A DNA stretch of 64,000 nt, from positions 806,001-870,000 of the forward strand of contig JACCEP010000001.1 in NCBI GenBank assembly GCA_013416395.1, in the 5' to 3' direction. The translations under genes and the position numbers were made by a program. This stretch comes from Alcaligenaceae bacterium. GTDB lineage: Bacteria > Pseudomonadota > Gammaproteobacteria > Burkholderiales > Burkholderiaceae_B. This document shows positions 1 through 64,000 of this stretch, piece after piece. How positions within the stretch are numbered: the stretch's first letter is position 1; each line of letters opens with the position of its first letter. A model generated the notes under the pieces. That model did not search any database. It saw only the letters and a list, made by a program, of their open reading frames with translations, and was not told the origin of the DNA.

Positions 1-484
1 CATCCTGATTACCCAGGTCTGCGACCAGCCTTTGCTGCTCATCCAGATCAATGGCGACGCTTTCGTAATCATGGTAGGCCACATCTCTGAAACGCATGGA
101 CGTTTGTGCAAGTGGCATCAGGCCCTGCTTCATGGCTGATACGGCCATACCGGCTCTGGAATGTGTGTGGATCACGCACCCTACGTCATGGCGGGCGCCG
201 TGCACTGCACTATGGATCACATAACCGGCCTCGTTGATACCGAACTCTTCAGTGGGATTGTCGAGAATCTCGCCCTTGAGGTTGATCTTTACAAGGCTTG
301 AAGCCGTGATCTCTTCATACATGAGGCCATAGGGGTTGATGAGGATTTCGTCATCAGACCCCGGGACGCGTGCCGTAATGTGGTTGTATATGAGATCGCT
401 CATGCCAAACAAAGGCATAAGCCGATAACAGGCTGCCAAGTCGACACGGGTTTGTTGTTCCTGGTCGCTGTATTTTTTCAACAC
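1..484 (-). CDS. Class II aldolase/adducin family protein, C-terminus cut by window edge
   Basis: This open frame runs leftward off the window, so only the first 161 residues are visible. They fit the class II aldolase/adducin fold: an early ITARVPG stretch, a LINPYGLMYEEITASSLVKI region and a zinc-binding-type HTHSRAG motif. Family members are fuculose-phosphate aldolase-like lyases or dehydratases of sugar phosphates; the substrate cannot be told. The start is GTG at 484 or TTG at 481, placed by a GGAG eight bases upstream of the GTG; a stop codon lies in frame further upstream. The fold is clear, the specific function is not. Confidence 0.8.
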   Translation of the reverse strand, partial: MLKKYSDQEQQTRVDLAACYRLMPLFGMSDLIYNHITARVPGSDDEILINPYGLMYEEITASSLVKINLKGEILDNPTEEFGINEAGYVIHSAVHGARHDVGCVIHTHSRAGMAVSAMKQGLMPLAQTSMRFRDVAYHDYESVAIDLDEQQRLVADLGNQD

Positions 485-923
485 TTCTATCGCTCCAAGT
501 AATTGGGTAAAGCCACCCGAATTTCCAAGATATAGCTGCAGCGCTCACCGGCTTTATTCTTTCATGCGACAAACCCAGGGGCAACAAATGAATACACAAG
601 CAAGGGTATTTGCTATGTGGGGTCGCTTGTTTTGATACATAACGCCCGTGGGTAACGATAGAGCGGAAACGTTTGATATTGCGGTTTGAACACTCAGCGG
701 TTAAAGACATTTGTCAGCCCCGCGCCTACGTGTGAAACATGATTTCGAGACTGATATTAACTATATGGCCGTGGCGGGGATATCGGCAGTAGATGATTTC
801 AATGTAAGCGAAAGCATCTGAGCGGGCTATATCCCTTTGTTCAAAAATGACGGCCATCAAGGTTCACCAGGCGTGCTTTGCCTACCATGAAATTGTTCTA
901 AACAACTTCATCTGGAGAATCAA
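485..923. other. Intergenic region upstream of the metal-export unit
   Basis: About 440 bases separate the divergent aldolase and HMA genes. No convincing coding frame is present: a 118-codon minus-strand frame here is a shifted-frame shadow of the aldolase. The right part holds two candidate binding sites, listed separately, and a TGGAG ribosome site just before the HMA gene. Confidence 0.5.
847..860 (+). promoter_or_regulatory. Possible FNR-type binding site
   Basis: ATGAC-GGCC-ATCAA has the TGA-N6-TCA core of the FNR consensus TTGAT-N4-ATCAA and lies about 65 bases before the HMA gene start. The regulator encoded at 3178 carries the E..SR recognition pattern of FNR, so autoregulation of this unit is plausible. 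A second small dyad, TTGTT-CTA-AACAA at 893-905, sits even closer to the start. Both are short and could be chance. Confidence 0.35.
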
Positions 924-1169
924 ATGAAAAAAGCCGTCCTCACCATGGAACCCTTCACCTGTCCTTCATGCATCAAAAAAATCGAGGGCACGCTGCTCAA
1001 GGTTGATGGTGTAAAGCACGCTAAGGTGCTCTTTAACGCGGGCAAGGTTCGTATCGAGTTCGATAGTTCGGTTACGAACGTCGACGCACTGGCAGATGTG
1101 GCCACTCGGTTGGGGTATCCCGTTCTCTCGACGAAAACGTCAAAAGACGTTGCGGTCGACACTGCTTAA
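924..1169 (+). CDS. Small heavy-metal-associated (HMA) domain protein
   Basis: An 81-residue, single-domain protein of the HMA/copper-chaperone type. The metal-binding loop reads TCPSC near residues 13-17, a variant of the usual MxCxxC, and the rest matches the fold (KKIEGTLLKVDGVKHAKV, then RLGYPV). It is expected to hand a soft metal ion to the ATPase encoded 55 bases downstream, in place of the HMA domain that this ATPase lacks. The ion (copper, zinc or cadmium) cannot be read from sequence. A GGAG ribosome site supports the start. Confidence 0.8.
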   Translation: MKKAVLTMEPFTCPSCIKKIEGTLLKVDGVKHAKVLFNAGKVRIEFDSSVTNVDALADVATRLGYPVLSTKTSKDVAVDTA

Positions 1170-1181
1170 CAACATGGAACA

Positions 1182-1200
1182 GGCCGGCCGGTGGCCGGCC
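1182..1200 (+). other. GC-rich intercistronic hairpin
   Basis: GGCCGGCC, a three-base loop, then GGCCGGCC again: a very stable stem between the HMA protein gene and the ATPase gene. There is no T-tract, so it is more likely a mRNA-processing or partial-attenuation element that sets the chaperone to ATPase ratio than a terminator. Confidence 0.5.
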
Positions 1201-1224
1201 CATCCATAGTTTGGAGGAATGGAA

Positions 1225-3117
1225 ATGATTCAGCTAAAAAACGCTCAAATTGCCGGTGCAACCGGGCTTCTGTTGCTGACCGCCCTTGCGCTGCATTGGT
1301 TGGGTCTGGCAGATCTAAAAAATTATGTCTTGATCGCATCGTCCATCTTCGCAGGCTACTTTATCGCCATCAAGGCGTTCAAGTCTTTGCGAATGAAGGC
1401 ATTTAGCATCGATCTTCTCGTCACGATTGCAGTGATCGGTGCATTGATCATTGGCGAGTATTTTGAAGCGGCTGCGGTCACGTTTTTGTTTGTTTTCGGT
1501 GCCTATCTCGAAACGCGCACCTTGGAGCAGACGCGTTCTTCGCTTAAAAGTCTGATCGATATGACGCCCACGGAGGCCACGGTTATCCGGCCTGAAGGGC
1601 ATGTCAGGATTCCAGCCGAAGATCTTGAAAAAGGCGACCGTGTATTGATCCGCTCAGGCGAGAAGGTAGCCATAGACGGTTCTGTACTTGCTGGGCAGGC
1701 GTTAATTACCGAAGCCGCTATCACCGGAGAATCTGTACCTGCTGACAAGCGTGTGGGTGACCATGTTTATAGTGGCACTGTCGTCACCAACGGCTACATC
1801 GAGGTTCTGGCCGAAAAAGTGGGAGATGACACCACGTTCTCCAAAATTGTGGAGCTTATTGAAGACGCTCAAGAGTCCAAGACCAAAACCCAGAAATTTC
1901 TGGATCGGTTCGCAAATATTTACACGCCTTCAATTGTGGTGCTGGCTGTGTTGGTCTATGCGATTTCGCAAGATGTCGAACTGGCCCTGACCTTTCTCGT
2001 CATTGCCTGCCCAGGTGCACTGGTGATTTCCGCGCCTGTTTCCATGGTGGCGGGCATCGGCAACGCCGCGCGCAATGGTGCGTTGGTCAAGGGCGGCGAG
2101 ATCATGGAAAAGCTCGCCAAGATCAATATGGTGGTGTTTGATAAAACCGGCACGCTAACAAAGGGTCGCCCCGAAGTCACTGACATAAAAGCATGGGCGG
2201 GTGATGAAAACCAGGTATTGCATCTGGCCGCGCAAGCCGAGGTGGCGTCTGAGCATCATCTTGGGCAGACCATCGTTGCTGAGGCCCAGAAACGCGGGCT
2301 GCTGCTTACGGATAAACCTGAAAATGCCGAAATTATTGAAGGCCAAGGCATGGCGGCCACCGTCGGCGGTAAGCATCTCGTCATCGGCACTAGAAAGCTG
2401 TTGGGCGCTCGTGGTATTGCCATTGACGCCTCTGCCCAAGACTATGCCGTCATGCGCGAAAAAGCCGGTAACACCGCAATTTTTGTCGCCATCGACGGAG
2501 TGTTGGTCGGCCTTATCGGCATCGCTGATCAGATCAAGCCCGAGGCTCGTGGCGCCATCGAACGCTTGAGAGTACAGGGAATTGAGAAAATCTACATGCT
2601 CACTGGCGACAACCGCCACGCCGCGCAACTGGTGGGTGATGAGTTGGGCCTGGATGCGGTCTATGCCGAACTACTGCCGCAAGAGAAGGTGGCCTGGATC
2701 AATAAACTGAAGGCGCAGGGCCTGCGGGTTGCCATGGTTGGTGACGGTATCAACGACGCACCGGCGCTTGCGACTGCAGATGTTGGTCTGGCAATGGGAA
2801 CGGGCGGCGCAGACATCACCATGGAGACTGCTGACGTCGTGCTCATGTCTGATCGGCTGGATCAGTTTGCGCATGCACAGGCGCTTGCCAAAGCCACTGT
2901 GCGCAACATGATGCAAAACACATTCTTTGCAGTGGCCACGGTGGTAATTTTGCTGGCTGGTGTGTTGCTGGGTAAAGTGTTCTTGGCCTCGGGTATGCTC
3001 ATCCATGAGGTCAGCGTGATATTGGTCATACTGAACGCCATTCGGCTTGTACGCTTTGGGCGCAAACGCACCGGGGCCACCACGCTGCCTGGTACGGTAC
3101 AGCAACAAAGGGCTTGA
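1225..3117 (+). CDS. P1B-type heavy-metal-translocating ATPase, atypical motif set
   Basis: A 630-residue inner-membrane metal pump without an N-terminal metal-binding domain. Seen in order: N-terminal membrane helices, the actuator loop with TGES, a transmembrane metal site C262-P-G264, the phosphorylation motif DKTGT with D306, and the hinge GDGINDAPAL near 506-515. Two family hallmarks differ: the membrane motif is CPG rather than CPC, and the conserved HP dipeptide of the nucleotide domain is H344-H345. The core catalytic Asp is intact, so the pump should be active. ATG 1225 is preferred over ATG 1219 because GGAGGA abuts the latter. The ion exported is uncertain. Confidence 0.88.
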   Translation: MIQLKNAQIAGATGLLLLTALALHWLGLADLKNYVLIASSIFAGYFIAIKAFKSLRMKAFSIDLLVTIAVIGALIIGEYFEAAAVTFLFVFGAYLETRTLEQTRSSLKSLIDMTPTEATVIRPEGHVRIPAEDLEKGDRVLIRSGEKVAIDGSVLAGQALITEAAITGESVPADKRVGDHVYSGTVVTNGYIEVLAEKVGDDTTFSKIVELIEDAQESKTKTQKFLDRFANIYTPSIVVLAVLVYAISQDVELALTFLVIACPGALVISAPVSMVAGIGNAARNGALVKGGEIMEKLAKINMVVFDKTGTLTKGRPEVTDIKAWAGDENQVLHLAAQAEVASEHHLGQTIVAEAQKRGLLLTDKPENAEIIEGQGMAATVGGKHLVIGTRKLLGARGIAIDASAQDYAVMREKAGNTAIFVAIDGVLVGLIGIADQIKPEARGAIERLRVQGIEKIYMLTGDNRHAAQLVGDELGLDAVYAELLPQEKVAWINKLKAQGLRVAMVGDGINDAPALATADVGLAMGTGGADITMETADVVLMSDRLDQFAHAQALAKATVRNMMQNTFFAVATVVILLAGVLLGKVFLASGMLIHEVSVILVILNAIRLVRFGRKRTGATTLPGTVQQQRA

Positions 3118-3134
3118 AGCAGGTAAGTCAACGC

Positions 3135-3157
3135 GACGCCTTTCGACGAAAGGCGTC
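3135..3157 (+). promoter_or_regulatory. Perfect 23-base palindrome upstream of the FNR-like gene
   Basis: GACGCCTTTCG, one central A, then CGAAAGGCGTC form a perfect dyad between the ATPase and the regulator gene. It lacks a T-tract, so it may be an operator or a hairpin limiting read-through into the regulator gene. Confidence 0.45.
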
Positions 3158-3177
3158 AAACGGAGCTAAAGCAAACC

Positions 3178-3882
3178 ATGGAACACTGCAACCATGTTCC
3201 GAACGAGCAGCACACAGAGCCCCTTCGTGAACTCTGTGTGTCGCTCGTTCCGATTTTTAATCATCTGCCACACAACGAGCTGGTCAATATTGCTGCTAAA
3301 GCGGCGATGCGTACAGTAGGGCGCAACGAGTTCATTCATCGTGCGGGTGAGCACTCTAATCAGTTATATATTGTTCACCAAGGCAAGGTTAAGGTTTACC
3401 GGCTTTCCGAAGACGGCAAGGAGCAACTCGTCCGCATACTGCAACCGGGTGACTTCACGGGGGAGCTTGCACTGTTCTCGCCCGGCCAGCATGACTCTTA
3501 TGCTGAGGCCACCGAAGATGCGCGCGTTTGCATCATTAGCCGCGACGATTTAAGTGCACTCATGCTGGAGCACCCAGAAATAGGTATGCATTTGCTTTCT
3601 GAGCTTGCACAACGACTGGGCAGCAGCGAAAAGCAAACGGCCGCCATTGCAACCGAGTCGATTAACGCACGTATTGTGCTTTATCTTGCAAGCCTGTCAG
3701 AACAGGCTAAGTCGCGCGATATACGATTGCCCATGAGCCGCAAAGATCTTGCGTCTTACCTGGGAACTTCGCCCGAAACAATTAGCCGACGTTTAAAAGA
3801 ATTTGAAGACGAGGGCTGGATAGTGCAAACAGGGCAGCGCGGTATACGAATTCATGACCTGGACGCCTTGCTGCTGCAGTAA
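3178..3882 (+). CDS. Crp/FNR family transcriptional regulator
   Basis: A 234-residue regulator: N-terminal cyclic-nucleotide-binding-type beta barrel (about 25-145), dimer helix, and a winged helix-turn-helix near 180-225. The recognition helix reads SPETISRRL, with the E..SR pattern of FNR, so a TTGAT-type half site is expected. FNR's four-cysteine iron-sulfur set is absent; only C4, C20 and C118 are present, with His around C4 (EHCNH). A thiol or direct metal response is therefore possible instead of oxygen sensing. It is the last gene of the HMA-ATPase unit and probably controls it. GGAG precedes the start by about 12 bases. Confidence 0.85.
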   Translation: MEHCNHVPNEQHTEPLRELCVSLVPIFNHLPHNELVNIAAKAAMRTVGRNEFIHRAGEHSNQLYIVHQGKVKVYRLSEDGKEQLVRILQPGDFTGELALFSPGQHDSYAEATEDARVCIISRDDLSALMLEHPEIGMHLLSELAQRLGSSEKQTAAIATESINARIVLYLASLSEQAKSRDIRLPMSRKDLASYLGTSPETISRRLKEFEDEGWIVQTGQRGIRIHDLDALLLQ

Positions 3883-4088
3883 GCTGTGTTTTTTACGCGC
3901 GAAACGCACCAAAGCCAGAGCGCTATACTGAATTGTCGGCACACCCCTGATGATGAGCCCGTGTCTACCCGTACCGGTCCATGGGGTTTTGGCCCCGTCT
4001 TCATAACTATTTTTGAAGACAAGAGCCTCGGCAAGCTTGTAATCAATGTTGCTGAGCACTGAACTCATTTCCTGCAACAGGAGTCCGT
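3883..4088. other. Intergenic region
   Basis: No gene is seen. The region holds a GGGG-TTTTGG-CCCC hairpin near 3983-3996 and a GTCTTC/GAAGAC inverted repeat around 4000-4021 that might end transcription of the regulator gene. A CAGGAG ribosome site lies just before the next start. Confidence 0.35.
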
Positions 4089-4766
4089 ATGAATATACTC
4101 ATGGTCTTAACCTCGCACGACCAGTTGGGCGATACCGGTGAAAAAACCGGTTTCTGGCTGGAAGAATTTGCAGCGCCTTACTATGTGCTGAAAGACGCGG
4201 GTGCCAGCCTGACCTTGGCCTCGCCACAGGGTGGCCAACCGCCTGTTGACCCCAAAAGCGATGCACCTGATGCCCAAACCGACGCCACTCGTCGCTTCAA
4301 AGCTGACCCCGAAGCGCAGGCCGCGCTGGGCGCTACATTAAAACTGGCCGACGTACGCGCCAGCGATTTTGATGCTGTCTTTTACCCCGGAGGTCATGGC
4401 CCCCTGTGGGATCTGGCCGAAGACAAATCATCCATCGCCCTCATCGAAACCATGCATGCGGCAGGCAAACCCGTGGCTGCTGTTTGCCACGCGCCGGGTG
4501 TGCTGCGCCATGTCAAGGGAAAGGACGGCAGCTTCCTGGTTAAAGGCAAGAAGGTAACTGGCTTCACCAATACTGAGGAAGAGGCCGTTGGCTTGACCAA
4601 GGTTGTGCCATTTCTGGTTGAAGACGTATTAAAGGCTAACGGCGGCGTCTATTCCAAGGCTGGCGATTGGGAGTCTTACGTGCTCACGGATGGCACCTTG
4701 ATTACAGGCCAGAACCCAGCTTCGTCTGAGGCTGTAGCCAAAGCGCTGATCAAAATGTTGGCGTAG
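4089..4766 (+). CDS. DJ-1/PfpI family protein, glyoxalase III / Hsp31-like
   Basis: A 225-residue type 1 glutamine-amidotransferase-like protein. It begins with MNILMVLTSHD, has the conserved acidic residue in TGEKTGFWLEE, a FYPGGHGP turn, and the nucleophile elbow AVCHAPG with C133. This pattern belongs to the branch that includes Hsp31-type glyoxalases and deglycases, which convert methylglyoxal to lactate without cofactor or repair glycated proteins in the cytosol. It stands alone, with its own ribosome site (CAGGAG). Whether it is a glyoxalase, chaperone or peptidase cannot be settled from sequence. Confidence 0.85.
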   Translation: MNILMVLTSHDQLGDTGEKTGFWLEEFAAPYYVLKDAGASLTLASPQGGQPPVDPKSDAPDAQTDATRRFKADPEAQAALGATLKLADVRASDFDAVFYPGGHGPLWDLAEDKSSIALIETMHAAGKPVAAVCHAPGVLRHVKGKDGSFLVKGKKVTGFTNTEEEAVGLTKVVPFLVEDVLKANGGVYSKAGDWESYVLTDGTLITGQNPASSEAVAKALIKMLA

Positions 4767-4906
4767 GTGTATTTGGTAAGCAGCTCGCGTGCTTTGCCAG
4801 TAAGTCTGAGACAGCAAACGCTCTACAGCAGCGTGAATGCATGACGACGTTACTTAGCGTGGGCTGCAACAATCATAAGTAATCAGAGCTGGCTGCAAAT
4901 ATCATG

Positions 4907-4959
4907 AAATGCGCGTCAAAGTAGTATAAATAAATTAAATACTACTTTGACGCGCATTT
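4907..4959. promoter_or_regulatory. Perfect 21-bp inverted repeat upstream of the hipB-like gene
   Basis: Arms at 4907-4927 and 4939-4959 are exact reverse complements, separated by an AT-rich 11-base spacer. Each arm contains the element AAAGTAGTA. A short T-run follows the right arm, so it could also act as a terminator for the upstream gene. The same AAAGTAGTA element recurs as a second dyad at 4991-5023, which favours a repressor operator. Confidence 0.6.
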
Positions 4960-4990
4960 TTACTATGCAGAGTTGATACGAAACACGCAC

Positions 4991-5023
4991 TAAAGTAGTA
5001 TTTAAATGGCAACTACTACTTTA
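4991..5023. promoter_or_regulatory. Second AAAGTAGTA dyad, overlapping the hipB-like start
   Basis: TAAAGTAGTA at 4991-5000 and its reverse complement at 5014-5023 repeat the half site of the larger palindrome about 70 bases upstream. Its position across the first possible start codon (5006) fits autorepression by the encoded helix-turn-helix protein. Confidence 0.5.
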
Positions 5024-5350
5024 CTGCGAGTCATGGCTACTATTGAAAAACTCTCCGGAAAGCTGCGTCAGCAACTGTCCACACTTAATTCAACCCAAGA
5101 AGCTTTGCGCGATCGTGCCGGTTTGTCGCGGCGTACGATGACCAATGTGTTTAGCGGCAAGGCTGACTTCAAGGTATCTACACTTTTGGCGGTGGCAGAC
5201 GAACTGGGCCTGGACGTCGTGCTGATCCCAAAAGAAGCTGTGCGCGCAATTGACCCCGATCTGTCGCCTACTGCGCCCAAAGTGCTAACGGGCGTGCAGG
5301 CCGCGTTGAACCGTCTTGAACTAGCCAGCCCAAAGGCTAAGCCTAAGTAA
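5006..5350 (+). CDS. XRE-family regulator, HipB-like antitoxin
   Basis: Up to 114 residues with an XRE-type helix-turn-helix (TQEALRDRAGLSRRT, about 30-60), a second part ADELGLDVVLIPKEAV typical of HipB-like antitoxins, and a basic tail. It should bind the palindromes just upstream and repress its own operon. The start is uncertain: ATG 5006 lies inside the proximal operator dyad and has no ribosome site; ATG 5033 (MATIEKL) gives a more usual N-terminus. The hipA remnant follows after 18 bases. Confidence 0.8.
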   Translation: MATTTLLRVMATIEKLSGKLRQQLSTLNSTQEALRDRAGLSRRTMTNVFSGKADFKVSTLLAVADELGLDVVLIPKEAVRAIDPDLSPTAPKVLTGVQAALNRLELASPKAKPK

Positions 5351-5368
5351 GCGGTAAAGAGAACGTAC

Positions 5369-5608
5369 ATGAATATCAAGGCACTGGAAATTCGCCTGGG
5401 AAGCCGACGCATCGGTCTGCTCTTTCAATTTGCCCCAGACGCAGGGGCGGTGATTAATCGGTTTGTGGCAGCCGTCAAACATTGGCCAGACATCATTCAG
5501 CAGAGTCGGCTTGCGCAGAGCCAAAAAGAAAAGTTGCTTGCTTATTTTTACAAGCATCCGGCTGTACAGGGGGTAATGCGGCGAAATCCTTCTCTGCTAA
5601 AAGTCTGA
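5369..5608 (+). pseudogene. Shrunken hipA-like gene (79 codons), kinase core missing
   Basis: The first 35 or so residues (ALEIRLGSRRIGLLFQFAP) resemble the N-terminal subdomain of HipA-family toxins, which are serine/threonine kinases of over 400 residues. The remaining 45 residues contain no ATP-binding or catalytic motif and end before the convergent MFS gene. This reads as an in-frame internal deletion that left the hipB partner intact. It could alternatively be a short stand-alone N-terminal subunit of a split HipBST-type system, but no kinase gene is next to it. Confidence 0.55.
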
Positions 5609-5621
5609 AACTGCCTTGTGC

Positions 5622-6833
5622 TCATAAAGCCATGGCCAAAGACCGTGTTGGTCTGGTTTCTTTAATGGGCAGATTCACCAATGCAGCCAGCAGGGCCAGC
5701 ACCGCATCGGCCCACCAGATCCATTCATAACTGCCAAAAGAAACCATAGCCAGGCCGCCCAGCCATGCGCCAAAGAAGCCGCCAATTTGATGAGTAAACA
5801 AGGTCAGGCCAAAGAGCGTCGCAAGATAGCGAGTTCCGAACAGCTTGGCAGTAAGGCCTGCTGTAGGTGGTACTGTCGCCAGCCAGGTTGCGCCCAATGC
5901 TGCGGCAAATACGTAAAACGTCCATGGCTCTTTGGGAGCCGACATATAAAGCAGGATGGCCACCGCGCGTGATGCATACATCCAGAATAAAATCATTTTC
6001 ATGCGCACACGTGTGCCGAGTGCGCCCACAACCAGGCTGCCGACGACGTTGGTCAAGCCGATGATGGCCAGTGAGGTAGAGGCGACGCTGGCGCTTAAAC
6101 CGCACAGGTTAACCTCACCGGGCATGTGCGTAACCAGGAAAGCAATATGAAAGCCGCAAGTAAAAAAACCAGCATGCAGGCACCAATAGCTGCGGTTGCG
6201 CGAGGCGATTTTTAATTGCTCTCGCAGCGTGAGGGAGGGCGTTGCCTGGCTGTGATGGCTTTTTGAGCGCGGCGCGCCCCGCAGCCACCAGGCCAGGGGC
6301 GCTGTGGTGAGTGCCACGGCGGCCATCATCCACATGGCGTGCATCCACCCAAATGCCGAGAGCACGGCCTGATTCAAGGGAGCGAAAATAAACTGCCCCA
6401 TGCTGCCACCCGCGTTAATAACACCTGCGGCAGATGATTGACGTTCGGCAGGGATGCGTTGCGCGGTGGCGCCGATGAGAATTGAGAAACTGCCTGCGCC
6501 CGCACCCGTCGCGCTTAGCAGGCCAATGGCGAAGATGAGCCCCCATTCACTGGTAACCATGGTTGTCATGGCGCTGCCTGCGGCAAGCAGCACAGCCCCG
6601 AGCACGATGACGCGGCCCGGACCCCAGCGGTCGGCGACCGCGCCAAATACGGGCTGAACTGTGCCCCATACTAATTGTGCAATCGCCATGGCAAGGCTGA
6701 TGCTCGCAATGCCCAAACCCGTGTGTGTGTTTAAGGGGGCGACGAACAAGCCCAATGACTGCCGGGCGCCCATGGTGACCATAAGGATTGCCGCAGCGAT
6801 CAACACGTAAAACCAGGAGCTGCGTTGCGTCAT
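5622..6833 (-). CDS. Major facilitator superfamily transporter
   Basis: A 403-residue inner-membrane protein with about 12 hydrophobic segments. The loop after segment 2 (FGAVADRWGPGRVIVLG) is the MFS signature A region. It looks like the oxalate/formate-type (OFA) or monocarboxylate-like branch, but the substrate is not readable. Its ATG overlaps the stop of the marR-type gene by four bases (ATGA), so the two are co-transcribed and the regulator very likely controls this transporter. Confidence 0.85.
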   Translation of the reverse strand: MTQRSSWFYVLIAAAILMVTMGARQSLGLFVAPLNTHTGLGIASISLAMAIAQLVWGTVQPVFGAVADRWGPGRVIVLGAVLLAAGSAMTTMVTSEWGLIFAIGLLSATGAGAGSFSILIGATAQRIPAERQSSAAGVINAGGSMGQFIFAPLNQAVLSAFGWMHAMWMMAAVALTTAPLAWWLRGAPRSKSHHSQATPSLTLREQLKIASRNRSYWCLHAGFFTCGFHIAFLVTHMPGEVNLCGLSASVASTSLAIIGLTNVVGSLVVGALGTRVRMKMILFWMYASRAVAILLYMSAPKEPWTFYVFAAALGATWLATVPPTAGLTAKLFGTRYLATLFGLTLFTHQIGGFFGAWLGGLAMVSFGSYEWIWWADAVLALLAALVNLPIKETRPTRSLAMAL

Positions 6834-7312
6834 GGGTTTGCTCCGTGGGTCTCTTCACGAAATGCAGGAATAACACTGTCTACCCACTGGTGCAGTGCCG
6901 TGACATTTTCTTTGCCCAGCGCTTGATCGACACGCGATTGAGCAATACGCCAGAATGGCTGAGCGCTTTCAAACGCGGCAACCCCTTGTGCCGTCAGCGT
7001 TGCCCGGCGCATTCTCCCGTCTGTTGCGTCGACATCAATGGAAATGAACTGGCGCTGCGTCATTGGGCGCAGGTTGCGCGTTAGCGTGGTGCGATCCATA
7101 TCCAGGACGGCGGCAAGATCAGAAAGACTGATACCCTTTTGACCGCCTTCGCGCCATAAAGTGGCCAACAGCGAATATTGGGTAAGGCGCAGCCCTGTTG
7201 GTGCAAGCTCGTGATCGTACAGCGCCGTCATACGCCGCGTAAGCCGGCGAAGGCGCGCACAGGTACACCCGGAGGTGGAGAGAGGAGGCGCGGAGGCGAT
7301 TGGGAAGTTCAT
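6830..7312 (-). CDS. MarR family transcriptional regulator
   Basis: A 160-residue winged-helix regulator from ATG 7312 (MNFPIASAPPL); a longer frame exists upstream but that segment is hydrophobic and not family-like. The DNA-binding part reads LSDLAAVLDMDRTTLTRNL, followed by the wing DATDGRMRRATLT. MarR proteins are dimeric repressors released by small aromatic or lipophilic ligands. First gene of a two-gene unit with the MFS transporter. Confidence 0.85.
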   Translation of the reverse strand: MNFPIASAPPLSTSGCTCARLRRLTRRMTALYDHELAPTGLRLTQYSLLATLWREGGQKGISLSDLAAVLDMDRTTLTRNLRPMTQRQFISIDVDATDGRMRRATLTAQGVAAFESAQPFWRIAQSRVDQALGKENVTALHQWVDSVIPAFREETHGANP

Positions 7313-7331
7313 GGAAAGAATTATAAGTGCA

Positions 7332-7343
7332 TATACACGTATA
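7332..7343. promoter_or_regulatory. Possible MarR operator dyad
   Basis: TATAC-AC-GTATA lies 20 bases before the marR-type start, where an autoregulatory operator would be expected. Short and AT-rich, so a weak call. Confidence 0.3.
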
Positions 7344-7749
7344 AGTTGAAACCAGAAATAAATATTAAGATCATGTGCACGAAGCCGCCAAGTACGCAAG
7401 TATCCAAGTGGTTAAGTCGTAAGGCAGTCAGGAGCCAAGCCGCCGTGTAATCAGACAGCCGGGCCGCCAGGTTCAAAAAATTTTCTGCATGGTCGCTTGA
7501 CTCGGCGGTCATACCGCGATCAGTCATTAGTACCCCTGCCAACCTGCCGCGCCCGGCCACAGCTTTGGCCGGCGGGTTTTGTGTGTCGACGGTAAGCCGT
7601 ACATACGCAGTGCCAAAGCGAGCCACCGCAACCAACTTGCCGCCACGGTTTTTTACGGCGACCGCGTCTATCGCGGGCGCGCTGATGCATGCAGATTCAG
7701 AGTTCTTCAGCACATAGTCGGCAGAGGTAATTTAGCTGGCCGTTGTGTC
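7344..7749. other. Intergenic region between the marR unit and the phn operon
   Basis: About 400 bases with no supported gene. A minus-strand frame of 130 codons (7321-7713) overlaps the presumed marR promoter, has no recognisable domain and no convincing ribosome site, so it was not called. Confidence 0.4.
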
Positions 7750-7789
7750 ACGTCATTAAATCGTCATCCTGGCTTCATCCCGCTGTCAC
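7750..7789 (+). promoter_or_regulatory. Tandem Pho box array (PhoB binding sites)
   Basis: Four 7-base repeats at an exact 11-base period: ACGTCAT (7750), TCGTCAT (7761), GCTTCAT (7772) and CTGTCAC (7783), each separated by four bases. This is the structure of PhoB sites (CTGTCAT-N4-CTGTCAT), here doubled. It lies about 65 bases before phnC and should place the whole operon under phosphate-starvation control by PhoR-PhoB. Confidence 0.8.
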
Positions 7790-7852
7790 ACGGCTTACTT
7801 ACCATGCAAGTCTTTCGAGGCATTCTCGCTTCGTCCCAAGGAGTGCATGCAC

Positions 7853-8683
7853 ATGGATACCGTGATACGCGTCGAAACGCTGAACAAAAGTTTCGGGGGC
7901 AAGAAGGCTCTCGATGGCCTGGACCTGAACGTAAACGCGGGTGAAATGGTTGCCTTGATCGGGCCTTCCGGCTCGGGCAAATCTACACTGCTGCGCCACC
8001 TGAGCGGTCTGGCTTGTGCAGACCGGGGTGAGACCGGGCGGGTTTGCGTGCTGGGTCGGCCCGTACAGAACAGAGGCCGCCTCGACAAAGATGTACGCCA
8101 GTTGCGCGCCGAGATCGGATACATCTTCCAGCAGTTCAATCTGATTGGCCGCATCAGCGTGCTTGGCAATGTGCTGATGGGGCGACTGGGACGCATACCG
8201 CGCTGGCGTGGAACCCTGGGCCGTTTTACGGCGCAAGACAGGGCGCTGGCCATGGCTGCGCTCGAGCGCGTAGGCATGGCCGACTATGCGCGCCAGCGCG
8301 CCTCGACGCTGTCGGGCGGACAGCAACAGCGCGTTGCCATCGCCCGGGCGCTCACACAGCAAGCCGAAATCATCCTCGCTGATGAGCCCATCGCCTCACT
8401 GGACCCGGAGTCTGCCCGCAATGTCATGGATATTTTGCGTGATATCAACCAGACAGATGGCAAGACCGTGGTGGTGACCTTGCATCAGGTCGATTACGCC
8501 ACGCGTTATTGCGAGCGCGTCGTGGCACTCAAAGCCGGCCGCATCCATTTTGACGGTTCGGTGGCCGCGTTAAGCGGCCCGTTCTTGAACCAGCTGTATG
8601 GCGGCGATCTTGATGCGTCACTGCTGACGCCTTCCAGAGCCGTGCTGCACGTCAACCCGGCACTTGAACTGGCTGCGGCCTGA
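7853..8683 (+). CDS. phnC: Phosphonate ABC transporter ATP-binding protein
   Basis: ATPase of the phosphonate/phosphite importer. Residues 37-45 form the Walker A motif GPSGSGKST, 153-160 the signature LSGGQQQR, and ILADEP near 174-179 the Walker B. At 276 residues it has the usual length. ATG 7853 is chosen over ATG 7847 because AAGGAG is nine bases before it and only three before the other. First gene of the phn operon; it pairs with PhnE and PhnD. Confidence 0.93.
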
Positions 8684-8712
8684 GCGTCGGTTTTTCTGAA
8701 TTCATCATGTGA

Positions 8713-8728
8713 CGCCGGAGTGCCGGCG
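8713..8728 (+). other. Hairpin between phnC and phnD
   Basis: CGCCGG-AGTG-CCGGCG, a six-bp GC stem just before the phnD ribosome site. Together with the hairpin after phnD it may stabilise the binding-protein part of the message. Confidence 0.4.
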
Positions 8729-8750
8729 CACCAATCTCTGGAGTATCGAT

Positions 8751-9755
8751 ATGTTTAGTCGCATGCGTAAAGCCGTTATGGTTTCGGCACTGGTCGGCGC
8801 AGGGCTGTGCACAACAGCTGCCGCCGAATCACCGGCCACCCTCAACTTCGGGATAATTTCGACGGAGTCTTCACAGAATCTGAAGGAGAATTGGACGCCT
8901 TTTCTGGATGACATGAGCGCCAAGCTGGGCATGGAAATAAAGGCGTTTTTCGCGCCCGACTATGCCGGCATTATTCAGGGCATGCGCTTCGATAAAGTGG
9001 ATGTGGCCTGGTACGGCAACAAGTCTGCCATGGAAGCCGTAGACCGCGCAGGTGGCGAAGTGTTTGCGCAAACTGTGGCAAATGATGGTGCTCCAGGCTA
9101 TTGGAGTCTTCTGATTGCACACAAAGACAGCACGATTAACTCGGTCGAAGACATGCTGGCCAAGGCGAGCGAGCTCACGTTTGGCAATGGTGACCCCAAC
9201 TCTACCTCGGGTTATCTGGTGCCAGGCTATTACGTATTCGCAAAAAACAACGTGCTGCCTGCCAACATCTTTCGCCGCACACTTAACGCAAGCCATGAGG
9301 TCAACGCCTTGAGTGTGGCCAACCGACAGGTCGATGTGGCCACCTTCAACACCGAAGGCATGGACCGGCTCAAACAAACCAACCCCAAGAAAGCGGCCCA
9401 ACTCAAGATCATCTGGAAGTCACCCCTGATTCCTTCTGACCCCATTGTCTGGCGCAAGAACCTGCCTGAAGCAACCAAAACCAAGCTGGGCGAGTTCTTT
9501 GCCAACTACGGTGCAAACGAACAGGAAATGAAGGTGTTGGCAGGGCTGCAGTGGGGCAAATTTCGTGCATCGAGCGATGACCAACTGTTGCCCATACGTC
9601 AGTTGGCGCTGTTCAAGGAACGCAGCCAGGTTCTGACTGACAGCGTGCTCGACGAGAACGCCAGGCAAGAGCAACTGGCGAAAATCGATGCCGCCCTTGA
9701 AACGCTTTCCGAGCGCATGGCTGCCGTCGAAAAGAAAGTGGCCAGCGCCCACTGA
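8751..9755 (+). CDS. phnD: Phosphonate ABC transporter periplasmic binding protein
   Basis: A 334-residue periplasmic protein with a signal peptide (about residues 1-25, ending TTAAA before ESPATLNFG). Conserved phnD-family stretches include SQNLKENW, APDYAGIIQGMR, VAWYGNKSAMEA and FGNGDPNSTSGYLVPGYY. It delivers phosphonates to PhnE/PhnC. ATG 8751 follows TGGAG; an earlier in-frame ATG at 8709 would spoil the signal peptide. The C-terminal region is helical and Glu/Lys rich. Confidence 0.93.
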   Translation: MFSRMRKAVMVSALVGAGLCTTAAAESPATLNFGIISTESSQNLKENWTPFLDDMSAKLGMEIKAFFAPDYAGIIQGMRFDKVDVAWYGNKSAMEAVDRAGGEVFAQTVANDGAPGYWSLLIAHKDSTINSVEDMLAKASELTFGNGDPNSTSGYLVPGYYVFAKNNVLPANIFRRTLNASHEVNALSVANRQVDVATFNTEGMDRLKQTNPKKAAQLKIIWKSPLIPSDPIVWRKNLPEATKTKLGEFFANYGANEQEMKVLAGLQWGKFRASSDDQLLPIRQLALFKERSQVLTDSVLDENARQEQLAKIDAALETLSERMAAVEKKVASAH

Positions 9756-9771
9756 ACATTGTGATTGCCGC

Positions 9772-9790
9772 CTGGCACTGAGTGTGCCGG
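9772..9790 (+). other. Hairpin between phnD and phnE
   Basis: CTGGCAC-TGAGT-GTGCCGG makes a seven-bp stem (one G-T pair) right after phnD. No T-tract follows. Such 3' hairpins often protect the abundant binding-protein message from exonucleases. Confidence 0.4.
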
Positions 9791-9817
9791 GCGTCCGTCT
9801 TACTGGATGACCACATA

Positions 9818-10624
9818 ATGATTAGCCAAAGTGCAAATGCGCTATCACCTGCCAGTCTGTCGGGGCCACCACGGCGTTCGGTGCGGGCGTGGCTTGGCTG
9901 GGTGCTGCTGGCTGTTGCGCTGGCCTGGGCCTGGGGCGGCGCAGAGATGAACCCCCAGATGCTATGGCACGACGCGGGCAACATGCGAACATTTGTCGCT
10001 GATTTTTTCCCGCCTGATTTCCGTTACTGGCGACAGTATCTCGCCGAAATGGTCGTGACAATTCAGATTGCGATGTGGGGCACGGCGTTGGCCATCGTCT
10101 GCTCGATTCCACTGGGCATTCTCTGTTCGGAAAATATTACGCCGTGGTGGCTGTGCCAGCCCGTACGCCGCGTCATGGATGCCTTCCGTTCCATTAACGA
10201 AATGGTCTTCGCCATGCTGTTTGTCGTGGCCGTCGGCCTGGGGCCCTTCGCCGGTGTAATGGCCTTGTTTGTCGGCACGACGGGCGTGCTGGCGAAACTG
10301 TTCGCCGAAGCGGTGGAGGCCATTGAAAATGGGCCTATGGAAGGCGTGCGGGTCAGTGGATCCAGCGCCTTGCAGGAAGTGATTTTCGGGGTGATACCGC
10401 AAGTGCTGCCATTGTGGATCTCTTATTCGCTGTACCGCTTTGAGTCGAATGTACGCTCGGCCACGGTTGTGGGCATGGTAGGCGCAGGCGGCATAGGCGT
10501 CACGCTGTGGGAGGCGATACGAGGGTTTCAGCTGACCCAGACCTGCGCCATTTTATTGATCATTATTGCCGTGGTCAGCCTCATCGACATTCTTTCACAA
10601 CGCCTGCGCAAGCACTTTATCTAA
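9818..10624 (+). CDS. phnE: Phosphonate ABC transporter permease
   Basis: A 268-residue inner-membrane permease with about six hydrophobic segments. The ABC coupling loop is present near 180-200 ([19 protein letters not shown]), and the C-terminal [16 protein letters not shown] is typical of PhnE. ATG 9818 (MISQSANAL) gives a family-like N-terminus; a GTG at 9782 is in frame but lies in the preceding hairpin. It forms the membrane channel for PhnC and PhnD. Confidence 0.92.
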
Positions 10625-10698
10625 ACCCTGTTATGGCCTCGTTATTCCATGCTGGCGTAACGGCATGTCAGGTCGAAATTTTAATACCGGAGCAATCA

Positions 10699-11160
10699 AT
10701 GACGAGAACCCCCGCCGCAGCGCAGCCACAGACTGCAAGTCGGCAGGCCTGGATGCAGGTACTGGCCAGGGCCGGCGAACATCTGGAACCCTATGCCGAG
10801 ATGTTGCAGGCTAACGGCTACCGCCATGTTCGCGAGCCCGAGACCGGCATGATTATGGTGCGTGCCCGTATGGGCGGCGATGGCGCGCCTTTTAACCTGG
10901 GTGAAATGACAGTGACGCGCTGTGTAGTGCAACTGGAAGACGGTACGACCGGGCATAGCTATGTGGCGGGCCGTTCCCGTGTGCATGCGGAGCTTGCTGC
11001 GCTGGCTGACGCGCTGCTTCAGCGTGACGATAGCCAGCAGTGGCAAGACGCAATCATTGTGCCGCTACATGCCAAATACCTCGCCCGGACAGCCCGGCAG
11101 AAAGCAGAGGTTGGCGCCACGCGCGTTGATTTCACGACCCTGGTACGAGGAGAGGGCTAA
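10699..11160 (+). CDS. phnG: C-P lyase core complex subunit
   Basis: A 153-residue subunit of the PhnGHIJ core complex that converts phosphonates to 5-phosphoribosyl-1-phosphonate and then cleaves the C-P bond. Typical stretches are ETGMIMVRARMGG, FNLGEMTVTRCVVQL and HSYVAGRSRVHAELAALADALLQ. The start at 10699 is supported by GGAG seven bases upstream; the longer open frame crosses the phnE end. Its stop TAA overlaps the phnH ATG. Confidence 0.93.
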   Translation: MTRTPAAAQPQTASRQAWMQVLARAGEHLEPYAEMLQANGYRHVREPETGMIMVRARMGGDGAPFNLGEMTVTRCVVQLEDGTTGHSYVAGRSRVHAELAALADALLQRDDSQQWQDAIIVPLHAKYLARTARQKAEVGATRVDFTTLVRGEG

Positions 11161-11756
11161 TGATGAACAGCATGCTGCTCCCTGCCTTTAACACACCCGT
11201 CGACGACGCGCAGTCGGTGTTCCGGCTGGCGCTCAGTGCCATGTCGGAGCCAGGCACCATTCATGACACGGCCCATTCGCTGGCTTTGGACGAGCTTGCT
11301 CCAGCTACGTATGCGCTGTGTTTGACGCTGCTCGACAGAGACACCCCACTATGGTTGGCCCCCGAACTGGATACTCAGGCAGTACGCGCGAATCTTGCCT
11401 TTCATTGTGGATGTCCGGTGCTGTCAGACCCGGCCAAGGCCGCGTTCGTGTTGTTGACGCAAGAAAGTCTGAATGCCATATCCTGGCTTTACACAGGGAC
11501 GGACCGGGACCCACACACCTCGTGCACGGCGATTGTCCAGCTCGACAGCCTCGAAGGTGGCCAGGCCTCCTCCTGGTATGGCCCGGGCATACTCGAGCGG
11601 CGGAGCATGCGGCTGCCGCTGCCCGAGATGTTCTGGTCGTTGCGTGGCGCGAGCGCCTTCCCTCGCGGGCTTGATTTTCTGTTTACTGCAGGCCAGCGAA
11701 TCACCGGCCTGCCCCGCAGCACGCGCGTGCTGCACGCCGTTAAGGAGAACCGCTGA
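11160..11756 (+). CDS. phnH: C-P lyase core complex subunit
   Basis: A 198-residue PhnH protein. Recognisable parts are PAFNTPVDDAQSVFRLALSA near the N-terminus and LPRSTRVLHA at the end. PhnH binds the other core subunits and is needed for coupling phosphonate to ATP-derived ribose triphosphate by PhnI. It overlaps phnG by one base (TAATG) and phnI by one base (TGATG), so the core genes are translationally coupled. Confidence 0.92.
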   Translation: MMNSMLLPAFNTPVDDAQSVFRLALSAMSEPGTIHDTAHSLALDELAPATYALCLTLLDRDTPLWLAPELDTQAVRANLAFHCGCPVLSDPAKAAFVLLTQESLNAISWLYTGTDRDPHTSCTAIVQLDSLEGGQASSWYGPGILERRSMRLPLPEMFWSLRGASAFPRGLDFLFTAGQRITGLPRSTRVLHAVKENR

Positions 11757-12955
11757 TGTATGTCGCCGTAAAAGGTGGTGAGCAGGCCATCGACAATGCC
11801 CATGCGCTACTGGCTGCACGACGTCGCGGAAACCTCGACGTGCCTGAACTCTCGGTGGACCAATTACGTGAACAGATGCCACTGGGTGTTTCACGCATCA
11901 TGAGTGAAGGCTCGCTATTTGATCCCGAGCTGGCCGCTCTGGCGCTCAAACAGGCGGCAGGTGACATGCTGGAGGCGATTTTTCTGTTGCGTGCCTATCG
12001 AACAACCTTGCCACGCTTTGCCTTCAGCCAGCCTTTGCATACCAGCGCCATGCATGTTGAACGGCGTATTTCTGCTACGTTCAAAGACTTGCCCGGAGGG
12101 CAATTGCTGGGCCCCACGTTTGACTACACGCACAGGCTGCTTGATTTCAATCTACTGGCCGGCGGGGCCGCCGCGCACCAGGCAAGACAAGCTGCAGTGC
12201 CTGCATCCTCGATGGGCACATGCACAGACCCTGAGCAGGGAGGGCCGTCACACGTTGCGGTGCCCGACCCGTCTTTGTCTGCAAACTTGCCGATGGAAGA
12301 TGTCGGTATGCCGCGCGTGGCCGACATGCTTGCACAAGAGGGGCTGTTGGGCACAGAAAATGACAGTGATACCGATATCGCTGACATTACGTGTGCGCCT
12401 CTGGATTTTCCGTCCTCGCGTGCCCAACGTCTGCAGGCGCTGGCGCGCGGCGACGAAGGTTTTTTGCTGGCTCTGGGCTACTCCACCCAGCGCGGCTATG
12501 GCCGCAACCACCCGTTTGCTGGTGAGATACGCGTCGGCCAGGTAGAAGTGTGGATCGTGCCCGAAGAGCTGGGGTTTGATGTACCTGTGGGCGACGTTGA
12601 AGTGACTGAATGCGAAATGATCAACCAGTTTGTCGGCAGCAGAGAGCAGGCGCCCCAGTTTACCCGCGGCTATGGCCTGGCCTTTGGCAATGCGGAGCGC
12701 AAAGCTATGGGCATGGCGCTGGTCGACCGCGCACTGCGCGCGGCCGAATACCAGGAGGACGTCACGTCACCGGCCCAGCACGAAGAGTTTGTGCTCATGC
12801 ATTGTGACAATGTCGAGTCTGCAGGTTTTGTTTCACACCTGAAGCTTCCGCATTACGTCGACTTTCAGTCCGAGCTCGATCTTATCCGTAAGCTCAGGCG
12901 CTCGCACGGCCAGGACGAAAGGCCCGCCCCCGTCCAGCAGGAGGAAAAGTCATGA
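11756..12955 (+). CDS. phnI: C-P lyase nucleosidase subunit
   Basis: A 399-residue PhnI protein, longer than the roughly 355 residues of the E. coli protein; the extra length falls around residues 140-215, a low-conservation segment. Conserved stretches include MYVAVKGGEQAI, ALGYSTQRGYGRNHPF, VGDVEVTECEMINQF and SAGFVSHLKLPHYVDFQ. PhnI replaces the adenine of ATP with the phosphonate, aided by PhnG, PhnH and PhnL. Its end overlaps phnJ by four bases (ATGA). Confidence 0.94.
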   Translation: MYVAVKGGEQAIDNAHALLAARRRGNLDVPELSVDQLREQMPLGVSRIMSEGSLFDPELAALALKQAAGDMLEAIFLLRAYRTTLPRFAFSQPLHTSAMHVERRISATFKDLPGGQLLGPTFDYTHRLLDFNLLAGGAAAHQARQAAVPASSMGTCTDPEQGGPSHVAVPDPSLSANLPMEDVGMPRVADMLAQEGLLGTENDSDTDIADITCAPLDFPSSRAQRLQALARGDEGFLLALGYSTQRGYGRNHPFAGEIRVGQVEVWIVPEELGFDVPVGDVEVTECEMINQFVGSREQAPQFTRGYGLAFGNAERKAMGMALVDRALRAAEYQEDVTSPAQHEEFVLMHCDNVESAGFVSHLKLPHYVDFQSELDLIRKLRRSHGQDERPAPVQQEEKS

Positions 12956-13830
12956 GGGCTATACCGCAGACAAGCGGCACGCCGGCTAAGGGCTACAACT
13001 TTGCGTATCTTGATGAGCAGACCAAGCGCGGCTTGCGCCGCGGGCTGCTGAAAGCCGTGGCAATCCCTGGCTACCAAGTGCCCTTTGCCGGGCGCGAAAT
13101 GCCGTTGCCTTATGGTTGGGGCACAGGTGGCATGCAGGTGACCGCAGCGGTGCTTGGACGCAATGACGTGCTCAAGGTGATTGATCAAGGCGCCGATGAC
13201 ACCACGAACGCGGTATCCATTCGCCGTTTCTTCGTGAAGACAGCCGGCGTCGAAACAACAGAGCAAACGTGCCTGGCCGATATCATCCAGACCCGTCATC
13301 GTATTCCTGAAACAGACCTTCGCAAGGGGCAGATCATGGTGTTTCAGGTGCCGATACCCGAGCCGCTGCGCTTTATTGAGCCGTCAGACGCTGAAACCCG
13401 CAACATGCACGCGCTCAATGATTACGGCGTGATGCACGTAAAGCTGTACGAGGACATCGCTACCTACGGTCATATCGCCACGGCCTATGCCTACCCGGTC
13501 ATGGTTAACGGCCGATATGTCATGGACCCTTCGCCCATTCCAAAGTTTGATAACCCCAAGCTGCATATGAGCCCGGCGCTAATGCTGTTTGGTGCCGGGC
13601 GTGAAAAGCGCCTGTACGCGTTGCCGCCTTATTGCCCAGTGGTCAGTCTGGACTTTGAAGATCACCCCTTTGAGTTGCCGGTGTGGGATCACGCCTGCGC
13701 GCATTGTGGCAGCACCAAATCGTATCTGGACGAGCTTATTGTCGATGATCAGGGAACACGTCAGTTCGTCTGCTCAGACACCGACTATTGCCATCAGCGG
13801 CAACAACAACAGGAAGAAGCGGCGTTATGA
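12952..13830 (+). CDS. phnJ: Carbon-phosphorus lyase, radical SAM subunit
   Basis: The 292-residue catalytic C-P lyase, a radical S-adenosylmethionine enzyme that releases the hydrocarbon and forms ribose cyclic phosphate. Four C-terminal cysteines, C249, C252, C274 and C280, have the CX2CX21CX5C spacing of E. coli PhnJ, where they hold the iron-sulfur cluster. The N-terminus reads GYNFAYLDEQTKRGLRR, as in the family. Overlaps phnI and phnK by four bases each. Confidence 0.96.
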   Translation: MRAIPQTSGTPAKGYNFAYLDEQTKRGLRRGLLKAVAIPGYQVPFAGREMPLPYGWGTGGMQVTAAVLGRNDVLKVIDQGADDTTNAVSIRRFFVKTAGVETTEQTCLADIIQTRHRIPETDLRKGQIMVFQVPIPEPLRFIEPSDAETRNMHALNDYGVMHVKLYEDIATYGHIATAYAYPVMVNGRYVMDPSPIPKFDNPKLHMSPALMLFGAGREKRLYALPPYCPVVSLDFEDHPFELPVWDHACAHCGSTKSYLDELIVDDQGTRQFVCSDTDYCHQRQQQQEEAAL

Positions 13831-14597
13831 ATCCATTGCTTTCAGTACGCAATCTGACCCGGCTGTATGCGCCGGACACAGGATGCCAGGCCGTTAATTT
13901 TGACCTGTATCCCGGCGAGGTGTTGGGTATTGTCGGGGAGTCGGGCTCGGGTAAGTCAACGCTACTTAGCGTGTTGTCGGGCCGGGTCAAACCCGATTGC
14001 GGCACGGTGTCTTACCGCAATGCCGATGGGCAGCTTGTTCAGGTTTATGAGGCGAGCGATGCGCAGCGCCGTGCCCTGCTCACGACAGAATGGGGCTTTG
14101 TCGAGCAGAACCCGCGTGATGGCCTGCGCATGACAGTTTCAGCCGGTGCCAACATCGGCGAGCGCCTTATGGCGCAGGGTGTGCGTCACTACGGGCAGTT
14201 GCGCCAGGCCGGCCTCGACTGGCTGGCACAGGTTGAAATCGACCCGGGGCGCATTGATGACAGGCCGCGCACGTTCTCGGGCGGCATGCAGCAACGGCTT
14301 CAAATTGCCCGCAATCTGGTGTCGGAACCGCGACTGGTGTTTATGGATGAACCGACGGGGGGGCTGGATGTATCGGTGCAGGCTCACCTGCTTGACCTTC
14401 TGCGAGGCCTGGTACGCGAACTTCAACTAGCCGTTGTGATTGTCACGCATGACCTGGCTGTGGCGCGGCTGCTGGCCGATCGGCTAATGGTCATGCGTCG
14501 GTCGCGTGTTGTCGAAGCTGGGCTGACCGACCAGGTGCTGGATGACCCTCAGCACGCCTACAGCCAGTTGCTGGTGTCTTCTGTTTTACAGCCTTGA
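13827..14597 (+). CDS. phnK: C-P lyase ATP-binding subunit
   Basis: A 256-residue ABC-type ATPase. Walker A is GESGSGKST at 37-45, the signature reads FSGGMQQRLQ, and the Walker B VFMDEPTGGLD. PhnK docks on PhnJ of the core complex rather than serving a transporter. ATG 13827 overlaps the phnJ stop (ATGA); an earlier ATG at 13788 lies in the phnJ coding end and was not used. Confidence 0.93.
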   Translation: MNPLLSVRNLTRLYAPDTGCQAVNFDLYPGEVLGIVGESGSGKSTLLSVLSGRVKPDCGTVSYRNADGQLVQVYEASDAQRRALLTTEWGFVEQNPRDGLRMTVSAGANIGERLMAQGVRHYGQLRQAGLDWLAQVEIDPGRIDDRPRTFSGGMQQRLQIARNLVSEPRLVFMDEPTGGLDVSVQAHLLDLLRGLVRELQLAVVIVTHDLAVARLLADRLMVMRRSRVVEAGLTDQVLDDPQHAYSQLLVSSVLQP

Positions 14598-14607
14598 GGT
14601 AAACACT

Positions 14608-15309
14608 ATGAGCATAGTCATGCAGGTTCGGGGCCTGGCCAAAACGTTTACGCTGCATCAGCAGCAAACAGAACTGGACGTACTGCACGGCCTGAATTTT
14701 GATGTGGAGGCGGGCGAGTGCCTGCTGCTGCATGGCCGTTCGGGCGCAGGCAAGTCTACCTTGCTGCGCACGCTTTACGGCAACTACCTTCCCTCATCGG
14801 GCAGCATCAAAGTGCGGCATGAAGAAAACATGATTGAACTGGTTGGAGCGGAGCCGCGTCAGACACTGACGGTGCGTCGCAGCACGATGGGATATGTCAG
14901 CCAGTTTCTGCGTGTAATTCCCAGAGTCGCTTGCCTGGATGTGGTTATGGAGCCGGCCCTGGCGCAAGGCGTGGTACCCGCACTGGCCCGTGAAAGGGCA
15001 AGCTCTCTGCTGCAGCGGCTAAGTATCCCCATCCACCTCTGGAAGCTATCGCCTTCAACATTTTCAGGAGGGGAGCAACAGCGCGTCAATATTGCACGCA
15101 GCTTCATGGTGACCTGGCCTTTGCTGCTGCTTGATGAGCCTACTGCCTCGCTGGATGACGCCAACCGGCAGGTTGTACTTGAGCTGGCCGCTGAGGCCAA
15201 GCTTCAGGGTGCCGCCCTGATTGCCATTTCGCATGATGAGCACACGCGGATGGCCATCGCCGATCGCTATCTTGACATGACACCGAAGGAAACTATCAAT
15301 GCCTGCTGA
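14608..15309 (+). CDS. phnL: C-P lyase ATP-binding subunit
   Basis: A 233-residue ABC-type ATPase with Walker A HGRSGAGKST, signature FSGGEQQRVN and Walker B LLLDEPTASLD. PhnL associates with the C-P lyase core and is needed for ribosylation of the phosphonate. The start at ATG 14608 (MSIVMQVRGL) is supported by TGAGG upstream. It overlaps phnM by 11 bases. Confidence 0.92.
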   Translation: MSIVMQVRGLAKTFTLHQQQTELDVLHGLNFDVEAGECLLLHGRSGAGKSTLLRTLYGNYLPSSGSIKVRHEENMIELVGAEPRQTLTVRRSTMGYVSQFLRVIPRVACLDVVMEPALAQGVVPALARERASSLLQRLSIPIHLWKLSPSTFSGGEQQRVNIARSFMVTWPLLLLDEPTASLDDANRQVVLELAAEAKLQGAALIAISHDEHTRMAIADRYLDMTPKETINAC

Positions 15310-16444
15310 ACAGATATTCACAAACACCCGCGTTGTCACGGCTGATGAGGTGTTCTTAGGTACGGTGGTGGTGCGTGAAGGCGTGATTCACGATGTGAAT
15401 TCTGGCCTAAGCAGCCTGCCTGGCGCACACGATCTGGACGGTGATTATCTGATGCCGGGCCTGGTCGAACTGCATACCGATAATCTCGAAAAATACATGA
15501 ATCCGCGCCCGGGTGTGGACTGGCCGTCGGAGTTGGCGGTTCTGGCCCATGACGCGCAGGTTGTTGCCGCCGGCATAACTACTGTATTTGATGCGCTGTC
15601 CATCGGCGATGTCAGCCCTCACGGCAATCGTATGCGGCAGCTGCCCATCATGCTGAGCGCGATCAGCCATGCCGGTCAGCATGGCCACATGCGAGCAGAC
15701 CATCGCTTGCACCTGCGTTGCGAGCTCAGCCACGAGCAGACGCTGGGTGTATTTAACGAACTGGTCGAGTCTCCGCTGGTTCAGTTGGTCTCCGTCATGG
15801 ATCACTCGCCCGGGCAACGTCAGTTCGTCAAGCTGGAAAAATACCGCGAGTATTATCAGGGCAAGTATCACTTGTCAGATGAGGAACTGGAAGCCTTCAT
15901 CGACAAGCACCAACAAAATTCACTTCGCTACAGCGACAGTTATCGGCGCTCGATTGTCGGGGTGTGCCGCCAGCGCGACCTTTCTGTGGCGAGCCACGAT
16001 GATGCGACGGTTGAACACGCACGCGAGTCTGCTGATTTTGGCATGAGCATTGCCGAGTTTCCCACCACCGTTGAGGCGGCGGGAGCCAGCCATCAACTAG
16101 GCCTGAAAGTGCTGATGGGCGCACCGAATATCGTGCGCGGTGGCTCGCATTCGGGCAATGTGTCGGCCGCCACACTCGCAGCGCAAGGCGTACTTGATAT
16201 CCTCTCCAGCGATTATTATCCCTCCAGCCTGCTTCAGGCGGCGGCCATGCTTGCGCAGGACGACGCTGGCTACGATCTGCCAAAGGCAATTGCTACCATC
16301 AGCCTGGCGCCTGCGCGTGCAGCGGGGCTGGACGATCGAGGTCAGATACGTCATGGGTTGCGGGCGGATCTTGTCCGGGCTCGAGCGCATGGCTCGTCTT
16401 TTGTGGTCGGGCAGGTGTGGCGCGGCGGCGAGCGGGTGTTTTGA
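15299..16444 (+). CDS. phnM: Ribose triphosphonate pyrophosphohydrolase
   Basis: A 381-residue amidohydrolase-superfamily enzyme that removes pyrophosphate from 5-triphosphoribosyl-phosphonate before C-P cleavage. Metal-binding motif parts are visible: LMPGLVELHTDNLEKY near 50-65, VASHDDAT with metal-site His/Asp, and GAPNIVRGGSHSGN. AAGGA lies ten bases before the start, inside phnL. Overlaps phnN by one base (TGATG). Confidence 0.94.
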   Translation: MPAEQIFTNTRVVTADEVFLGTVVVREGVIHDVNSGLSSLPGAHDLDGDYLMPGLVELHTDNLEKYMNPRPGVDWPSELAVLAHDAQVVAAGITTVFDALSIGDVSPHGNRMRQLPIMLSAISHAGQHGHMRADHRLHLRCELSHEQTLGVFNELVESPLVQLVSVMDHSPGQRQFVKLEKYREYYQGKYHLSDEELEAFIDKHQQNSLRYSDSYRRSIVGVCRQRDLSVASHDDATVEHARESADFGMSIAEFPTTVEAAGASHQLGLKVLMGAPNIVRGGSHSGNVSAATLAAQGVLDILSSDYYPSSLLQAAAMLAQDDAGYDLPKAIATISLAPARAAGLDDRGQIRHGLRADLVRARAHGSSFVVGQVWRGGERVF

Positions 16445-17025
16445 TGTCAGGCCGCCTTATTTATCTTATGGGGCCCTCGGGCGCTGGGAAAGACACGATT
16501 CTGCAAGGTGTGTCGCACATGATGGGTAATCGTGCGCTACTGGCACAGCGCATTGTGACGCGTACTCCTGGGTTTGCCGACGATGGTGCGCTTGCAGTTA
16601 CTGAGCCGGAGTTTCTGCAGATGGAGCAAGTGGGGTTGCTGGCGATGTCGTGGCGGGCGCATGGCCTGGCCTACGGCATTTTGCGGCATATTGATGCGCG
16701 GCTGGCGGCAGGGCAGGATGTACTCATTAACGGATCTCGCGGGTATTTGCCCATAGCGCTGGAGCGTTACCGTACCCTGATGCCAGTGCTGGTTTGTGTA
16801 AAGCCTTCTCTCCTGCAAGAGCGGCTGCGCCGGCGTGGCCGCGAAACTGAAGCACAGATACAGGCCAGGCTTGTGCGTAACGCCGCTATGGATGAAATAC
16901 CTGAGCGATGTCTTGCCCGGCTGGTGCGTATTGATAACTCAGAGCGCTCCAGCGATGCTGTGCAGGCGTTGTATGTGCAGCTGCAGCAGCGGCCTGTTGA
17001 CGCCCTGAGGGAGAAGGGCTTGTGA
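16444..17025 (+). CDS. phnN: Ribose 1,5-bisphosphate phosphokinase
   Basis: A 193-residue guanylate-kinase-like enzyme with the P-loop GPSGAGKDT at residues 10-18. PhnN phosphorylates ribose 1,5-bisphosphate to PRPP, closing the C-P lyase route. ATG 16444 overlaps the phnM stop; the longer frame into phnM was not used. Confidence 0.92.
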   Translation: MSGRLIYLMGPSGAGKDTILQGVSHMMGNRALLAQRIVTRTPGFADDGALAVTEPEFLQMEQVGLLAMSWRAHGLAYGILRHIDARLAAGQDVLINGSRGYLPIALERYRTLMPVLVCVKPSLLQERLRRRGRETEAQIQARLVRNAAMDEIPERCLARLVRIDNSERSSDAVQALYVQLQQRPVDALREKGL

Positions 17026-17077
17026 AGCCATCCGGCTATAAACCTGCACGGCATATGCATAGCCCTGGAATGCATAC

Positions 17078-17914
17078 ATGTCGATAACCCAGAGTGCAAC
17101 AAGCCCTGCCGCTCAGGGGCTGGCGCAACAGCCTCTTGAAGCCGAGGGGCGGATTAAGCTTACGCTAATGGGTACAGGCAATGCCGCGCAGGTGCCTGTT
17201 TACAACTGCCCGTGCCGGGCCTGCGAACGTGCGAGACATGTGCCGCGCTTTCGGCGCGGGCCATGTTCGGCCCTGATCGAAACCGGCACCGAGCGTTGGC
17301 TCATCGATGCAGGCCTCACAGATCTGACAGAACGTTTTCCACCAGCAAGCCTGAGCGGAATCCTGCTGACGCATTACCACGCTGACCACGCGCAGGGCCT
17401 GCTGCACCTGCGCTGGGGTACAGGAATGCGCATCTCGGTATTGGGCCCTCCAGACCCCGAAGGGCTGGCTGATCTTTACAAGCATCCAGGCATTCTGGAT
17501 TTCTCCAGAACGCTGGAAGCGTTCAATACGATCACCCTGGGCAGTCTGCGCGTTACGCCAGTGACGCTGTCGCACTCCCGGCTCACTTTTGGCTACGTAC
17601 TGGAACGTGCTGGCCGTCGCATTGCCTATCTGACTGACACGGTTGGGCTACCGCAAGACACGACCGAATTCCTGACGCGCGAGACGCTTGACCTGTTGGT
17701 GCTGGATTGCACCCATGCGCCCGCCACACACGCGCCGCGTAACCACAATGATCTGCCACGTGCGCTCGAGTCAATAGAGATGCTGCAGCCACGCTTCGCC
17801 GTGCTCACGCATATAGGACACGAGCTTGATGCCTATCTTATGGACAACAATGATCTCGACGAGACTCGCATTGCTGTCGGCTATGACGGAGATGTCTTCA
17901 GCGTGGCTGACTGA
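17078..17914 (+). CDS. phnP: Phosphoribosyl 1,2-cyclic phosphate phosphodiesterase
   Basis: A 278-residue metallo-beta-lactamase-fold enzyme that opens ribose 1,2-cyclic phosphate to ribose 1,5-bisphosphate. The metal motif HYHADH is at 99-104, with later ligands in LTDTVG and THIGHELD. The NCPCRACERARH segment carries the cysteine pattern of the structural zinc site known in PhnP. The N-terminus has about 20 extra residues compared with E. coli. Last gene of the operon; no phnO or phnF is adjacent. Confidence 0.93.
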   Translation: MSITQSATSPAAQGLAQQPLEAEGRIKLTLMGTGNAAQVPVYNCPCRACERARHVPRFRRGPCSALIETGTERWLIDAGLTDLTERFPPASLSGILLTHYHADHAQGLLHLRWGTGMRISVLGPPDPEGLADLYKHPGILDFSRTLEAFNTITLGSLRVTPVTLSHSRLTFGYVLERAGRRIAYLTDTVGLPQDTTEFLTRETLDLLVLDCTHAPATHAPRNHNDLPRALESIEMLQPRFAVLTHIGHELDAYLMDNNDLDETRIAVGYDGDVFSVAD

Positions 17915-17922
17915 GTTTGCGA

Positions 17923-18777
17923 TTAACCCAGTTCGAACGTCGTCACGCCGAATATACGGTCCGTTACGATATCGGGCAGGTAATGGTTATACATGCGCGC
18001 CGTGCCGAACACCTCATGCATCCCCAGGTCGGCGGCAAGGCGCATGCCTTCTGTATTTGTTTCAGGTACATCCAGATAAACCGGTTCTTGATCTGCCGTG
18101 TTGCGGCTCAACGCCAGAAGTAATGATTCTGCAATGCCGCGATTGTCTGCAAATAATGGCCCAACCTTCCAGCCATCACGGCAACGACGAATAACGCCAT
18201 AGCCGCGTATCACCTCGTTTTCCAGCCATGCGAGTGCCACCGAATCGGGCTGGTTGAGCCAGGCGTCAAGAAAAGTGGGGCGTGATGCCGGAAAACACCG
18301 CCGATCGTAGCGGGCAAGGCTGTGTGCATCGATATGTTTTACAGACACTATATTGGGCGTCGTGACAGGCTCGTTTTGCAAACGGTTTTGCCATGCGTAA
18401 CGTATATTGCTATAGGCCAAACTGAACCCAGACTTGCGATAATTGGCCTGCTGTTCCTGTACACCGTCCAGCCCGATATTGCGTGTGCCGAACTGTTCGA
18501 GGGCACTGTTCCACAATTGCATGCCATATCCCCGGCCGCGATACCCGGGCGCCACAATATAAAATCCAAGAAACCCGAAACCTGGCCCGTAACGCACTGC
18601 AGAGATACAGCCGATCGGCTCATCATCTAACAGGCCAACCAAAAAGCCGCCCGGGTCCGTTGCAAAGAAGGCATCGGCATCGTGAATACCTGGATTCCAA
18701 CCTTCATTGGCGGCGAGCGCCACCGCAAAATTCAGTTCATCGCGGCGCATCGCACGGATTTGATAGGTTCCCGCCAT
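17923..18777 (-). CDS. Two-domain GNAT family N-acetyltransferase
   Basis: A 284-residue protein. Residues 1-135 are a GNAT domain with the acetyl-CoA loop motif APGYRGRGYGMQLW; the second half resembles the YitH/Acetyltransf_18 type C-terminal domain (LARYDRRCFPASRPTFLDAWLNQ). The substrate is unknown. It ends eight bases from phnP, convergently, so it is not a phnO-like operon member. It lies 61 bases downstream of the LysR gene on the same strand and may be read with it. Confidence 0.8.
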   Translation of the reverse strand: MAGTYQIRAMRRDELNFAVALAANEGWNPGIHDADAFFATDPGGFLVGLLDDEPIGCISAVRYGPGFGFLGFYIVAPGYRGRGYGMQLWNSALEQFGTRNIGLDGVQEQQANYRKSGFSLAYSNIRYAWQNRLQNEPVTTPNIVSVKHIDAHSLARYDRRCFPASRPTFLDAWLNQPDSVALAWLENEVIRGYGVIRRCRDGWKVGPLFADNRGIAESLLLALSRNTADQEPVYLDVPETNTEGMRLAADLGMHEVFGTARMYNHYLPDIVTDRIFGVTTFELG

Positions 18778-18838
18778 AGGTGTCTCCGTTTTTATCGTGT
18801 ATTTCTAGTTGTTTGGACAGCATACCTGACCTGCCCCA

Positions 18839-19768
18839 TCAAAAAGCAGGGCGCTGCCCGCCTTCTTTGCCCCAATTGTGGAAATATTCTTCAAGATGGC
18901 TTACGCAAGACTTGATCTTGGCCGATGCGCTCAGGCGCTCGGGGTAAACCGCCCACACATTGGCCTCTTGCCGGTACTCTTTAAGAATATGCACCAGCTG
19001 GCCAGACTGCAGATGCTCTTGAGAATCCCAGATGGATCTGAGCATAATGCCATGCCCAGCCAGGGCCCAGGCCACTGCGATCTCGCCGTTGTTGGTCGTC
19101 AGGCTGCCGTCGACTTTTACGTTAATGCTCTTGTTTCGTCTGCTGAGTTTCCAGATGCCTACCGGGTGGTCGCGCTCTCTGATCACCAGGCAATTGTGTT
19201 CTGAAAGATCGCTGATTTTTCTCGGCGTGCCATGTGTTTGCAGATACTCGGGTGAGGCGCACAGAATTCGGTGGTTGCTGGCCAGTTTTCGAGCAATGTA
19301 GTTGGGGTCAATGATGTCGCCAATGCGTACGTCAAGATCGAATTTATCTCTCGCAAGGTCAACCAGGCGATCAAACACCTCAAGCTTTATCTGCACTTCG
19401 GGGTGTTTTCTTGAATACTGTGCCAGGCTCTGTGCGACAACACGTCGGCCAAACCCAAAACTGGTCGATACCCGCAGTATCCCGCGTGGCTCACCCTTCA
19501 TCAGATCAATCTGGTTTTGCAGACCGTCCACGCTCAACAGTATGTGCTGAGCCTGGCTGTACACATGCTCGCCTTGCTCGGTAAGTGAAACCTGCCTGGT
19601 GGTGCGATGGAAAAGCCTCGCGCCCAGATCGGTTTCGAGCTGCTGTATGCGCTTGGTAACGAAGGCGGGCGACACCCCCATCATTTGTGCTGTTTTGGCA
19701 AAACTCTGGTAATCAGCCACCTCGCACAGTATGCGCAGGTTCTGTAGCGAAAATTGATTATTAACCAT
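18839..19768 (-). CDS. LysR family transcriptional regulator, DmlR/TtdR-like
   Basis: A 309-residue LysR regulator: winged helix-turn-helix at about 5-65 (FAKTAQMMGVSPAFVTKRIQQLE) and a periplasmic-binding-like effector domain from about 90. The overall look (SLTEQGEHVYSQAQHILLSVDGLQNQI, GILRVSTSFGFGRRVV) is close to regulators of malate and tartrate dehydrogenase genes. It is divergent from the amidase-TRAP-dehydrogenase cluster, and the 96-base gap holds two direct repeats, so it most likely controls that cluster. Confidence 0.88.
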   Translation of the reverse strand: MVNNQFSLQNLRILCEVADYQSFAKTAQMMGVSPAFVTKRIQQLETDLGARLFHRTTRQVSLTEQGEHVYSQAQHILLSVDGLQNQIDLMKGEPRGILRVSTSFGFGRRVVAQSLAQYSRKHPEVQIKLEVFDRLVDLARDKFDLDVRIGDIIDPNYIARKLASNHRILCASPEYLQTHGTPRKISDLSEHNCLVIRERDHPVGIWKLSRRNKSINVKVDGSLTTNNGEIAVAWALAGHGIMLRSIWDSQEHLQSGQLVHILKEYRQEANVWAVYPERLSASAKIKSCVSHLEEYFHNWGKEGGQRPAF

Positions 19769-19782
19769 AGGTAAATACTGTT

Positions 19783-19834
19783 TTTCCGTGTAGACCTTGG
19801 CATTGTAGTGATTTTCCCCCTAGACTTGCCATTC
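19783..19834. promoter_or_regulatory. Direct repeat pair in the lysR-amidase promoter region
   Basis: TTTTCC-N3-TAGAC(C)TTG-N-CATT occurs twice, at 19783-19805 and 19813-19834, with starts 30 bases apart (about three helical turns). The second copy ends about 30 bases before the amidase start. The spacing and location suit a LysR regulator binding on one DNA face. Confidence 0.5.
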
Positions 19835-19864
19835 GGCTCAACGTTTAAAACTAGTTAAGAAGCC

Positions 19865-21262
19865 ATGGGGACAAAATTTAAATCACTCAAAGACATCCAT
19901 GTCGGTTTGCGTACTGGCGAACTGACCGCTGAGGCACTGGTGCAGTCTTGCATAGCCAACTACGCACGGCTCGAACCCACGCTGCACGCCTATAAATCAT
20001 GGGGTGGTGAAGCGGCGTTAAAAAATGCACGCGCCGCCGACACACTCTTCGCATCAGGTATAGATCTGGGCCCGCTCATGGGCATACCGGTGTCAGTAAA
20101 GGATTTGTACGGCGTGCCGGGCTTTCCGACATTTGCCGGCTCGTCCGAGGCCTTGTCCACATCCTGGGAGGAGCCGGGGCCTGTCATGCAGAGCGCGCTG
20201 CGGCAGCTTGCACTCGTTATGGGCAAATCACACACCGTCGAGTTTGCCTTTGGCGGCATCGGCATTAATGCGCATTGGGGCACCCCTGTTAACCCCTGGA
20301 GTGTCGGCGAACCGCGCATTCCGGGTGGATCAAGTTCGGGTGCAGGTGTGTCACTTGCTCAAGGATCGGCGCTTGTTGCGTTTGGCACGGACACCGCCGG
20401 GTCGGTGCGCATACCGGCCTCACTGACGGGTACCGTAGGTTTCAAGCCGACCTTGGGGCGCTGGCCGGGCGAAGGTATTGTTCCGCTGTCTTCCTCGCTC
20501 GATACGCCGGGCATACTGGCACGCTCTGTTGAAGACGTAGCGTTTGCCTTTACGGCGATCGATGCCATGCTGACAGGTAAGCAGGCCGAGCCATTAAGCC
20601 TGCCTTCGATGTCGTCGTTGCGCATAGGCGTACCCGACCACTTTTTCTGGGATGGCGCTGACCCCGCGATTATTCGCGAAGTGGAAGCGGCCATCGCAAA
20701 GCTTGACGCAGCAGGCGCAACAGTAAGCCGCATTACCTTGCCGCGCTGCGATGAGGTGTATGGCATTTTCGGTCGTGGCGGGCTCGCCGCATCAGAGCTT
20801 TGCGCTTTTCTAGCCGACACCATGCCTCACAAGCTCGAACAGCTTGATCCCGTCGTAAGAATGCGGGTCGAAGCCGCAGAGTCTGTTTCGTCTGTGGAGT
20901 ACTTGCGTCGTCGCACGGCCCTGAATACCGCCGCACGCGAAGCCGCTGCCCTGTTTGCAGAGGTTGACGTCATCGTAACGCCTACGGTGGCCATCTCGCC
21001 GCCATGCATTAGCGAGCTGGCAGACGGTGACGCCTATCGCCACGCAAACATGATGACGTTGCGCAATACCAGTATCGCCAACCTTATGGGGTTGTGCGCA
21101 ATCAGTATGCCGGTGGGTAAAGACGGGCTTGGCATGCCCATAGGTATGCAGCTTATGGGCGGGCCTCATCAGGACGTCAAGCTGCTTGCCATTTCAATTT
21201 TGCTGGAAAACAAGCTGGGCAAGCCCATTGATGTATTGGGCAGGCCCGCTTTGACGCAGTAA
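19865..21262 (+). CDS. Amidase-signature family hydrolase
   Basis: A 465-residue amidase. The Ser-cisSer-Lys triad is complete: K79 in VSVKDLYG, S156 in GGSSSGAG and S180 in GTDTAGSVRIPAS; the 24-residue spacing between the serines is canonical. It hydrolyses a carboxamide, or deaminates an enamine-like acid as some aminomuconate deaminases of this family do. It is the first gene after the divergent LysR gene and is followed by a dicarboxylate-type TRAP transporter, so the imported acid is a likely substrate. Confidence 0.88.
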   Translation: MGTKFKSLKDIHVGLRTGELTAEALVQSCIANYARLEPTLHAYKSWGGEAALKNARAADTLFASGIDLGPLMGIPVSVKDLYGVPGFPTFAGSSEALSTSWEEPGPVMQSALRQLALVMGKSHTVEFAFGGIGINAHWGTPVNPWSVGEPRIPGGSSSGAGVSLAQGSALVAFGTDTAGSVRIPASLTGTVGFKPTLGRWPGEGIVPLSSSLDTPGILARSVEDVAFAFTAIDAMLTGKQAEPLSLPSMSSLRIGVPDHFFWDGADPAIIREVEAAIAKLDAAGATVSRITLPRCDEVYGIFGRGGLAASELCAFLADTMPHKLEQLDPVVRMRVEAAESVSSVEYLRRRTALNTAAREAAALFAEVDVIVTPTVAISPPCISELADGDAYRHANMMTLRNTSIANLMGLCAISMPVGKDGLGMPIGMQLMGGPHQDVKLLAISILLENKLGKPIDVLGRPALTQ

Positions 21263-21298
21263 TCACAACTGCACACGATCCATAAAAAGGGAGCAACC

Positions 21299-22294
21299 AT
21301 GTTTAAAGTAACACTCAAGAAAATCGGGACCATAGCCATTGCCAGCATGCTGGCCGGCGGCTCGGCATATGCAGCAGAATTTAACTTTACGTTTGCGCAC
21401 GTGCTGACGGAAAGCACGCCTAATGCCAAGGCAGCCGTCAAGTTCAAGGAAGAAGTCGAGAAAAACTCGAAGGGCCGTATTCAGATCAATGTGCGTCCTG
21501 CCGCACAACTTGGCGGTGACGTCGAGATTATTGAGCAGACCCAGATGAACCTGGTGCAAATTGCCATACCGCCCACGGGCAACCTGGCCAACTTCCAGGC
21601 AAAAATGTTTCTGTTTGACCTTCCCTACTTGATGGAAGACACGGCTGCCATGAAACGCCTGCTCGACGGTGATGTTGGCCGTGAGCTGCTGGATACGCTG
21701 TCGGACAACAATCTTTACGGTGTGAACTACTGGGGTGCGGGTTTCCGTCACATGACCAACAACATTCGCCCCATCGAAGAGCCTGACAGCCTCAAGAACA
21801 TCAAGATGCGCACGCTTCAGGCTCCGACAATTCTTGCTACGTACCGCACGTTCGGTGCCAACCCTACCGCCATGGCCTATACCGAGGTGTATAACGGCTT
21901 GCAGCAGGGCGTGGTAGAGGGGCAGGAAAACCCGTTGGCCAATATTGATTCGATGAAGTTCTACGAAGTGCAGAAGTACATGACGCTGACAGGGCATGCC
22001 TACCACACGTACGCCGCCGTCGTGAACAAAGCGGCGTGGGAATCACTGCCACCAGACTTGCAACAGGTTATGCGCGACGCGTTTGATGTGGGTCGTGATT
22101 ACGCACGTGAGCTGACAGAACAAGACGAGACAAAGATTCTCGAAAACATCAAGGGTCAGATTGAGATTCGCGAGCTTACCCCCGAAGGCAAAGCCAAGTT
22201 TGTCGAGAAATCCAAGGCCATCTACAAGCAGTTTGAGCGTGAAGTGACGCCTGAACTGATGCAGAAAGCCATCAAGGCAGCTTCGGCTAACTAA
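21299..22294 (+). CDS. TRAP transporter periplasmic solute-binding protein, DctP family
   Basis: A 331-residue periplasmic protein with a signal peptide (about 1-25, ending SAYAA). DctP hallmarks are visible: FAHVLTESTPNAKAAVKFKEEV, the LGGDVEIIEQTQ segment, and the TEVYNGLQQGVVEGQENP motif with the arginine region around NIKMRTL that normally clamps a carboxylate. It binds an organic acid for DctQ/DctM. GGAGCAACC precedes the ATG. Confidence 0.92.
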   Translation: MFKVTLKKIGTIAIASMLAGGSAYAAEFNFTFAHVLTESTPNAKAAVKFKEEVEKNSKGRIQINVRPAAQLGGDVEIIEQTQMNLVQIAIPPTGNLANFQAKMFLFDLPYLMEDTAAMKRLLDGDVGRELLDTLSDNNLYGVNYWGAGFRHMTNNIRPIEEPDSLKNIKMRTLQAPTILATYRTFGANPTAMAYTEVYNGLQQGVVEGQENPLANIDSMKFYEVQKYMTLTGHAYHTYAAVVNKAAWESLPPDLQQVMRDAFDVGRDYARELTEQDETKILENIKGQIEIRELTPEGKAKFVEKSKAIYKQFEREVTPELMQKAIKAASAN

Positions 22295-22314
22295 AGGTAA
22301 AGCAGGGGCTCCCA

Positions 22315-22824
22315 ATGCTGGAATCAATAAATAAGATCATCGATCGCATAGAAGGGTTCGCGATGATAGTGCTGATGCTGGTTGCGACAGTCGTCGCCAT
22401 CGTGCAGGTCATCGCCCGGTATGTGTTCAACAACTCGCTGTCCTGGTCAGAAGAAACAATACTGTATTCACTGATCATTATGAGTTTTGTTGCCGGCAGC
22501 ATGGGGGTTCGGTACGCGGCGCATATTTGCGTCGAAGTACTGCCCCTGGTGGTAGGCCCGCGCCTGCAGATGGTGCTGAAATACATCGCCGCCATTCTGG
22601 GGGTGGCCTTTGCGCTGACCCTGGTTTATTACGGTGGTCGGCTTTATTTAAATACCCTGAAGATGGGACAGCTCTCCCCCGCAATGCGGATCCCGGTCGC
22701 GTACATCTATCTGATTATCCCTGTGTCTGGCTTTTCAATGTTGCTGCGTTATCTCTGGATTGTCGAAAGCCTCATAAAACACAAAGAATACAAGCCTCTG
22801 ACCATGGATATCAGCTCGACGTGA
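22315..22824 (+). CDS. TRAP transporter small permease, DctQ family
   Basis: A 169-residue membrane protein with four hydrophobic segments and the DctQ pattern QVIARYVFNNSLSWSEE near residue 30-50. It pairs with the large permease encoded 13 bases downstream and is sodium-coupled in known systems. Confidence 0.9.
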   Translation: MLESINKIIDRIEGFAMIVLMLVATVVAIVQVIARYVFNNSLSWSEETILYSLIIMSFVAGSMGVRYAAHICVEVLPLVVGPRLQMVLKYIAAILGVAFALTLVYYGGRLYLNTLKMGQLSPAMRIPVAYIYLIIPVSGFSMLLRYLWIVESLIKHKEYKPLTMDISST

Positions 22825-22837
22825 GCAAGGACCACAC

Positions 22838-24112
22838 ATGATTTCCGCACTCGTACCCATCTTCTTCAGCGTGCTGCTGTTTGGTCTTCCCATTTTTGCA
22901 GCACTGGCTCTTACCGTAACCCTCACACTTTATTTCTTCGGAGCGATCGACCCGCTGGTCGTGCCCATGCGCATGTTCTCGGGCATGAACAACTTTTCGC
23001 TCATGTCCATCCCGTTTTTCATTCTGGCAGCAGAGTTGATGCGCATTGGGGGCCTGTCTGACCGACTGATCGGCCTTGCTCGTGCATTGATCGGTTGGAT
23101 GCCGGGTGGGCTGGCAGCCGCTACCGTGCTGTCATGCTTGTTTTTTGGGTCGATTTCAGGCTCAAGCCCCGCTACCGTCATCGCCATTGGCACCATCATG
23201 TTTCCGGCGTTGGTGGCTGCCGGGTATGACAAGTATTTTTCCATCGGTCTGATCGCCACGGCGGGTACGCTGGGCCCTATTGTTCCACCCAGCATCGCAC
23301 TGATCATTTATGGCTCAGTAACAGGCTCATCAGTGGGCAAGCTATTTGCGGCCGGCCTGATTCCGGCGATTTTGATTGCGTCCATTCTCATTTTGTACTG
23401 CTGCCTGTATTCCCTGAAAAAGGGGTATCCGCGCGAGAAATTTCCCACTGCGGGCGAAATATGGATTGCGGTAAAACGATCACTCTGGGGGCTGGGGCTT
23501 CCTGTTATTTTGCTCGGTGGCATTTATTCGGGCATGTTTACGCCAACAGAGTCGGCAGCAGCGGCTTGTCTGTATGGCTGGTTTGTCGGTACCGTCATTT
23601 ATCGCACCATTTCGGTTAAAGGCCTGTTCGAGATACTGCGCAATACCGGCCTGTTGTCAGGCACGCTGCTGTTGATTACGGCTGGTGCTGCGGCCTTCTC
23701 CTGGATACTTGCCAGCACCGGCGCTCCCACCATGCTGGCCACCAAGGTCTTGGCGGGCACCACATCGCCAGTTGCCGTCATGGGCCTGTTCAACCTGATC
23801 ATGCTGGTAGCGGGTGCCGTTCTGGACAGTGCCTCGGCAATTATTGTGCTGGCACCCCTTATGCAGCCTATTGCGGCTCAGGTTGGTGTAGACCCCATTC
23901 ACTTTGGCATCATCACACTGGTTAACCTGTCGGTGGGCATGCTAACCCCGCCGGTCGGGCTCAACCTGTTCGTCGCCATGGGTATCGCCAGAATGTCGTT
24001 GTTCGAGGTATTCAGAGCCGCCTTGCCGACCATCATGCTCATGGTGGGGGCGTTGATCCTGATTACCTATATTCCATGGATAAGCATGGTCATTCCTAAT
24101 GCGCTCTATTAA
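22838..24112 (+). CDS. TRAP transporter large permease, DctM family
   Basis: A 424-residue inner-membrane protein with a dozen or so hydrophobic segments. DctM motifs are present: PFFILAAELM, GSISGSSPATVIAIG, GTLGPIVPPSIALIIYG and LTPPVGLNLFVAMGIA. It forms the ion-driven transport channel. Start supported by AAGGA. Confidence 0.92.
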   Translation: MISALVPIFFSVLLFGLPIFAALALTVTLTLYFFGAIDPLVVPMRMFSGMNNFSLMSIPFFILAAELMRIGGLSDRLIGLARALIGWMPGGLAAATVLSCLFFGSISGSSPATVIAIGTIMFPALVAAGYDKYFSIGLIATAGTLGPIVPPSIALIIYGSVTGSSVGKLFAAGLIPAILIASILILYCCLYSLKKGYPREKFPTAGEIWIAVKRSLWGLGLPVILLGGIYSGMFTPTESAAAACLYGWFVGTVIYRTISVKGLFEILRNTGLLSGTLLLITAGAAAFSWILASTGAPTMLATKVLAGTTSPVAVMGLFNLIMLVAGAVLDSASAIIVLAPLMQPIAAQVGVDPIHFGIITLVNLSVGMLTPPVGLNLFVAMGIARMSLFEVFRAALPTIMLMVGALILITYIPWISMVIPNALY

Positions 24113-24124
24113 AGGAAGCCCAAC

Positions 24125-24886
24125 ATGATAGAAGCTGTTTTATTTCAGGCCGGCAACTACCGTTTCGTGCCTAGCGGTGTTCTGCAGTACTCGGGTGGCG
24201 CGGCCGCCGAAGAAGGCTACACCATTCGCCGGGTGGTATTTTCGAAACCCGTGCCGGTGGAGGAAGGCTTTCGCAGAATCGCCGATATCTTGCGCGAAGA
24301 AGACCGGCCGCTTACCGCACTGTGTGGCTGCGAGCTAAGATCGCCCGCGCAGGCAACGGAAAGTGGCTTCTCGTCATTTAATGAGCTGTATGTGCAGACG
24401 TTGAAAGACTGGGGTATTTGCGATGGCGTAAACAACCCTGTGGCGCGCAGCAACGTGTGCCCAGAAGTCGACCCGCCTGCACAACCTTCGTTTTATGCCT
24501 TCAGTTATACCGTGCCATCCGAAGCGGCAGAAAATACGTTTGTGGTCGCCGGAAGCAGCGAAGTGCCCGAAGGCCGCTCCAACTACAAAGACCATCTCAT
24601 ACGGTATCAAGATCTTTCCCCCGAAGGCCTGCTTGAAAAAGCCCGCTGGGTGCTAACTGAAATGGAAAGGCGTCTGGCTGTTCTGGGTTACGACTGGAGC
24701 CATTGCACGGGCACGCAGCTGTATATTGTGCATAACCCGCATCCGTTTCTTGCTCAAGAGTTTGCACGCCGTGGCGCCATGCGGTTTGGGCTTAACTGGC
24801 ACTACGTCAGGCCGCCCGTTGTCGACATGGAATTCGAAATGGACTGTCGTCGTGTGCTGAACGAACGCGTTGTCGTGGTGGACTGA
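24125..24886 (+). CDS. RidA/YjgF-like protein of unknown function, possible tandem domain
   Basis: A 253-residue protein without a named function that I can establish. It carries a cysteine-rich middle (LTALCGCELRSPAQ, ARSNVCPEVDPPAQPSFYAFSYTVP), then FVVAGSSEVPEGR and a C-terminal half whose order (LxEMERRLAVLGYDW, YIVHNPHPF, RPPVVDMEFEMDCRRV) parallels RidA-type imine deaminases. I recall similar proteins being labelled 2-amino-5-chloromuconate deaminase CnbZ, but cannot verify that. Embedded between a TRAP transporter and an asparaginase, it probably handles an enamine, imine or amino-acid intermediate. It begins after AAGGAAG. Confidence 0.6.
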   Translation: MIEAVLFQAGNYRFVPSGVLQYSGGAAAEEGYTIRRVVFSKPVPVEEGFRRIADILREEDRPLTALCGCELRSPAQATESGFSSFNELYVQTLKDWGICDGVNNPVARSNVCPEVDPPAQPSFYAFSYTVPSEAAENTFVVAGSSEVPEGRSNYKDHLIRYQDLSPEGLLEKARWVLTEMERRLAVLGYDWSHCTGTQLYIVHNPHPFLAQEFARRGAMRFGLNWHYVRPPVVDMEFEMDCRRVLNERVVVVD

Positions 24887-24889
24887 GCA

Positions 24890-25879
24890 ATGCGTAAAAA
24901 AGTTGTTGTGCTGTCAACGGGCGGCACCATTGCTAGTGCGCCGGCCGAAGGCGGCAGAAATGTGTCGGGTGCCTTGCAGGGTGCTGAACTGGTCAGCAAA
25001 ATCGAGCTTCATGCAGATATTGAGGTCGAGGTACGCTCGGTTTTCCAGAAACCCAGCAATGCCATTACGCTTGCCGATGTGGCTGCGTTGCGTGAAGCGT
25101 GTTTGGGCATCATCGCAGAAGGGCAGGCCTGCGGCATTGTCATTACGCATGGCACAGACACCCTCGAAGACACGGCTTACTATCTTGAAAGCTCGCTGGA
25201 TGCGGCCAATGTCGCCATCGTGGTGACCGGGTCGCAGCGCGTCCCGCACGCCATGGGCACTGACGCTTATGTCAATCTAAAAAATGCCATTCTTACCGCA
25301 GCCAGTGAGCAGGCGCGCGGCTTAGGCGTGCTGGTGGTGTTTAACGAAACCATTTTCAGCGCCTGCTTCGTCAGAAAGGTCAGCAGCTATCAACTTAATG
25401 GCTTTGATGCGCCTGGCTATGGTTTTCTGGGCCTTATCGATAATGGGGCGATTACGCTGTACCAAAAGCCGATCAGGCTGCCGGTATTAACGCCCTCTGG
25501 CGCAGTGCCAGCCGTGGACATTATTCCTGTTTACCTTGACGCACGGCCAGTACTGCTTGAAGCCGCTATTTCGGGCGGCGCAAAAGGCATTGTTATTGAC
25601 GCCGTAGGGCGGGGGCATGTGCCGCCAACCTGGGTGCCGTCTATCGAACGTGCCATTGAACAGGGCGTGCCTGTTATCGTTTGTTCATCGACCTTGCATG
25701 GGCCGGTGTTTCAGGCCTACGAATTTGCGGGCTCATTGCACAATCTCGAAACCGCGGGTGCGGTCGGTATCAGCGGGCTTTCCGCAAGAAAGGCGCGCAT
25801 CAGGCTTGCGCTGGCGCTGGCCGCCGGCAACCGCACGGATCGCGCATCTTTGCTCAGCGCCTTCGGCGCAACAGCCTGA
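24890..25879 (+). CDS. Asparaginase family protein
   Basis: A 329-residue L-asparaginase-like hydrolase. The first catalytic Thr lies in STGGTIAS (T13) and the second triad part in HGTDTLEDTAYYLE (T89, D90). No signal peptide is seen, so it is cytosolic. Its place in a dicarboxylate-uptake cluster suggests that the natural substrate may be an asparagine-like or other omega-amide of the imported acid. It begins four bases after the previous stop; the ribosome site is weak, implying translational coupling. Confidence 0.88.
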   Translation: MRKKVVVLSTGGTIASAPAEGGRNVSGALQGAELVSKIELHADIEVEVRSVFQKPSNAITLADVAALREACLGIIAEGQACGIVITHGTDTLEDTAYYLESSLDAANVAIVVTGSQRVPHAMGTDAYVNLKNAILTAASEQARGLGVLVVFNETIFSACFVRKVSSYQLNGFDAPGYGFLGLIDNGAITLYQKPIRLPVLTPSGAVPAVDIIPVYLDARPVLLEAAISGGAKGIVIDAVGRGHVPPTWVPSIERAIEQGVPVIVCSSTLHGPVFQAYEFAGSLHNLETAGAVGISGLSARKARIRLALALAAGNRTDRASLLSAFGATA

Positions 25880-25930
25880 TGTCAGGCAGCGTTACCCCAT
25901 AAACAACTTAAGTTACTAAAGAAGCGGAAC

Positions 25931-27013
25931 ATGGCTAAATTTAAAATCGCGGTAATTCCTGGCGACGGCATTGGCAAAGAAGTTATGCCTCAGGCACTAG
26001 AAGCGCTTGAAGCAGTTGCCTCCAAGCATGAGCTTGATCTGTCGTACCAGCATTTTGACTGGGCCTGCGCCGATTATTACCAGAAACATGGCGAAATGAT
26101 GCCGTCAGACTGGTTTGAAACACTAAAGGGCTTTGACGCCATACTCTTTGGCGCCGTCGGCTGGCCCGAGGTGGTTGCCGATCACGTTTCGCTGTGGGGT
26201 TCTTTGCTGAAATTCAGACGCGAATTTGATCAATACATTAATCTGCGCCCCGTTCGCCTTATGCCCGGTGTGCCATGCCCGCTGGCCAATAAAAAACCTG
26301 GCGACATTGACTTTTTGGTAGTTCGTGAAAACACCGAGGGCGAGTACACCGACCTTGGCGGCACCATGTACAAAGATACCGATCGCGAGATGGTTATTCA
26401 AGAATCGGTGTTCTCACGCAAAGGCGTAGACCGTGTTTTAAAGTATGCCTTTGAGCTTGCCAAAAAACGTCCTGCCAGGCACGTTACGTCTGCAACCAAA
26501 TCCAATGGCATTGCAGTCAGCATGCCGTATTGGGATCAGCGCATGGAAGCCATGGCGCAAAACTACCCAGACATTACCTGGGACAAATACCACATTGATA
26601 TTCTTGCAGCACGCTTTGTGCTCAGCCCCGAGCGTTTTGATGTGGTGGTGGCATCCAACCTGTTTGGCGATATCTTGTCCGACCTTGGGCCTGCCTGCGC
26701 GGGCACCATCGGCATTGCGCCTTCGGCCAACCTGAATCCAGAGCGGTTGTTTCCCTCGCTGTTTGAACCCGTTCACGGTTCGGCACCCGACATATACGGC
26801 CGCAATATCGCCAACCCCGTGGGCATGATCTGGTCTGCAGCCCTAATGCTCGAGTTTTTCGGCACCATAGACGAACGTTACGACGCCGCCGCAAAAACCA
26901 TGTTGCACTCCATCGAGCAAATTCTTGAGCATGGCCCACGTACGCCTGACCTGGGTGGCGAGGCATCGACGACAGAAGTCGGACAGGCTATTGCGAAACA
27001 TATTCAGGGCTGA
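25931..27013 (+). CDS. Tartrate / D-malate dehydrogenase (decarboxylating)
   Basis: A 360-residue NAD-dependent beta-hydroxyacid oxidative decarboxylase of the isopropylmalate/isocitrate dehydrogenase family. Seen: IPGDGIGKEV, the NLRPVRLMPGVPCPL stretch typical of the tartrate/D-malate branch, VVRENTEGEY, the metal-site region ASNLFGDILSDLG and VHGSAPDIYG. It would convert D-malate to pyruvate or tartrate to oxaloglycolate or glycerate. Last gene of the cluster, started by AAGAAGCGG. The regulator type (DmlR-like LysR) fits. Confidence 0.9.
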   Translation: MAKFKIAVIPGDGIGKEVMPQALEALEAVASKHELDLSYQHFDWACADYYQKHGEMMPSDWFETLKGFDAILFGAVGWPEVVADHVSLWGSLLKFRREFDQYINLRPVRLMPGVPCPLANKKPGDIDFLVVRENTEGEYTDLGGTMYKDTDREMVIQESVFSRKGVDRVLKYAFELAKKRPARHVTSATKSNGIAVSMPYWDQRMEAMAQNYPDITWDKYHIDILAARFVLSPERFDVVVASNLFGDILSDLGPACAGTIGIAPSANLNPERLFPSLFEPVHGSAPDIYGRNIANPVGMIWSAALMLEFFGTIDERYDAAAKTMLHSIEQILEHGPRTPDLGGEASTTEVGQAIAKHIQG

Positions 27014-27116
27014 CCAAGGAGCCGCGCTCGTCACGGTTTGTTGTGATCGGGCGCAGCTCTGCCAGAGACAAAACACATGTCGGTCGCCATGTGGCGTGCT
27101 GCTGTTGAAAAAGATT

Positions 27117-27203
27117 GTCGTGGTTACGTTGGGCGATAAGATGTTCTACCACGACAGTTTCGGCATTTTGTTTCACATGTTATATTGCACTTTGTTTGTA
27201 ACA
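27117..27203. promoter_or_regulatory. Probable promoter/operator of the ParDE-like pair
   Basis: An 8-bp inverted repeat GTCGTGGT/ACCACGAC (27117-27124, 27148-27155) is followed by TGTTA/TAACA arms (27178-27182, 27199-27203) close to the antitoxin start. Antitoxins of this type usually repress their own promoter through such dyads. The rest of 27014-27219 contains no gene. Confidence 0.35.
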
Positions 27204-27219
27204 CAATAGAGGCAGCCAC

Positions 27220-27513
27220 ATGAGCGACGCCACTTTCACATTTCGAGTTGACGAGGCTTTAAAGGCCGAGTTCTCGACGGCGGCCAAGGCCCGTGACCGC
27301 AGCGGCGCGCAGCTACTGCGCGACTTCATGCGGGACTACGTGCGACAGGAAGAAGAAACCGCAGCGCATGACGCCTGGTTTCGTCGTCAAGTACAAATCG
27401 GGCTAGATTCGGCTAACGCAGGTGATCTGGTCTCTGCGGCCGAAGTAGAGGCCGAAGCTCAGGCGTGGCGAGCTGAACTGCTGCGCAAAAAGGTAGACGT
27501 TTCATCTTCGTGA
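27220..27513 (+). CDS. Ribbon-helix-helix antitoxin, ParD/RelB-like
   Basis: A 97-residue protein with an N-terminal ribbon-helix-helix DNA-binding part (ATFTFRVDEALKAEFSTAAKARDRS, first 45 residues) and a charged helical tail that would wrap the toxin. It overlaps the toxin start by four bases (GTGA). The ribosome site GAGGCAG lies a few bases upstream. Confidence 0.82.
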   Translation: MSDATFTFRVDEALKAEFSTAAKARDRSGAQLLRDFMRDYVRQEEETAAHDAWFRRQVQIGLDSANAGDLVSAAEVEAEAQAWRAELLRKKVDVSSS

Positions 27514-27818
27514 AGTTAGTTTGGACAAAGCACGCCCATGCTGACCGCAGACGGATTCGCGAGTACATTGCGCGGCACGCTCCTGCAGCTGCAATGACGC
27601 TTGATCATCGGTTTTCAAAAACGGCGAGCCTGTTGCTTAACCATCCTTATCTTGGTCGGCCTGGGCGCGTATCTGGTACGCGCGAATTGGTCGTGCACCA
27701 GAATTACATTCTGGTCTATGACCTTGGCAGCGACGTGGTGCGGGTGCTGCGAGTGTTGCACGCTGCCTTGCATTGGCCGCCACGCGAAAAAAACACCAAC
27801 CCCGAAGGGTTGGCGTAA
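27510..27818 (+). CDS. RelE/ParE family toxin
   Basis: A 102-residue small basic protein of the ParE/RelE fold (VWTKHAHADRRRIREYIA, HPYLGRPGRVSGTRELVVHQNYILVYD, RVLRVLHAALHWPP). These toxins poison gyrase or cleave mRNA. It starts with GTG overlapping the antitoxin stop. The last dozen codons coincide with an intrinsic terminator that serves the opposite strand, so the C-terminus may have been altered by a rearrangement here. Confidence 0.82.
   Translation: MKLVWTKHAHADRRRIREYIARHAPAAAMTLDHRFSKTASLLLNHPYLGRPGRVSGTRELVVHQNYILVYDLGSDVVRVLRVLHAALHWPPREKNTNPEGLA
27787..27816 (-). terminator. Intrinsic terminator of the TonB receptor gene
   Basis: Read on the minus strand: ACGCCAACCC, loop TTCG, GGGTTGGTGT, then seven T in a row. 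The UUCG tetraloop closed by C-G and the T-tract make a textbook terminator. It lies about 50 bases after the receptor stop and inside the end of the oppositely oriented toxin gene. Confidence 0.8.
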
Positions 27819-27863
27819 ATCCACGCGCTTATGGGCGCCAGATAAAAGGCTGAACCCCGGTCA

Positions 27864-30329
27864 TCAAAAATTAACCGACGCCGACAGCATGTAAGTACGG
27901 CCTGCTCCATTGGTGGCGAAAGAGTTAGACGCCAGCCAATAGCGTTTGTCGGTCAGGTTTTCAATATTGGCACGTATCACCACGGATTTTCCAGCAATTT
28001 TGGTGCGATAGCGCGCGCCTACATCAAAGCGGGTCAGGCCAGGCAGGCGTAGCGTGTTGGTATTGTTAAGGTACACGGATGAAGTGCGCAAGACGCGACC
28101 ATTAAGGCTCAAGCCCTCGACCCAGGGGGTGTCCCAGTCCAGGCCCAGGTTGTACGTGCTGGTCGGCACGCCGGGCGCACGATTGCCCTCATTGATGCCA
28201 TCTTGCGTCTTGGTAAGTTTGCCCTGAGTATAAGCAGCGCTGGCCATTAAGCGCAGACCGGGCAACAGTTCACCAAAGGCCGTCAGCTCTACGCCACGGT
28301 TGCGCTGTTCGCCAAAGTAGCCATAAACATTATTATCATCTTCCTGGCCTGCCGGGCGTGCGATCTGCCAGAAAGCCAACGTAGTGGTGATATCACCCCA
28401 GTCAACCTTGACGCCCGTCTCATACTGCTTGGATTTGTACGGGTCCAGCACTTCGCCCTGGTTGGCATAGCTCTGGCCCACTATCGTGCCGCGGGTAAGC
28501 CCCTGGGTAAAGTTTCCGTATATCGACACATAATCTAGCGGTTTAAACACAATGCCGGCAACCGGCGACACGGCACTCGCCCGGTAGCCACTGGTTCTTG
28601 CGCCTGTGCTGGTGCTGTAGCTGTCCACATCCACGGTCTGATGGCGTGCGCCCAGGGTTAGCAGCACTCGGTCGTCGGCAAAGGACAGCGTATCGGATAC
28701 CGCGTAGCTGGTCAGCGTGCTCTGGGAAGCCCGCTTTGGAGAAAGCCTTTCGGCCGGGCCGGGCGGTAGTGGTGTAGGGTTATAGATATTGGATGGCACG
28801 TCTATCGTGCCTGCAGAATAGGCATTGCCAAGCTCCTGGTCCATATAGGTAAGACCCAGTGCTACGCGATGACCAACGATGCCCGTGTCAAAGTCTGCCG
28901 TCAGCCCGGCATCACTGCTAAAGGTCTTGGAATAGCTATCGTAGTACGTGGTCATGACCGAAAAGTTGCCATCTGCGTCGGCGGATTGCCGATTTGGTGG
29001 GCTGCCAGGCACAACGTTCACCGGAAAAATCTGCCGATTATTGCCTTCTCTGTACCCCATACCGATGTGGGCCGTAACGTTGTCGGTAAAATCATATTCG
29101 AGCCGCGACATAATAGTGCTGTCGCGCTGCGTCAAGCGGGTACCAGGGTAAAAATTTGTGCGGCCATCGGGCGGATCGGGCAGCTCAGTCACGCTTTTGT
29201 CAAAGCCAAGCTGAGAACGAATGTTTTCCAGCACATCTTCCTGATGGATGGCATCCATAGACCAGCGCAGACGGTCACCGCGATAGTCCACGCCCAGTGC
29301 CGCCATGCCCAGCTTCTGCTCGCCGTCGCGGGTGGTGGCCTCGCCGCCACGCACTACCCCATTAAATCGCACGCCCCAGGCATTGTCTTCGCCAAAGCGG
29401 CGGCCCAGGTCCACCTGTGCCGTGAGGTTTTTCTCGCTCGCATAGCTGCCGGTAACGCGTGTAAGTGGCTCGTCATCGGCGCGTTTGGTTACCACATTAA
29501 TACTGCCGCCAACGCTGCCGTTCGGCGGTATGCCGCGCATCAGAGTGCCCGGGCCTTTTAATACCTCGACACGCTCCAGAATCTGCACCGGAACGCGACT
29601 GGACGATACCAGGCCGTACAGCCCATTGACGCTAACATCACCGCTGCCTACGGGGAAACCACGAATCTGGAAGTCTTCGCCAAAGCCGCCGGTCGAGGTC
29701 AGGGTGCGCACAGAGGCATCATTGACCACCACATCGGCCAGCGTCCGCGCCTGCTGGTCGTAGAGCAGTTCAGAGGTGTAATTGACGGTGCTGAAAGGCG
29801 AGTCCATGATGTCTTCGGCGCCCAGAAGGCCCAGGCTTCCGCCAGTAGCCAGTTGCCCGCCTGCATACGGGGCCGACAGATCGCCCAGAATACCCCCCTT
29901 GATCATGACGGGCGCAAGCTGAGCTGTTGCTGTTGAAGACGCTGTTACTGCTGCTGACTGTGGGCTTGTCAGCGTGATGTTATTGCCACTTCTGGCGTAT
30001 TCGATGCCAGTTCCCTGCAGCAACTGCTGCAGCGCCTCTTCTGGCTGCAGGTTTCCCGCTACATTGTGTGCGGTCAGCCCGGCCACTACGTTTTGTGAAA
30101 AGAAAATTTGCAATGGGGTCTGTTCGCCAAGCTGCAGCAGCGCATCGCCCAGCGGTTGGCTGGGGATGCTGACTCTGACAGGGTTTTCCTGAGCCCGGGC
30201 CACTTCAGGCGCCATGCCGAATGCCAAAGCCAGAGAAAGCGCCAACGAGGTCATGCCGATGCGGGCAATGTAAGCCGTCGGCGCTTGGGCGCGACGTGGT
30301 CTGGCAATAGTCACAATGCAGTTTTCCAA
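27864..30329 (-). CDS. TonB-dependent siderophore receptor with signalling domain
   Basis: An 821-residue outer-membrane receptor. A signal peptide ends near residue 47 (EVARAQ); residues about 52-103 form the STN signalling domain (VSIPSQPLGDALLQLGEQ), which contacts the FecR-type regulator; the plug domain follows (QIRGFPVGSGDVSVNG, ILERVEVLKGPGTLMRG), then the beta barrel ending in F. It most resembles FpvA/FhuE-type ferric siderophore receptors. The longest frame starts at TTG 30329; GTG 30314 or ATG 30254 (MTSLALS) are alternatives, none with a strong ribosome site. Likely induced through the FecI/FecR genes next to it. Confidence 0.92.
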   Translation of the reverse strand: MENCIVTIARPRRAQAPTAYIARIGMTSLALSLALAFGMAPEVARAQENPVRVSIPSQPLGDALLQLGEQTPLQIFFSQNVVAGLTAHNVAGNLQPEEALQQLLQGTGIEYARSGNNITLTSPQSAAVTASSTATAQLAPVMIKGGILGDLSAPYAGGQLATGGSLGLLGAEDIMDSPFSTVNYTSELLYDQQARTLADVVVNDASVRTLTSTGGFGEDFQIRGFPVGSGDVSVNGLYGLVSSSRVPVQILERVEVLKGPGTLMRGIPPNGSVGGSINVVTKRADDEPLTRVTGSYASEKNLTAQVDLGRRFGEDNAWGVRFNGVVRGGEATTRDGEQKLGMAALGVDYRGDRLRWSMDAIHQEDVLENIRSQLGFDKSVTELPDPPDGRTNFYPGTRLTQRDSTIMSRLEYDFTDNVTAHIGMGYREGNNRQIFPVNVVPGSPPNRQSADADGNFSVMTTYYDSYSKTFSSDAGLTADFDTGIVGHRVALGLTYMDQELGNAYSAGTIDVPSNIYNPTPLPPGPAERLSPKRASQSTLTSYAVSDTLSFADDRVLLTLGARHQTVDVDSYSTSTGARTSGYRASAVSPVAGIVFKPLDYVSIYGNFTQGLTRGTIVGQSYANQGEVLDPYKSKQYETGVKVDWGDITTTLAFWQIARPAGQEDDNNVYGYFGEQRNRGVELTAFGELLPGLRLMASAAYTQGKLTKTQDGINEGNRAPGVPTSTYNLGLDWDTPWVEGLSLNGRVLRTSSVYLNNTNTLRLPGLTRFDVGARYRTKIAGKSVVIRANIENLTDKRYWLASNSFATNGAGRTYMLSASVNF

Positions 30330-30632
30330 TGAAAGGTTGTTGTGGGTTACGGAAGTTTCGCTGTCTGATGACAGGGAAACGGGTGGGGGTAGTGAGAGAA
30401 ACCACCCTTACACCTCTATAGACGCGCCAGACCCGCTATCACCGGAATAATTATCATTATTATTCTGTAATTTTATGGATAATTCGATTTTTATTGAAAA
30501 ACGAAGGATGAAAGGCGCGCGCAGCAATGGAGCGGTCTTCTATTTGCAAACAGGTTGTGGCGCTGCGAAGTGACGTTAACCACTATTTATTGTTATTGGC
30601 TGCGATTGGCTGCGCGAGCGCTTGCTGAAAAA
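30330..30632. other. Intergenic region upstream of the TonB receptor gene
   Basis: About 300 bases without a gene, AT-rich around 30440-30500. It should hold the receptor promoter used by the FecI-type sigma factor and a Fur box, listed separately. Confidence 0.5.
30446..30464. promoter_or_regulatory. Fur box upstream of the TonB receptor gene
   Basis: The 19 bases match the Fur consensus at 14 of 19 positions, with AATAAT-TATCAT-TATTATT hexamer structure. Located about 120 bases before the receptor start. Predicts repression under iron sufficiency. Confidence 0.6.
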
Positions 30633-31631
30633 TCAGCGCGACTGAATGCTTAACCGCCCATCGGGTGTGCGTTCAAGGCGAACTGGCGCAATGGCAGGCA
30701 GGGCATTTATCATGGCATGGGGGTCGTCCACACTGAATATGCCCGAGACATGAAGCTGCGCTAATTGTGGGGCCTCGAGGCGTGCCGGCATATCAAGGTA
30801 GCGGTTCATTTCATCGATGACATACGCGAGCGGGGCATTGTTAAACACCACTTTACCGCGCATCCAGGCAACAACGTCATCAACATTGGTGTGGCGGACG
30901 CTACCTGGCCTTTGGTCTGATCCAATATGGGTCTGCTGACCTGCCGTGAGATGGTGTTTTTGGGGCTTCCACCACTGCCCCGTTTGTACACGTACTGATC
31001 CCGAGGCCACACTTACATGCATGGCATGGGCATCGCGCCGCACATTAAAGCGCGTTCCCGTGACGGTGACGCGGCCCAGGCCCGCGTCGACAATAAATGG
31101 CCGAGCGACGTCGGTGCTGACCTCGAAAAAAGCTTCGCCGTGCTGCAGCTCGATCTGGCGCTGATTTTCGTAAAACCGCATTACAGCGACGGTGTCGGTG
31201 TTAAGGAACATCATGGAACCATCAGGCAACCGCGCTTGACGACGCTCACCTTTTTGCGTGGATAGCGTCAAGGTGTCTGGCTGTTGCTGACTTCCGCCGG
31301 CCATGATGGCGACCCCGCCGATTACAGCCATTGCGCACGCCCCTGCCAGCCCCAGACCAAACCGTCGCCGGGATGTGTCGTGGTGCGGTGGTTTGCCAGC
31401 AGTGTCGGGTGTCATCATCATGCTGCGCAATCTTTGCTCTGGCAGCTTTAGCGTGACCTGCCAAATATAGTCAAGGTTGCGGTACTGGCGGTCATGCTCG
31501 GGATCGGCACTGCGCCACGCTTCAAACGCCTTGCGATCTTGTTCAGTCACCTCACCAGACTGCATGCGTGCAAACCAATGCGCCGCATCATGTGGGTGTT
31601 CCAGGCTATCAGGTTTGGTCGGCAGAGGCAT
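30633..31631 (-). CDS. FecR family anti-sigma / signal-transfer protein
   Basis: A 332-residue inner-membrane regulator. Residues 12-55 form the short N-terminal cytoplasmic domain (AAHWFARMQSGEVTEQDRKAF) that binds the sigma factor; one membrane segment follows near 95-115 (LGLAGACAMAVIGGVAIMAG); the FecR periplasmic domain and a C-terminal secretin/TonB-like domain complete it. It transmits the receptor signal to the sigma factor encoded about 90 bases upstream. Confidence 0.88.
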   Translation of the reverse strand: MPLPTKPDSLEHPHDAAHWFARMQSGEVTEQDRKAFEAWRSADPEHDRQYRNLDYIWQVTLKLPEQRLRSMMMTPDTAGKPPHHDTSRRRFGLGLAGACAMAVIGGVAIMAGGSQQQPDTLTLSTQKGERRQARLPDGSMMFLNTDTVAVMRFYENQRQIELQHGEAFFEVSTDVARPFIVDAGLGRVTVTGTRFNVRRDAHAMHVSVASGSVRVQTGQWWKPQKHHLTAGQQTHIGSDQRPGSVRHTNVDDVVAWMRGKVVFNNAPLAYVIDEMNRYLDMPARLEAPQLAQLHVSGIFSVDDPHAMINALPAIAPVRLERTPDGRLSIQSR

Positions 31632-31724
31632 TATGCAGCAGACATGTCACAAAGATGTTTTGACAATTTGAATGGCAGCGTGGCGTGCCTGGGTAATACT
31701 GGCCGTGCAGCGGAATACAGGTTT

Positions 31725-32231
31725 TCAGTACGGCGCATGGCATTGCAACTGCTGCTGTATATGACGCAAGGCCCGCGTCATGTATTTTTCTACCATGCTG
31801 CGTGACAGACCCATTTCGTTAGCGATTTCGGTATGGCTACAGCCTTCGAGGCGATGCTTAATATACACATGCCGGCATTTTGGCGGAAGTGCCTCAAGCG
31901 CTTCCATAAGTGCGTCGGCCAGCTGTTGAAATCGTAGCCCGTCGTCTGCAGACGGCGCTGTGGGAAGTTGGGCTTCGCTGACGTCGTCCAGTGGCGTGAA
32001 ATCAAGCACATTCAGGTGACGATACCGACTGATCAGGCGATTGCTTGTGCCTCGCGCCATATAAGCGCGCGGGTTGTCGATGGTGCCAATGCCGTTTTCC
32101 AGCATACCCACAACCGTGTCATGCATGGCATCTTCTGCATCTTCGCGCCCGTTGGCGCGTTGACGCCAGGTATCGACCAACTGGCTGTAGTGGACGAGCC
32201 AGTTTGTACGGAATTTGCTGGAACGGGACAT
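31725..32231 (-). CDS. ECF sigma factor, FecI-like
   Basis: A 168-residue extracytoplasmic-function sigma factor with region 2 (RANGREDAEDAMHDTVVGML) and region 4 (LPPKCRHVYIKHRLEGCSHTEIANEMGLSRSMVEKYM). It directs RNA polymerase to the receptor gene when the siderophore is bound. First gene of the iron module, with a possible Fur box upstream. Confidence 0.9.
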   Translation of the reverse strand: MSRSSKFRTNWLVHYSQLVDTWRQRANGREDAEDAMHDTVVGMLENGIGTIDNPRAYMARGTSNRLISRYRHLNVLDFTPLDDVSEAQLPTAPSADDGLRFQQLADALMEALEALPPKCRHVYIKHRLEGCSHTEIANEMGLSRSMVEKYMTRALRHIQQQLQCHAPY

Positions 32232-32274
32232 TAAGAGAAGTAGGGCGAGCTAAATGTGGGAAGATTTATATAAT

Positions 32275-32293
32275 AACAACAATTCTCATTTGT
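32275..32293. promoter_or_regulatory. Possible Fur box upstream of the FecI-like gene
   Basis: AACAACAATTCTCATTTGT (its reverse strand contains AATGAGAATTGTT, a common Fur-site core) matches the 19-base consensus at only 10 positions but sits 45-60 bases before the sigma gene, where a Fur site is expected. The surrounding 32232-32516 stretch has no gene. Confidence 0.4.
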
Positions 32294-32485
32294 ATTCTCG
32301 ATGGCCCCGTCCTAATGCCAAGCCTTTTAATAGATTTTGGTGATAGTGGCTATGTCGTACGATACCGTGTTGACGTGAGGTACTGGCTATTCGTCGCCAG
32401 AAAGAAGCTGGCTTCTAGTCTCACTGGCACACATCGGAATCGCGCTACCTCCGGCTTTGCCTTGCGCGCTGCCGCTGTGTGCTAA

Positions 32486-32515
32486 TTGGAGTTTATAGCA
32501 AAAAAGAGATAAACT
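32486..32515 (+). promoter_or_regulatory. Promoter and operator of the HigBA-like pair
   Basis: A -35-like TTGGAG (32486) and -10-like TAAACT (32510) are spaced by 18 bases. The same interval holds an inverted repeat AGTTTAT/ATAAACT (32490-32496, 32509-32515) overlapping both elements, so a bound antitoxin would block the promoter. The toxin ATG follows one base later, implying a leaderless or very short leader message unless another promoter exists. Confidence 0.45.
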
Positions 32516-32516
32516 T

Positions 32517-32843
32517 ATGGCGTGGCATGTAAAACTATTGCCTGTAGCGGAAACCGAATTGATGACATTGCCAGCCGATATGCGAGCCCGGTTTTTGCAT
32601 ATCGCCGAATTGCTAACAGACTTAGGCCCGTTGAAAGTTGGGATGCCCCATGTTCGACATATAGAAGGCAAGCTTTGGGAAATGCGTATGGTAGGGCGCG
32701 ATGGTATCGCCCGCGCTATTTACGTGGCCCGCACCGGGAAGACGTTAACCGTATTGCATGTATTTATTAAGAAGACACAGACAACCCCGCGCAAGGCTAT
32801 TGATACCGCCTATGCGCGGCTACGGAGCCTAAACAATGACTGA
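32517..32843 (+). CDS. RelE/HigB family toxin (phage Gp49-like)
   Basis: A 108-residue toxin-fold protein (LPVAETELMTLPADMRARFLHIAELL, VRHIEGKLWEMRMVGRDGIARAIYVA, LTVLHVFIKKTQTTPRKAIDTAYAR). These are mRNA interferases or inhibitors of HigB type. Toxin precedes antitoxin, as in higBA, and the genes overlap by eight bases. Confidence 0.85.
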   Translation: MAWHVKLLPVAETELMTLPADMRARFLHIAELLTDLGPLKVGMPHVRHIEGKLWEMRMVGRDGIARAIYVARTGKTLTVLHVFIKKTQTTPRKAIDTAYARLRSLNND

Positions 32844-33120
32844 CTTATCAAAACTGAAAGCCCGCTTGCTGGGTGACCCCGATACCCGCGCTGAGTACCA
32901 GGCGCAAGCTCCCGAGTTTGCCATTGCCCGTGAATTGATAGCGGCGCGTGCGCGTGCCGGTTTAACTCAAGGCGAGATTGCCGAACGGATGCACACAACA
33001 CAATCGACTATCGCCCGGCTAGAAAGTGGCCGAACGATGCCATCAATGCGTACGCTTTCGCGTTATGCCGAAGCGACGGGTAGTCGTGCCGTAATAAAGC
33101 TTGAGGAAGCTATCGCCTGA
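32836..33120 (+). CDS. XRE-family antitoxin, HigA-like
   Basis: A 94-residue protein with a central helix-turn-helix (RARAGLTQGEIAERMHTTQSTIARLESGRTMPS). It would neutralise the upstream toxin and repress the operon at the dyad before the toxin gene. Confidence 0.85.
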   Translation: MTDLSKLKARLLGDPDTRAEYQAQAPEFAIARELIAARARAGLTQGEIAERMHTTQSTIARLESGRTMPSMRTLSRYAEATGSRAVIKLEEAIA

Positions 33121-33170
33121 CCCCTTACGCCAGCATCTAGCCCGACGGGCCGAACACATGAAACCAGAAA

Positions 33171-33200
33171 AGCAAAACGCCAACCCCGAAAGGTTGGCGT
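33171..33200 (-). terminator. Intrinsic terminator after tRNA-Thr
   Basis: On the minus strand ACGCCAACC, loop TTTCGG, GGTTGGCGT, then TTTT-GC-TTTT. It follows the tRNA 3' end by 16 bases. The sequence is nearly the same as the terminator after the TonB receptor gene at 27787-27816. Confidence 0.7.
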
Positions 33201-33216
33201 ATATGCTTGAATCTAT

Positions 33217-33292
33217 TGGTGCCGGCTAAAGGAGTTGAACCCTCGACCTTCGCATTACAAGTGCGCTGCTCTACCAACTGAGCTAAGCCGGC
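33217..33292 (-). tRNA. tRNA-Thr (anticodon TGT)
   Basis: A 76-base cloverleaf with encoded CCA. The acceptor stem pairs GCCGGCT with AGCCGGC, the D-loop has GTTGGTAGAGC, the anticodon loop is CTTGTAA with TGT, and the T-arm holds GGTTCAA. It decodes ACA and probably other ACN codons. Confidence 0.96.
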
Positions 33293-33301
33293 AAGGGCAC
33301 C

Positions 33302-33331
33302 ATTCTACTCGAAAAATTCATGCTCTGCCAA
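33302..33331 (-). promoter_or_regulatory. Promoter of tRNA-Thr
   Basis: Minus strand TTGGCA and TAGAAT are separated by 18 bases, and the -10 lies nine bases before the tRNA 5' end, consistent with a short 5' leader. The rest of the gap up to 33566 shows nothing else. Confidence 0.65.
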
Positions 33332-33566
33332 TTGGCCTGAATCTGGCACAATCACGCCTGTTTGAGGGCGTGCTCAAGCCGGAAGATCACAGGCCGCAGA
33401 GCCTGGCAATCGTGCGTTTGTTTCTGATTATTCATCCGTGCCGACTTGCCGTCGCAGACCCGGATGTATCCCATAACCTGAAAATTAAATCAGACACCCA
33501 CCAGATACTGCGATGCAAGCCCTCTCAGGGATATCTCTTGCCGACGTAATTCAAACTGCGTCCGCA

Positions 33567-33935
33567 TTAAGCCTTTACCTGCAGTTCAGAGACGGCCGAC
33601 GGCAGGGTAGCAACGTTGGGTGCAAGCACTTTGTTTGGCCCCTGCAGCACCTTATGGACATGTTGCATAGACCGCGCTTTCTCTTCCAGATAGCGCATAC
33701 AGGTTACGCGCAGGAACGACGCGAAATTGGTGGTCTCGCCGCGAAATGCATACACCTCATCGTGCAGGGTCGCGATAAGCTGGTTGGTGGTGATGTTGCT
33801 TTCGTTGGCCAGCTCGGCGAGCGTATCCCAGAACAGGTTTTCAAGCTTGATGCTGGTGACAACCTTGGCGATGCGTACGGAGCGATTACGACATTCGTAC
33901 ATAATCGGGTCGGTATGCGAGTAAAGATGGCACAT
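33567..33935 (-). CDS. Ribbon-helix-helix domain protein
   Basis: A 122-residue protein whose core (RSVRIAKVVTSIKLENLFWDTLAELA, then NFASFLRVTCMRYLE) matches the RHH_4 type of stand-alone ribbon-helix-helix proteins common in proteobacteria. Probably a DNA-binding regulator, target unknown. It lies alone between tRNA-Thr and the dehydrogenase genes. The start could be ATG 33935 or the in-frame ATG 33902 (MYECRNRSV); the first has the better ribosome context (GGAGGC). Confidence 0.75.
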   Translation of the reverse strand: MCHLYSHTDPIMYECRNRSVRIAKVVTSIKLENLFWDTLAELANESNITTNQLIATLHDEVYAFRGETTNFASFLRVTCMRYLEEKARSMQHVHKVLQGPNKVLAPNVATLPSAVSELQVKA

Positions 33936-34057
33936 ATTGCCTCCTTGGGTGCCCGTGTGGCCATGGCAGGCCGTGGCGGGTGGCGTGTTACAGATACGCG
34001 CATGCGCCGTATCGGGGGCGCATGCTTATCTTAGCAAACCTTGTGGTCTGCAGAGGA

Positions 34058-35626
34058 TTAAATTTCCTTGCGCGCCATGCTGTCCCTGATGAATTCCGCC
34101 TGCCTTATTGCTAGGGATACGATGGTAAGCGTTGGGTTTTGCGCGGCGCTGGACGTGAACTGGCTGCCATCAGAAATGAACAGATTGGCAATGTCGTGTG
34201 TCTGACCGTGCTTGTTGCATACCCCATCATCGGCTTTCTCACTCATCCTGCAACTGCCCAGGTTGTGTGTCGAAGGATAGGGTGGGGTACGAAAAGACCG
34301 CGTCGCGCCCGCTGCCTTGTAAAGGGCATCACTTTGCTTGAAAGCATGCTCTCTCATGGCCACGTCGTTGGGGTGGTCGTCGTAATGCACGTTCGCCGCC
34401 GGCAAACCGAATTGATCCTTTGCCTGCTCGTCCAGCGTGATTCGGTTGGTTTCCTGTGGCATATCTTCGCCCACTATCCACAGGCCCGCGGTGCGTGTGT
34501 AGTCATCCATGTAAGAGGCAAACTCTTCGCCCCAGGCGCCCGGGCTCAAGAAAGCGGCGTAAAAAGGTAGCCCCAGGCTAATCGTTTCAAGCTCGTAGCC
34601 GCTGACGAAACCGCGACTGGGGTCGTGATCAGCCTCGTCCTGCACGATGCCTGCCATGGTGGTGCCGCGGTACATGTGTACGGGCTTGTCAAACACGGCG
34701 TATACCGAGCCCGTGGTATGGCGCATGTAGTTGCGCCCTACCTGACCAGAACCATTGGCCAGGCCATTCTTGAACTTGCCGGATTCTGACAGCAAAAGCA
34801 GCCGTGGCGTTTCAATGGAGTTTCCGGCAACGCATACGATACGGGCTGCCTGGCGTTGTTCTTTGCCATCTTTGTCAAAATACACAACAGCGCTGGCCTT
34901 ACCTTGCTCGTTATGCTCGATCCGGGTGACATGGCATTGCGTGCGCAGTTCCAGTTTTCCAGTGCTTTCGGCCTTGGGTATCTCTGTGTAGAGCGTGGAC
35001 CACTTGGCGCCCATCTTGCAGCCCTGGAAACAGAACCCCTGCTGGATACAGGCACCACGCCCGTCATAAGGGACGCTGTTGATCGCCATATGCCCGGTAC
35101 TCACCTTCTTGTAACCGATTTTCGTGGCGCCATCGTACATAATCTTGAAGTTGTTGTTGCCCGGCAGCCCTGGCAAACCGTTCGTGCGGGTTACGCCCAT
35201 TTTTTTCTCGGCGCGCTCGTAATAAGGCGCGATGTCCGACAGGCTGATAGGCCAGTCCAGCAGGTTGGCGCCCTTGACCTCGCCATAGGTACTGCGCGCC
35301 TTGAATGCATGCTCTGGTATACGCAGTGCTGCGCCCGCCCAGTGCGTGGTTGTACCTCCCACGGTCTTGCATATCCACGCGGGCAGGTTGGGAAAATCCT
35401 TGGTTAGCTGGAATGAGCCTGAGCTCACGCGTTTGTCCAGCCAGGCCAGTTGCTCAAACGACTTCCATTCATCCTGAATAAAGCTTTCTGTACTCTGTCG
35501 CGCACCGGCCTCGAGCAACACCACCTTGATGCCCTGCTGACAAAGCTCGTTGGCCAGGGTGCCGCCTCCAGCGCCCGATCCGATGATGACGACCACACTG
35601 TCGTCTGCGTGTTCATAGTGTGTCAT
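34058..35626 (-). CDS. GMC-family FAD-dependent dehydrogenase, gluconate-dehydrogenase-like large subunit
   Basis: A 522-residue flavoprotein of the GMC family. FAD binding is at VVVIIGSGAGGGTLANEL (about 10-30) with the second site KTVGGTTTHWAGAALR; a catalytic His appears in STHNLGSCRM near the C-terminus. It oxidises an alcohol or sugar acid (gluconate, sorbitol or choline-like) in the periplasm or at the membrane. It has no signal peptide of its own and likely leaves the cell folded with the Tat-signal subunit encoded 34 bases upstream. Confidence 0.85.
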   Translation of the reverse strand: MTHYEHADDSVVVIIGSGAGGGTLANELCQQGIKVVLLEAGARQSTESFIQDEWKSFEQLAWLDKRVSSGSFQLTKDFPNLPAWICKTVGGTTTHWAGAALRIPEHAFKARSTYGEVKGANLLDWPISLSDIAPYYERAEKKMGVTRTNGLPGLPGNNNFKIMYDGATKIGYKKVSTGHMAINSVPYDGRGACIQQGFCFQGCKMGAKWSTLYTEIPKAESTGKLELRTQCHVTRIEHNEQGKASAVVYFDKDGKEQRQAARIVCVAGNSIETPRLLLLSESGKFKNGLANGSGQVGRNYMRHTTGSVYAVFDKPVHMYRGTTMAGIVQDEADHDPSRGFVSGYELETISLGLPFYAAFLSPGAWGEEFASYMDDYTRTAGLWIVGEDMPQETNRITLDEQAKDQFGLPAANVHYDDHPNDVAMREHAFKQSDALYKAAGATRSFRTPPYPSTHNLGSCRMSEKADDGVCNKHGQTHDIANLFISDGSQFTSSAAQNPTLTIVSLAIRQAEFIRDSMARKEI

Positions 35627-35660
35627 GGTGTCTCCTCACTTGTGCTTTTATAGGGACAGC

Positions 35661-36251
35661 TCAGCTTTTCATCGAAGGGCTGGCCGATTCTGGAGGATCT
35701 GGCAGCCAGGTCAAATCATTGAATCCTCGTCCCAGATAACCACCCTTGGACCATACTTCGCCTTCATAGCCAAAATGCGCGTAGGCCAGTTGGTTGTCAT
35801 AAAGAGAGAGGATGCACTGACCACGTACTTTCTGAAAAAAGGGCTCAGATTCCATGGCTTTTAGTGCCGCAACTTGCTTTGCCTCACCGGCCGTTGTCCA
35901 CGCGCCTTGCGTAGCGGCGTTGAGCTTGGCTATTCCGTCGAGTACGAGCTGTTTGGTGGCGGCATCGGCACAGGCAGCATCCATATCCTTTACCAGCAGT
36001 GCATAGATGGCGTCGGGCATGTCTTTGTTTGGATAGAGTCGTTTGGCCATGAACAGCAGTGCGTTGGCCTGCGTCTTGTCCAAATGCTGCGCCTCAAGGG
36101 CCCATGATCGGGAGGGCGCCAGCGTGGCCAGTATCGATCCACTGGCCAGCATGCCGGTCAGCACGATGGACCCTTTCAGGAACTGACGCCGCGTTGGCTG
36201 ATCCGCCCGGCGTACCGTGGGGACGGAAGTGATCTGTGAAATCTGTTTCAT
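35661..36251 (-). CDS. Tat-exported dehydrogenase small subunit, gluconate 2-dehydrogenase subunit 3-like
   Basis: A 196-residue protein with a twin-arginine signal (TRRQFLKGSIVLTGMLASG, about 20-45). The mature part (QANALLFMAKRLYPNKDMPDAIYALLVKD) resembles the small, chaperone-like subunit of membrane gluconate and fructose dehydrogenases. It would carry the FAD subunit through the Tat system encoded at 45-47 kb. The usual third gene, a multiheme cytochrome c, is not adjacent. Confidence 0.82.
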   Translation of the reverse strand: MKQISQITSVPTVRRADQPTRRQFLKGSIVLTGMLASGSILATLAPSRSWALEAQHLDKTQANALLFMAKRLYPNKDMPDAIYALLVKDMDAACADAATKQLVLDGIAKLNAATQGAWTTAGEAKQVAALKAMESEPFFQKVRGQCILSLYDNQLAYAHFGYEGEVWSKGGYLGRGFNDLTWLPDPPESASPSMKS

Positions 36252-36290
36252 GTTTTTTGTCTCCGGCGATGTTTAAAAACATTCAATAAT

Positions 36291-36680
36291 TCAGTAGTGA
36301 CCTCCGCGTTGCAGGACCTCAATCTTGTAGCCGTCAGGGTCGGTCACAAAGAAGAAACGCGCGACATGCCCGTTCTGTTCTATCTGTTTCAAATCGGTGG
36401 GGAGTATGCCGCTGGCCTGGAGGGCAGCATGGGTGGCTTCCAGATCTTCGACGGAGAAAGCAACGTGCCCGTAGGCGGTTCCGTGTTCGTACGGTTCGCT
36501 TTGATTTTTGTTGAACGTGAGTTCTATTTCGGCAGGGCTTTCGTCGTTCGCCAGATAGACGAGCGTGAAGGAGGGAAAGTCTAGCCTGTGTTTTTCGTCT
36601 AGATCGAAGGCGTTGCGGTAGAACGCAATCGAGGCGTCCAGGTTGGCCACCCGGATCATGGTGTGTATCAGTCTTGCCAT
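36291..36680 (-). CDS. Glyoxalase/bleomycin-resistance superfamily protein, lactoylglutathione lyase-like
   Basis: A 129-residue vicinal-oxygen-chelate protein. Sequence order matches glyoxalase I: HTMIRVANLDASIAFYRNAF, E in AEIELTFN, YGHVAFSVEDLEATHAAL, and FFVTDPDGYKIEVLQR, giving the H/E metal ligands of GloA. It likely isomerises the methylglyoxal-glutathione adduct. The start at 36680 follows GGAGATGGC; the longer TTG frame at 36695 begins before that ribosome site. It may head a unit with the dehydrogenase genes. Confidence 0.85.
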   Translation of the reverse strand: MARLIHTMIRVANLDASIAFYRNAFDLDEKHRLDFPSFTLVYLANDESPAEIELTFNKNQSEPYEHGTAYGHVAFSVEDLEATHAALQASGILPTDLKQIEQNGHVARFFFVTDPDGYKIEVLQRGGHY

Positions 36681-36833
36681 GCCATCTCCGTGCAATAGTC
36701 TTGTAATGATTATGCGGGAGCAAGGAGAAGTGCTGGTAATAGCCCAGTGCTACATGGCTAGTGATTAACCCTTTGTTCAGTTGATGTGTGCAGTCAAGAC
36801 GGGTGGCGCGCCACCCGTCCCCATGCTTGTGGC

Positions 36834-37820
36834 TTAGTTAACAGAAATTTTGGCCTTTGTTATGACCTCAGCCCATTTTTTGGTTTCGCTCTGGATGAAG
36901 TTTGCGAAATCTTCAGGTGTACCGCCAGCAATCTGGCCGCCGGTCTGGTCAAACGCTTTTTTGATCTCTGGCTTTTGCAGAATCTTGTTAAATGCTGCAT
37001 TCAACTTCTGAATGATGGGTTCCGGCGTACCAGCCGGAGCAATAATGCCCTGCCAGTTATAAGACTCAAAACCGGGTAACCCTGATTCTGCAACAGTGGG
37101 CACATCAGGCAACAACGGCAGACGCTGAGCGCTGGTAACCGCCAAAGGGTGTACTTTCTTGGCCTGTATGGCCGGCATGGCGGCATAGCCCATTTCGAAC
37201 ATCATATCGATATGGCCTGCGATAAGATCGGTCGCTGCGGGCGCGCCACCCTTGTAAGGTACGTGTGTAAGCTTGATGCCTGCTTCTGAGGCAAAAAGTT
37301 CGCCCGACAAATGGTGGGCACCACCCACACCTGATGAGCCGAAGGCCAATGCACCCGGGTCTTTCTTTGCCAGCGCGATAAGGTCAGCGAGTGTCTGAAC
37401 GGGAACGTCTTTGTTAACGCTCAGAATCAAAGGGCTTTCTTCGATAAGAATAACGGGCGCGATGTCTTTCTGGACGTTATAGGTAACGTTCTTGGGCATC
37501 AGCGTGGGGTTGACCGAAAGCGGGGCCAGATTGCCGCTGCCTATCGTGTAGCCGTCTGGTTTAGACCTGGCAATATCGGCGGTGCCAATGATGCCGCCTG
37601 CGCCAGCCTTGTTTTCAACAATGACGTTGGCATTAAGTTCTTGCGCAAGTTCCCGTCCGAGCAGGCGCATGCGTGTATCGGCAAAGCCGCCTGCGGCGTA
37701 CGGAATAATCAGGCTAATGGGTTTGCCTTCCGGCCAGTCGGCAGCTGCCGAAACGCCAGGCATGCCAGTCATTAGCAGTGCGCTCAGCGCAAGTACGCCA
37801 AATGGTTTAATGGATTTCAT
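36834..37820 (-). CDS. Bug/TctC family periplasmic solute-binding protein
   Basis: A 328-residue periplasmic protein with a signal peptide (about 1-27, ending VSAAA). Family motifs include ISLIIPYAAGGFADTRMRLLG, VENKAGAGGIIGT and LTHVPYKGGAPAATDLIAGHIDMMF. Such proteins are very numerous in Alcaligenaceae and usually bind carboxylates for tripartite tricarboxylate transporters or as orphan sensors. No TctA/TctB gene is adjacent, so this one is an orphan. The start at ATG 37820 is chosen over a far longer frame that has no signal peptide. Confidence 0.88.
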   Translation of the reverse strand: MKSIKPFGVLALSALLMTGMPGVSAAADWPEGKPISLIIPYAAGGFADTRMRLLGRELAQELNANVIVENKAGAGGIIGTADIARSKPDGYTIGSGNLAPLSVNPTLMPKNVTYNVQKDIAPVILIEESPLILSVNKDVPVQTLADLIALAKKDPGALAFGSSGVGGAHHLSGELFASEAGIKLTHVPYKGGAPAATDLIAGHIDMMFEMGYAAMPAIQAKKVHPLAVTSAQRLPLLPDVPTVAESGLPGFESYNWQGIIAPAGTPEPIIQKLNAAFNKILQKPEIKKAFDQTGGQIAGGTPEDFANFIQSETKKWAEVITKAKISVN

Positions 37821-38108
37821 GTCGGTGCTCGATGTGAGAGTAGAGGTCAGGCATTGTAGTGCCGCCGCTTGGTCTCTAAAGCATGGAAATCGTTGTGTGT
37901 GTGGGTATTGTTCTGGTTGCTGTCTGATAGAGCAGCAACATGCCAATCAGAAAATGCCAGACGTATTCACATTTTAATCAGGTACAGGCCGCTATTACAT
38001 GGACGGTAGGTACATGATTTACTGCGGCAACCTAGAATGCAGCCGTACTGGCGCGCGCAACCTGATATTGGGCGGCGCGCTTTTGCCAGACGAACTAAAA
38101 GCGCGTGA
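37821..38108. other. Intergenic region between the TctC-type gene and sspB
   Basis: About 290 bases, with no supported gene, tRNA or clear terminator. A GC-rich stretch near 38050-38080 has short self-complementary words only. Confidence 0.35.
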
Positions 38109-38573
38109 TTACTTTACGATCGTTAGCCGTGGAGGCTTAGGATCGTCGTCAGACGGATCCGGCTTGGCATCGGACGATAACGGGTCCTTGCCCTCGGAAA
38201 CCGCCCTGGGCCCCTCTTGCGGGCTGCTGTCAGCCGTTTCGGTGCCAGGGTAAGGCTGGGATTCGAGCACGTCGAAACCCATGCCCTGGCCTGTTTCTCG
38301 GGCGTAAATGGCCGATACCGTGGCCACGGGCACAAAGATGTGTTCAGTAACCCCGCCGAAGCGGGTCTGGAACTCGATGTACTCGTTGCCAAGTGTCAGG
38401 CCGTTGGTAGCCAGTGTGCCGATGTTCAGCGTGATCTGGCCGTCGTGAATATGCGCTGGCGGTACGATGGTGTTGGCGTCAACGGTAACCACGATGTGTG
38501 GCGTGTAACCGTTGTCGGTGCACCATTCGTGCAGGGCGCGTATCAGGTAAGGCTTGGTCGACGATTCTTGCAT
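38109..38573 (-). CDS. sspB: ClpXP protease specificity-enhancing factor
   Basis: A 154-residue SspB adaptor that brings ssrA-tagged proteins to ClpXP. The folded part (TKPYLIRALHEWCTDNGYTPHI, GQITLNIGTLATNGLTLGNEYIEFQTRFGG) ends near 100, followed by an acidic, Pro-rich linker and a C-terminal ClpX-docking tail (PPRLTIVK). It follows sspA by six bases, so the pair is co-transcribed. Confidence 0.94.
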   Translation of the reverse strand: MQESSTKPYLIRALHEWCTDNGYTPHIVVTVDANTIVPPAHIHDGQITLNIGTLATNGLTLGNEYIEFQTRFGGVTEHIFVPVATVSAIYARETGQGMGFDVLESQPYPGTETADSSPQEGPRAVSEGKDPLSSDAKPDPSDDDPKPPRLTIVK

Positions 38574-38579
38574 GGTGAC

Positions 38580-39188
38580 TTAGCGGCGCATGACTTTCTC
38601 GGATGGCGTCAGCGCTTCTATGTATGCTGGCCGCGAAAAGATGCGCTCGGCGTATTTTTGGATAGGTGCCGCATTTTTTGGAAGCTCGACACCGTAGTGG
38701 TCAAGGCGCCAGAGCAATGGGGCAATGGCCACGTCGAGCATAGAAAAGTCTTCGCCCAACATGAACTTGTTTTTTAACAGCAGCGGAGCAAGTTGTGCAA
38801 GGCGGTCGCGGATGTTCTGGCGAGCTGTATCTTGTGCCTTGGTATCGGTGCTGCTGCGGTCTTCGAGTGCTGACACGTGCACGAACAGTTCTTTTTCGAA
38901 GTTGTACAGAAAAAGGCGTGTGCGTGCGCGCATGACCGGGTCGGCGGGCATGAGCTGGGGGTGCGGGAAACGCTCGTCGATATACTCGTTGATGATGTTG
39001 GACTCGTACAGCACCAGATCGCGCTCGACCAAAATGGGAACTTGCCCATAAGGGTTCATGACACTAATGTCTTCGGGCTTGTTGTAGAGGTCGATGTCGC
39101 GGATTTCAAAATCCATGCCTTTTTCGAACAACACAAAACGGCAGCGTTGAGAGAACGGGCAGGTCGTTCCAGAATAGAGCACCATCAT
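38580..39188 (-). CDS. sspA: Stringent starvation protein A
   Basis: A 202-residue glutathione S-transferase-fold protein that binds RNA polymerase. N-terminus MMVLYSGTTCPFSQRCRFVLFEKG, with NPYGQVPILVERDLVLYESNIINEYIDERFPHP as in all SspA proteins. The start is one of two adjacent ATGs (39188 or 39185); the longer open frame was rejected because it begins before the ribosome site. Confidence 0.94.
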   Translation of the reverse strand: MMVLYSGTTCPFSQRCRFVLFEKGMDFEIRDIDLYNKPEDISVMNPYGQVPILVERDLVLYESNIINEYIDERFPHPQLMPADPVMRARTRLFLYNFEKELFVHVSALEDRSSTDTKAQDTARQNIRDRLAQLAPLLLKNKFMLGEDFSMLDVAIAPLLWRLDHYGVELPKNAAPIQKYAERIFSRPAYIEALTPSEKVMRR

Positions 39189-39251
39189 GTCGCGGATTCC
39201 AATCGAAGGTAAAAACGTGAGCGGCGCGCGCACAGGACGCGCCTGAAAAGG

Positions 39252-39280
39252 GAAATAGGCGTACAACCTACGCCTATTTC
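39252..39280 (-). terminator. Probable terminator after petC
   Basis: A perfect 12-bp stem (GAAATAGGCGTA/TACGCCTATTTC) with a five-base loop, about 65 bases after the petC stop. On the minus strand it is followed by CCTTTTC, a weak T-tract. It should separate the petABC unit from sspA. Confidence 0.55.
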
Positions 39281-39345
39281 AGGGCCGACATTTGCGGACG
39301 CAAAAACGTATTGCAGCGCCGTCGGCAAGCGCTGCCACGCACGGG

Positions 39346-40191
39346 TTACTTGACGTGTTTCCAGTAGGCCGAGTTCAGACGCCATGCGACAAGCAAAAAC
39401 AGACCCAGAAACAGCAATACCCAGACACCGAGGGTTCTGCGCTGAAGTTGCACAGGTTCGGCCATCCAACCCAGGAAGTTTGCCAGATCAGCCACGTTGT
39501 TGTCGAATACGGCGACCGTGCTGCGGTCAGGTGAGCTGAATACCGGTTTGTCGAGCGCGGAGCCTGCGTAGTCAGTCAATGGATCAGTCTTGATTACGGA
39601 AAAGCCCTGCGAGTCATAGCTGGCTACTATACGCTCCCATTGCAAGTTGCCATCGGCCTGCTCGACGGAATGCACAGTAGTGCGCTCAAGCGAGCGAGGG
39701 CCTTGAAGCTGCCACAAGATGTTGGGCATGGCAATGTTAGGGAATACGATGTTATTCCAGCCACTGGCTTTTGACGTGTCACGATAGTAAGAGCGCAGCA
39801 GCGTATAAACGTAATCTACGCCCGAATGCCCCATGGTTTCAGACTTGGCGCGTGCGATGACTGACAGGTCAGGCGGCGTGGTACCAAACCATTTTTTGGC
39901 GTCTTCGGGCCGCATGGCGATCTTCATGAGATCACCCACCTTGTCCGACGTGAACAGAAGGTTTTTCTGGATCATTTCGTCGGTAAGGCCGATCTCTGTG
40001 AGCTTGTTGTAGCGCATGGAGTTTGCGCTATGACAGCCCAGACAGTAGTTGACGAAGAGTTTGGCCCCGTTCTGAAGCGCTGCCATGTCAGTGATGCGAT
40101 TGGGAGCGGTGTCAAGCGGAGCCCCCCCGGCAGCCAGAGTAACCGAGCTGGCCAAGGTGAGGGCGATAGCGCCGAGCAACTTTTTAATCAT
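39346..40191 (-). CDS. petC: Cytochrome c1 of the bc1 complex
   Basis: A 281-residue membrane-anchored cytochrome. Signal peptide at the N-terminus, heme c site CLGCHS (C50, C53, H54), the axial-Met region PNIAMPNILW, and a C-terminal membrane anchor before the basic end. ATG 40191 is preferred over ATG 40197 because GGA abuts the latter. Part of the ubiquinol-cytochrome c reductase with PetA and PetB. Confidence 0.95.
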   Translation of the reverse strand: MIKKLLGAIALTLASSVTLAAGGAPLDTAPNRITDMAALQNGAKLFVNYCLGCHSANSMRYNKLTEIGLTDEMIQKNLLFTSDKVGDLMKIAMRPEDAKKWFGTTPPDLSVIARAKSETMGHSGVDYVYTLLRSYYRDTSKASGWNNIVFPNIAMPNILWQLQGPRSLERTTVHSVEQADGNLQWERIVASYDSQGFSVIKTDPLTDYAGSALDKPVFSSPDRSTVAVFDNNVADLANFLGWMAEPVQLQRRTLGVWVLLFLGLFLLVAWRLNSAYWKHVK

Positions 40192-40217
40192 GATCATTCC
40201 GTTACGTATTGGTTGCC

Positions 40218-41606
40218 TTAGTGAGCATGGAACGTGATGCGGTCGGGAACCTGTTTAAAGGTTCCGAGACGGCTCCACACCGGCATCAGAAAGAAGAACG
40301 CCAGGTAAATGAACGTCCCAATCTGGCTCATGAGGTTATGTATCGGGCTAACTGGCTGGGTGCCAAGATACCCTAGTACCAGGAAGTTGATGATGAAAAT
40401 GGCGTACAGATACTTGTGCCAGGTTGGGCGATAGCGGATCGACTTGACGGGTGAATGATCAAGCCAGGGCAGGAAGAACAGGATGACGACAGCGCCGCCC
40501 ATGGCAACTACACCCCAGAACTTGGCGTCAATGACTCGCAGCAGCACGGCGACCAGCAGCAGAACGACCGGCCACACAATGCGCCAGATACCTCTGAGAT
40601 TGCCTTTGGCGAACAAGGCAAGGGCGGCGACGACTGCTCCGCCCACAAGCACCCAAGTGAAGTCGGCCGTAGTGGCGCGCAGCATGGAGTAAAACGGCGT
40701 GAAGTACCAGACCGGTGCAATATGCGGTGGTGTCTTCAGTGGGTCAGCCGGGATGAAGTTGTTGTATTCGAGAAAGTAACCACCCATCTCAGGCGCAAAG
40801 AAGATAATGGCGGCAAATATGATGAGAAAGCCCGCCACGCCCACGATGTCATGCACAGTGTAGTAGGGGTGGAAGGGGATGCCGTCCATAGGCCGACCGT
40901 AGCGATCTTTGGGGCCTTCTTTGATCTCGACACCGTCGGGGTTGTTGGAGCCCACTTCGTGCAGCGCAATAATGTGTGCGGCAACCAGACCAATCAGCGC
41001 AAGAGGGATGGCGATGACGTGGAAGGCGAAGAAGCGGTTGAGTGTGGCATCAGACACGACATAATCGCCGCGGATCCAGATAGCCAGCTCAGGCCCGATG
41101 AACGGTATGGCCGAGAACAGGTTGACGATAACCTGTGCGCCCCAATATGACATCTGGCCCCAGGGCAGCAGGTAGCCAAAGAAGGCTTCGCCCATAAGAC
41201 AGAGGAAAATGGCAACGCCGAAGATCCATACCAGCTCGCGCGGCTTGCGGTATGAGCCGTAGAACAGCCCGCGCAGCATGTGCAGGTACACGACCACAAA
41301 GAACATGGATGCGCCGGTAGAGTGCATGTACCGGATCAGCCAGCCCCATGGCACCTCGCGCATAATGTATTCGACAGACTCGAATGCAAGCTTGGCATCG
41401 GGTTTGTAGTTCATGACCAGGAAAATACCGGTCACGATCTGTATGACCAGCACCAGCATTGCCAGTGACCCAAAGAAATACCAGAAGTTGAAATTCTTTG
41501 GGGCATAGTATTCCGACATATGCTCTTTGAACATCTTGGTAAGCGGGAAGCGCCTATCAATCCATCCTAAAAGTCCTGTCGTATCGACGGTTTTCTCGCC
41601 AGCCAT
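40218..41606 (-). CDS. petB: Cytochrome b of the bc1 complex
   Basis: A 462-residue membrane protein with eight or nine hydrophobic segments, binding both b hemes and forming the quinol sites. Seen: GWLIRYMHSTGASMFFVVVYLHMLRG, GQMSYWGAQVIVNLFSAIPFIG, FFAFHVIAIPLALIGLVAAHI with the second heme His, and the Qo-site IAPVWYFTPFYSMLRA (the equivalent of PEWYF). Starts 84 bases after petA. Confidence 0.96.
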   Translation of the reverse strand: MAGEKTVDTTGLLGWIDRRFPLTKMFKEHMSEYYAPKNFNFWYFFGSLAMLVLVIQIVTGIFLVMNYKPDAKLAFESVEYIMREVPWGWLIRYMHSTGASMFFVVVYLHMLRGLFYGSYRKPRELVWIFGVAIFLCLMGEAFFGYLLPWGQMSYWGAQVIVNLFSAIPFIGPELAIWIRGDYVVSDATLNRFFAFHVIAIPLALIGLVAAHIIALHEVGSNNPDGVEIKEGPKDRYGRPMDGIPFHPYYTVHDIVGVAGFLIIFAAIIFFAPEMGGYFLEYNNFIPADPLKTPPHIAPVWYFTPFYSMLRATTADFTWVLVGGAVVAALALFAKGNLRGIWRIVWPVVLLLVAVLLRVIDAKFWGVVAMGGAVVILFFLPWLDHSPVKSIRYRPTWHKYLYAIFIINFLVLGYLGTQPVSPIHNLMSQIGTFIYLAFFFLMPVWSRLGTFKQVPDRITFHAH

Positions 41607-41690
41607 GAAACGGCTCCTTTATTCTATGTACGAGGCGTATAACGGGTTCAGTTCTTTGGGCGTCCGGAAACGGGCGCCACAAGTATTCGT

Positions 41691-42329
41691 TTAAGCCTTG
41701 GCTTTGTCGTCTGCACCGATAGTGACAGTGTTGCCGTCGGCTGAGAAGACATAAGGCGGTATTTCGAGGTTATCTGGTGCGGGCTTGTTGGCAAATACGC
41801 GACCGGCCAGATCGAACGTGGAACCATGGCAAGGGCAAAAGAAACCGCCTTTCCAGTTGGCCGGAAGGCCGGGTGCCGTTGTGAACTCGGCTGTTGGCGA
41901 ACAGCCAAGATGCGTACAGATGCCGACACAGACGAAGATTTCAGGTCGACGTGAGCGGTATTCGTTTTTGGCAAATTCAGGGGTGAAGCCGGGGCGGTCA
42001 GATTCTGGGTCGGCCAGCTGACTGTCGAGCGTAGGCAGATCTTTAAGCTGCTGTTCGGTGCGGTGCATAATCCAGACGGGCTTGCCACGCCACTCTACGG
42101 TGATCATCTGGCCCGGGGTTATGCCACTGATATCGACCTCTACGGGGGCACCCGCAGCGCGGGCTTTCTCCGACGGGGCGAAGGAAGAAACGAATGGCAC
42201 AACTGTGGCCACACCTGCGGCGCCACCGACGGCACAGCAAGTCGTAACCCAGAGACGGCGCGACGCGTCGGGCGGAAGGTTAGGGTCAACCGCGCCGGAA
42301 TCGTCGAGCTGTGTCGTTATCTGACTCAT
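41691..42329 (-). CDS. petA: Rieske iron-sulfur subunit of the bc1 complex
   Basis: A 212-residue protein with an uncleaved twin-arginine type anchor (SRRLWVTT, then a hydrophobic segment around 30-50). The 2Fe-2S cluster boxes are C138-T-H140-L-G-C143 and C165-P-C167-H168. It carries electrons from quinol to cytochrome c1. Tat-dependent export links it to the tatABC genes in this window. Confidence 0.96.
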   Translation of the reverse strand: MSQITTQLDDSGAVDPNLPPDASRRLWVTTCCAVGGAAGVATVVPFVSSFAPSEKARAAGAPVEVDISGITPGQMITVEWRGKPVWIMHRTEQQLKDLPTLDSQLADPESDRPGFTPEFAKNEYRSRRPEIFVCVGICTHLGCSPTAEFTTAPGLPANWKGGFFCPCHGSTFDLAGRVFANKPAPDNLEIPPYVFSADGNTVTIGADDKAKA

Positions 42330-42417
42330 TCTAGTATCCTTAATTCTTGCCCAGGCCGGGCATACAATTCACCAATTTTGGCTACATTCAATCTTTTCAA
42401 CCGCGTATTATAGCGTT

Positions 42418-42433
42418 ACCCCGACTTCGGGGT
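42418..42433 (+). other. Hairpin in the mscL leader
   Basis: ACCCCGA-CT-TCGGGGT lies about 30 bases before the mscL start, in the divergent petA-mscL gap. Without a T-tract it looks like a leader stem rather than a terminator. Confidence 0.4.
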
Positions 42434-42464
42434 GAATCGACACAGATCAATAGAAGAGGACATT

Positions 42465-42920
42465 ATGAGCAAAGCACGCGGATTTATACAAGAATTCCAA
42501 GAGTTCGCCGTTAAAGGCAACATGATAGACCTTGCCGTTGGTGTCATTATTGGCGCCGCGTTCGGCAAAATCATCGATTCTCTGGTGCGCGACATCATTA
42601 TGCCCTTGGTCAACTTTATATTGGGTGGCCAAGTCGATTTTGCCAGTAAATTCTTGCTTTTGCGCACACCAGAAGGCTATGCCGGGCCGCAAACCTACGA
42701 TGCCTTAACCAAGGCTGGGGCGGTGGTTCTGTCATGGGGTAATTTCGTTACTGTGGCTATCAACTTCATACTGCTGGCTTTTGTCGTGTTCATGCTGGTT
42801 AAAGGCGTTAACGCTATGCGCAACCGCCTGCAACCGCCCGTGGTTGAGGTTGCCGCACCGGCCGCTACACCCGAAGATGTAGCGTTGCTGCGCGAGATCC
42901 GCGACCTTCTTAAACGCTAG
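42465..42920 (+). CDS. mscL: Large-conductance mechanosensitive channel
   Basis: A 151-residue inner-membrane channel with two membrane segments. It opens on hypo-osmotic shock. Family hallmarks: [32 protein letters not shown] and, in the second segment, [24 protein letters not shown] 42465 follows GAGGA; the longer frame at 42432 starts before it. Confidence 0.95.
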
Positions 42921-42959
42921 GTCTGATTGCGGCGCGTGTGCACAACACACCGCTGCCGC

Positions 42960-43736
42960 TCAAATCGGGTTGTCAATGTCGATGAATTCAACCTCTATGT
43001 TGAATTCATCGGCGATGGCTTGCCCCAAGGCCTGCACACCATAGCGTTCGGTGGCATGGTGCCCGGCACCGACAAAGCCTGTGCCGGTTTCGTTGGCAAG
43101 GTGATACGTAGGTTCTGAGGCTTCGCCGGTCAGGTACGTATTGGCTCCGGCTTCAATGGCAGCATCCATCATGCCCTGTGCCCCCCCGGTACACCATGCA
43201 ATACGGCCCACATTCTGTTGCGTATTCCCCACGATCAGCGGTTGGCGATGCAAAGCTTTGTTAACTCGCTCGCTCAGGTCGCCCAAAGTTGTAACGCCCG
43301 GACAACGACCCAACCAGATCAGGTTGTCAGGGCCACACAGTATCGGGTTGCCTTCATCATCAAGGTCGGGCTCAAACCCCAGCACGCGTGCAAGCTGGGC
43401 GTTGTTTCCCAGCACAGGGTGGGCGTCTAGCGGCAGATGAAAGCCGAATACGTTAAGGTTGTGTTTCAGCGCGAGGGCCAGCCGCTGGCGCTTGGGGCCG
43501 AAAATGCGTGGGTTTTCGTTCTTCCAGAACCACCCGTGGTGTACAAGCACTGCATCGGCGCCGCGCTCTACGGCGGCTTCAAGCAGTGCAAGGCTGGCTG
43601 TTACGCCAGTAATAATGCGTTGAACGACAGGTTTGCCTTCCACTTGCAGCCCATTAGGGCAATAATCCCTGAAGCGCTGGGGTTGTAGCGTTACATCCAG
43701 CCATTCGGCCAGTTGCCGGGTAGAAATCTGATTCAT
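42960..43736 (-). CDS. Nif3-like dinuclear metal centre hexameric protein
   Basis: A 258-residue Nif3/YbgI family protein. Metal ligands are visible in DAVLVHHGWFWKN and in the C-terminal VGAGHHATERYGVQ. The N-terminus is RQLAEWLDVTLQPQRFRDYCPNGLQVEG. The role in bacteria is unclear; GTP cyclohydrolase-like and metal-insertion roles have been proposed. Divergent from the protease gene. Confidence 0.9.
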   Translation of the reverse strand: MNQISTRQLAEWLDVTLQPQRFRDYCPNGLQVEGKPVVQRIITGVTASLALLEAAVERGADAVLVHHGWFWKNENPRIFGPKRQRLALALKHNLNVFGFHLPLDAHPVLGNNAQLARVLGFEPDLDDEGNPILCGPDNLIWLGRCPGVTTLGDLSERVNKALHRQPLIVGNTQQNVGRIAWCTGGAQGMMDAAIEAGANTYLTGEASEPTYHLANETGTGFVGAGHHATERYGVQALGQAIADEFNIEVEFIDIDNPI

Positions 43737-43762
43737 GAACTGTTTTTTTCCTTTGTAGCCTT

Positions 43763-44944
43763 ATGCGTCGATTGTGGTTGCTTTTTGCTCAGACGGTAAC
43801 CGTATGCCTGGGTATGCTTTTTATCGTGGCGACGTTGCGCCCCGATTGGCTCTCGGGCGAACGGGCTGTGCACGAGACTGCTGTGACGCCTGCGCCTGGT
43901 GCTGGCCAGGCCCCGTCTGCCGGTACTCAGGCATCGCCGCCCCCGCTGGGGGTTGTGTCGTTTGCCGACGCCGTCGAAAAAGCCAAGCCGTCCGTTGTGA
44001 ACATTTATACCCGCAAGCACGTTAACGTGCCACTGCTGCCTATTCCTGCTGATCCAGAGCTTGAGCGGCTTTTTCGTGAAATCCCGGGGTTCAGCCGTCG
44101 CCGGGAGTCGACCAACCTTGGCTCGGGGGTTATTGCACGCGCAGATGGCCATATTTTGACAAACTTTCACGTCATTGAGGCCGCCGATGCCATCGAAGTG
44201 GCCTTGAGCGATGGGCGCGAGGCCGTTGCCGAGCTGGTGGGCGCTGATCCTGAAAGCGATCTGGCGGTTCTGCGCATAAAACTGCCTGATCTGTCTCCGA
44301 TTGATTTCAATGATACCCATCAGGTGCGCACCGGCGATATTGTGCTGGCCATTGGCAACCCCTTTGGCGTGGGCCAGACCACCACCATGGGCATTGTTTC
44401 AGCCCAGGGCCGCAACAGGCTGGGCATCAATATTTACGAGAACTTCATACAAACTGATGCGGCTATCAACCCGGGCAACTCTGGCGGTGCGCTCATCGAT
44501 ACCGAAGGGCGATTACTTGGCATTAATACCGCCATCTATTCTGAAACAGGCGGCTCGCTTGGCATAGGCTTTGCCATACCGGCCAAGGCTGCCCACGTCA
44601 TCATGGACCAGATCATAGAAACCGGTACCGTGACACGTGGTTGGCTTGGCGTTGAGCCGCAAGACGTGACTCCTGAGCTGGCAAAAGCCTTTAAGCTCAA
44701 GCAAGATCACGGCGTCATTATTGCAAGCGTATTGCGCGATGGGCCAGCGTGGCGCGCAGGCCTGCGTGTGGGCGACATTATCCTGACGCTGGACGACCAG
44801 ACGGTTTATGACTCTTTCGGTTTCCTGAACCAGATCGCGCCACTGAAGCCAGGCGAGTCCGTCGACGTTGCCGTTATACGCGACGGTAAAAAACGCAAGT
44901 TGTCGGTTGACGTGGGTGTGCGCCCGCCCATTCGCAAGCGCTAA
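43763..44944 (+). CDS. Membrane-anchored HtrA-type serine protease, DegS/AlgW-like
   Basis: A 393-residue protease: N-terminal membrane segment (about 5-24), trypsin-like domain with catalytic H136 (TNFHVIEA), D166 (ESDLAVL) and S240 (NPGNSGGAL), and one PDZ domain (about 280-380). A single PDZ and an uncleaved anchor are typical of DegS/AlgW, which start proteolysis of anti-sigma RseA under envelope stress. Such genes sit near nif3 and tat genes in other Burkholderiales. No mucA/rseA in the window. Confidence 0.9.
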   Translation: MRRLWLLFAQTVTVCLGMLFIVATLRPDWLSGERAVHETAVTPAPGAGQAPSAGTQASPPPLGVVSFADAVEKAKPSVVNIYTRKHVNVPLLPIPADPELERLFREIPGFSRRRESTNLGSGVIARADGHILTNFHVIEAADAIEVALSDGREAVAELVGADPESDLAVLRIKLPDLSPIDFNDTHQVRTGDIVLAIGNPFGVGQTTTMGIVSAQGRNRLGINIYENFIQTDAAINPGNSGGALIDTEGRLLGINTAIYSETGGSLGIGFAIPAKAAHVIMDQIIETGTVTRGWLGVEPQDVTPELAKAFKLKQDHGVIIASVLRDGPAWRAGLRVGDIILTLDDQTVYDSFGFLNQIAPLKPGESVDVAVIRDGKKRKLSVDVGVRPPIRKR

Positions 44945-45140
44945 GTTGCTGGTTTGGGCTTGGGGCGAGCGTGTGGTTGTTCGCCTCGGTGTGCCATAAG
45001 CTTCGCCATGTATGGCGGGCAGGCGGGCAGGCTGGAAGCGGGTACCCCGGCAAGTTAGCAAGAGCGACGAAGACGTAAATGAGCAGCTGGCCTGCAGGGC
45101 AGCGTGCCTGGCGCGCAGGCCTGGGCACGCTGGCGCTGGT

Positions 45141-45914
45141 TTAGTCTGAGGAAGAGTCTACTTCGGTGCTGGCAGAGGCCTTGGGGGATTTTTCAAGAAA
45201 TGCGGCAACCAGAATGCCTATTTCGTAGAGCAGGCACAAAGGCAGGGCCAGCATAAACTGGCTGACCACGTCGGGCGGGGTAATGACGGCGGCAATGATG
45301 AAGGCGCCGACAATAACGTAGCCGCGCGCGTGTCGCAGCTTTGCAACCGACACCATGCCTGTCTTGACCAGCAAAATTACGGCGATTGGCACTTCAAAGG
45401 TAATGCCGAATGCCAGGAACATGGTCATGACAAAGCCTACATAGGCTTCGATGTCAGGCGCTGGTGTAATCGAATGAGGCGCAAAGTTGGCAATAAACTG
45501 AAAGACTGTGCGAAACACCACAAAATAACAAAATGCCATGCCCAGCAAAAACAGCAGTGTGCTTGAGGCGATAAGCGGCAAAGCCAGGCGCTGCTCATGC
45601 TTGTACAGACCCGGGGCGACAAACGACCAGGCCTGATACAGCACCACAGGCAGTGCCACCACGAACGAAGCAAGCAATGTGACCTTTACAGGCACCATAA
45701 AGGGCGTAATGACCCCGGTGGCAATCATGCGCGTACCGGCGGGCAGCGATGCCAGCATGGGCTGAGCCAGCAAATCGTAGATGGCGGATGGGCCAGGGTA
45801 AATAAACAGCACTACAAAAACGACTAGTATCGCAAAGACGGCCTTCATGAGTCGCGTGCGAAGCTCGATCAGGTGCGACATAAAGGTGTCTTGCTTTTCT
45901 TCCGGCTGCGTCAC
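45141..45914 (-). CDS. tatC: Sec-independent protein translocase subunit
   Basis: A 257-residue inner-membrane protein with six hydrophobic segments, receptor for twin-arginine signals. N-terminal [16 protein letters not shown] and the later [18 protein letters not shown] are family hallmarks. Start overlaps the tatB end by four bases. The gap 44945-45140 to the convergent protease gene shows nothing distinct. Confidence 0.95.
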
Positions 45915-46477
45915 GTTGAAGTCTCTGATTTCGTTGGGCTGACCGGGTTATTGATGCCCGGTAGCGGCAATGTGTCGTTGTCGGGTTGCGGCGCATCTTG
46001 CGCTGCGGGGCCTGCTGTTACGGGGCTTTGAACCGGGCGCTCAGGCAGGCTGTCTGTAGAGGTTGGTGCAATGGCTGGGGTGGCCGTTGTGTCTGAAGGG
46101 GCGTCATTCGCTGCCGTTTGGCTGGCGGCGTTGTCTTCAGTACGTGCCTTGACATGGTCGACGACAGATTCAAGTGAGGCCGAGGCCTCGCCCAGTGCCT
46201 GTTCGGCTTCCTTCAGAGGTTCTTTCAGGCTGTCGCGCGCGTTTTCCATGGACGATTTGACCGATTTGGCGGCTTCTTCCATTTGACCCTTGAGGTTATC
46301 AAGTTCGTCGAGATCCATTTCGCGCTGGATATCAGATTTGACATCGCCGACGTACCGCTGCGCGCGGCCCAGCAGATGCCCGACCGTGCGCGCCACCTTG
46401 GGGAGGCGTTCGGGGCCAATGACGATCAGCGCAATCAGGCCGATCAGCATAAGTTCGCTAAAGCTGATGTCAAACAT
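45911..46477 (-). CDS. tatB: Sec-independent protein translocase subunit
   Basis: A 188-residue protein with one N-terminal membrane helix ([31 protein letters not shown]), an amphipathic helix and a long Ala/Thr/Pro-rich tail from about residue 95. It forms the signal receptor with TatC. Confidence 0.93.
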
Positions 46478-46583
46478 TAGGTGGCGATACGCTCAGGCTT
46501 AATATGTATGGAAAAGCCCGTTTGCGCGTGCCTGGCTAAGTAGACCGGCCGGGGCGTCGCGCATCGGGTGCTGCACTAAAAGG

Positions 46584-46817
46584 TTAGACGTCTTTTTTCT
46601 CTTTGGCCTGTACGTCGATGGTGTCATCGTTTTGTGTACGCTGCTGAGTGACTGATTCGGGTGCTTTGCCTTCCTGCTCGGCATCATGCATGCCCTTCTT
46701 GAAGCCTTTGACGGCGCCGCCAAGGTCTTCACCCATATTACGCAACTTTTTGGTACCGAACACAAGGGCCACGATCACCAGAACGATAAGCCAGTGCCAA
46801 ATGCTGAAACTACCCAT
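46584..46817 (-). CDS. tatA: Sec-independent protein translocase subunit
   Basis: A 77-residue pore-forming subunit: membrane helix ([16 protein letters not shown]), [18 protein letters not shown] amphipathic helix and a charged tail. Begins 15 bases after the HIT gene. The 106-base tatA-tatB gap is unusually long for this operon and has no gene. Confidence 0.94.
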
Positions 46818-46832
46818 GACAGGTTTCTCCGA

Positions 46833-47201
46833 TTAAGCGGCGGGTGCCGCGCGTTTGTTCCAGGGGCGGGGGCCCCCGAGTATATGTAAGTGTAGATGGG
46901 CGATCTCTTGCCCACCTTCTTTTCCAGTATTGACGACTGTGCGAAAGCCGCCCTCATAACCAGGGGTACAGCCGTTTTCCTGGGCCAGCTTCGGCGCCAG
47001 GGTCATCATTCTACCCAACCATTGCGCATCTTCAGGCTGAACGTCGAGCAGCGAGGTAATGTGGTGCTTGGGCACGACCAGCAGATGCAGAGGTGCCGCC
47101 GGGTTTATATCGTGGAAGGCGATGAATTCGTCGTCTTCGTAAACTTTTTTGGCCGGGATCTCGCCACGGGCGATCTTACAGAAAAGGCAATTGTCGCTCA
47201 T
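46833..47201 (-). CDS. Histidine triad (HIT) nucleotide-binding protein
   Basis: A 122-residue HinT-type purine nucleoside phosphoramidase. The triad motif is H102-L-H104-L-H106, and C5/C8 with His in the N-terminal half form the usual zinc site (CLFCKIARGEIPAKKVYEDD). ATG 47201 is preferred over an earlier in-frame start. Location between hisE and tatA is normal for Burkholderiales. Confidence 0.93.
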   Translation of the reverse strand: MSDNCLFCKIARGEIPAKKVYEDDEFIAFHDINPAAPLHLLVVPKHHITSLLDVQPEDAQWLGRMMTLAPKLAQENGCTPGYEGGFRTVVNTGKEGGQEIAHLHLHILGGPRPWNKRAAPAA

Positions 47202-47217
47202 AGTTGACTCATGTGTA

Positions 47218-47562
47218 TCAGTGAGGTTCACGGCTGGCTTTCTCAGCCAGGCCAGATACGCCCTCACGCCGTGCCAGCTCTTCGAGCACTTGCTCGGGGC
47301 GCAGGCCGTAATGCGTAAGTACGACCAGGCTGTGAAACCATAAATCGGCGGTTTCGCTGATGATGCGGTCTGGCGTATTGTCTTTGGCCGCCATGACCAG
47401 CTCAGTGGCTTCTTCGCCGATTTTCTTTAAAAAAGCGTCTGGACCGCGTGCCAGCAGCTTGGCCGTATACGACGACGACGGATCACCCCCGTTTGCGGGG
47501 AGCCGCGATTCAAGCGTGTCGGCCAGTCGTGCCAGTATGGTGGAGGTATCGCTTACTTTCAT
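47218..47562 (-). CDS. hisE: Phosphoribosyl-ATP pyrophosphatase
   Basis: A 114-residue enzyme of histidine step 2. The sequence [31 protein letters not shown] holds the acidic metal site of the all-alpha NTP pyrophosphatase fold. Overlaps hisI by four bases; the two activities are separate proteins here, unlike in enteric bacteria. Confidence 0.95.
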
Positions 47563-47963
47563 TTGTATATGAGATCAGGGTCTTTTAGTACCGGGTCTAC
47601 CGCAGACCATGCCGTCTCACCAGAGGTATCGTCAAGTCGGCGGAAAAAGCAGCTTTCACGCCCAGTATGGCATGCGATGCCGCCTTGTTGTGTAACCTTG
47701 AGCAGAATAACATCGCCATCGCAGTCGAGTCGGGTTTCGTGTACCTGCTGTACATGGCCTGACTCTTCGCCCTTGCGCCACAGCCGGTTGCGTGAGCGTG
47801 ACCAGTACACCGCGCGCCCGGTGGCGACAGTTTCTTGCAGGGCGTCGGCGTTCATCCAGGCCACCATCAAAATGGTGCCTGTATGGGCATCTTGTGCAAT
47901 GGCTGGAATTAGCCCCTTTTCGTCAAACAGAACGGCTTCCAGCCAGCTGGGTGATGTTTTCAT
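47559..47963 (-). CDS. hisI: Phosphoribosyl-AMP cyclohydrolase
   Basis: A 134-residue enzyme of histidine step 3. Family stretches are [45 protein letters not shown] and the zinc cysteine-containing [15 protein letters not shown]. Overlaps hisF by four bases. Confidence 0.95.
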
Positions 47964-48769
47964 GCGGGTAGTCGTACCTTGATACCTTGGGCTGCCATAA
48001 ATTCTTTGGCTTCTCTGACAGTATATTCCCCATAGTGGAAAATACTGGCCGCAAGCACCGCGCTGGCACGACCTTGGGTTACGCCGTCAGCCAGGTGCTG
48101 CAGGGTTCCGACGCCGCCCGATGCAATAACTGGCACAGGTGTTGCGTCAGAAATGGCACGGGTCAGGTCAAGATCAAAGCCCGATTTGGTGCCGTCACGA
48201 TCCATGCTGGTGACCAGTAGTTCGCCAGCGCCGTAGCTGGCCATTTTGCGCGCCCACTCGATGGCGTCCAGCCCCGTGCCCTTGCGGCCACCGTGGGTGA
48301 AGACCTCCCAGCGGGGAGGCTCGCCGGGCCCGCTGACGCGCCGTGCATCGATGGCAACGACTATGCATTGGGAACCATGATAATTGGCAGCGTCCCGCAC
48401 GAGTTCAGGGGTGGCAACTGCGGCGCTGTTGATTGACACCTTGTCGGCGCCGGCATTGAGCAGACGCTGGATATCGGCAACCTTGCGCACCCCACCCCCA
48501 ACGGTAAGGGGGATGAATATTTCGCTGGCGACGGCCTCAATAATGGGCAGAATCAGGTCGCGTTCGTCGCTGGTGGCGGTAATGTCGAGAAAGGTGAGCT
48601 CATCGGCACCTTGCTCGTTATAGCGCCGGGCTATTTCGACAGGATCGCCGGCATCGACCAGGTTGACGAAATTAATGCCCTTGACTACCCGGCCAGCGGT
48701 AACGTCAAGGCACGGTATGATGCGGCGCGTCAGCGCCATGTCTTCGTTAGCGACGGAGCTTGAAGTCAT
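47960..48769 (-). CDS. hisF: Imidazole glycerol phosphate synthase, cyclase subunit
   Basis: A 269-residue TIM-barrel enzyme. Catalytic Asp residues are in [16 protein letters not shown] and in [14 protein letters not shown]. It joins HisH-derived ammonia to PRFAR, giving IGP and AICAR. The N-terminus carries ten extra residues if ATG 48769 is used (one-base overlap with the hisA stop, TGATG); ATG 48739 is the alternative. Confidence 0.95.
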
Positions 48770-49509
48770 CAGGATCCCATCTCGTCAGCCAGGTCTTGCG
48801 CCTGAGTGAAATCAAGCGTGCCTTCGTACAGACTGCGCCCCAAAATGGCGCCTTCTATACCTTCTTCTTCGACGGCGCACAACGCCTTGATGTCTTCAAG
48901 GTCTGTGACACCGCCCGAGGCGATAATGGGGATACTGACATGGCGGGCCAGGTTTACCGTGGCCTCGATGTTTACCCCCGACAGCATGCCATCTCGGCCG
49001 ATGTCGGTGTACACGATGGCTTCGCAGCCGTAGTCTTCGAACTTGCGCGCGATATCGAACACGTCGTGGCGGGTGAGTTTGCTCCAGCCGTCGGTGGCGA
49101 TTTTGCCGTCGCGTGCATCAAGACCCACGATGATGTTGCCCGGAAAGGCGCTGCATGCATCGCGCAGAAACCCCGGGTCTTTGATGGCAGCGGTGCCGAT
49201 AATGACATAAGACAGGCCGGCATCAAGATAGTGCTCGATGGTGGTCAGGTCGCGGATTCCGCCGCCAATCTGTACCGGGATGTCATCTGCAACCGCTTTG
49301 ACAATAGCCTTGATGGCAGCGCCATTTTTGGGTTTGCCGGCGACGGCGCCGTTTAAATCGACCAGATGCAGACGACGGGCACCCTGATCGAGCCATTGCA
49401 AGGCCATGGCGGCAGGGTCTTCAGAGAATACGGTGGCGTTGTTCAGGTCACCTTGGCGCAGGCGCACGCAGTGCCCGTCTTGAAGGTCGATGGCGGGTAT
49501 GAGTAGCAT
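48769..49509 (-). CDS. hisA: ProFAR isomerase
   Basis: A 246-residue TIM-barrel enzyme of step 4 (Amadori rearrangement). Begins [20 protein letters not shown] and has [15 protein letters not shown] and [12 protein letters not shown] with the paired catalytic Asp residues. Starts four bases after the hisH stop. Confidence 0.96.
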
Positions 49510-49513
49510 GATG

Positions 49514-50236
49514 TTATGGATTCCAGTCTACGAAATTCCGGTACAGCTGCAGGCCGGTGCCCGCACTTTTCTCGGGATGGAACTGTACCGCGAAAATGTT
49601 AGCCTTTGCGACAGCGCAGGTAAAGTCCAGACCGTAGTGGCTTACCCCAACGGCAAGCGAAGAATCTGTCGGTTCTGCATAGTAGCTGTGCACAAAATAA
49701 AAATGCGTCAGGTCGGGAATGCCCGTCCATAGCGGGTGCTGCCGCGTCTGCTTTACGCGGTTCCAGCCCATATGGGGCACTTTGAGCAACTCTTGCGCAT
49801 GCGAATAGGGGGCTGGGCTGTCTGTTGCGTGGTTTTGAGCGGTGGCCTGGACGTTTGCTGTTGCACCAGCCGGTTCGCTGCTGAGGGTGGCATACTGCGG
49901 GCCCGTAAAGCGCTTTACCGTTCCGGGAAGCAGCCCCAGGCAGGGCACATTGCCCTCTTCGCTGTGTTCAAACAGCATTTGCTCGCCCACGCATACGCCC
50001 AGCAATGGCTTGCTGCGGGCTGCCCGCAGCACAGCATCACGCAGGCCCGAGGCGTCAAGGGTGCGCATGCAGTCAGGCATGGCACCCTGGCCGGGAAACA
50101 CCACTCGGCTGGCTTGATCGATGGCGGCGGCGTCACGGCAGATGCGTACATCAGCATCCGGCGCAGCTGCCCTCAAGGCGCGCGCCACCGAATGGAAGTT
50201 GCCCATGCCGTAATCAACAATGGCGATTGTATTCAC
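49514..50236 (-). CDS. hisH: Imidazole glycerol phosphate synthase, glutamine amidotransferase subunit
   Basis: A 240-residue class I glutaminase with triad C82 ([11 protein letters not shown]), H220 and E222 (QFHPEKS). It is about 30 residues longer than usual: an Ala/Thr-rich insertion lies around 112-148, just before the conserved KVPHMGWN. Starts with GTG and no clear ribosome site; the 58-base gap to hisB is the largest break between hisB and hisE. Confidence 0.93.
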
Positions 50237-50294
50237 GGTAGTCAGCCGTCAGGAGGTTAAAAGGAAAGGCTGTGGGCTTTTTAGTGTAAATACT

Positions 50295-50882
50295 TTAAAG
50301 CACACCTTTGGTCGATGGAATAACACCCACACTGCGAGAATCAAGCTCTGTCGCCATGCGCAGGGCACGACCAAAGGCCTTGAAGACAGTTTCGCATTGA
50401 TGGTGTGCGTTTTCACCGCGAAGATTGTCGATGTGCATGGTGACCAGAGCGTGGTTGGAAAAGCCCTGAAAAAACTCACGTGCCAGGTCGACATCAAAAC
50501 GACCGATGTGTGAACGGGTGTAGGGTACAAAGTAAAACAGCCCAGGCCGGCCCGAGAAATCGATGACAACGCGCGATAGTGCTTCGTCTAGCGGAACATA
50601 CGAATGGCCATAGCGACGCATGCCGGCTTTGTCGCCGACGGCGGCGGCAAAGGCCTGGCCCAGGGTAATGCCGACGTCTTCAACAGTATGGTGGTCGTCA
50701 ATATGGGTGTCGCCATCACAATGGATGTCGAGGTCGATCAGGCCATGCCGGGCGATCTGGTCAAGCATGTGGTCGAGAAAGGGCACACCCGTGTTAATGG
50801 TTTGGCGGCCAGTGCCATCTAAATTGATGGCCGCGCGCACGCGCGTCTCGTTGGTGTTGCGGGTAATGTCAGCTGTACGCAT
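50295..50882 (-). CDS. hisB: Imidazoleglycerol-phosphate dehydratase
   Basis: A 195-residue monofunctional enzyme of step 6. Manganese-binding His motifs are visible in [15 protein letters not shown] and [20 protein letters not shown]. There is no fused histidinol phosphatase domain, as in most Burkholderiales. Two bases separate it from hisD. Confidence 0.96.
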
Positions 50883-50884
50883 GT

Positions 50885-52201
50885 TCAGAGTTCGGAATCA
50901 GAGGTTGTCAGGCGGTATTCGGCGCTGGCAGCGTGGGCGTAAAGCCCTTCGCCATGGGCAAGCGTGGATGCAATCGGGCCCAGTAGCTGTGCGCCGTGTT
51001 GCGATACCTGGATGAGACTGGATCGTTTCTGAAAATCATAAACGCCCAGTGGCGAAGAAAAGCGGGCTGTGCGCGATGTGGGCAGCACATGGTTGGGGCC
51101 GGCGCAGTAGTCGCCCAGTGACTCGGAACTGTAGCGTCCCAGAAAAATGGCACCGGCATGGCGTATGAGATCTGCCCATTGCATGGGGTTTTCGGTTGAA
51201 ATCTCCAGATGCTCGGGCGCAATGTGATTGGCGATTTCGCAGGCTTCTTCCATACTTTGCGTATGGATCAATGCACCCCGGTCACCCAGGCTGGTGCGTA
51301 TGATGTTGGCGCGCGGCATGGTTGGTAGCAGGCGCTCCATGGCAGCCTCGACCTGATCCAGGTAGGCGGCGTCGGGGCACAGCAGAATAGCCTGCGCCAG
51401 TTCGTCATGCTCGGCCTGCGAAAACAGGTCCATGGCGACCCAGTCGGGCGGCGTGGTGCCATCGGCAATGATGAGGATCTCGCTGGGCCCGGCGATCATG
51501 TCAATGCCCACAACGCCAAATACCCGGCGCTTGGCGGCGGCCACATAGGCGTTGCCCGGCCCTACGATTTTGTCAACGGGCTTGATGGTTGACGTGCCAT
51601 AGGCCAGTGCCGCCACGGCCTGCGCGCCACCAATGCCCCACACGCGATCGACGCCACCCAGGGCCGCTGCGGCCAGCACAATGGGGTTATGAACCCCATC
51701 GGGGGTAGGCGTGACCATGATTACCTCTTGCACGCCCGCGACTTTGGCCGGTATGGCGTTCATGAGCACTGAAGAGGGGTAAGCGGCTTTGCCGCCCGGC
51801 ACATACAGGCCCACGCGGTCTAGTGGCGTAATTTTTTGCCCCAGGAGGGTGCCGTCTTCGTCGGTGTATGTCCAGGTTTCTGCGCGCTGGCGTTCATGGT
51901 AGCTGCGCACACGCTCTGCGGCGCTCTCAAGGGCGCTGCGCTGCGCGGCGGGCAAGGCTGCCAGTGCGGCCTGCCACTCATGGCGCGGGATCTCGAGCGC
52001 GGCGACAGAGTCGGCGCTAACGCGGTCAAAGCGTGCGGTGTACTCCAGCACGGCATCGTCGCCTCGTTGGGCGACGTCTTTGAGTATGGCGGCTGTTGCC
52101 TGCTCGATCGATTCATCTTGCGATGCGTCGAAGGCCAACAACGTGCGTAGACAGGCGTCGAAGTCGCCTGACTGCGAATTGAGGCGTTTAATCAATGACA
52201 T
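50885..52201 (-). CDS. hisD: Histidinol dehydrogenase
   Basis: A 438-residue zinc enzyme of the last two steps. Typical parts: [60 protein letters not shown] and the zinc-site SQAEHDE. A 101-base gap separates it from hisG. Confidence 0.96.
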
Positions 52202-52302
52202 GTTGCGAACCGGTAAATTTTATCTATAAGCCTGAGTGTATACCTAAGTGTGTCGATACGGTGGCAGAGGCCATCACAGATGGGTTGCCCGGGGCAGTTT
52301 GT

Positions 52303-52980
52303 TCAGGCGAGGCTGGCCGAAGCATGTGAAAATGCATCAATAAGGGGTTGCAACTCAGCAGAGCGTGTTTTTAGCGAAGCCTGGTTGACGATAAGCCGCG
52401 ATGAGATTTGTGCGACTTCTTCCACGGCAACCAGATTATTGGCCTTGAGCGTGCCGCCCGTCGATACCAGATCAACAATGGCATCTGCCAGGCCTACCAA
52501 TGGCGCAAGTTCCATCGAGCCATAAAGCTTGATCAGGTCGACATAGACACCCTTGGCCGCAAAGTGCTCACGCGCGGCTTGTACATACTTGGTGGCCACG
52601 CGTAGCCGTGCACCTTTGTAAACAGCCGCTTCGTAGTCAAAGCCGCGGCGTACCGCGACGCACAGGCGGCATCGTGCAATATTGAGGTCAACCGGCTGAT
52701 ACAGACCACCAGGGTGCTCGGCCACATGCTCGTGCAGTACGTCTTTGCCGGCGATACCGAAGTCGGCGGCACCGTACTGAACATAGGTGGGCACGTCAGA
52801 GGCCCGCACAATAATAAGCTGCAGGTTGTCACTGCTGGTGGGGATAATGAGCTTGCGTGATGTTTCGGGGTTTTCGGTAACCTGGATGCCGGCAGCAGCC
52901 AGCAAGGGCATGGTTTCGTCGAAAATACGCCCTTTGGACAGCGCAAGGGTAAGTGGTTTGTCGAGGCTTGCAGGGCTCAT
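52303..52980 (-). CDS. hisG: ATP phosphoribosyltransferase, short form
   Basis: A 225-residue catalytic subunit of step 1 (PRPP plus ATP). The short form lacks the C-terminal histidine-binding domain and needs HisZ for activity and feedback control; hisZ is not in this window. Conserved: [32 protein letters not shown], and the PRPP loop [16 protein letters not shown]. Overlaps murA by four bases. Confidence 0.95.
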
Positions 52981-54242
52981 GCGGCTTCTCGTTTGAGACG
53001 TTGAATATTGGCACCCACGGAGCGCAGCTTTTCTTCCATGCGCTCGTAGCCACGATCAAGATGGTAAATGCGCTCAATGATGGTGTCGCCGCAGGCGGCC
53101 AGGCCGGCAATGACCAGGCTGGCCGAAGCGCGCAGATCAGTGGCCATAACCGTGGTGCCCGACAGTTGCCCTACACCGAGTACGACGGCAGTATGGCCGT
53201 CGATGTCGATCTGGGCACCCATGCGGCTAAGTTCTTGCACGTGCATGTAGCGGTTTTCAAAGATGTTTTCGACAATAATGGCTGTGCCATCGGCGATGGT
53301 GTTTAGCGCCATCAGTTGAGCTTGCATGTCGGTAGGAAAGCCCGGATATTCGCTGGTGCGAAAGCCGGTTGCGCGCGGCCGTTTGTTCATCATGCCGCGG
53401 ATCCAGTCATCGCCATGCTCAATGGTCATGCCTGCTTCGATCAGCTTGTCGAGCGTAGCCCCCATGGTCAGGGGGGCAGCATTGCGCAGCATGATTTCAC
53501 CGCCTGTGGCACCAACGGCGCACAGAAAGGTACCGGCCTCGATACGGTCAGGCACAACGCTGTGTTCGGCGCCATGCAGGCTGTCGACGCCGTCGATAAT
53601 AATCTGGTCTGTACCGTGCCCCTTGATGCGCGCGCCCATTTTATTGAGCAACTCGGCAAGATCAACGATTTCAGGCTCGCGTGCGGCGTTTTCGAGCGTG
53701 GTGCGCCCTTTTGCCAGCGTGGCGGCCATCATCAGGTTTTCGGTGCCGGTCACGGTAACCATGTCGGTACGGATGGACGCGCCTTGCAGGCGTGTGGCCT
53801 TGGCCACTACATAGCCATGCTCAATGCGGATGTCGGCACCCATGGCCTCCAGCCCCTTGATGTGCTGGTCAACCGGGCGCTGGCCGATGGCGCAGCCACC
53901 GGGCAGGCTGACGCGCGCCTGGCCGAAGCGTGCGAGCAGAGGCCCGAGCACCAGAATTGACGCGCGCATGGTCTTGACCAGCTCGTAGGGGGCCTCAAGC
54001 TTGTCTACGTGGGCCGCGCACAGCTCCATGGCGTTGTCGGCATGGTGTTCAGACCTAACTCCCATCTGCCCCAGCAAGCGTAATGTCGTGCCGATGTCGT
54101 TAAGATGCGGCACATTGCGCAGTGCAATGGTATCGGCTGTAAGCAGGCTGGCACATAAAATGGGCAGTGCGGCGTTTTTGGCGCCTGAGACGGAGATTTC
54201 GCCGCTTAGACGGTTGCCGCCAGTGATTAGCAGTTTATCCAT
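52977..54242 (-). CDS. murA: UDP-N-acetylglucosamine 1-carboxyvinyltransferase
   Basis: A 421-residue enzyme of the first committed peptidoglycan step. Active-site C117 is in [15 protein letters not shown], as in E. coli, so it should be fosfomycin-sensitive. The N-terminus [23 protein letters not shown] is canonical. Overlaps bolA by eight bases. Confidence 0.96.
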
Positions 54243-54483
54243 TCGGGTTCGCTTTATATTCTTCAGGAGTCAGTGTGCGCATCGACAGGGCATGAATTTC
54301 AGCTTTCATGCGGTCACCCAGTGCGGCATACACAATCTGATGACGCGCGATCAGTCGTTTGCCTTCGAACGCGGGGCTGACGATGACGGCGTCAAAGTGT
54401 GAACCATCACCGTAAACCTCGAGATGTTCACATGCCAGGTTGGCAGCGATGTATTCACGGACTTGGTCGGGGGTAGGCAACAT
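54235..54483 (-). CDS. BolA family protein (IbaG-like)
   Basis: An 82-residue BolA-fold protein with the [26 protein letters not shown] core including the invariant His region. Placed immediately before murA, as ibaG/yrbA is in E. coli. It likely pairs with a monothiol glutaredoxin. ATG 54483 follows CAGGA; a TTG at 54492 was not used. Confidence 0.9.
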
Positions 54484-54488
54484 GACAA

Positions 54489-55283
54489 TCAATTCCTGAG
54501 TTTATAGCCCCTGGCCAGCAGGCGCAGGGCAAAGATACAGAGGGCAACGAAAACCGCTGCCACGACCGCCAGGCTATGCCATGGCGAAACGTCAGATACG
54601 GCGAAAAAGCCGTAACGCATTCCGTCAATTGTGTAAAAGACGGGGTTAAAGCGTGAAACGGCCTGCCAGAAGGGCGGCAGGCTGTGTATGGAGTAAAACA
54701 CACCCGACAAAAAGGTGGCGGGCATAATAAGAAAGTTTTGGAAGGCGGCTAACTGGTCGAATTTTTCGGACCACAGGCCAGCAACCAGGCCCAGCACAGC
54801 CATGATGCCGCACGATAGTATGGCAAAGACCAGCACCCACAGGATGTTGGCGGCGGGCAGCGGCACAAAAAACAGGGCAACCAGCCAGATACAGGCGCCT
54901 ACGCACAGGCCACGCGTTACGGCGGCGATAATGTAAGCACTGAATATTTCGCGGTGTGACAGGGGGGGCAGCAACACAAACACCAGGTTGCCGGTGATGC
55001 GGCTTTGTATCAGCGACGATGAGGGGTTGGCAAACGAGTTTTGCAGCATGCTCATCATCATCAGGCCAGGGATGAGAAACGAGGTATAGGGTACAGAGCC
55101 ATACACCTGTACGCGCCCTTCGAGTACGTGAGCAAATACCAGCAAGTACAGCAGCGCGGTAACCACTGGTGCGGCAACGGTTTGAAAGCCCACCTTCCAG
55201 AAGCGCGACAGTTCTTTGTGAAGCAGGGTTGGAAAGCCTGAACCCAGGCCCTCTTGTGGTTTTAGCCGCGAATTGGAGCTCAT
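54489..55283 (-). CDS. ABC-2 type transporter permease, YadH-like
   Basis: A 264-residue inner-membrane protein with six hydrophobic segments (FWKVGFQTVAAPVVTALLYLLVF, NFLIMPATFLSGVFYSIHSLPP). Forms an exporter with the ATPase whose end overlaps by four bases. Substrate unknown. Confidence 0.9.
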   Translation of the reverse strand: MSSNSRLKPQEGLGSGFPTLLHKELSRFWKVGFQTVAAPVVTALLYLLVFAHVLEGRVQVYGSVPYTSFLIPGLMMMSMLQNSFANPSSSLIQSRITGNLVFVLLPPLSHREIFSAYIIAAVTRGLCVGACIWLVALFFVPLPAANILWVLVFAILSCGIMAVLGLVAGLWSEKFDQLAAFQNFLIMPATFLSGVFYSIHSLPPFWQAVSRFNPVFYTIDGMRYGFFAVSDVSPWHSLAVVAAVFVALCIFALRLLARGYKLRN

Positions 55284-56071
55284 GCCGTTACCCCCAGGTA
55301 GTCATCGTCGTGCATGATGCGTACGAATGCATCTTCAAGGTCGGTTCCGCCGACGCGAGCCATCAGCGCCTGGGTAGTGTCAAGCGCCACGACGCGGCCC
55401 CCTTTGAGCATGGCAATACGCTTGCACAGGGCCTCGGCCTCTTCGAGGTAATGCGTTGTGAGCAAAATGGTGTGCCCTTCCTTGTTCAGCCTGGAGATAA
55501 ATTCCCACAAGGTACGGCGCAGGTCGACGTCGACCCCCGCCGTGGGTTCGTCGAGAATAATGACGGGCGGGCGGTGCACCAGTGCCTGGGCGACCAGCAC
55601 GCGCCGCTTCATGCCGCCCGATAGTGCCCGCATATTGGTATCGGCCTTGTCGGAAAGCCCCAGGTTGAACAGAATTTCGTCGATCCAGTCGTCATTGTTG
55701 CGCAGGCCAAAATAGCCTGACTGAATGCGCAGGGTTTCGCGTACCGTGAAAAACGGGTCGTAAACGATTTCTTGAGGTACGACGCCCAGCGACCGGCGTG
55801 ATCCGCGAAAGTCATCGATAACGTCATAGCCGCATACGCGCGCGTGGCCCTCTGTGGCGCGCGCCAGGCCCGCCAAAATGGATATAAGCGTGGTTTTGCC
55901 CGCACCGTTTGGCCCGAGCAGGCCGAAAAATTCACCATGTTCAACGGTAAAGCTGACGTCTCGCAATGCCTGGAAGCCCGCGCTGCGCGGCGCACCCGTT
56001 ACCCAGTGTTTGAGGGTACGGGGCATGGGGGCATAGGTTTTGCTGATGTGTTCTAGACTGAGGGCTGACAT
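55280..56071 (-). CDS. ABC transporter ATP-binding protein, YadG-like
   Basis: A 263-residue ATPase with Walker A GPNGAGKTT, signature ALSGGMKRRVLVAQAL and Walker B VIILDEPTAGVD. It drives the permease encoded downstream. ATG 56071 gives the usual N-terminus (MSALSLEHISKTY); a GTG at 56098 is in frame but falls inside a terminator-like hairpin. No good ribosome site precedes either start. Confidence 0.9.
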   Translation of the reverse strand: MSALSLEHISKTYAPMPRTLKHWVTGAPRSAGFQALRDVSFTVEHGEFFGLLGPNGAGKTTLISILAGLARATEGHARVCGYDVIDDFRGSRRSLGVVPQEIVYDPFFTVRETLRIQSGYFGLRNNDDWIDEILFNLGLSDKADTNMRALSGGMKRRVLVAQALVHRPPVIILDEPTAGVDVDLRRTLWEFISRLNKEGHTILLTTHYLEEAEALCKRIAMLKGGRVVALDTTQALMARVGGTDLEDAFVRIMHDDDYLGVTA

Positions 56072-56079
56072 TGGCACAC

Positions 56080-56109
56080 AAAAAAAAGCTCGGCCCACGA
56101 TGAGCCAAG
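56080..56109 (-). terminator. Intrinsic terminator after mlaC, abutting the YadG-like start
   Basis: Minus strand CTTGGCTC, loop ATCGT, GGGCCGAG (eight pairs, some G-U), then CTTTTTTTT. It lies about 100 bases after the mlaC stop. Its T-run ends only eight bases before the next ATG, so transcription of the exporter genes must read through it. Confidence 0.6.
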
Positions 56110-56207
56110 CCTTGCATTATAGTCGTTGCACATGCCTGCGACCCGGTACGCCCAAACGGCGATGGGTCTTGGCATTGTGCCGGCCACCGTACCGGGGGCC
56201 GGGCTGC

Positions 56208-56867
56208 TTACTGGCTGTTGCTGCGATTAAGCGCGTCGATCAGGCCGTCGACGCCGTTTTGTGAAATTTGCTGCGCAAACTGATTGCGGTAGTTTTGAAT
56301 AAGCCAGATGTTTTCTACATTAAGGTCGTAGATTTTCCAGCCTTGGGGTGTTTGTTCGAGGCGGTAGTCAATGGCCACTGCGGGGCCGTTGCGCTGCGAA
56401 AGGGTGGAGCGCACAACAACGTCGTCTGCGTTGGGATCGCCTCTGAAAGGCTCCATTTTGATGGCAGACACGTCATCAACGCGCTTGAGTGCGCCGCTGT
56501 ATGTGCGGATCAGTGTGTTTTTGAACGCATCGACCAGGCGAGTTTGCTGGTCGGGCGTAGCCTGACGCCAGTAGCGGCCAGCGGCCAGGCGCGTGGTTTT
56601 CTGAAAGTTGACATAAGGCAGAATGTACTCATCAACCAGCTGGTTGATGCGCTTGGTATCGCCTGCCTTGGCCTTTTCGTCGTTTTTGATGGCGGCCAGC
56701 GCGTTGTCAGCCGCGGCCTGCACAAATTCATTAGGAGCCGCTTTTGGGTTTACGGCTACGCTGGCCCCGGCTTGCCCGGCGAACAGCCCGGCCACGGCAA
56801 ATACGCTGACAGCCGCCAGGCGGCGCATAAGAGGGTAGGTGTTGAGCGATGAAAAAAATGCTGACAT
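56208..56867 (-). CDS. mlaC: Phospholipid-binding protein of the Mla system
   Basis: A 219-residue periplasmic carrier with a signal peptide (about 15-40). Family stretches: YILPYVNFQKTTRLAAGRYWRQATPDQ and QGWKIYDLNVENIWLIQNYRNQF. Shuttles phospholipids between MlaA at the outer membrane and MlaFED at the inner membrane. ATG 56867 follows GGAG; the much longer frame upstream is not family-like. Confidence 0.93.
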   Translation of the reverse strand: MSAFFSSLNTYPLMRRLAAVSVFAVAGLFAGQAGASVAVNPKAAPNEFVQAAADNALAAIKNDEKAKAGDTKRINQLVDEYILPYVNFQKTTRLAAGRYWRQATPDQQTRLVDAFKNTLIRTYSGALKRVDDVSAIKMEPFRGDPNADDVVVRSTLSQRNGPAVAIDYRLEQTPQGWKIYDLNVENIWLIQNYRNQFAQQISQNGVDGLIDALNRSNSQ

Positions 56868-56877
56868 GTGTTCTCCG

Positions 56878-57717
56878 TTAATTTGCCGATTTGGCAGGCT
56901 GGTCGGCAGGGTCGGAATAATCGGGTAGGTCGTCGTCTGAGTAATCAGGCAGCTTGTCATCTGAGTAGTCAGGTGCAGAGATGCCGTTGCGCCGGCTGTC
57001 GACCATGGCCTTGCGTCGCTGCAGGTAAGCGTCGCGAATAAAGCTGTAGCGGTCGAGTGCAATTTCGTTGACCAGTTGGTCGGCGTCAAGCAGGTTGGCG
57101 CGAGCATCAACAACCTGCAAACCAAGAATGGCATTGCGCACGGGTATGTTGTCAATGGCCAGAATGGCGGTGGTGTTGGATATGTCAGTAACAAAAGACA
57201 CTGCCGTACCTGTGCCGTCACGCACGGTGCTGGGCCCCAAGAAGGGCAATACGACATACGGGCCTGCATTGAGCCCCCATACACCCAGTGTCACGCCCAG
57301 GTCATTGGGAATGCGTTTGGCGCCGTTCATGGATGCGACGTCGATACAACCGCCCAAGCCCATGGTCGTGTTGAAAAGAACACGGCCCAGCGTGTTGAAG
57401 AAGTCGTGGCCACGTGCTTGCAGAAAGCTGTTGGCAGCTGACCACACATCGCCCAGATTATTGAACACATTACGGACGCAGTTTTGGGCCGGATTGGGCA
57501 TAAGCTGATCATAGCCTATGGCTATGGGCTTGAGCAGGGCACGGTCGACAGTATCGTTAACCTTGAACATGCCACGGTTGTAGCTCTCCCAAGGGTCGTC
57601 GGGGTTGGGGTTGCTGACGGTTGCACAGCCGGTCGCCAGCGCGGTCGCGCCAAGCAGGCAGGTTAGCCGCAGAGCGCGTCGTCCGTATGCCGAGGTCTGG
57701 TTGTGGGATGTTTTCAT
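56878..57717 (-). CDS. mlaA: Outer-membrane lipoprotein of the Mla system (VacJ)
   Basis: A 279-residue lipoprotein with lipobox ATGC (C31). Conserved: DPWESYNRGMFKVNDTVD and LGVWGLNAGPYVVLPFLGPSTVRD. The tail repeats PDYSDD three times between about 250 and 272, an acidic low-complexity extension. Removes mislocalised phospholipids from the outer leaflet. The 141-base gap before it (57718-57858) contains no gene. Confidence 0.93.
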   Translation of the reverse strand: MKTSHNQTSAYGRRALRLTCLLGATALATGCATVSNPNPDDPWESYNRGMFKVNDTVDRALLKPIAIGYDQLMPNPAQNCVRNVFNNLGDVWSAANSFLQARGHDFFNTLGRVLFNTTMGLGGCIDVASMNGAKRIPNDLGVTLGVWGLNAGPYVVLPFLGPSTVRDGTGTAVSFVTDISNTTAILAIDNIPVRNAILGLQVVDARANLLDADQLVNEIALDRYSFIRDAYLQRRKAMVDSRRNGISAPDYSDDKLPDYSDDDLPDYSDPADQPAKSAN

Positions 57718-57858
57718 TTTATTGGTGGCGTAGTGTTGTTGGGTGTCGATCGGTTGATTGTATAGGCTGCTTCACTTTGCAGCGTCAGCGATTGCCCGTC
57801 GCCATGCGCAACCGTGCCTGATTCAGGAACACATCTGCCATAGAGAAAGGCGTTGATT

Positions 57859-58350
57859 TTACTTGTTGCCTGCCTCGTTTTTGGCGGAGCCTTCGCTACC
57901 TGCCGAGCTGTACAAAAACTTACTGATGAGCTCTTCAAGTACCACCGCGCTTTGGGTATAGGGGATTTCGCTGCCTTGTTTCAGCATTTTATCTTCTCCG
58001 CCCGGGGTTAGCCCGATATATTGCTCGCCCAGCAGCCCCGAAGTAAGTATGGAGGCTGAGCTGTCGCTGGGGAAATGATAAGGTTCTTCAAGGTCGAGGG
58101 TAACCTTGGCCTGGTAACGTTTGTTGTCAAAGGCGATGTCAGAGACCCTGCCCACCACCACGCCGCTGATCTTGACGGGTGCACGTACCTTGAGGCCGCC
58201 AAGGTTGTCAAAATACCCGTGTACGGCATACGTAGACCTGGTAAACGAGAACGAGCTCATGTTGCCCGCCTGCAAGGCCATAAATGCCAGGGCAATAATG
58301 CCCAGCAACACAAACAGCCCTACGAGAAAATCGGTTTTTTCACGCTTCAT
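57859..58350 (-). CDS. mlaD: MCE-domain protein of the Mla system
   Basis: A 163-residue protein with one N-terminal membrane helix and an MCE domain (AVHGYFDNLGGLKVRAPVKI, SASILTSGLLGEQYIGLTPGG). Hexamers sit on MlaFE and take lipid to or from MlaC. Starts 17 bases after mlaE. Confidence 0.94.
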   Translation of the reverse strand: MKREKTDFLVGLFVLLGIIALAFMALQAGNMSSFSFTRSTYAVHGYFDNLGGLKVRAPVKISGVVVGRVSDIAFDNKRYQAKVTLDLEEPYHFPSDSSASILTSGLLGEQYIGLTPGGEDKMLKQGSEIPYTQSAVVLEELISKFLYSSAGSEGSAKNEAGNK

Positions 58351-58367
58351 GGTTGATCCGTTATTCG

Positions 58368-59156
58368 TTAATTGCTGAACATCAGCGCGGTCAGGATAAA
58401 GTCTAGCCCCAGCACAGCCAGCGAGCCGCTGACAACCGTACGGGTGGTGGCACGCGAAACGCCTTCGGGGGTTGGCTTGGCTGTCCAGCCGGCATACAGG
58501 GCGATGAGCGTTACGGCCACGCCGAACACCACACTTTTGATTACACCGTTGAGTATGTCATTGAAAATATCAACGCCATTTTGCATTTGCGACCAGAACG
58601 CGCCGGGGTCTACGCCTATAAGCTGCACCCCTACAACCCAACCACCCAAAATGCCAACCATGGAAAACACCGCTGCCAGTACCGGCAAGGCGATGACGCC
58701 AGCCCAGAACCGGGGCACAAGCACGCGGCGTATTGGGTCTACCGCCATTACCTCCATGGCGGCCAGTTGCTCGCCGGCTTTCATAAGGCCGATCTCGGCC
58801 GTGAGCGACGTGCCGGCGCGACCGGCAAACAACAGGGCGGTTACGACGGGCCCCAGTTCGCGGGTAAGCGAAAGCGCCACCAGCAAGCCCAGTGCTTCTT
58901 CGGAACCATAACGGTTGAGGGTGTAATAGCCTTGCAGCCCAAGTACAAAGCCGACAAACAGCCCCGATACGGCAATAATGAGCAGCGAATGGTTGCCGAT
59001 AAAATGGATTTGCTGTGTGAGCAGGCGCGGACGGCGCAGCACAATACCGCTGCGGACCAGAATAGCGCCCCCCAGCCGCATGAAGGCACCCAGGCCGGTA
59101 AGGCCATTGCGCGCCCGGGCGCCCAGCCTGGTAATGGAGTTGACAGGAGATGTCAT
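58368..59156 (-). CDS. mlaE: Phospholipid ABC transporter permease
   Basis: A 262-residue inner-membrane permease with five or six hydrophobic segments and the MlaE hallmarks ELGPVVTALLFAGRAGTSLTAEIGLMKAGEQLAAMEVMAVDP. The ATG overlaps the mlaF stop by four bases; an earlier frame into mlaF was not used. Confidence 0.94.
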   Translation of the reverse strand: MTSPVNSITRLGARARNGLTGLGAFMRLGGAILVRSGIVLRRPRLLTQQIHFIGNHSLLIIAVSGLFVGFVLGLQGYYTLNRYGSEEALGLLVALSLTRELGPVVTALLFAGRAGTSLTAEIGLMKAGEQLAAMEVMAVDPIRRVLVPRFWAGVIALPVLAAVFSMVGILGGWVVGVQLIGVDPGAFWSQMQNGVDIFNDILNGVIKSVVFGVAVTLIALYAGWTAKPTPEGVSRATTRTVVSGSLAVLGLDFILTALMFSN

Positions 59157-59980
59157 GAGCGTCCTGTGTGATCGCCCAGCCATTTTGTGAAGGCGGGCGT
59201 CGTGGGGTAGTTGAACGCAATGGGGCCGTCGGGCTTGCCATCAAGAAACTGGCGCACAAAAGCATCTTGCGAGCCAGACAGTTGCTGCGGCGTGCCGCTG
59301 GCAATGAGCTTGCCCTGACCCACCATATAAACCTGATCGGCAATGGCGAATGATTCTGCCACATCATGAGTGATAAGCACCGACGCGCATTGCAGGCGAT
59401 CAGTAAGATTGCGTATGAGTTGCGCGGTTACGCCCAGCGAGATGGGGTCAAGGCCTGCGAAGGGCTCGTCATACAGCAGCAGCTCGGGTTCAAGTACCAC
59501 CGCGCGCGCCAGCGCTACCCGTCTGGCCATGCCGCCCGAGATCTCGGAGATATTAAGGTGGGCTGCGGTTCGCAGACCGACGGCCTCGAGTTTGTCGAGC
59601 ACACGTTCGGTGATCTGGCCTTCTGAGACTTGGGTATGTTCGCGCAAAGGAAACGCCACGTTCTCGAAAACGTTGAGGTCGGTGAACAAGGCGCCTTGCT
59701 GGAACAGCACGCCCATGCGCTGACGTGTCTGGCGCAGGCGCTCGCCGGCCAGACTGGCAATACTTTGGCCGAACACATTAATAGTGCCCTGCTGGGGTGT
59801 AATTTGTGCGGTAATGGCACGCAATAGCGTTGTTTTGCCAGAGCCAGAGCCGCCCATCATGGCGACTACCTGACCACGGTGCACTTCGAGATCTATGCCT
59901 TGTACAACGGTGAAGTCTCCGTAGCCCAGGGAGACGCCGGTAAACTTCACAAGAGAGTCGGTGACAGGCTGGGTGTCCAT
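59153..59980 (-). CDS. mlaF: Phospholipid ABC transporter ATP-binding protein
   Basis: A 275-residue ATPase with Walker A GGSGSGKTT, signature EISGGMARRVALARA and Walker B LLLYDEPFAGLD. First gene of mlaFEDAC, read leftward, 54 bases after gltD. Its usual partner MlaB is not encoded in this cluster. Confidence 0.94.
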   Translation of the reverse strand: MDTQPVTDSLVKFTGVSLGYGDFTVVQGIDLEVHRGQVVAMMGGSGSGKTTLLRAITAQITPQQGTINVFGQSIASLAGERLRQTRQRMGVLFQQGALFTDLNVFENVAFPLREHTQVSEGQITERVLDKLEAVGLRTAAHLNISEISGGMARRVALARAVVLEPELLLYDEPFAGLDPISLGVTAQLIRNLTDRLQCASVLITHDVAESFAIADQVYMVGQGKLIASGTPQQLSGSQDAFVRQFLDGKPDGPIAFNYPTTPAFTKWLGDHTGRS

Positions 59981-60034
59981 ATGCCGGGAAATCCTAGGGT
60001 AAGCCCTGCATTGTATCCTTTCACGCTCGATTAG

Positions 60035-61498
60035 CTAGCGGGGAAGTACGCTGCTACCCATCAAGAACTCGTCTACCGAGCGGGCGCACTGCCTGCCTTC
60101 GCGTATGGCCCACACGACTAAAGACTGTCCGCGGCGAATGTCGCCGGCTGCAAACACCTTGTCGGCGCTGCAGTGGTAGTCATCCGTGTTGGCCCGTGCG
60201 TTGCCCCGGGTATCGATGTCAATGCCGAAGGCGTCCAGCACCTGCTTTACCGGTGACACAAAACCCATGGCCAAAAGAACGAGATCTGCCTGCAGCTCGA
60301 ATTGCGAGCCCTCGACCTCACGCATCTTGAGCTGACCGGTTACTTTGTCGCAATACCACTCTACACGGCATGCAATCAGCTTCTGTATCTGGCCTTTCGA
60401 GCCCTCGAATGATTTGGTCATGACCGCCCAGTCACGCTCGCAGCCTTCTACGTGGGAAGACGAGGTGCGCAGTTTGGCGGGCCAGTAGGGCCAGGTAAGG
60501 GCTTTGTTCTCGACATCGGGCAGGCGTGACATCAGCTCGAACTGTGTAACGGAAGCAGCGCCCTGCCGGTTGCTGGTGCCGACGCAGTCTGAACCCGTAT
60601 CACCACCGCCGATCACAATGACATGTTTGCCTTTGGCCGTGAGCTGGCTGGCCAGTCGGTCACCATTGCTGGCCTTGTTCTGCTGGGTGAGAAAATCCAT
60701 GGCGAAATGCACGCCTGACAACTCGCGCCCCGGTACGGGGAGATCACGGGGTGTTTCGGCGCCGCCCGCCAGCACGATGGCGTCGAACTCTTCATGCAGC
60801 GAGGCGGCGGTGCGGACGGTGAGCCCATCAGAGGCGTGCTTGGCCTCGCCCACATACGTGGAAGGGCAGAACGTGACGCCCTCGGCTTCCATCTGCGCCA
60901 ACCTGCGGTCAATGTGGGATTTCTCCAGCTTGAAATCAGGAATGCCGTAACGCAACAGGCCTCCGACACGGTTGCTTTTCTCGAACACGGTCACGGCGTG
61001 ACCAGCGCGCGCCAGTTGCTGTGCGCAGGCCAGACCAGACGGGCCGGAACCTACCACGGCAACTTTTTTGCCCGTTTTGCGGCGTGGGGGCCGGGGGATC
61101 ACCCAGCCTTGCTGCCACCCCTTGTCGATGATGGCGTGCTCAATTGATTTAATGCCGACCGCATCACTGTTGATGTTGAGCGTACAGGCGGTTTCGCAGG
61201 GAGCGGGGCACACTCGGCCGGTAAATTCGGGGAAATTGTTGGTGGAATGCAGCACAGCCAGTGCCTGCTGCCAGTCTTGCCGGTAAACCAGGTCATTCCA
61301 GTCGGGGATGATGTTGTTAACCGGGCAGCCGTTGCTGCAAAAAGGTATGCCGCAGTCCATGCAGCGAGCACCTTGTTGTTTGGCCTCGCTGTCGGTCAGC
61401 GGGGCGACGAATTCGCGCCAGTGCTTGAGGCGGGCTTTGGGCGCCTCATAGCTCTCGCTGACGCGTTCAAATTCCATAAAACCGGTGATTTTGCCCAT
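60035..61498 (-). CDS. gltD: Glutamate synthase (NADPH) small subunit
   Basis: A 487-residue flavoprotein feeding electrons to GltB. Two 4Fe-4S cysteine sets lie in the N-terminal part ([24 protein letters not shown]), followed by FAD ([16 protein letters not shown]) and NADPH ([13 protein letters not shown]) sites. ATG 61498 follows GAGG; the TTG-side frame to 61519 was not used. Begins ten bases after gltB. Confidence 0.95.
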
Positions 61499-61508
61499 GT
61501 TCTTGTCC

Positions 61509-64000
61509 TCAGGCAGCAATTTGTTGTGAATGGTTTGCGCGCCACAGCTCGCCGAGTGCGCGTCGGTACTCGACAGGCATCACTTTGACGAAGGTGGCCC
61601 GGGCGGCGTTCCAGTTGCCCAGAATGTCACGCGCACGGAAGCTTCCGGTGTGGCGGTAGTGGTTTTCAATCAGGGCGCGCAAAATGGCTTCGTCGGTTTC
61701 GGGCTCGCTGCCGCGTACGCGGCTGTGCCATGTGGCCATGTTGTCTTCCTCGCGCTGCTGCACTTCAGAAACAACCCGTTCGAGCTCCACCATGGACAGA
61801 TTGCAGTGATGCTTGAAGGTATTGTCGGGGTCCCAGACATACGCCACGCCGCCCGACATGCCGGCAGCAAAATTGCGACCTGTGGCGCCCAGCACCACCA
61901 CGGTACCGCCCGTCATGTATTCGCAGCCGTGATCGCCGGTGCCTTCGACGACAGTAACCGCGCCCGAATTGCGTACCGCGAAGCGTTCGCCCGCCACGCC
62001 ACTGAAGTAGGCTTCTCCCGACAGGGCACCGTAGAGTGCCGTGTTGCCGATGATGATGTGGTCTGGGCCATAGCCGCGGAAATCATTGGGAGAGCGCACA
62101 ATAATGCGCCCACCTGACAGGCCTTTGCCGACATAGTCATTGGCTTCACCCACGAGGTCGAGCGTAATGCCGTGTGCAAGAAAGGCGGCAAAGCTCTGCC
62201 CAGCCGACCCGTTGCACTGAATGTGTATGGTGTCGTCAGGCAAGCCCTGATGGCCGTATCGAGTTGCAATGGCGCCAGACAGCATGGCCCCGATGGTGCG
62301 GTTGCGGTTGCGCACCGGGGTAATAAACGACACTTTTTCACCAAGATCGATTGCGGGTTTGCAGCGTTCGATTAACTGATGATCAAGGGCGTGGGTCAGG
62401 CCATGATCCTGGGTGGCGGTCTGACGCCGGTCGTCAGCGGAGTCGATGGCGTGAAAGATACGGCTAAAGTCCAGCCCGCGCGCCTTCCAGTGCTCGATAC
62501 CCTGGCGCGTGTCCAGCAGATCAGTGCGGCCTATCAGGTCATCAAAGTGGCGGATACCCAGTTGCGCCATGATTTCACGCACTTCTTCGGCCACAAAGAA
62601 GAAAAAGTTGACCACGTATTCGGGCTTGCCCTGAAATTTCTTTCGCAGCACGGGGTCTTGGGTGGCTACCCCGACCGGGCAGGTGTTCAGATGGCATTTG
62701 CGCATCATGATGCAGCCTTCCACGACCAGTGGCGCGGTGGCAAAGCCAACCTCATCGGCACCCAGCAGCGCTGCAATAACCACATCGCGGCCGGTTTTCA
62801 TCTGGCCGTCGGCCTGTACGCGTATGCGGCTGCGCAGGTTGTTGAGCAACAAGGTTTGTTGGGCCTCGGCCAGGCCGAGCTCCCATGGCGTACCGGCGTG
62901 CTTGATGGATGAAACGGGCGAGGCGCCTGTACCACCGTCATGGCCGGCAATAACCACATGATCGGCCTTGGCCTTGGCCACGCCGGTTGCAACCGTGCCC
63001 ACACCCACTTCGGATACCAGCTTGACCGAAATGGACGCCCTAGGGTTGACGTTTTTCAGGTCATGAATGAGTTGCGCCAGATCTTCGATGGAGTAGATGT
63101 CATGATGCGGTGGGGGCGAAATCAGGCCCACGCCCGGCACCGAGTAACGCAGTTTGGCGATGTATTCGGACACTTTGTGACCGGGAAGTTGGCCACCCTC
63201 GCCGGGTTTGGCGCCTTGCGCCATTTTGATCTGGATCTGGTCGGCACTGCTGAGGTACTCGGCCGACACGCCAAAACGCCCCGATGCAACCTGCTTGATG
63301 CGCGATCGCAGTGAATCGCCCTCGGCCAGGGGGATGTCTGCCTCGATGCGGTCGGCACCCAGCACGTTGGCCAGGGTGTCGCCTTTGCGCACGGTGGGTT
63401 TGCCGGTGCGCAATTCATCGCGATAGCGCAGCTCGTCTTCGCCACCCTCGCCGGTATTGGATTTACCACCGATCCGGTTCATGGCTACGGCCAGCACGGT
63501 ATGTGCTTCGGTGGAAATCGAGCCCAGTGACATCGCGCCGGTAGCGAAGCGCTTGACGATTTCGCTGGCAGGTTCGACTTCGCTGAGCGCAATGGCTTGC
63601 GTCGGGTCTACCTGGAACGCAAACAGCCCGCGCAAGGTCATGTGACGGCGTGATTGGTCATTGATGAGTTGTGCGTATTCTTTATAAGTGCTGTAGCTGT
63701 TGGCACGGGTGGAGTGCTGCAGCTTGGCGATGGAGTCGGGCGTCCACATATGGGCTTCTCCGCGCACCCGCCAGGCATAGTCGCCGCCTGCGTCCAGGGC
63801 ATGTTCCAGCACGGGGTCGTCGCCGAATGCGGTTTTATGTGTTGCCAATGCCTCTTCGGCCACCTGGAAAATGCCGATGCCTTCAATGTTGCTGGGCGTA
63901 CCGGTAAAGTACTTGTTGATCAGGCTTGAGTTCAGACCCACGGCCTCGAAAATTTGCGCACCGGTATACGACATATACGTTGAAATGCCCATTTTCGACA
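61509..64000 (-). CDS. gltB: Glutamate synthase (NADPH) large subunit, N-terminal part outside window
   Basis: The C-terminal 830 or so residues of the roughly 1,500-residue enzyme; the gene runs off the right edge, and the window starts at [15 protein letters not shown] of the middle domain. Visible are the FMN-binding TIM barrel ([18 protein letters not shown]), the 3Fe-4S cysteines in [18 protein letters not shown], and the C-terminal beta-helix ([11 protein letters not shown]). The glutaminase domain is not in the window. Combines 2-oxoglutarate and glutamine to glutamate. Confidence 0.95.

Follow-up and report, generated by a model that had tools for sequence, protein, structure and literature searches.

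The window analyzed here, a 64,000-nucleotide stretch of DNA from an Alcaligenaceae bacterium, contains a three-gene unit that, in our estimate, has an even chance of being an exporter of a divalent transition metal (Fe(II) as the first candidate, then Co(II) or Zn(II)) under the control of its own two-cysteine regulator. All three genes lie on the + strand and encode a stand-alone heavy-metal-associated (HMA) domain protein (924-1169), a P1B ATPase (1219-3117), and a Crp/Fnr-family regulator (3178-3882). An earlier note had described this trio from the sequence, and both the genes and their signature residues held up on re-analysis: the ATPase contains the CPG and HH motifs (in ACPGALVIS and SEHHLG, respectively); the separate 81-residue partner with a TCPSC loop (C13, C16) is where Pfam finds the HMA domain (PF00403, E-value 3.8e-11), with none found in the ATPase; and the regulator has the FNR-type E..SR recognition helix (PETISRR) and exactly three cysteines, C4, C20, and C118. 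The genes, the clade of CPG pumps, the invariant residues, and the upstream box with its spacing were obtained directly by computation. The CPG motif, the HMA partner, C20/C118, and the upstream FNR-type box all recur in Alcaligenaceae and in Bacillota, so that these features of the unit exceed chance.

The P1B ATPase and its HMA partner

The ATPase consists of 632 amino acids when counted from the ATG at 1219, or 630 if translation starts at the second ATG (1225), which is better placed behind the GGAGG at 1212-1216. Its P1B-type core (DKTGT, TGES, and GDGIND) was located, and the heavy-metal subfamily profile TIGR01525 scores 560 bits against a cut-off of 346; a PADLOC search produced no matches to this protein. 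In the numbering from 1219, the CPG motif in the ion-binding helix is C264-P-G266 (codons at 2008-2016, + strand), and the HH dipeptide that replaces the usual HP is H346-H347 (2254-2259, + strand); the numbers in the earlier note (262/264 and 344/345) agree with counting from the second ATG, a shift of two. Apart from C264, the ATPase has no cysteine. The last membrane helix carries H596-E597 (within HEVSV; codons at 3004-3009, + strand), which column comparison places at the position of the HEGxT motif of P1B-4 pumps. In the compared columns of this helix, H, E, and S are present in 67 of the 70 CPG pumps and in all 5 SPC pumps; at the same site, the P1B-2 rows have Asp and the P1B-1 rows have Met. 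The shifted ion specificity proposed in the earlier note is compatible with the combination of CPG and the last-helix His-Glu of this pump. HH is located in the SEHP-type motif downstream of DKTGT, part of the nucleotide-binding domain, and therefore says little about the ion.

At a 25-bit limit, 66 of 68 loci have an HMA gene close to the CPG ATPase, one of the two exceptions (L077) being an HMA protein scored as absent for falling 0.2 bits short. The 68-locus counts, here and below, leave aside L037 and L132 (two entries for a single 97% relative of the window), L111 (overlapping L086), L128 (on the same contig as L059), pump pieces shorter than 250 residues, and L146-L150. HMA carriers that stand alone are uncommon in iron handling.

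The CPG pumps form a distinct clade

In a tree of 94 rows, the 70 CPG pumps are separated from 24 reference pumps (SH-aLRT 98), with no reference falling inside the clade; L120, L122, L128, and L129 (broken, containing runs of N, or duplicate) were left out, and L081, which carries CPC, is outside the membership. A second tree of 50 rows, constructed without four long-branch references (L004, L027, L117 at 8044, and L148 at 7108) and without 40 of the 70 CPG rows, grouped the 30 remaining CPG rows at 100/99 and placed four SPC rows in a separate group at 100/100. The match in G568 (L131) proved spurious: the DNA pattern fitted, but no pump was found there. CPG thus stands as the mark of a clade, but HH, which the earlier note had paired with it, does not: only 29 of the 70 CPG pumps have it, and the 94-row tree shows four changes of its state, so that, given this lability, the joint CPG plus HH signature was dropped.

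Compared with the established subgroups, the window pump lies outside the P1B-1 (CopA) rows and combines CPG with His-Glu as opposed to CPC with a Met/Ser pattern. With P1B-2 (Escherichia coli ZntA, CadA) it shares the P1B core, and ZntA and Cd-subfamily models match it, but it differs in having CPG rather than CPC, His-Glu rather than Asp, no fused HMA domain, and a separate clade. P1B-4, a subgroup that includes sCoaT, CzcP-like pumps, and PmtA and to which PfeT and FrvA also belong, has the same general architecture and the same His, Glu, and Ser in the compared last-helix columns; the differences are CPG in place of SPC, HEVSV with Val in the places of Gly and Thr of HEGxT, the separate position of the CPG clade, and the free HMA partner and FNR-like regulator on the CPG side. 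For sCoaT, an ion site composed of SPC and HEGxT has been proposed, with His657 being crucial (PMC8880997), and bacterial P1B-4 pumps are reported to export Fe2+ (PMC10654040).

The unit can also be read as a soft-metal (Zn/Cd/Pb or Cu/Ag) resistance determinant, in which C20 and C118 would bind the metal, the metal-bound regulator would act as activator, and the HMA protein would pass the same metal to the pump. We rate this possibility below even. The NCBIfam subfamily models for Cd (486.7 against a cut-off of 313.5) and Cu (404.4 against 397) both score above their cut-offs, and the best NCBIfam matches of the HMA protein, all of them below the cut-offs, are CopZ and MerP. Furthermore, the Enterococcus faecium copy is found near ArsR and CadD, the Chelativorans copy near mercuric reductase and a CPC ATPase, and the Castellaniella copy near two CPC ATPases. 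Against such a function speak the single cysteine of the pump, with CPG rather than CPC, the last-helix His-Glu, which is neither the Asp of P1B-2 nor the Met of P1B-1, and the sharing of the boxes with Dps in Lactobacillales.

The two-cysteine regulator

The regulator (234 aa; PF00027 and PF13545) is encoded next to the CPG pump in 54 of the 68 loci, spanning two phyla; L086 is scored as lacking it, although a regulator exists just past the analyzed stretch. Among 49 well-flanked CPG loci, 10 have no regulator above 100 bits nearby, so that the pairing of the clade with this regulator type, raised in the earlier note, is usual but not universal. In a set of 56 regulators (those under 100 bits, L128, and L132 dropped, L146-L150 outside the count, and starts chosen by a script rule), C20 (codon at 3235-3237, + strand; aligned with C29 of E. 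coli FNR) and C118 (3529-3531, + strand; aligned with FNR C122) are present in all 56, and their spacing is 98 in 55 regulators and 97 in one. By contrast with these two residues, C4 of the window protein is not conserved among the relatives. In L089 and L111, both from Lactobacillales, the counterparts of C20 and C118 are the only cysteines present.

The regulator adopts a predicted FNR/CRP fold: in the AlphaFold2 model (mean pLDDT 88.3, with 45 and 62 for the first two ten-residue blocks, which hold C4 and C20), the top structural matches are cAMP-type CRP proteins, with FNR appearing from rank 15, and the NCBIfam CRP model gives 87.8 bits, below its cut-off of 266. The sole PADLOC match, to an Effector/TIR profile (E-value 2.2e-11, residues 37-186), was set aside as reflecting the common cyclic-nucleotide-binding fold. 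The cluster cysteines of E. coli FNR are 20, 23, 29, and 122. The window regulator shares with that protein the Crp/Fnr fold, the E..SR helix, the TTGAT-type box, and the C29/C122-aligned cysteines but lacks counterparts of the other two and is linked to a metal-pump operon. Lactobacillus casei FLP, which reportedly operates as a disulfide switch, and Streptococcus suis FlpS are described as FNR-like proteins of a two-cysteine type. Such proteins are on record for Gram-positive bacteria, and FlpS activates arginine deiminase genes (PMC5039431). It is plausible that the window regulator senses metal or the thiol state in place of oxygen, as the earlier note suggested.

A true oxygen or NO sensor that binds an iron-sulfur cluster like FNR, with the pump exporting iron freed from broken clusters, appears rather unlikely to us. 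The fold and box type are those of FNR, two FNR ligand positions are invariant, 25 of the 56 regulators have two to four additional cysteines before the C20 position and may therefore bind a cluster, and Lactococcus lactis FlpA is reported to contain an oxygen-labile cluster in which non-cysteine residues of the N-terminal part serve as ligands (PMC5039431); flavodiiron and hemerythrin-domain neighbors (see below) also fit. However, there is no cysteine before the C20 position in 9 of the 56 regulators and only one in 22, and C4 of the window protein lies in a low-confidence stretch of the model.

A predicted FNR-type box upstream of the unit

The predicted operator, ATGACGGCCATCAA (847-860, + strand), has its center 70 bases upstream of the HMA start and matches TTGAT-N4-ATCAA in 8 of 10 positions, one half being imperfect; on its own, such a match is near chance, being reached in 16 of 100 shuffles (start codons for this test chosen by a script rule). 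A similar box, under a relaxed pattern, is located 66-73 bases before the start in all 14 regions compared (Alcaligenaceae and one Brachymonas MAG). The exact pattern TTGAY-N4-RTCAA is present upstream of the HMA gene in 34 of 63 loci, compared to a shuffle mean of 0.135 and a maximum of 2 in 200 shuffles; this count is without L042, L060, and L079 (near-identical upstream regions) and without L146-L150, and two of the 34, L086 and L112, have an identical stretch around the box. The hexamer TACCAT (883-888, + strand), which resembles a -10 element, follows 22 bases after the box, which would put the transcription start at about 895 and the box center at -41.5; at this offset, 32 of 35 loci have a hexamer that agrees with TATAAT in four or more of its six positions, and a plain sigma-70 scan found no promoter in the 883-888 region. 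A palindrome just before the HMA start, TTGTT-CTA-AACAA, was set aside as an operator candidate because conservation across the aligned upstream regions falls on the 847-860 site. The earlier proposal of Crp/FNR control of the pump thereby gains a predicted FNR-type box at the class II position.

In six Lactobacillales clusters, boxes precede both the ATPase and the HMA genes; two of these, near-identical to each other, also have separate boxes for Dps and for the regulator, and another three carry Dps behind the HMA gene on the same strand. That the regulator is a mere chance neighbor, exerting no control over the unit, strikes us as highly improbable. The regulator-less loci among the well-flanked ones and 12 loci among L116-L130 that have the pump and HMA genes but no exact box are in its favor, whereas the adjacency across two phyla, the pairing of the E..SR helix with an FNR-type box whose spacing is constant, and the boxes that precede each of the E. 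faecium genes separately argue against it.

Genomic neighbors

Iron- and oxygen-linked genes near CPG loci include those for Dps, VIT1/CCC1, and FetB, along with flavodiiron-type proteins (near 8 loci) and hemerythrin-domain proteins (near 9; one representative of each checked); these neighbors come from few, related lineages. A thioredoxin gene is found near the Leuconostoc cluster, and small genes judged thioredoxin-like from reading alone lie near L123, L124, and L130. Among viral contigs, 24 stretches fit a pattern, and none of them encodes a relative. The source genome encodes a paralogue of the regulator, 57% identical, that adjoins genes for a rhodanese and a Sulf_transp protein, with no pump; the box-like TTGGCGGAAATCAA lies between the genes of this cluster (paralogue, rhodanese, and Sulf_transp).

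The paralogue and the thioredoxin-related neighbors bring up the scenario in which the regulator senses reactive sulfur species or electrophiles through C20/C118 and the pump responds to thiol stress. We consider this quite improbable: the paralogue is a different gene, the signal of which may differ, and no sulfur gene was recognized among the recurrent pump neighbors listed.

Proposed mechanism and implications

From the data above, we infer that the unit is co-transcribed and activated, as well as which signal it answers to, which metal it moves, and in which direction, as follows. The ATPase would hold the ion in the membrane by C264 of CPG together with H596-E597, a P1B-4-like site with SPC turned into CPG, and ATP would drive the metal out through it, with the separate HMA protein as a soluble metal carrier or a load sensor. 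The regulator would be an activator with the FNR fold in which two of the four sensing cysteines of FNR survive, C20 and C118, where a dithiol/disulfide change (or metal binding) may set DNA binding; the active dimer, bound to the 847-860 box at -41.5, would activate the HMA-ATPase-regulator operon, including the gene for the regulator itself.

Divalent-metal export is suggested by the CPG clade, the last-helix His-Glu shared with P1B-4, and the iron- and oxygen-linked neighbors, and we hold it at even weight. Counted against it are the soft-metal genes beside some copies, the Cd and Cu models above cut-off, the paralogue at the rhodanese, the imperfect half of the box, the box-less and regulator-less loci, the CRP proteins at the top of the structural matches, the free HMA carrier, and the narrow range of lineages behind the iron- and oxygen-linked neighbors. 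Among the literature matches listed, titles and abstract openings contain no description of the CPG P1B clade or of the three-gene unit.

More tentatively, the CPG pumps could be an unnamed P1B subgroup that exports Fe(II) by means of a Cys-His-Glu site and works with a free HMA partner. The two-cysteine FNR-like neighbors could be dedicated thiol-based activators of the pump and Dps, and pumps and activators together would make up a redox-gated iron-efflux regulon that originated in Bacillota and from there reached Alcaligenaceae as well as plasmids of Lactobacillales. The unit joins a pump clade with an altered ion-binding motif to a regulator class of debated signal through a promoter defined by sequence, and the Cys-Pro-Gly/His-Glu site would offer a natural test of ion choice by P1B pumps. 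Should the metal be Fe(II), the unit would belong to an iron-export regulon under a redox switch, with Dps among its members.

The pump unit and its surroundings

The unit in the window is real and conserved. It comprises an HMA protein of 81 residues (924-1169), a P1B ATPase (1219-3117) and a Crp/Fnr-family regulator (3178-3882), all encoded on the plus strand and separated by 49 and 60 bases; for each, Pfam and NCBIfam agree on the family. Pfam detects no HMA domain within the ATPase itself. Numbered from 1219, the ATPase carries C264-P-G266 and H346-H347; the earlier note had identified these residues correctly, with a numbering that corresponds to a start at 1225, the likelier one given the GGAGG at 1212-1216. 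C264 is the sole cysteine of the pump, and H596-E597 lie in the last membrane helix. In the 5.08-Mb genome, the E1-E2 ATPase family is matched six times. Downstream, a DJ-1/PfpI family gene (4089-4766, same strand) is probably outside the unit; it comes after a terminator-like hairpin (3867-3883). Further on, 7847-9755 encodes an ABC transporter ATP-binding protein followed by a periplasmic binding protein, which, on reading, look like a phosphonate-type uptake system. No account of the unit appeared among the papers that searches of an open-licence library listed.

A distinct clade of CPG pumps

The window pump is a P1B ATPase that lacks the defining motifs of P1B-1, P1B-2 and P1B-4 alike, and scores above the cut-off of both the Cd and Cu subfamily models of NCBIfam. 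A scan of genome contigs for its relatives yielded 45 loci, 44 of which (L037-L080) encode CPG at the ion helix; the remaining one, L081, is distantly related and has CPC. When genomes were searched with a DNA pattern for CPGALVI[S], 19 of 398 from Bacillota matched (search centre counted), as did 2 of 369 from the class to which the window belongs, namely the window's own genome and one place without a pump. Because the CPG loci were chosen by similarity and motif, their number is no survey.

As the earlier note anticipated, the CPG pumps form their own clade. In a tree of 94 pumps, with references including E. coli ZntA and CopA and the SPC pump of plasmid pMOL30, all 70 CPG rows fall on one side of a single branch (SH-aLRT 98), the others comprising 16 CPC, 5 SPC, 1 CPH, 1 TPC and 1 GAC. 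A careful 50-row tree, built without four long-branch references, gave 100/99 for 30 CPG rows and at least 98/96 for each of the P1B-1 (9 rows), P1B-2 (7) and SPC (4) groups. The proposed pairing of HH with CPG as a clade signature did not hold: the dipeptide is HP in 40 CPG rows, HH in 29 and HL in 1, with four changes on the 94-pump tree. This dipeptide is part of the nucleotide-binding domain in P1B pumps, so that HH hardly bears on the ion. Separately, a P1B-like ATPase of a relative (L027:1387-3327) departs from both CPC and SPC at the ion helix, where the alignment shows GAC, and its last helix reads IHVSSELV.

Three columns of the last helix were compared. They hold His, Glu and Ser in 67 of 70 CPG rows and all 5 SPC rows; the first column is Asp in P1B-2 and Met in P1B-1 rows. 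The site of the P1B-4 pump sCoaT is proposed to consist of SPC plus HEGxT, with a crucial His657 (PMC8880997). The CPG clade shares the His-Glu-Ser columns with P1B-4 but has CPG in place of SPC, and the window pump reads HEVSV, retaining neither the Gly nor the Thr of HEGxT; the site thus looks half P1B-4-like and half different. Bacterial P1B-4 pumps are described as broadly specific, exporting Fe2+ under iron load (PMC10654040). We infer a cargo of Fe(II), Co(II) or Zn(II), with Fe(II) tentatively favoured at somewhat less than an even chance.

Gene neighbourhood

The CPG pump has an HMA gene within 5 kb in 66 of 68 loci, and a regulator scoring above 100 bits in 54 of 68. Where the flanks exceed 2.5 kb on both sides (49 loci), the HMA gene is present in all and the regulator in 39; the association with this regulator type is common, but not universal. 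Loci lacking the regulator include those of an alphaproteobacterium (L087) and a haloarchaeon (L088). At L086, the regulator is just past the end of the stretch. The regulator is also absent nearby in five close relatives (L039, L051, L054, L058 and L071), though the FNR-type box is kept. The L039 pump is out of frame at its 3' end, with no regulator found and the box intact, apparently a decaying copy of the unit. Clostridial or unnamed Bacillota loci have nearby a flavodiiron-type protein (8 loci), a hemerythrin-type protein (5) or a DUF438-hemerythrin protein (4 further loci), with one representative of each kind tested; as most of these genomes are related, these represent few events. At L123, L124 and L130, a small thioredoxin-like gene (GCPTCARL, by reading) adjoins the HMA gene and the ATPase.

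A conserved FNR-type box and probable promoter

The promoter logic of the unit is well supported. Upstream regions of the HMA gene, each at most 250 bases long, were compared (63 of 66, three near-identical ones dropped): TTGAY-N4-RTCAA is present in 34, against a mean of 0.135 and a maximum of 2 in 200 dinucleotide shuffles. In 32 of 35 loci, window counted, a hexamer resembling a -10 element (4 or more of 6 matches) follows 22 bases past the box; each of the other offsets between 14 and 33 has one in at most 13. By this spacing, the box would be centred at -41.5, the position from which FNR activates class II promoters; the promoter FF-41.5 is termed class II in PMC4505428. In the window, the candidate box ATGACGGCCATCAA (847-860) precedes the HMA gene and TACCAT (883-888) follows at 22 bases. 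Under a relaxed pattern, the box lies 66-73 bases before the start in all 14 regions from Alcaligenaceae and one Brachymonas MAG, prevailingly as TTGTC-N4-RTCAA, with the hexamer at 22 bases in 8 and, by reading, at 23 in the other 6. No exact box was found anywhere in the stretch at 12 loci among L116-L130, where control therefore differs or the site has changed.

The regulator and its possible signal

The regulator is FNR-like. It shares with E. coli FNR the E..SR recognition helix (56 of 56 regulators), the fold and counterparts of C29 and C122, but lacks the four-cysteine set of FNR. All 56 regulators keep these counterparts, C20 and C118, at a distance of 98 residues in 55 and 97 in one. 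None, one, two, three or four cysteines precede the C20 position in 9, 22, 18, 4 and 3 regulators, respectively. C29 and C122 of FNR are ligands of one cluster, so C20 and C118 should, by analogy, be close in space. AlphaFold2 predicts a Crp/Fnr fold, with a mean pLDDT of 88.3 and low values over residues 1-20; in the PDB, cAMP-type CRP proteins match the model best, and FNR first appears at rank 15. A thiol pair is the signal we favour, with about an even chance of being right. A second FNR-like regulator in the same genome (57% identical; L145:4091-7472, contig C1), with the same cysteine pair region, adjoins genes for a rhodanese and a Sulf_transp protein (sulphur transporter), and a box-like TTGGCGGAAATCAA lies between them, ahead of the rhodanese gene; these neighbours raise the possibility of a sulphur-related signal.

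Plasmid copies and origin of the unit

In Lactobacillales, plasmid clusters combine the ATPase, HMA protein, Dps and regulator, with no fixed gene order (L150 has no annotated regulator and L146 no annotated Dps). All six clusters examined have a box before both the ATPase and HMA genes; the near-identical clusters of Enterococcus faecium (L147) and Carnobacterium (L148) have four, one each before the genes for Dps, regulator, HMA protein and ATPase. At the 22-base offset, each of these 16 boxes has a hexamer that matches at 4 to 6 positions; two additional boxes, in L149 and L150, lack it. Neighbours include VIT1/CCC1 in Leuconostoc, FetB in Carnobacterium, and CadD with an ArsR in E. faecium.

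Among named records, the closest pump is that of Allopusillimonas ginsengisoli (97% identity), which makes an Alcaligenaceae bacterium the probable host of the window. Three of 60 relatives encode a pump more than 70% identical (97, 73 and 73%); the others match at 42% or less, five having no match at the limit used. In the 94-pump tree, 13 Alcaligenaceae-type pumps join seven from Bacillus and Paenibacillus in a group of 20 rows (support 99), itself nested in a wider Bacillota set (28 rows, 97). Given this nesting and the patchy spread among relatives, the simplest interpretation is that the unit was acquired from Bacillota by transfer.
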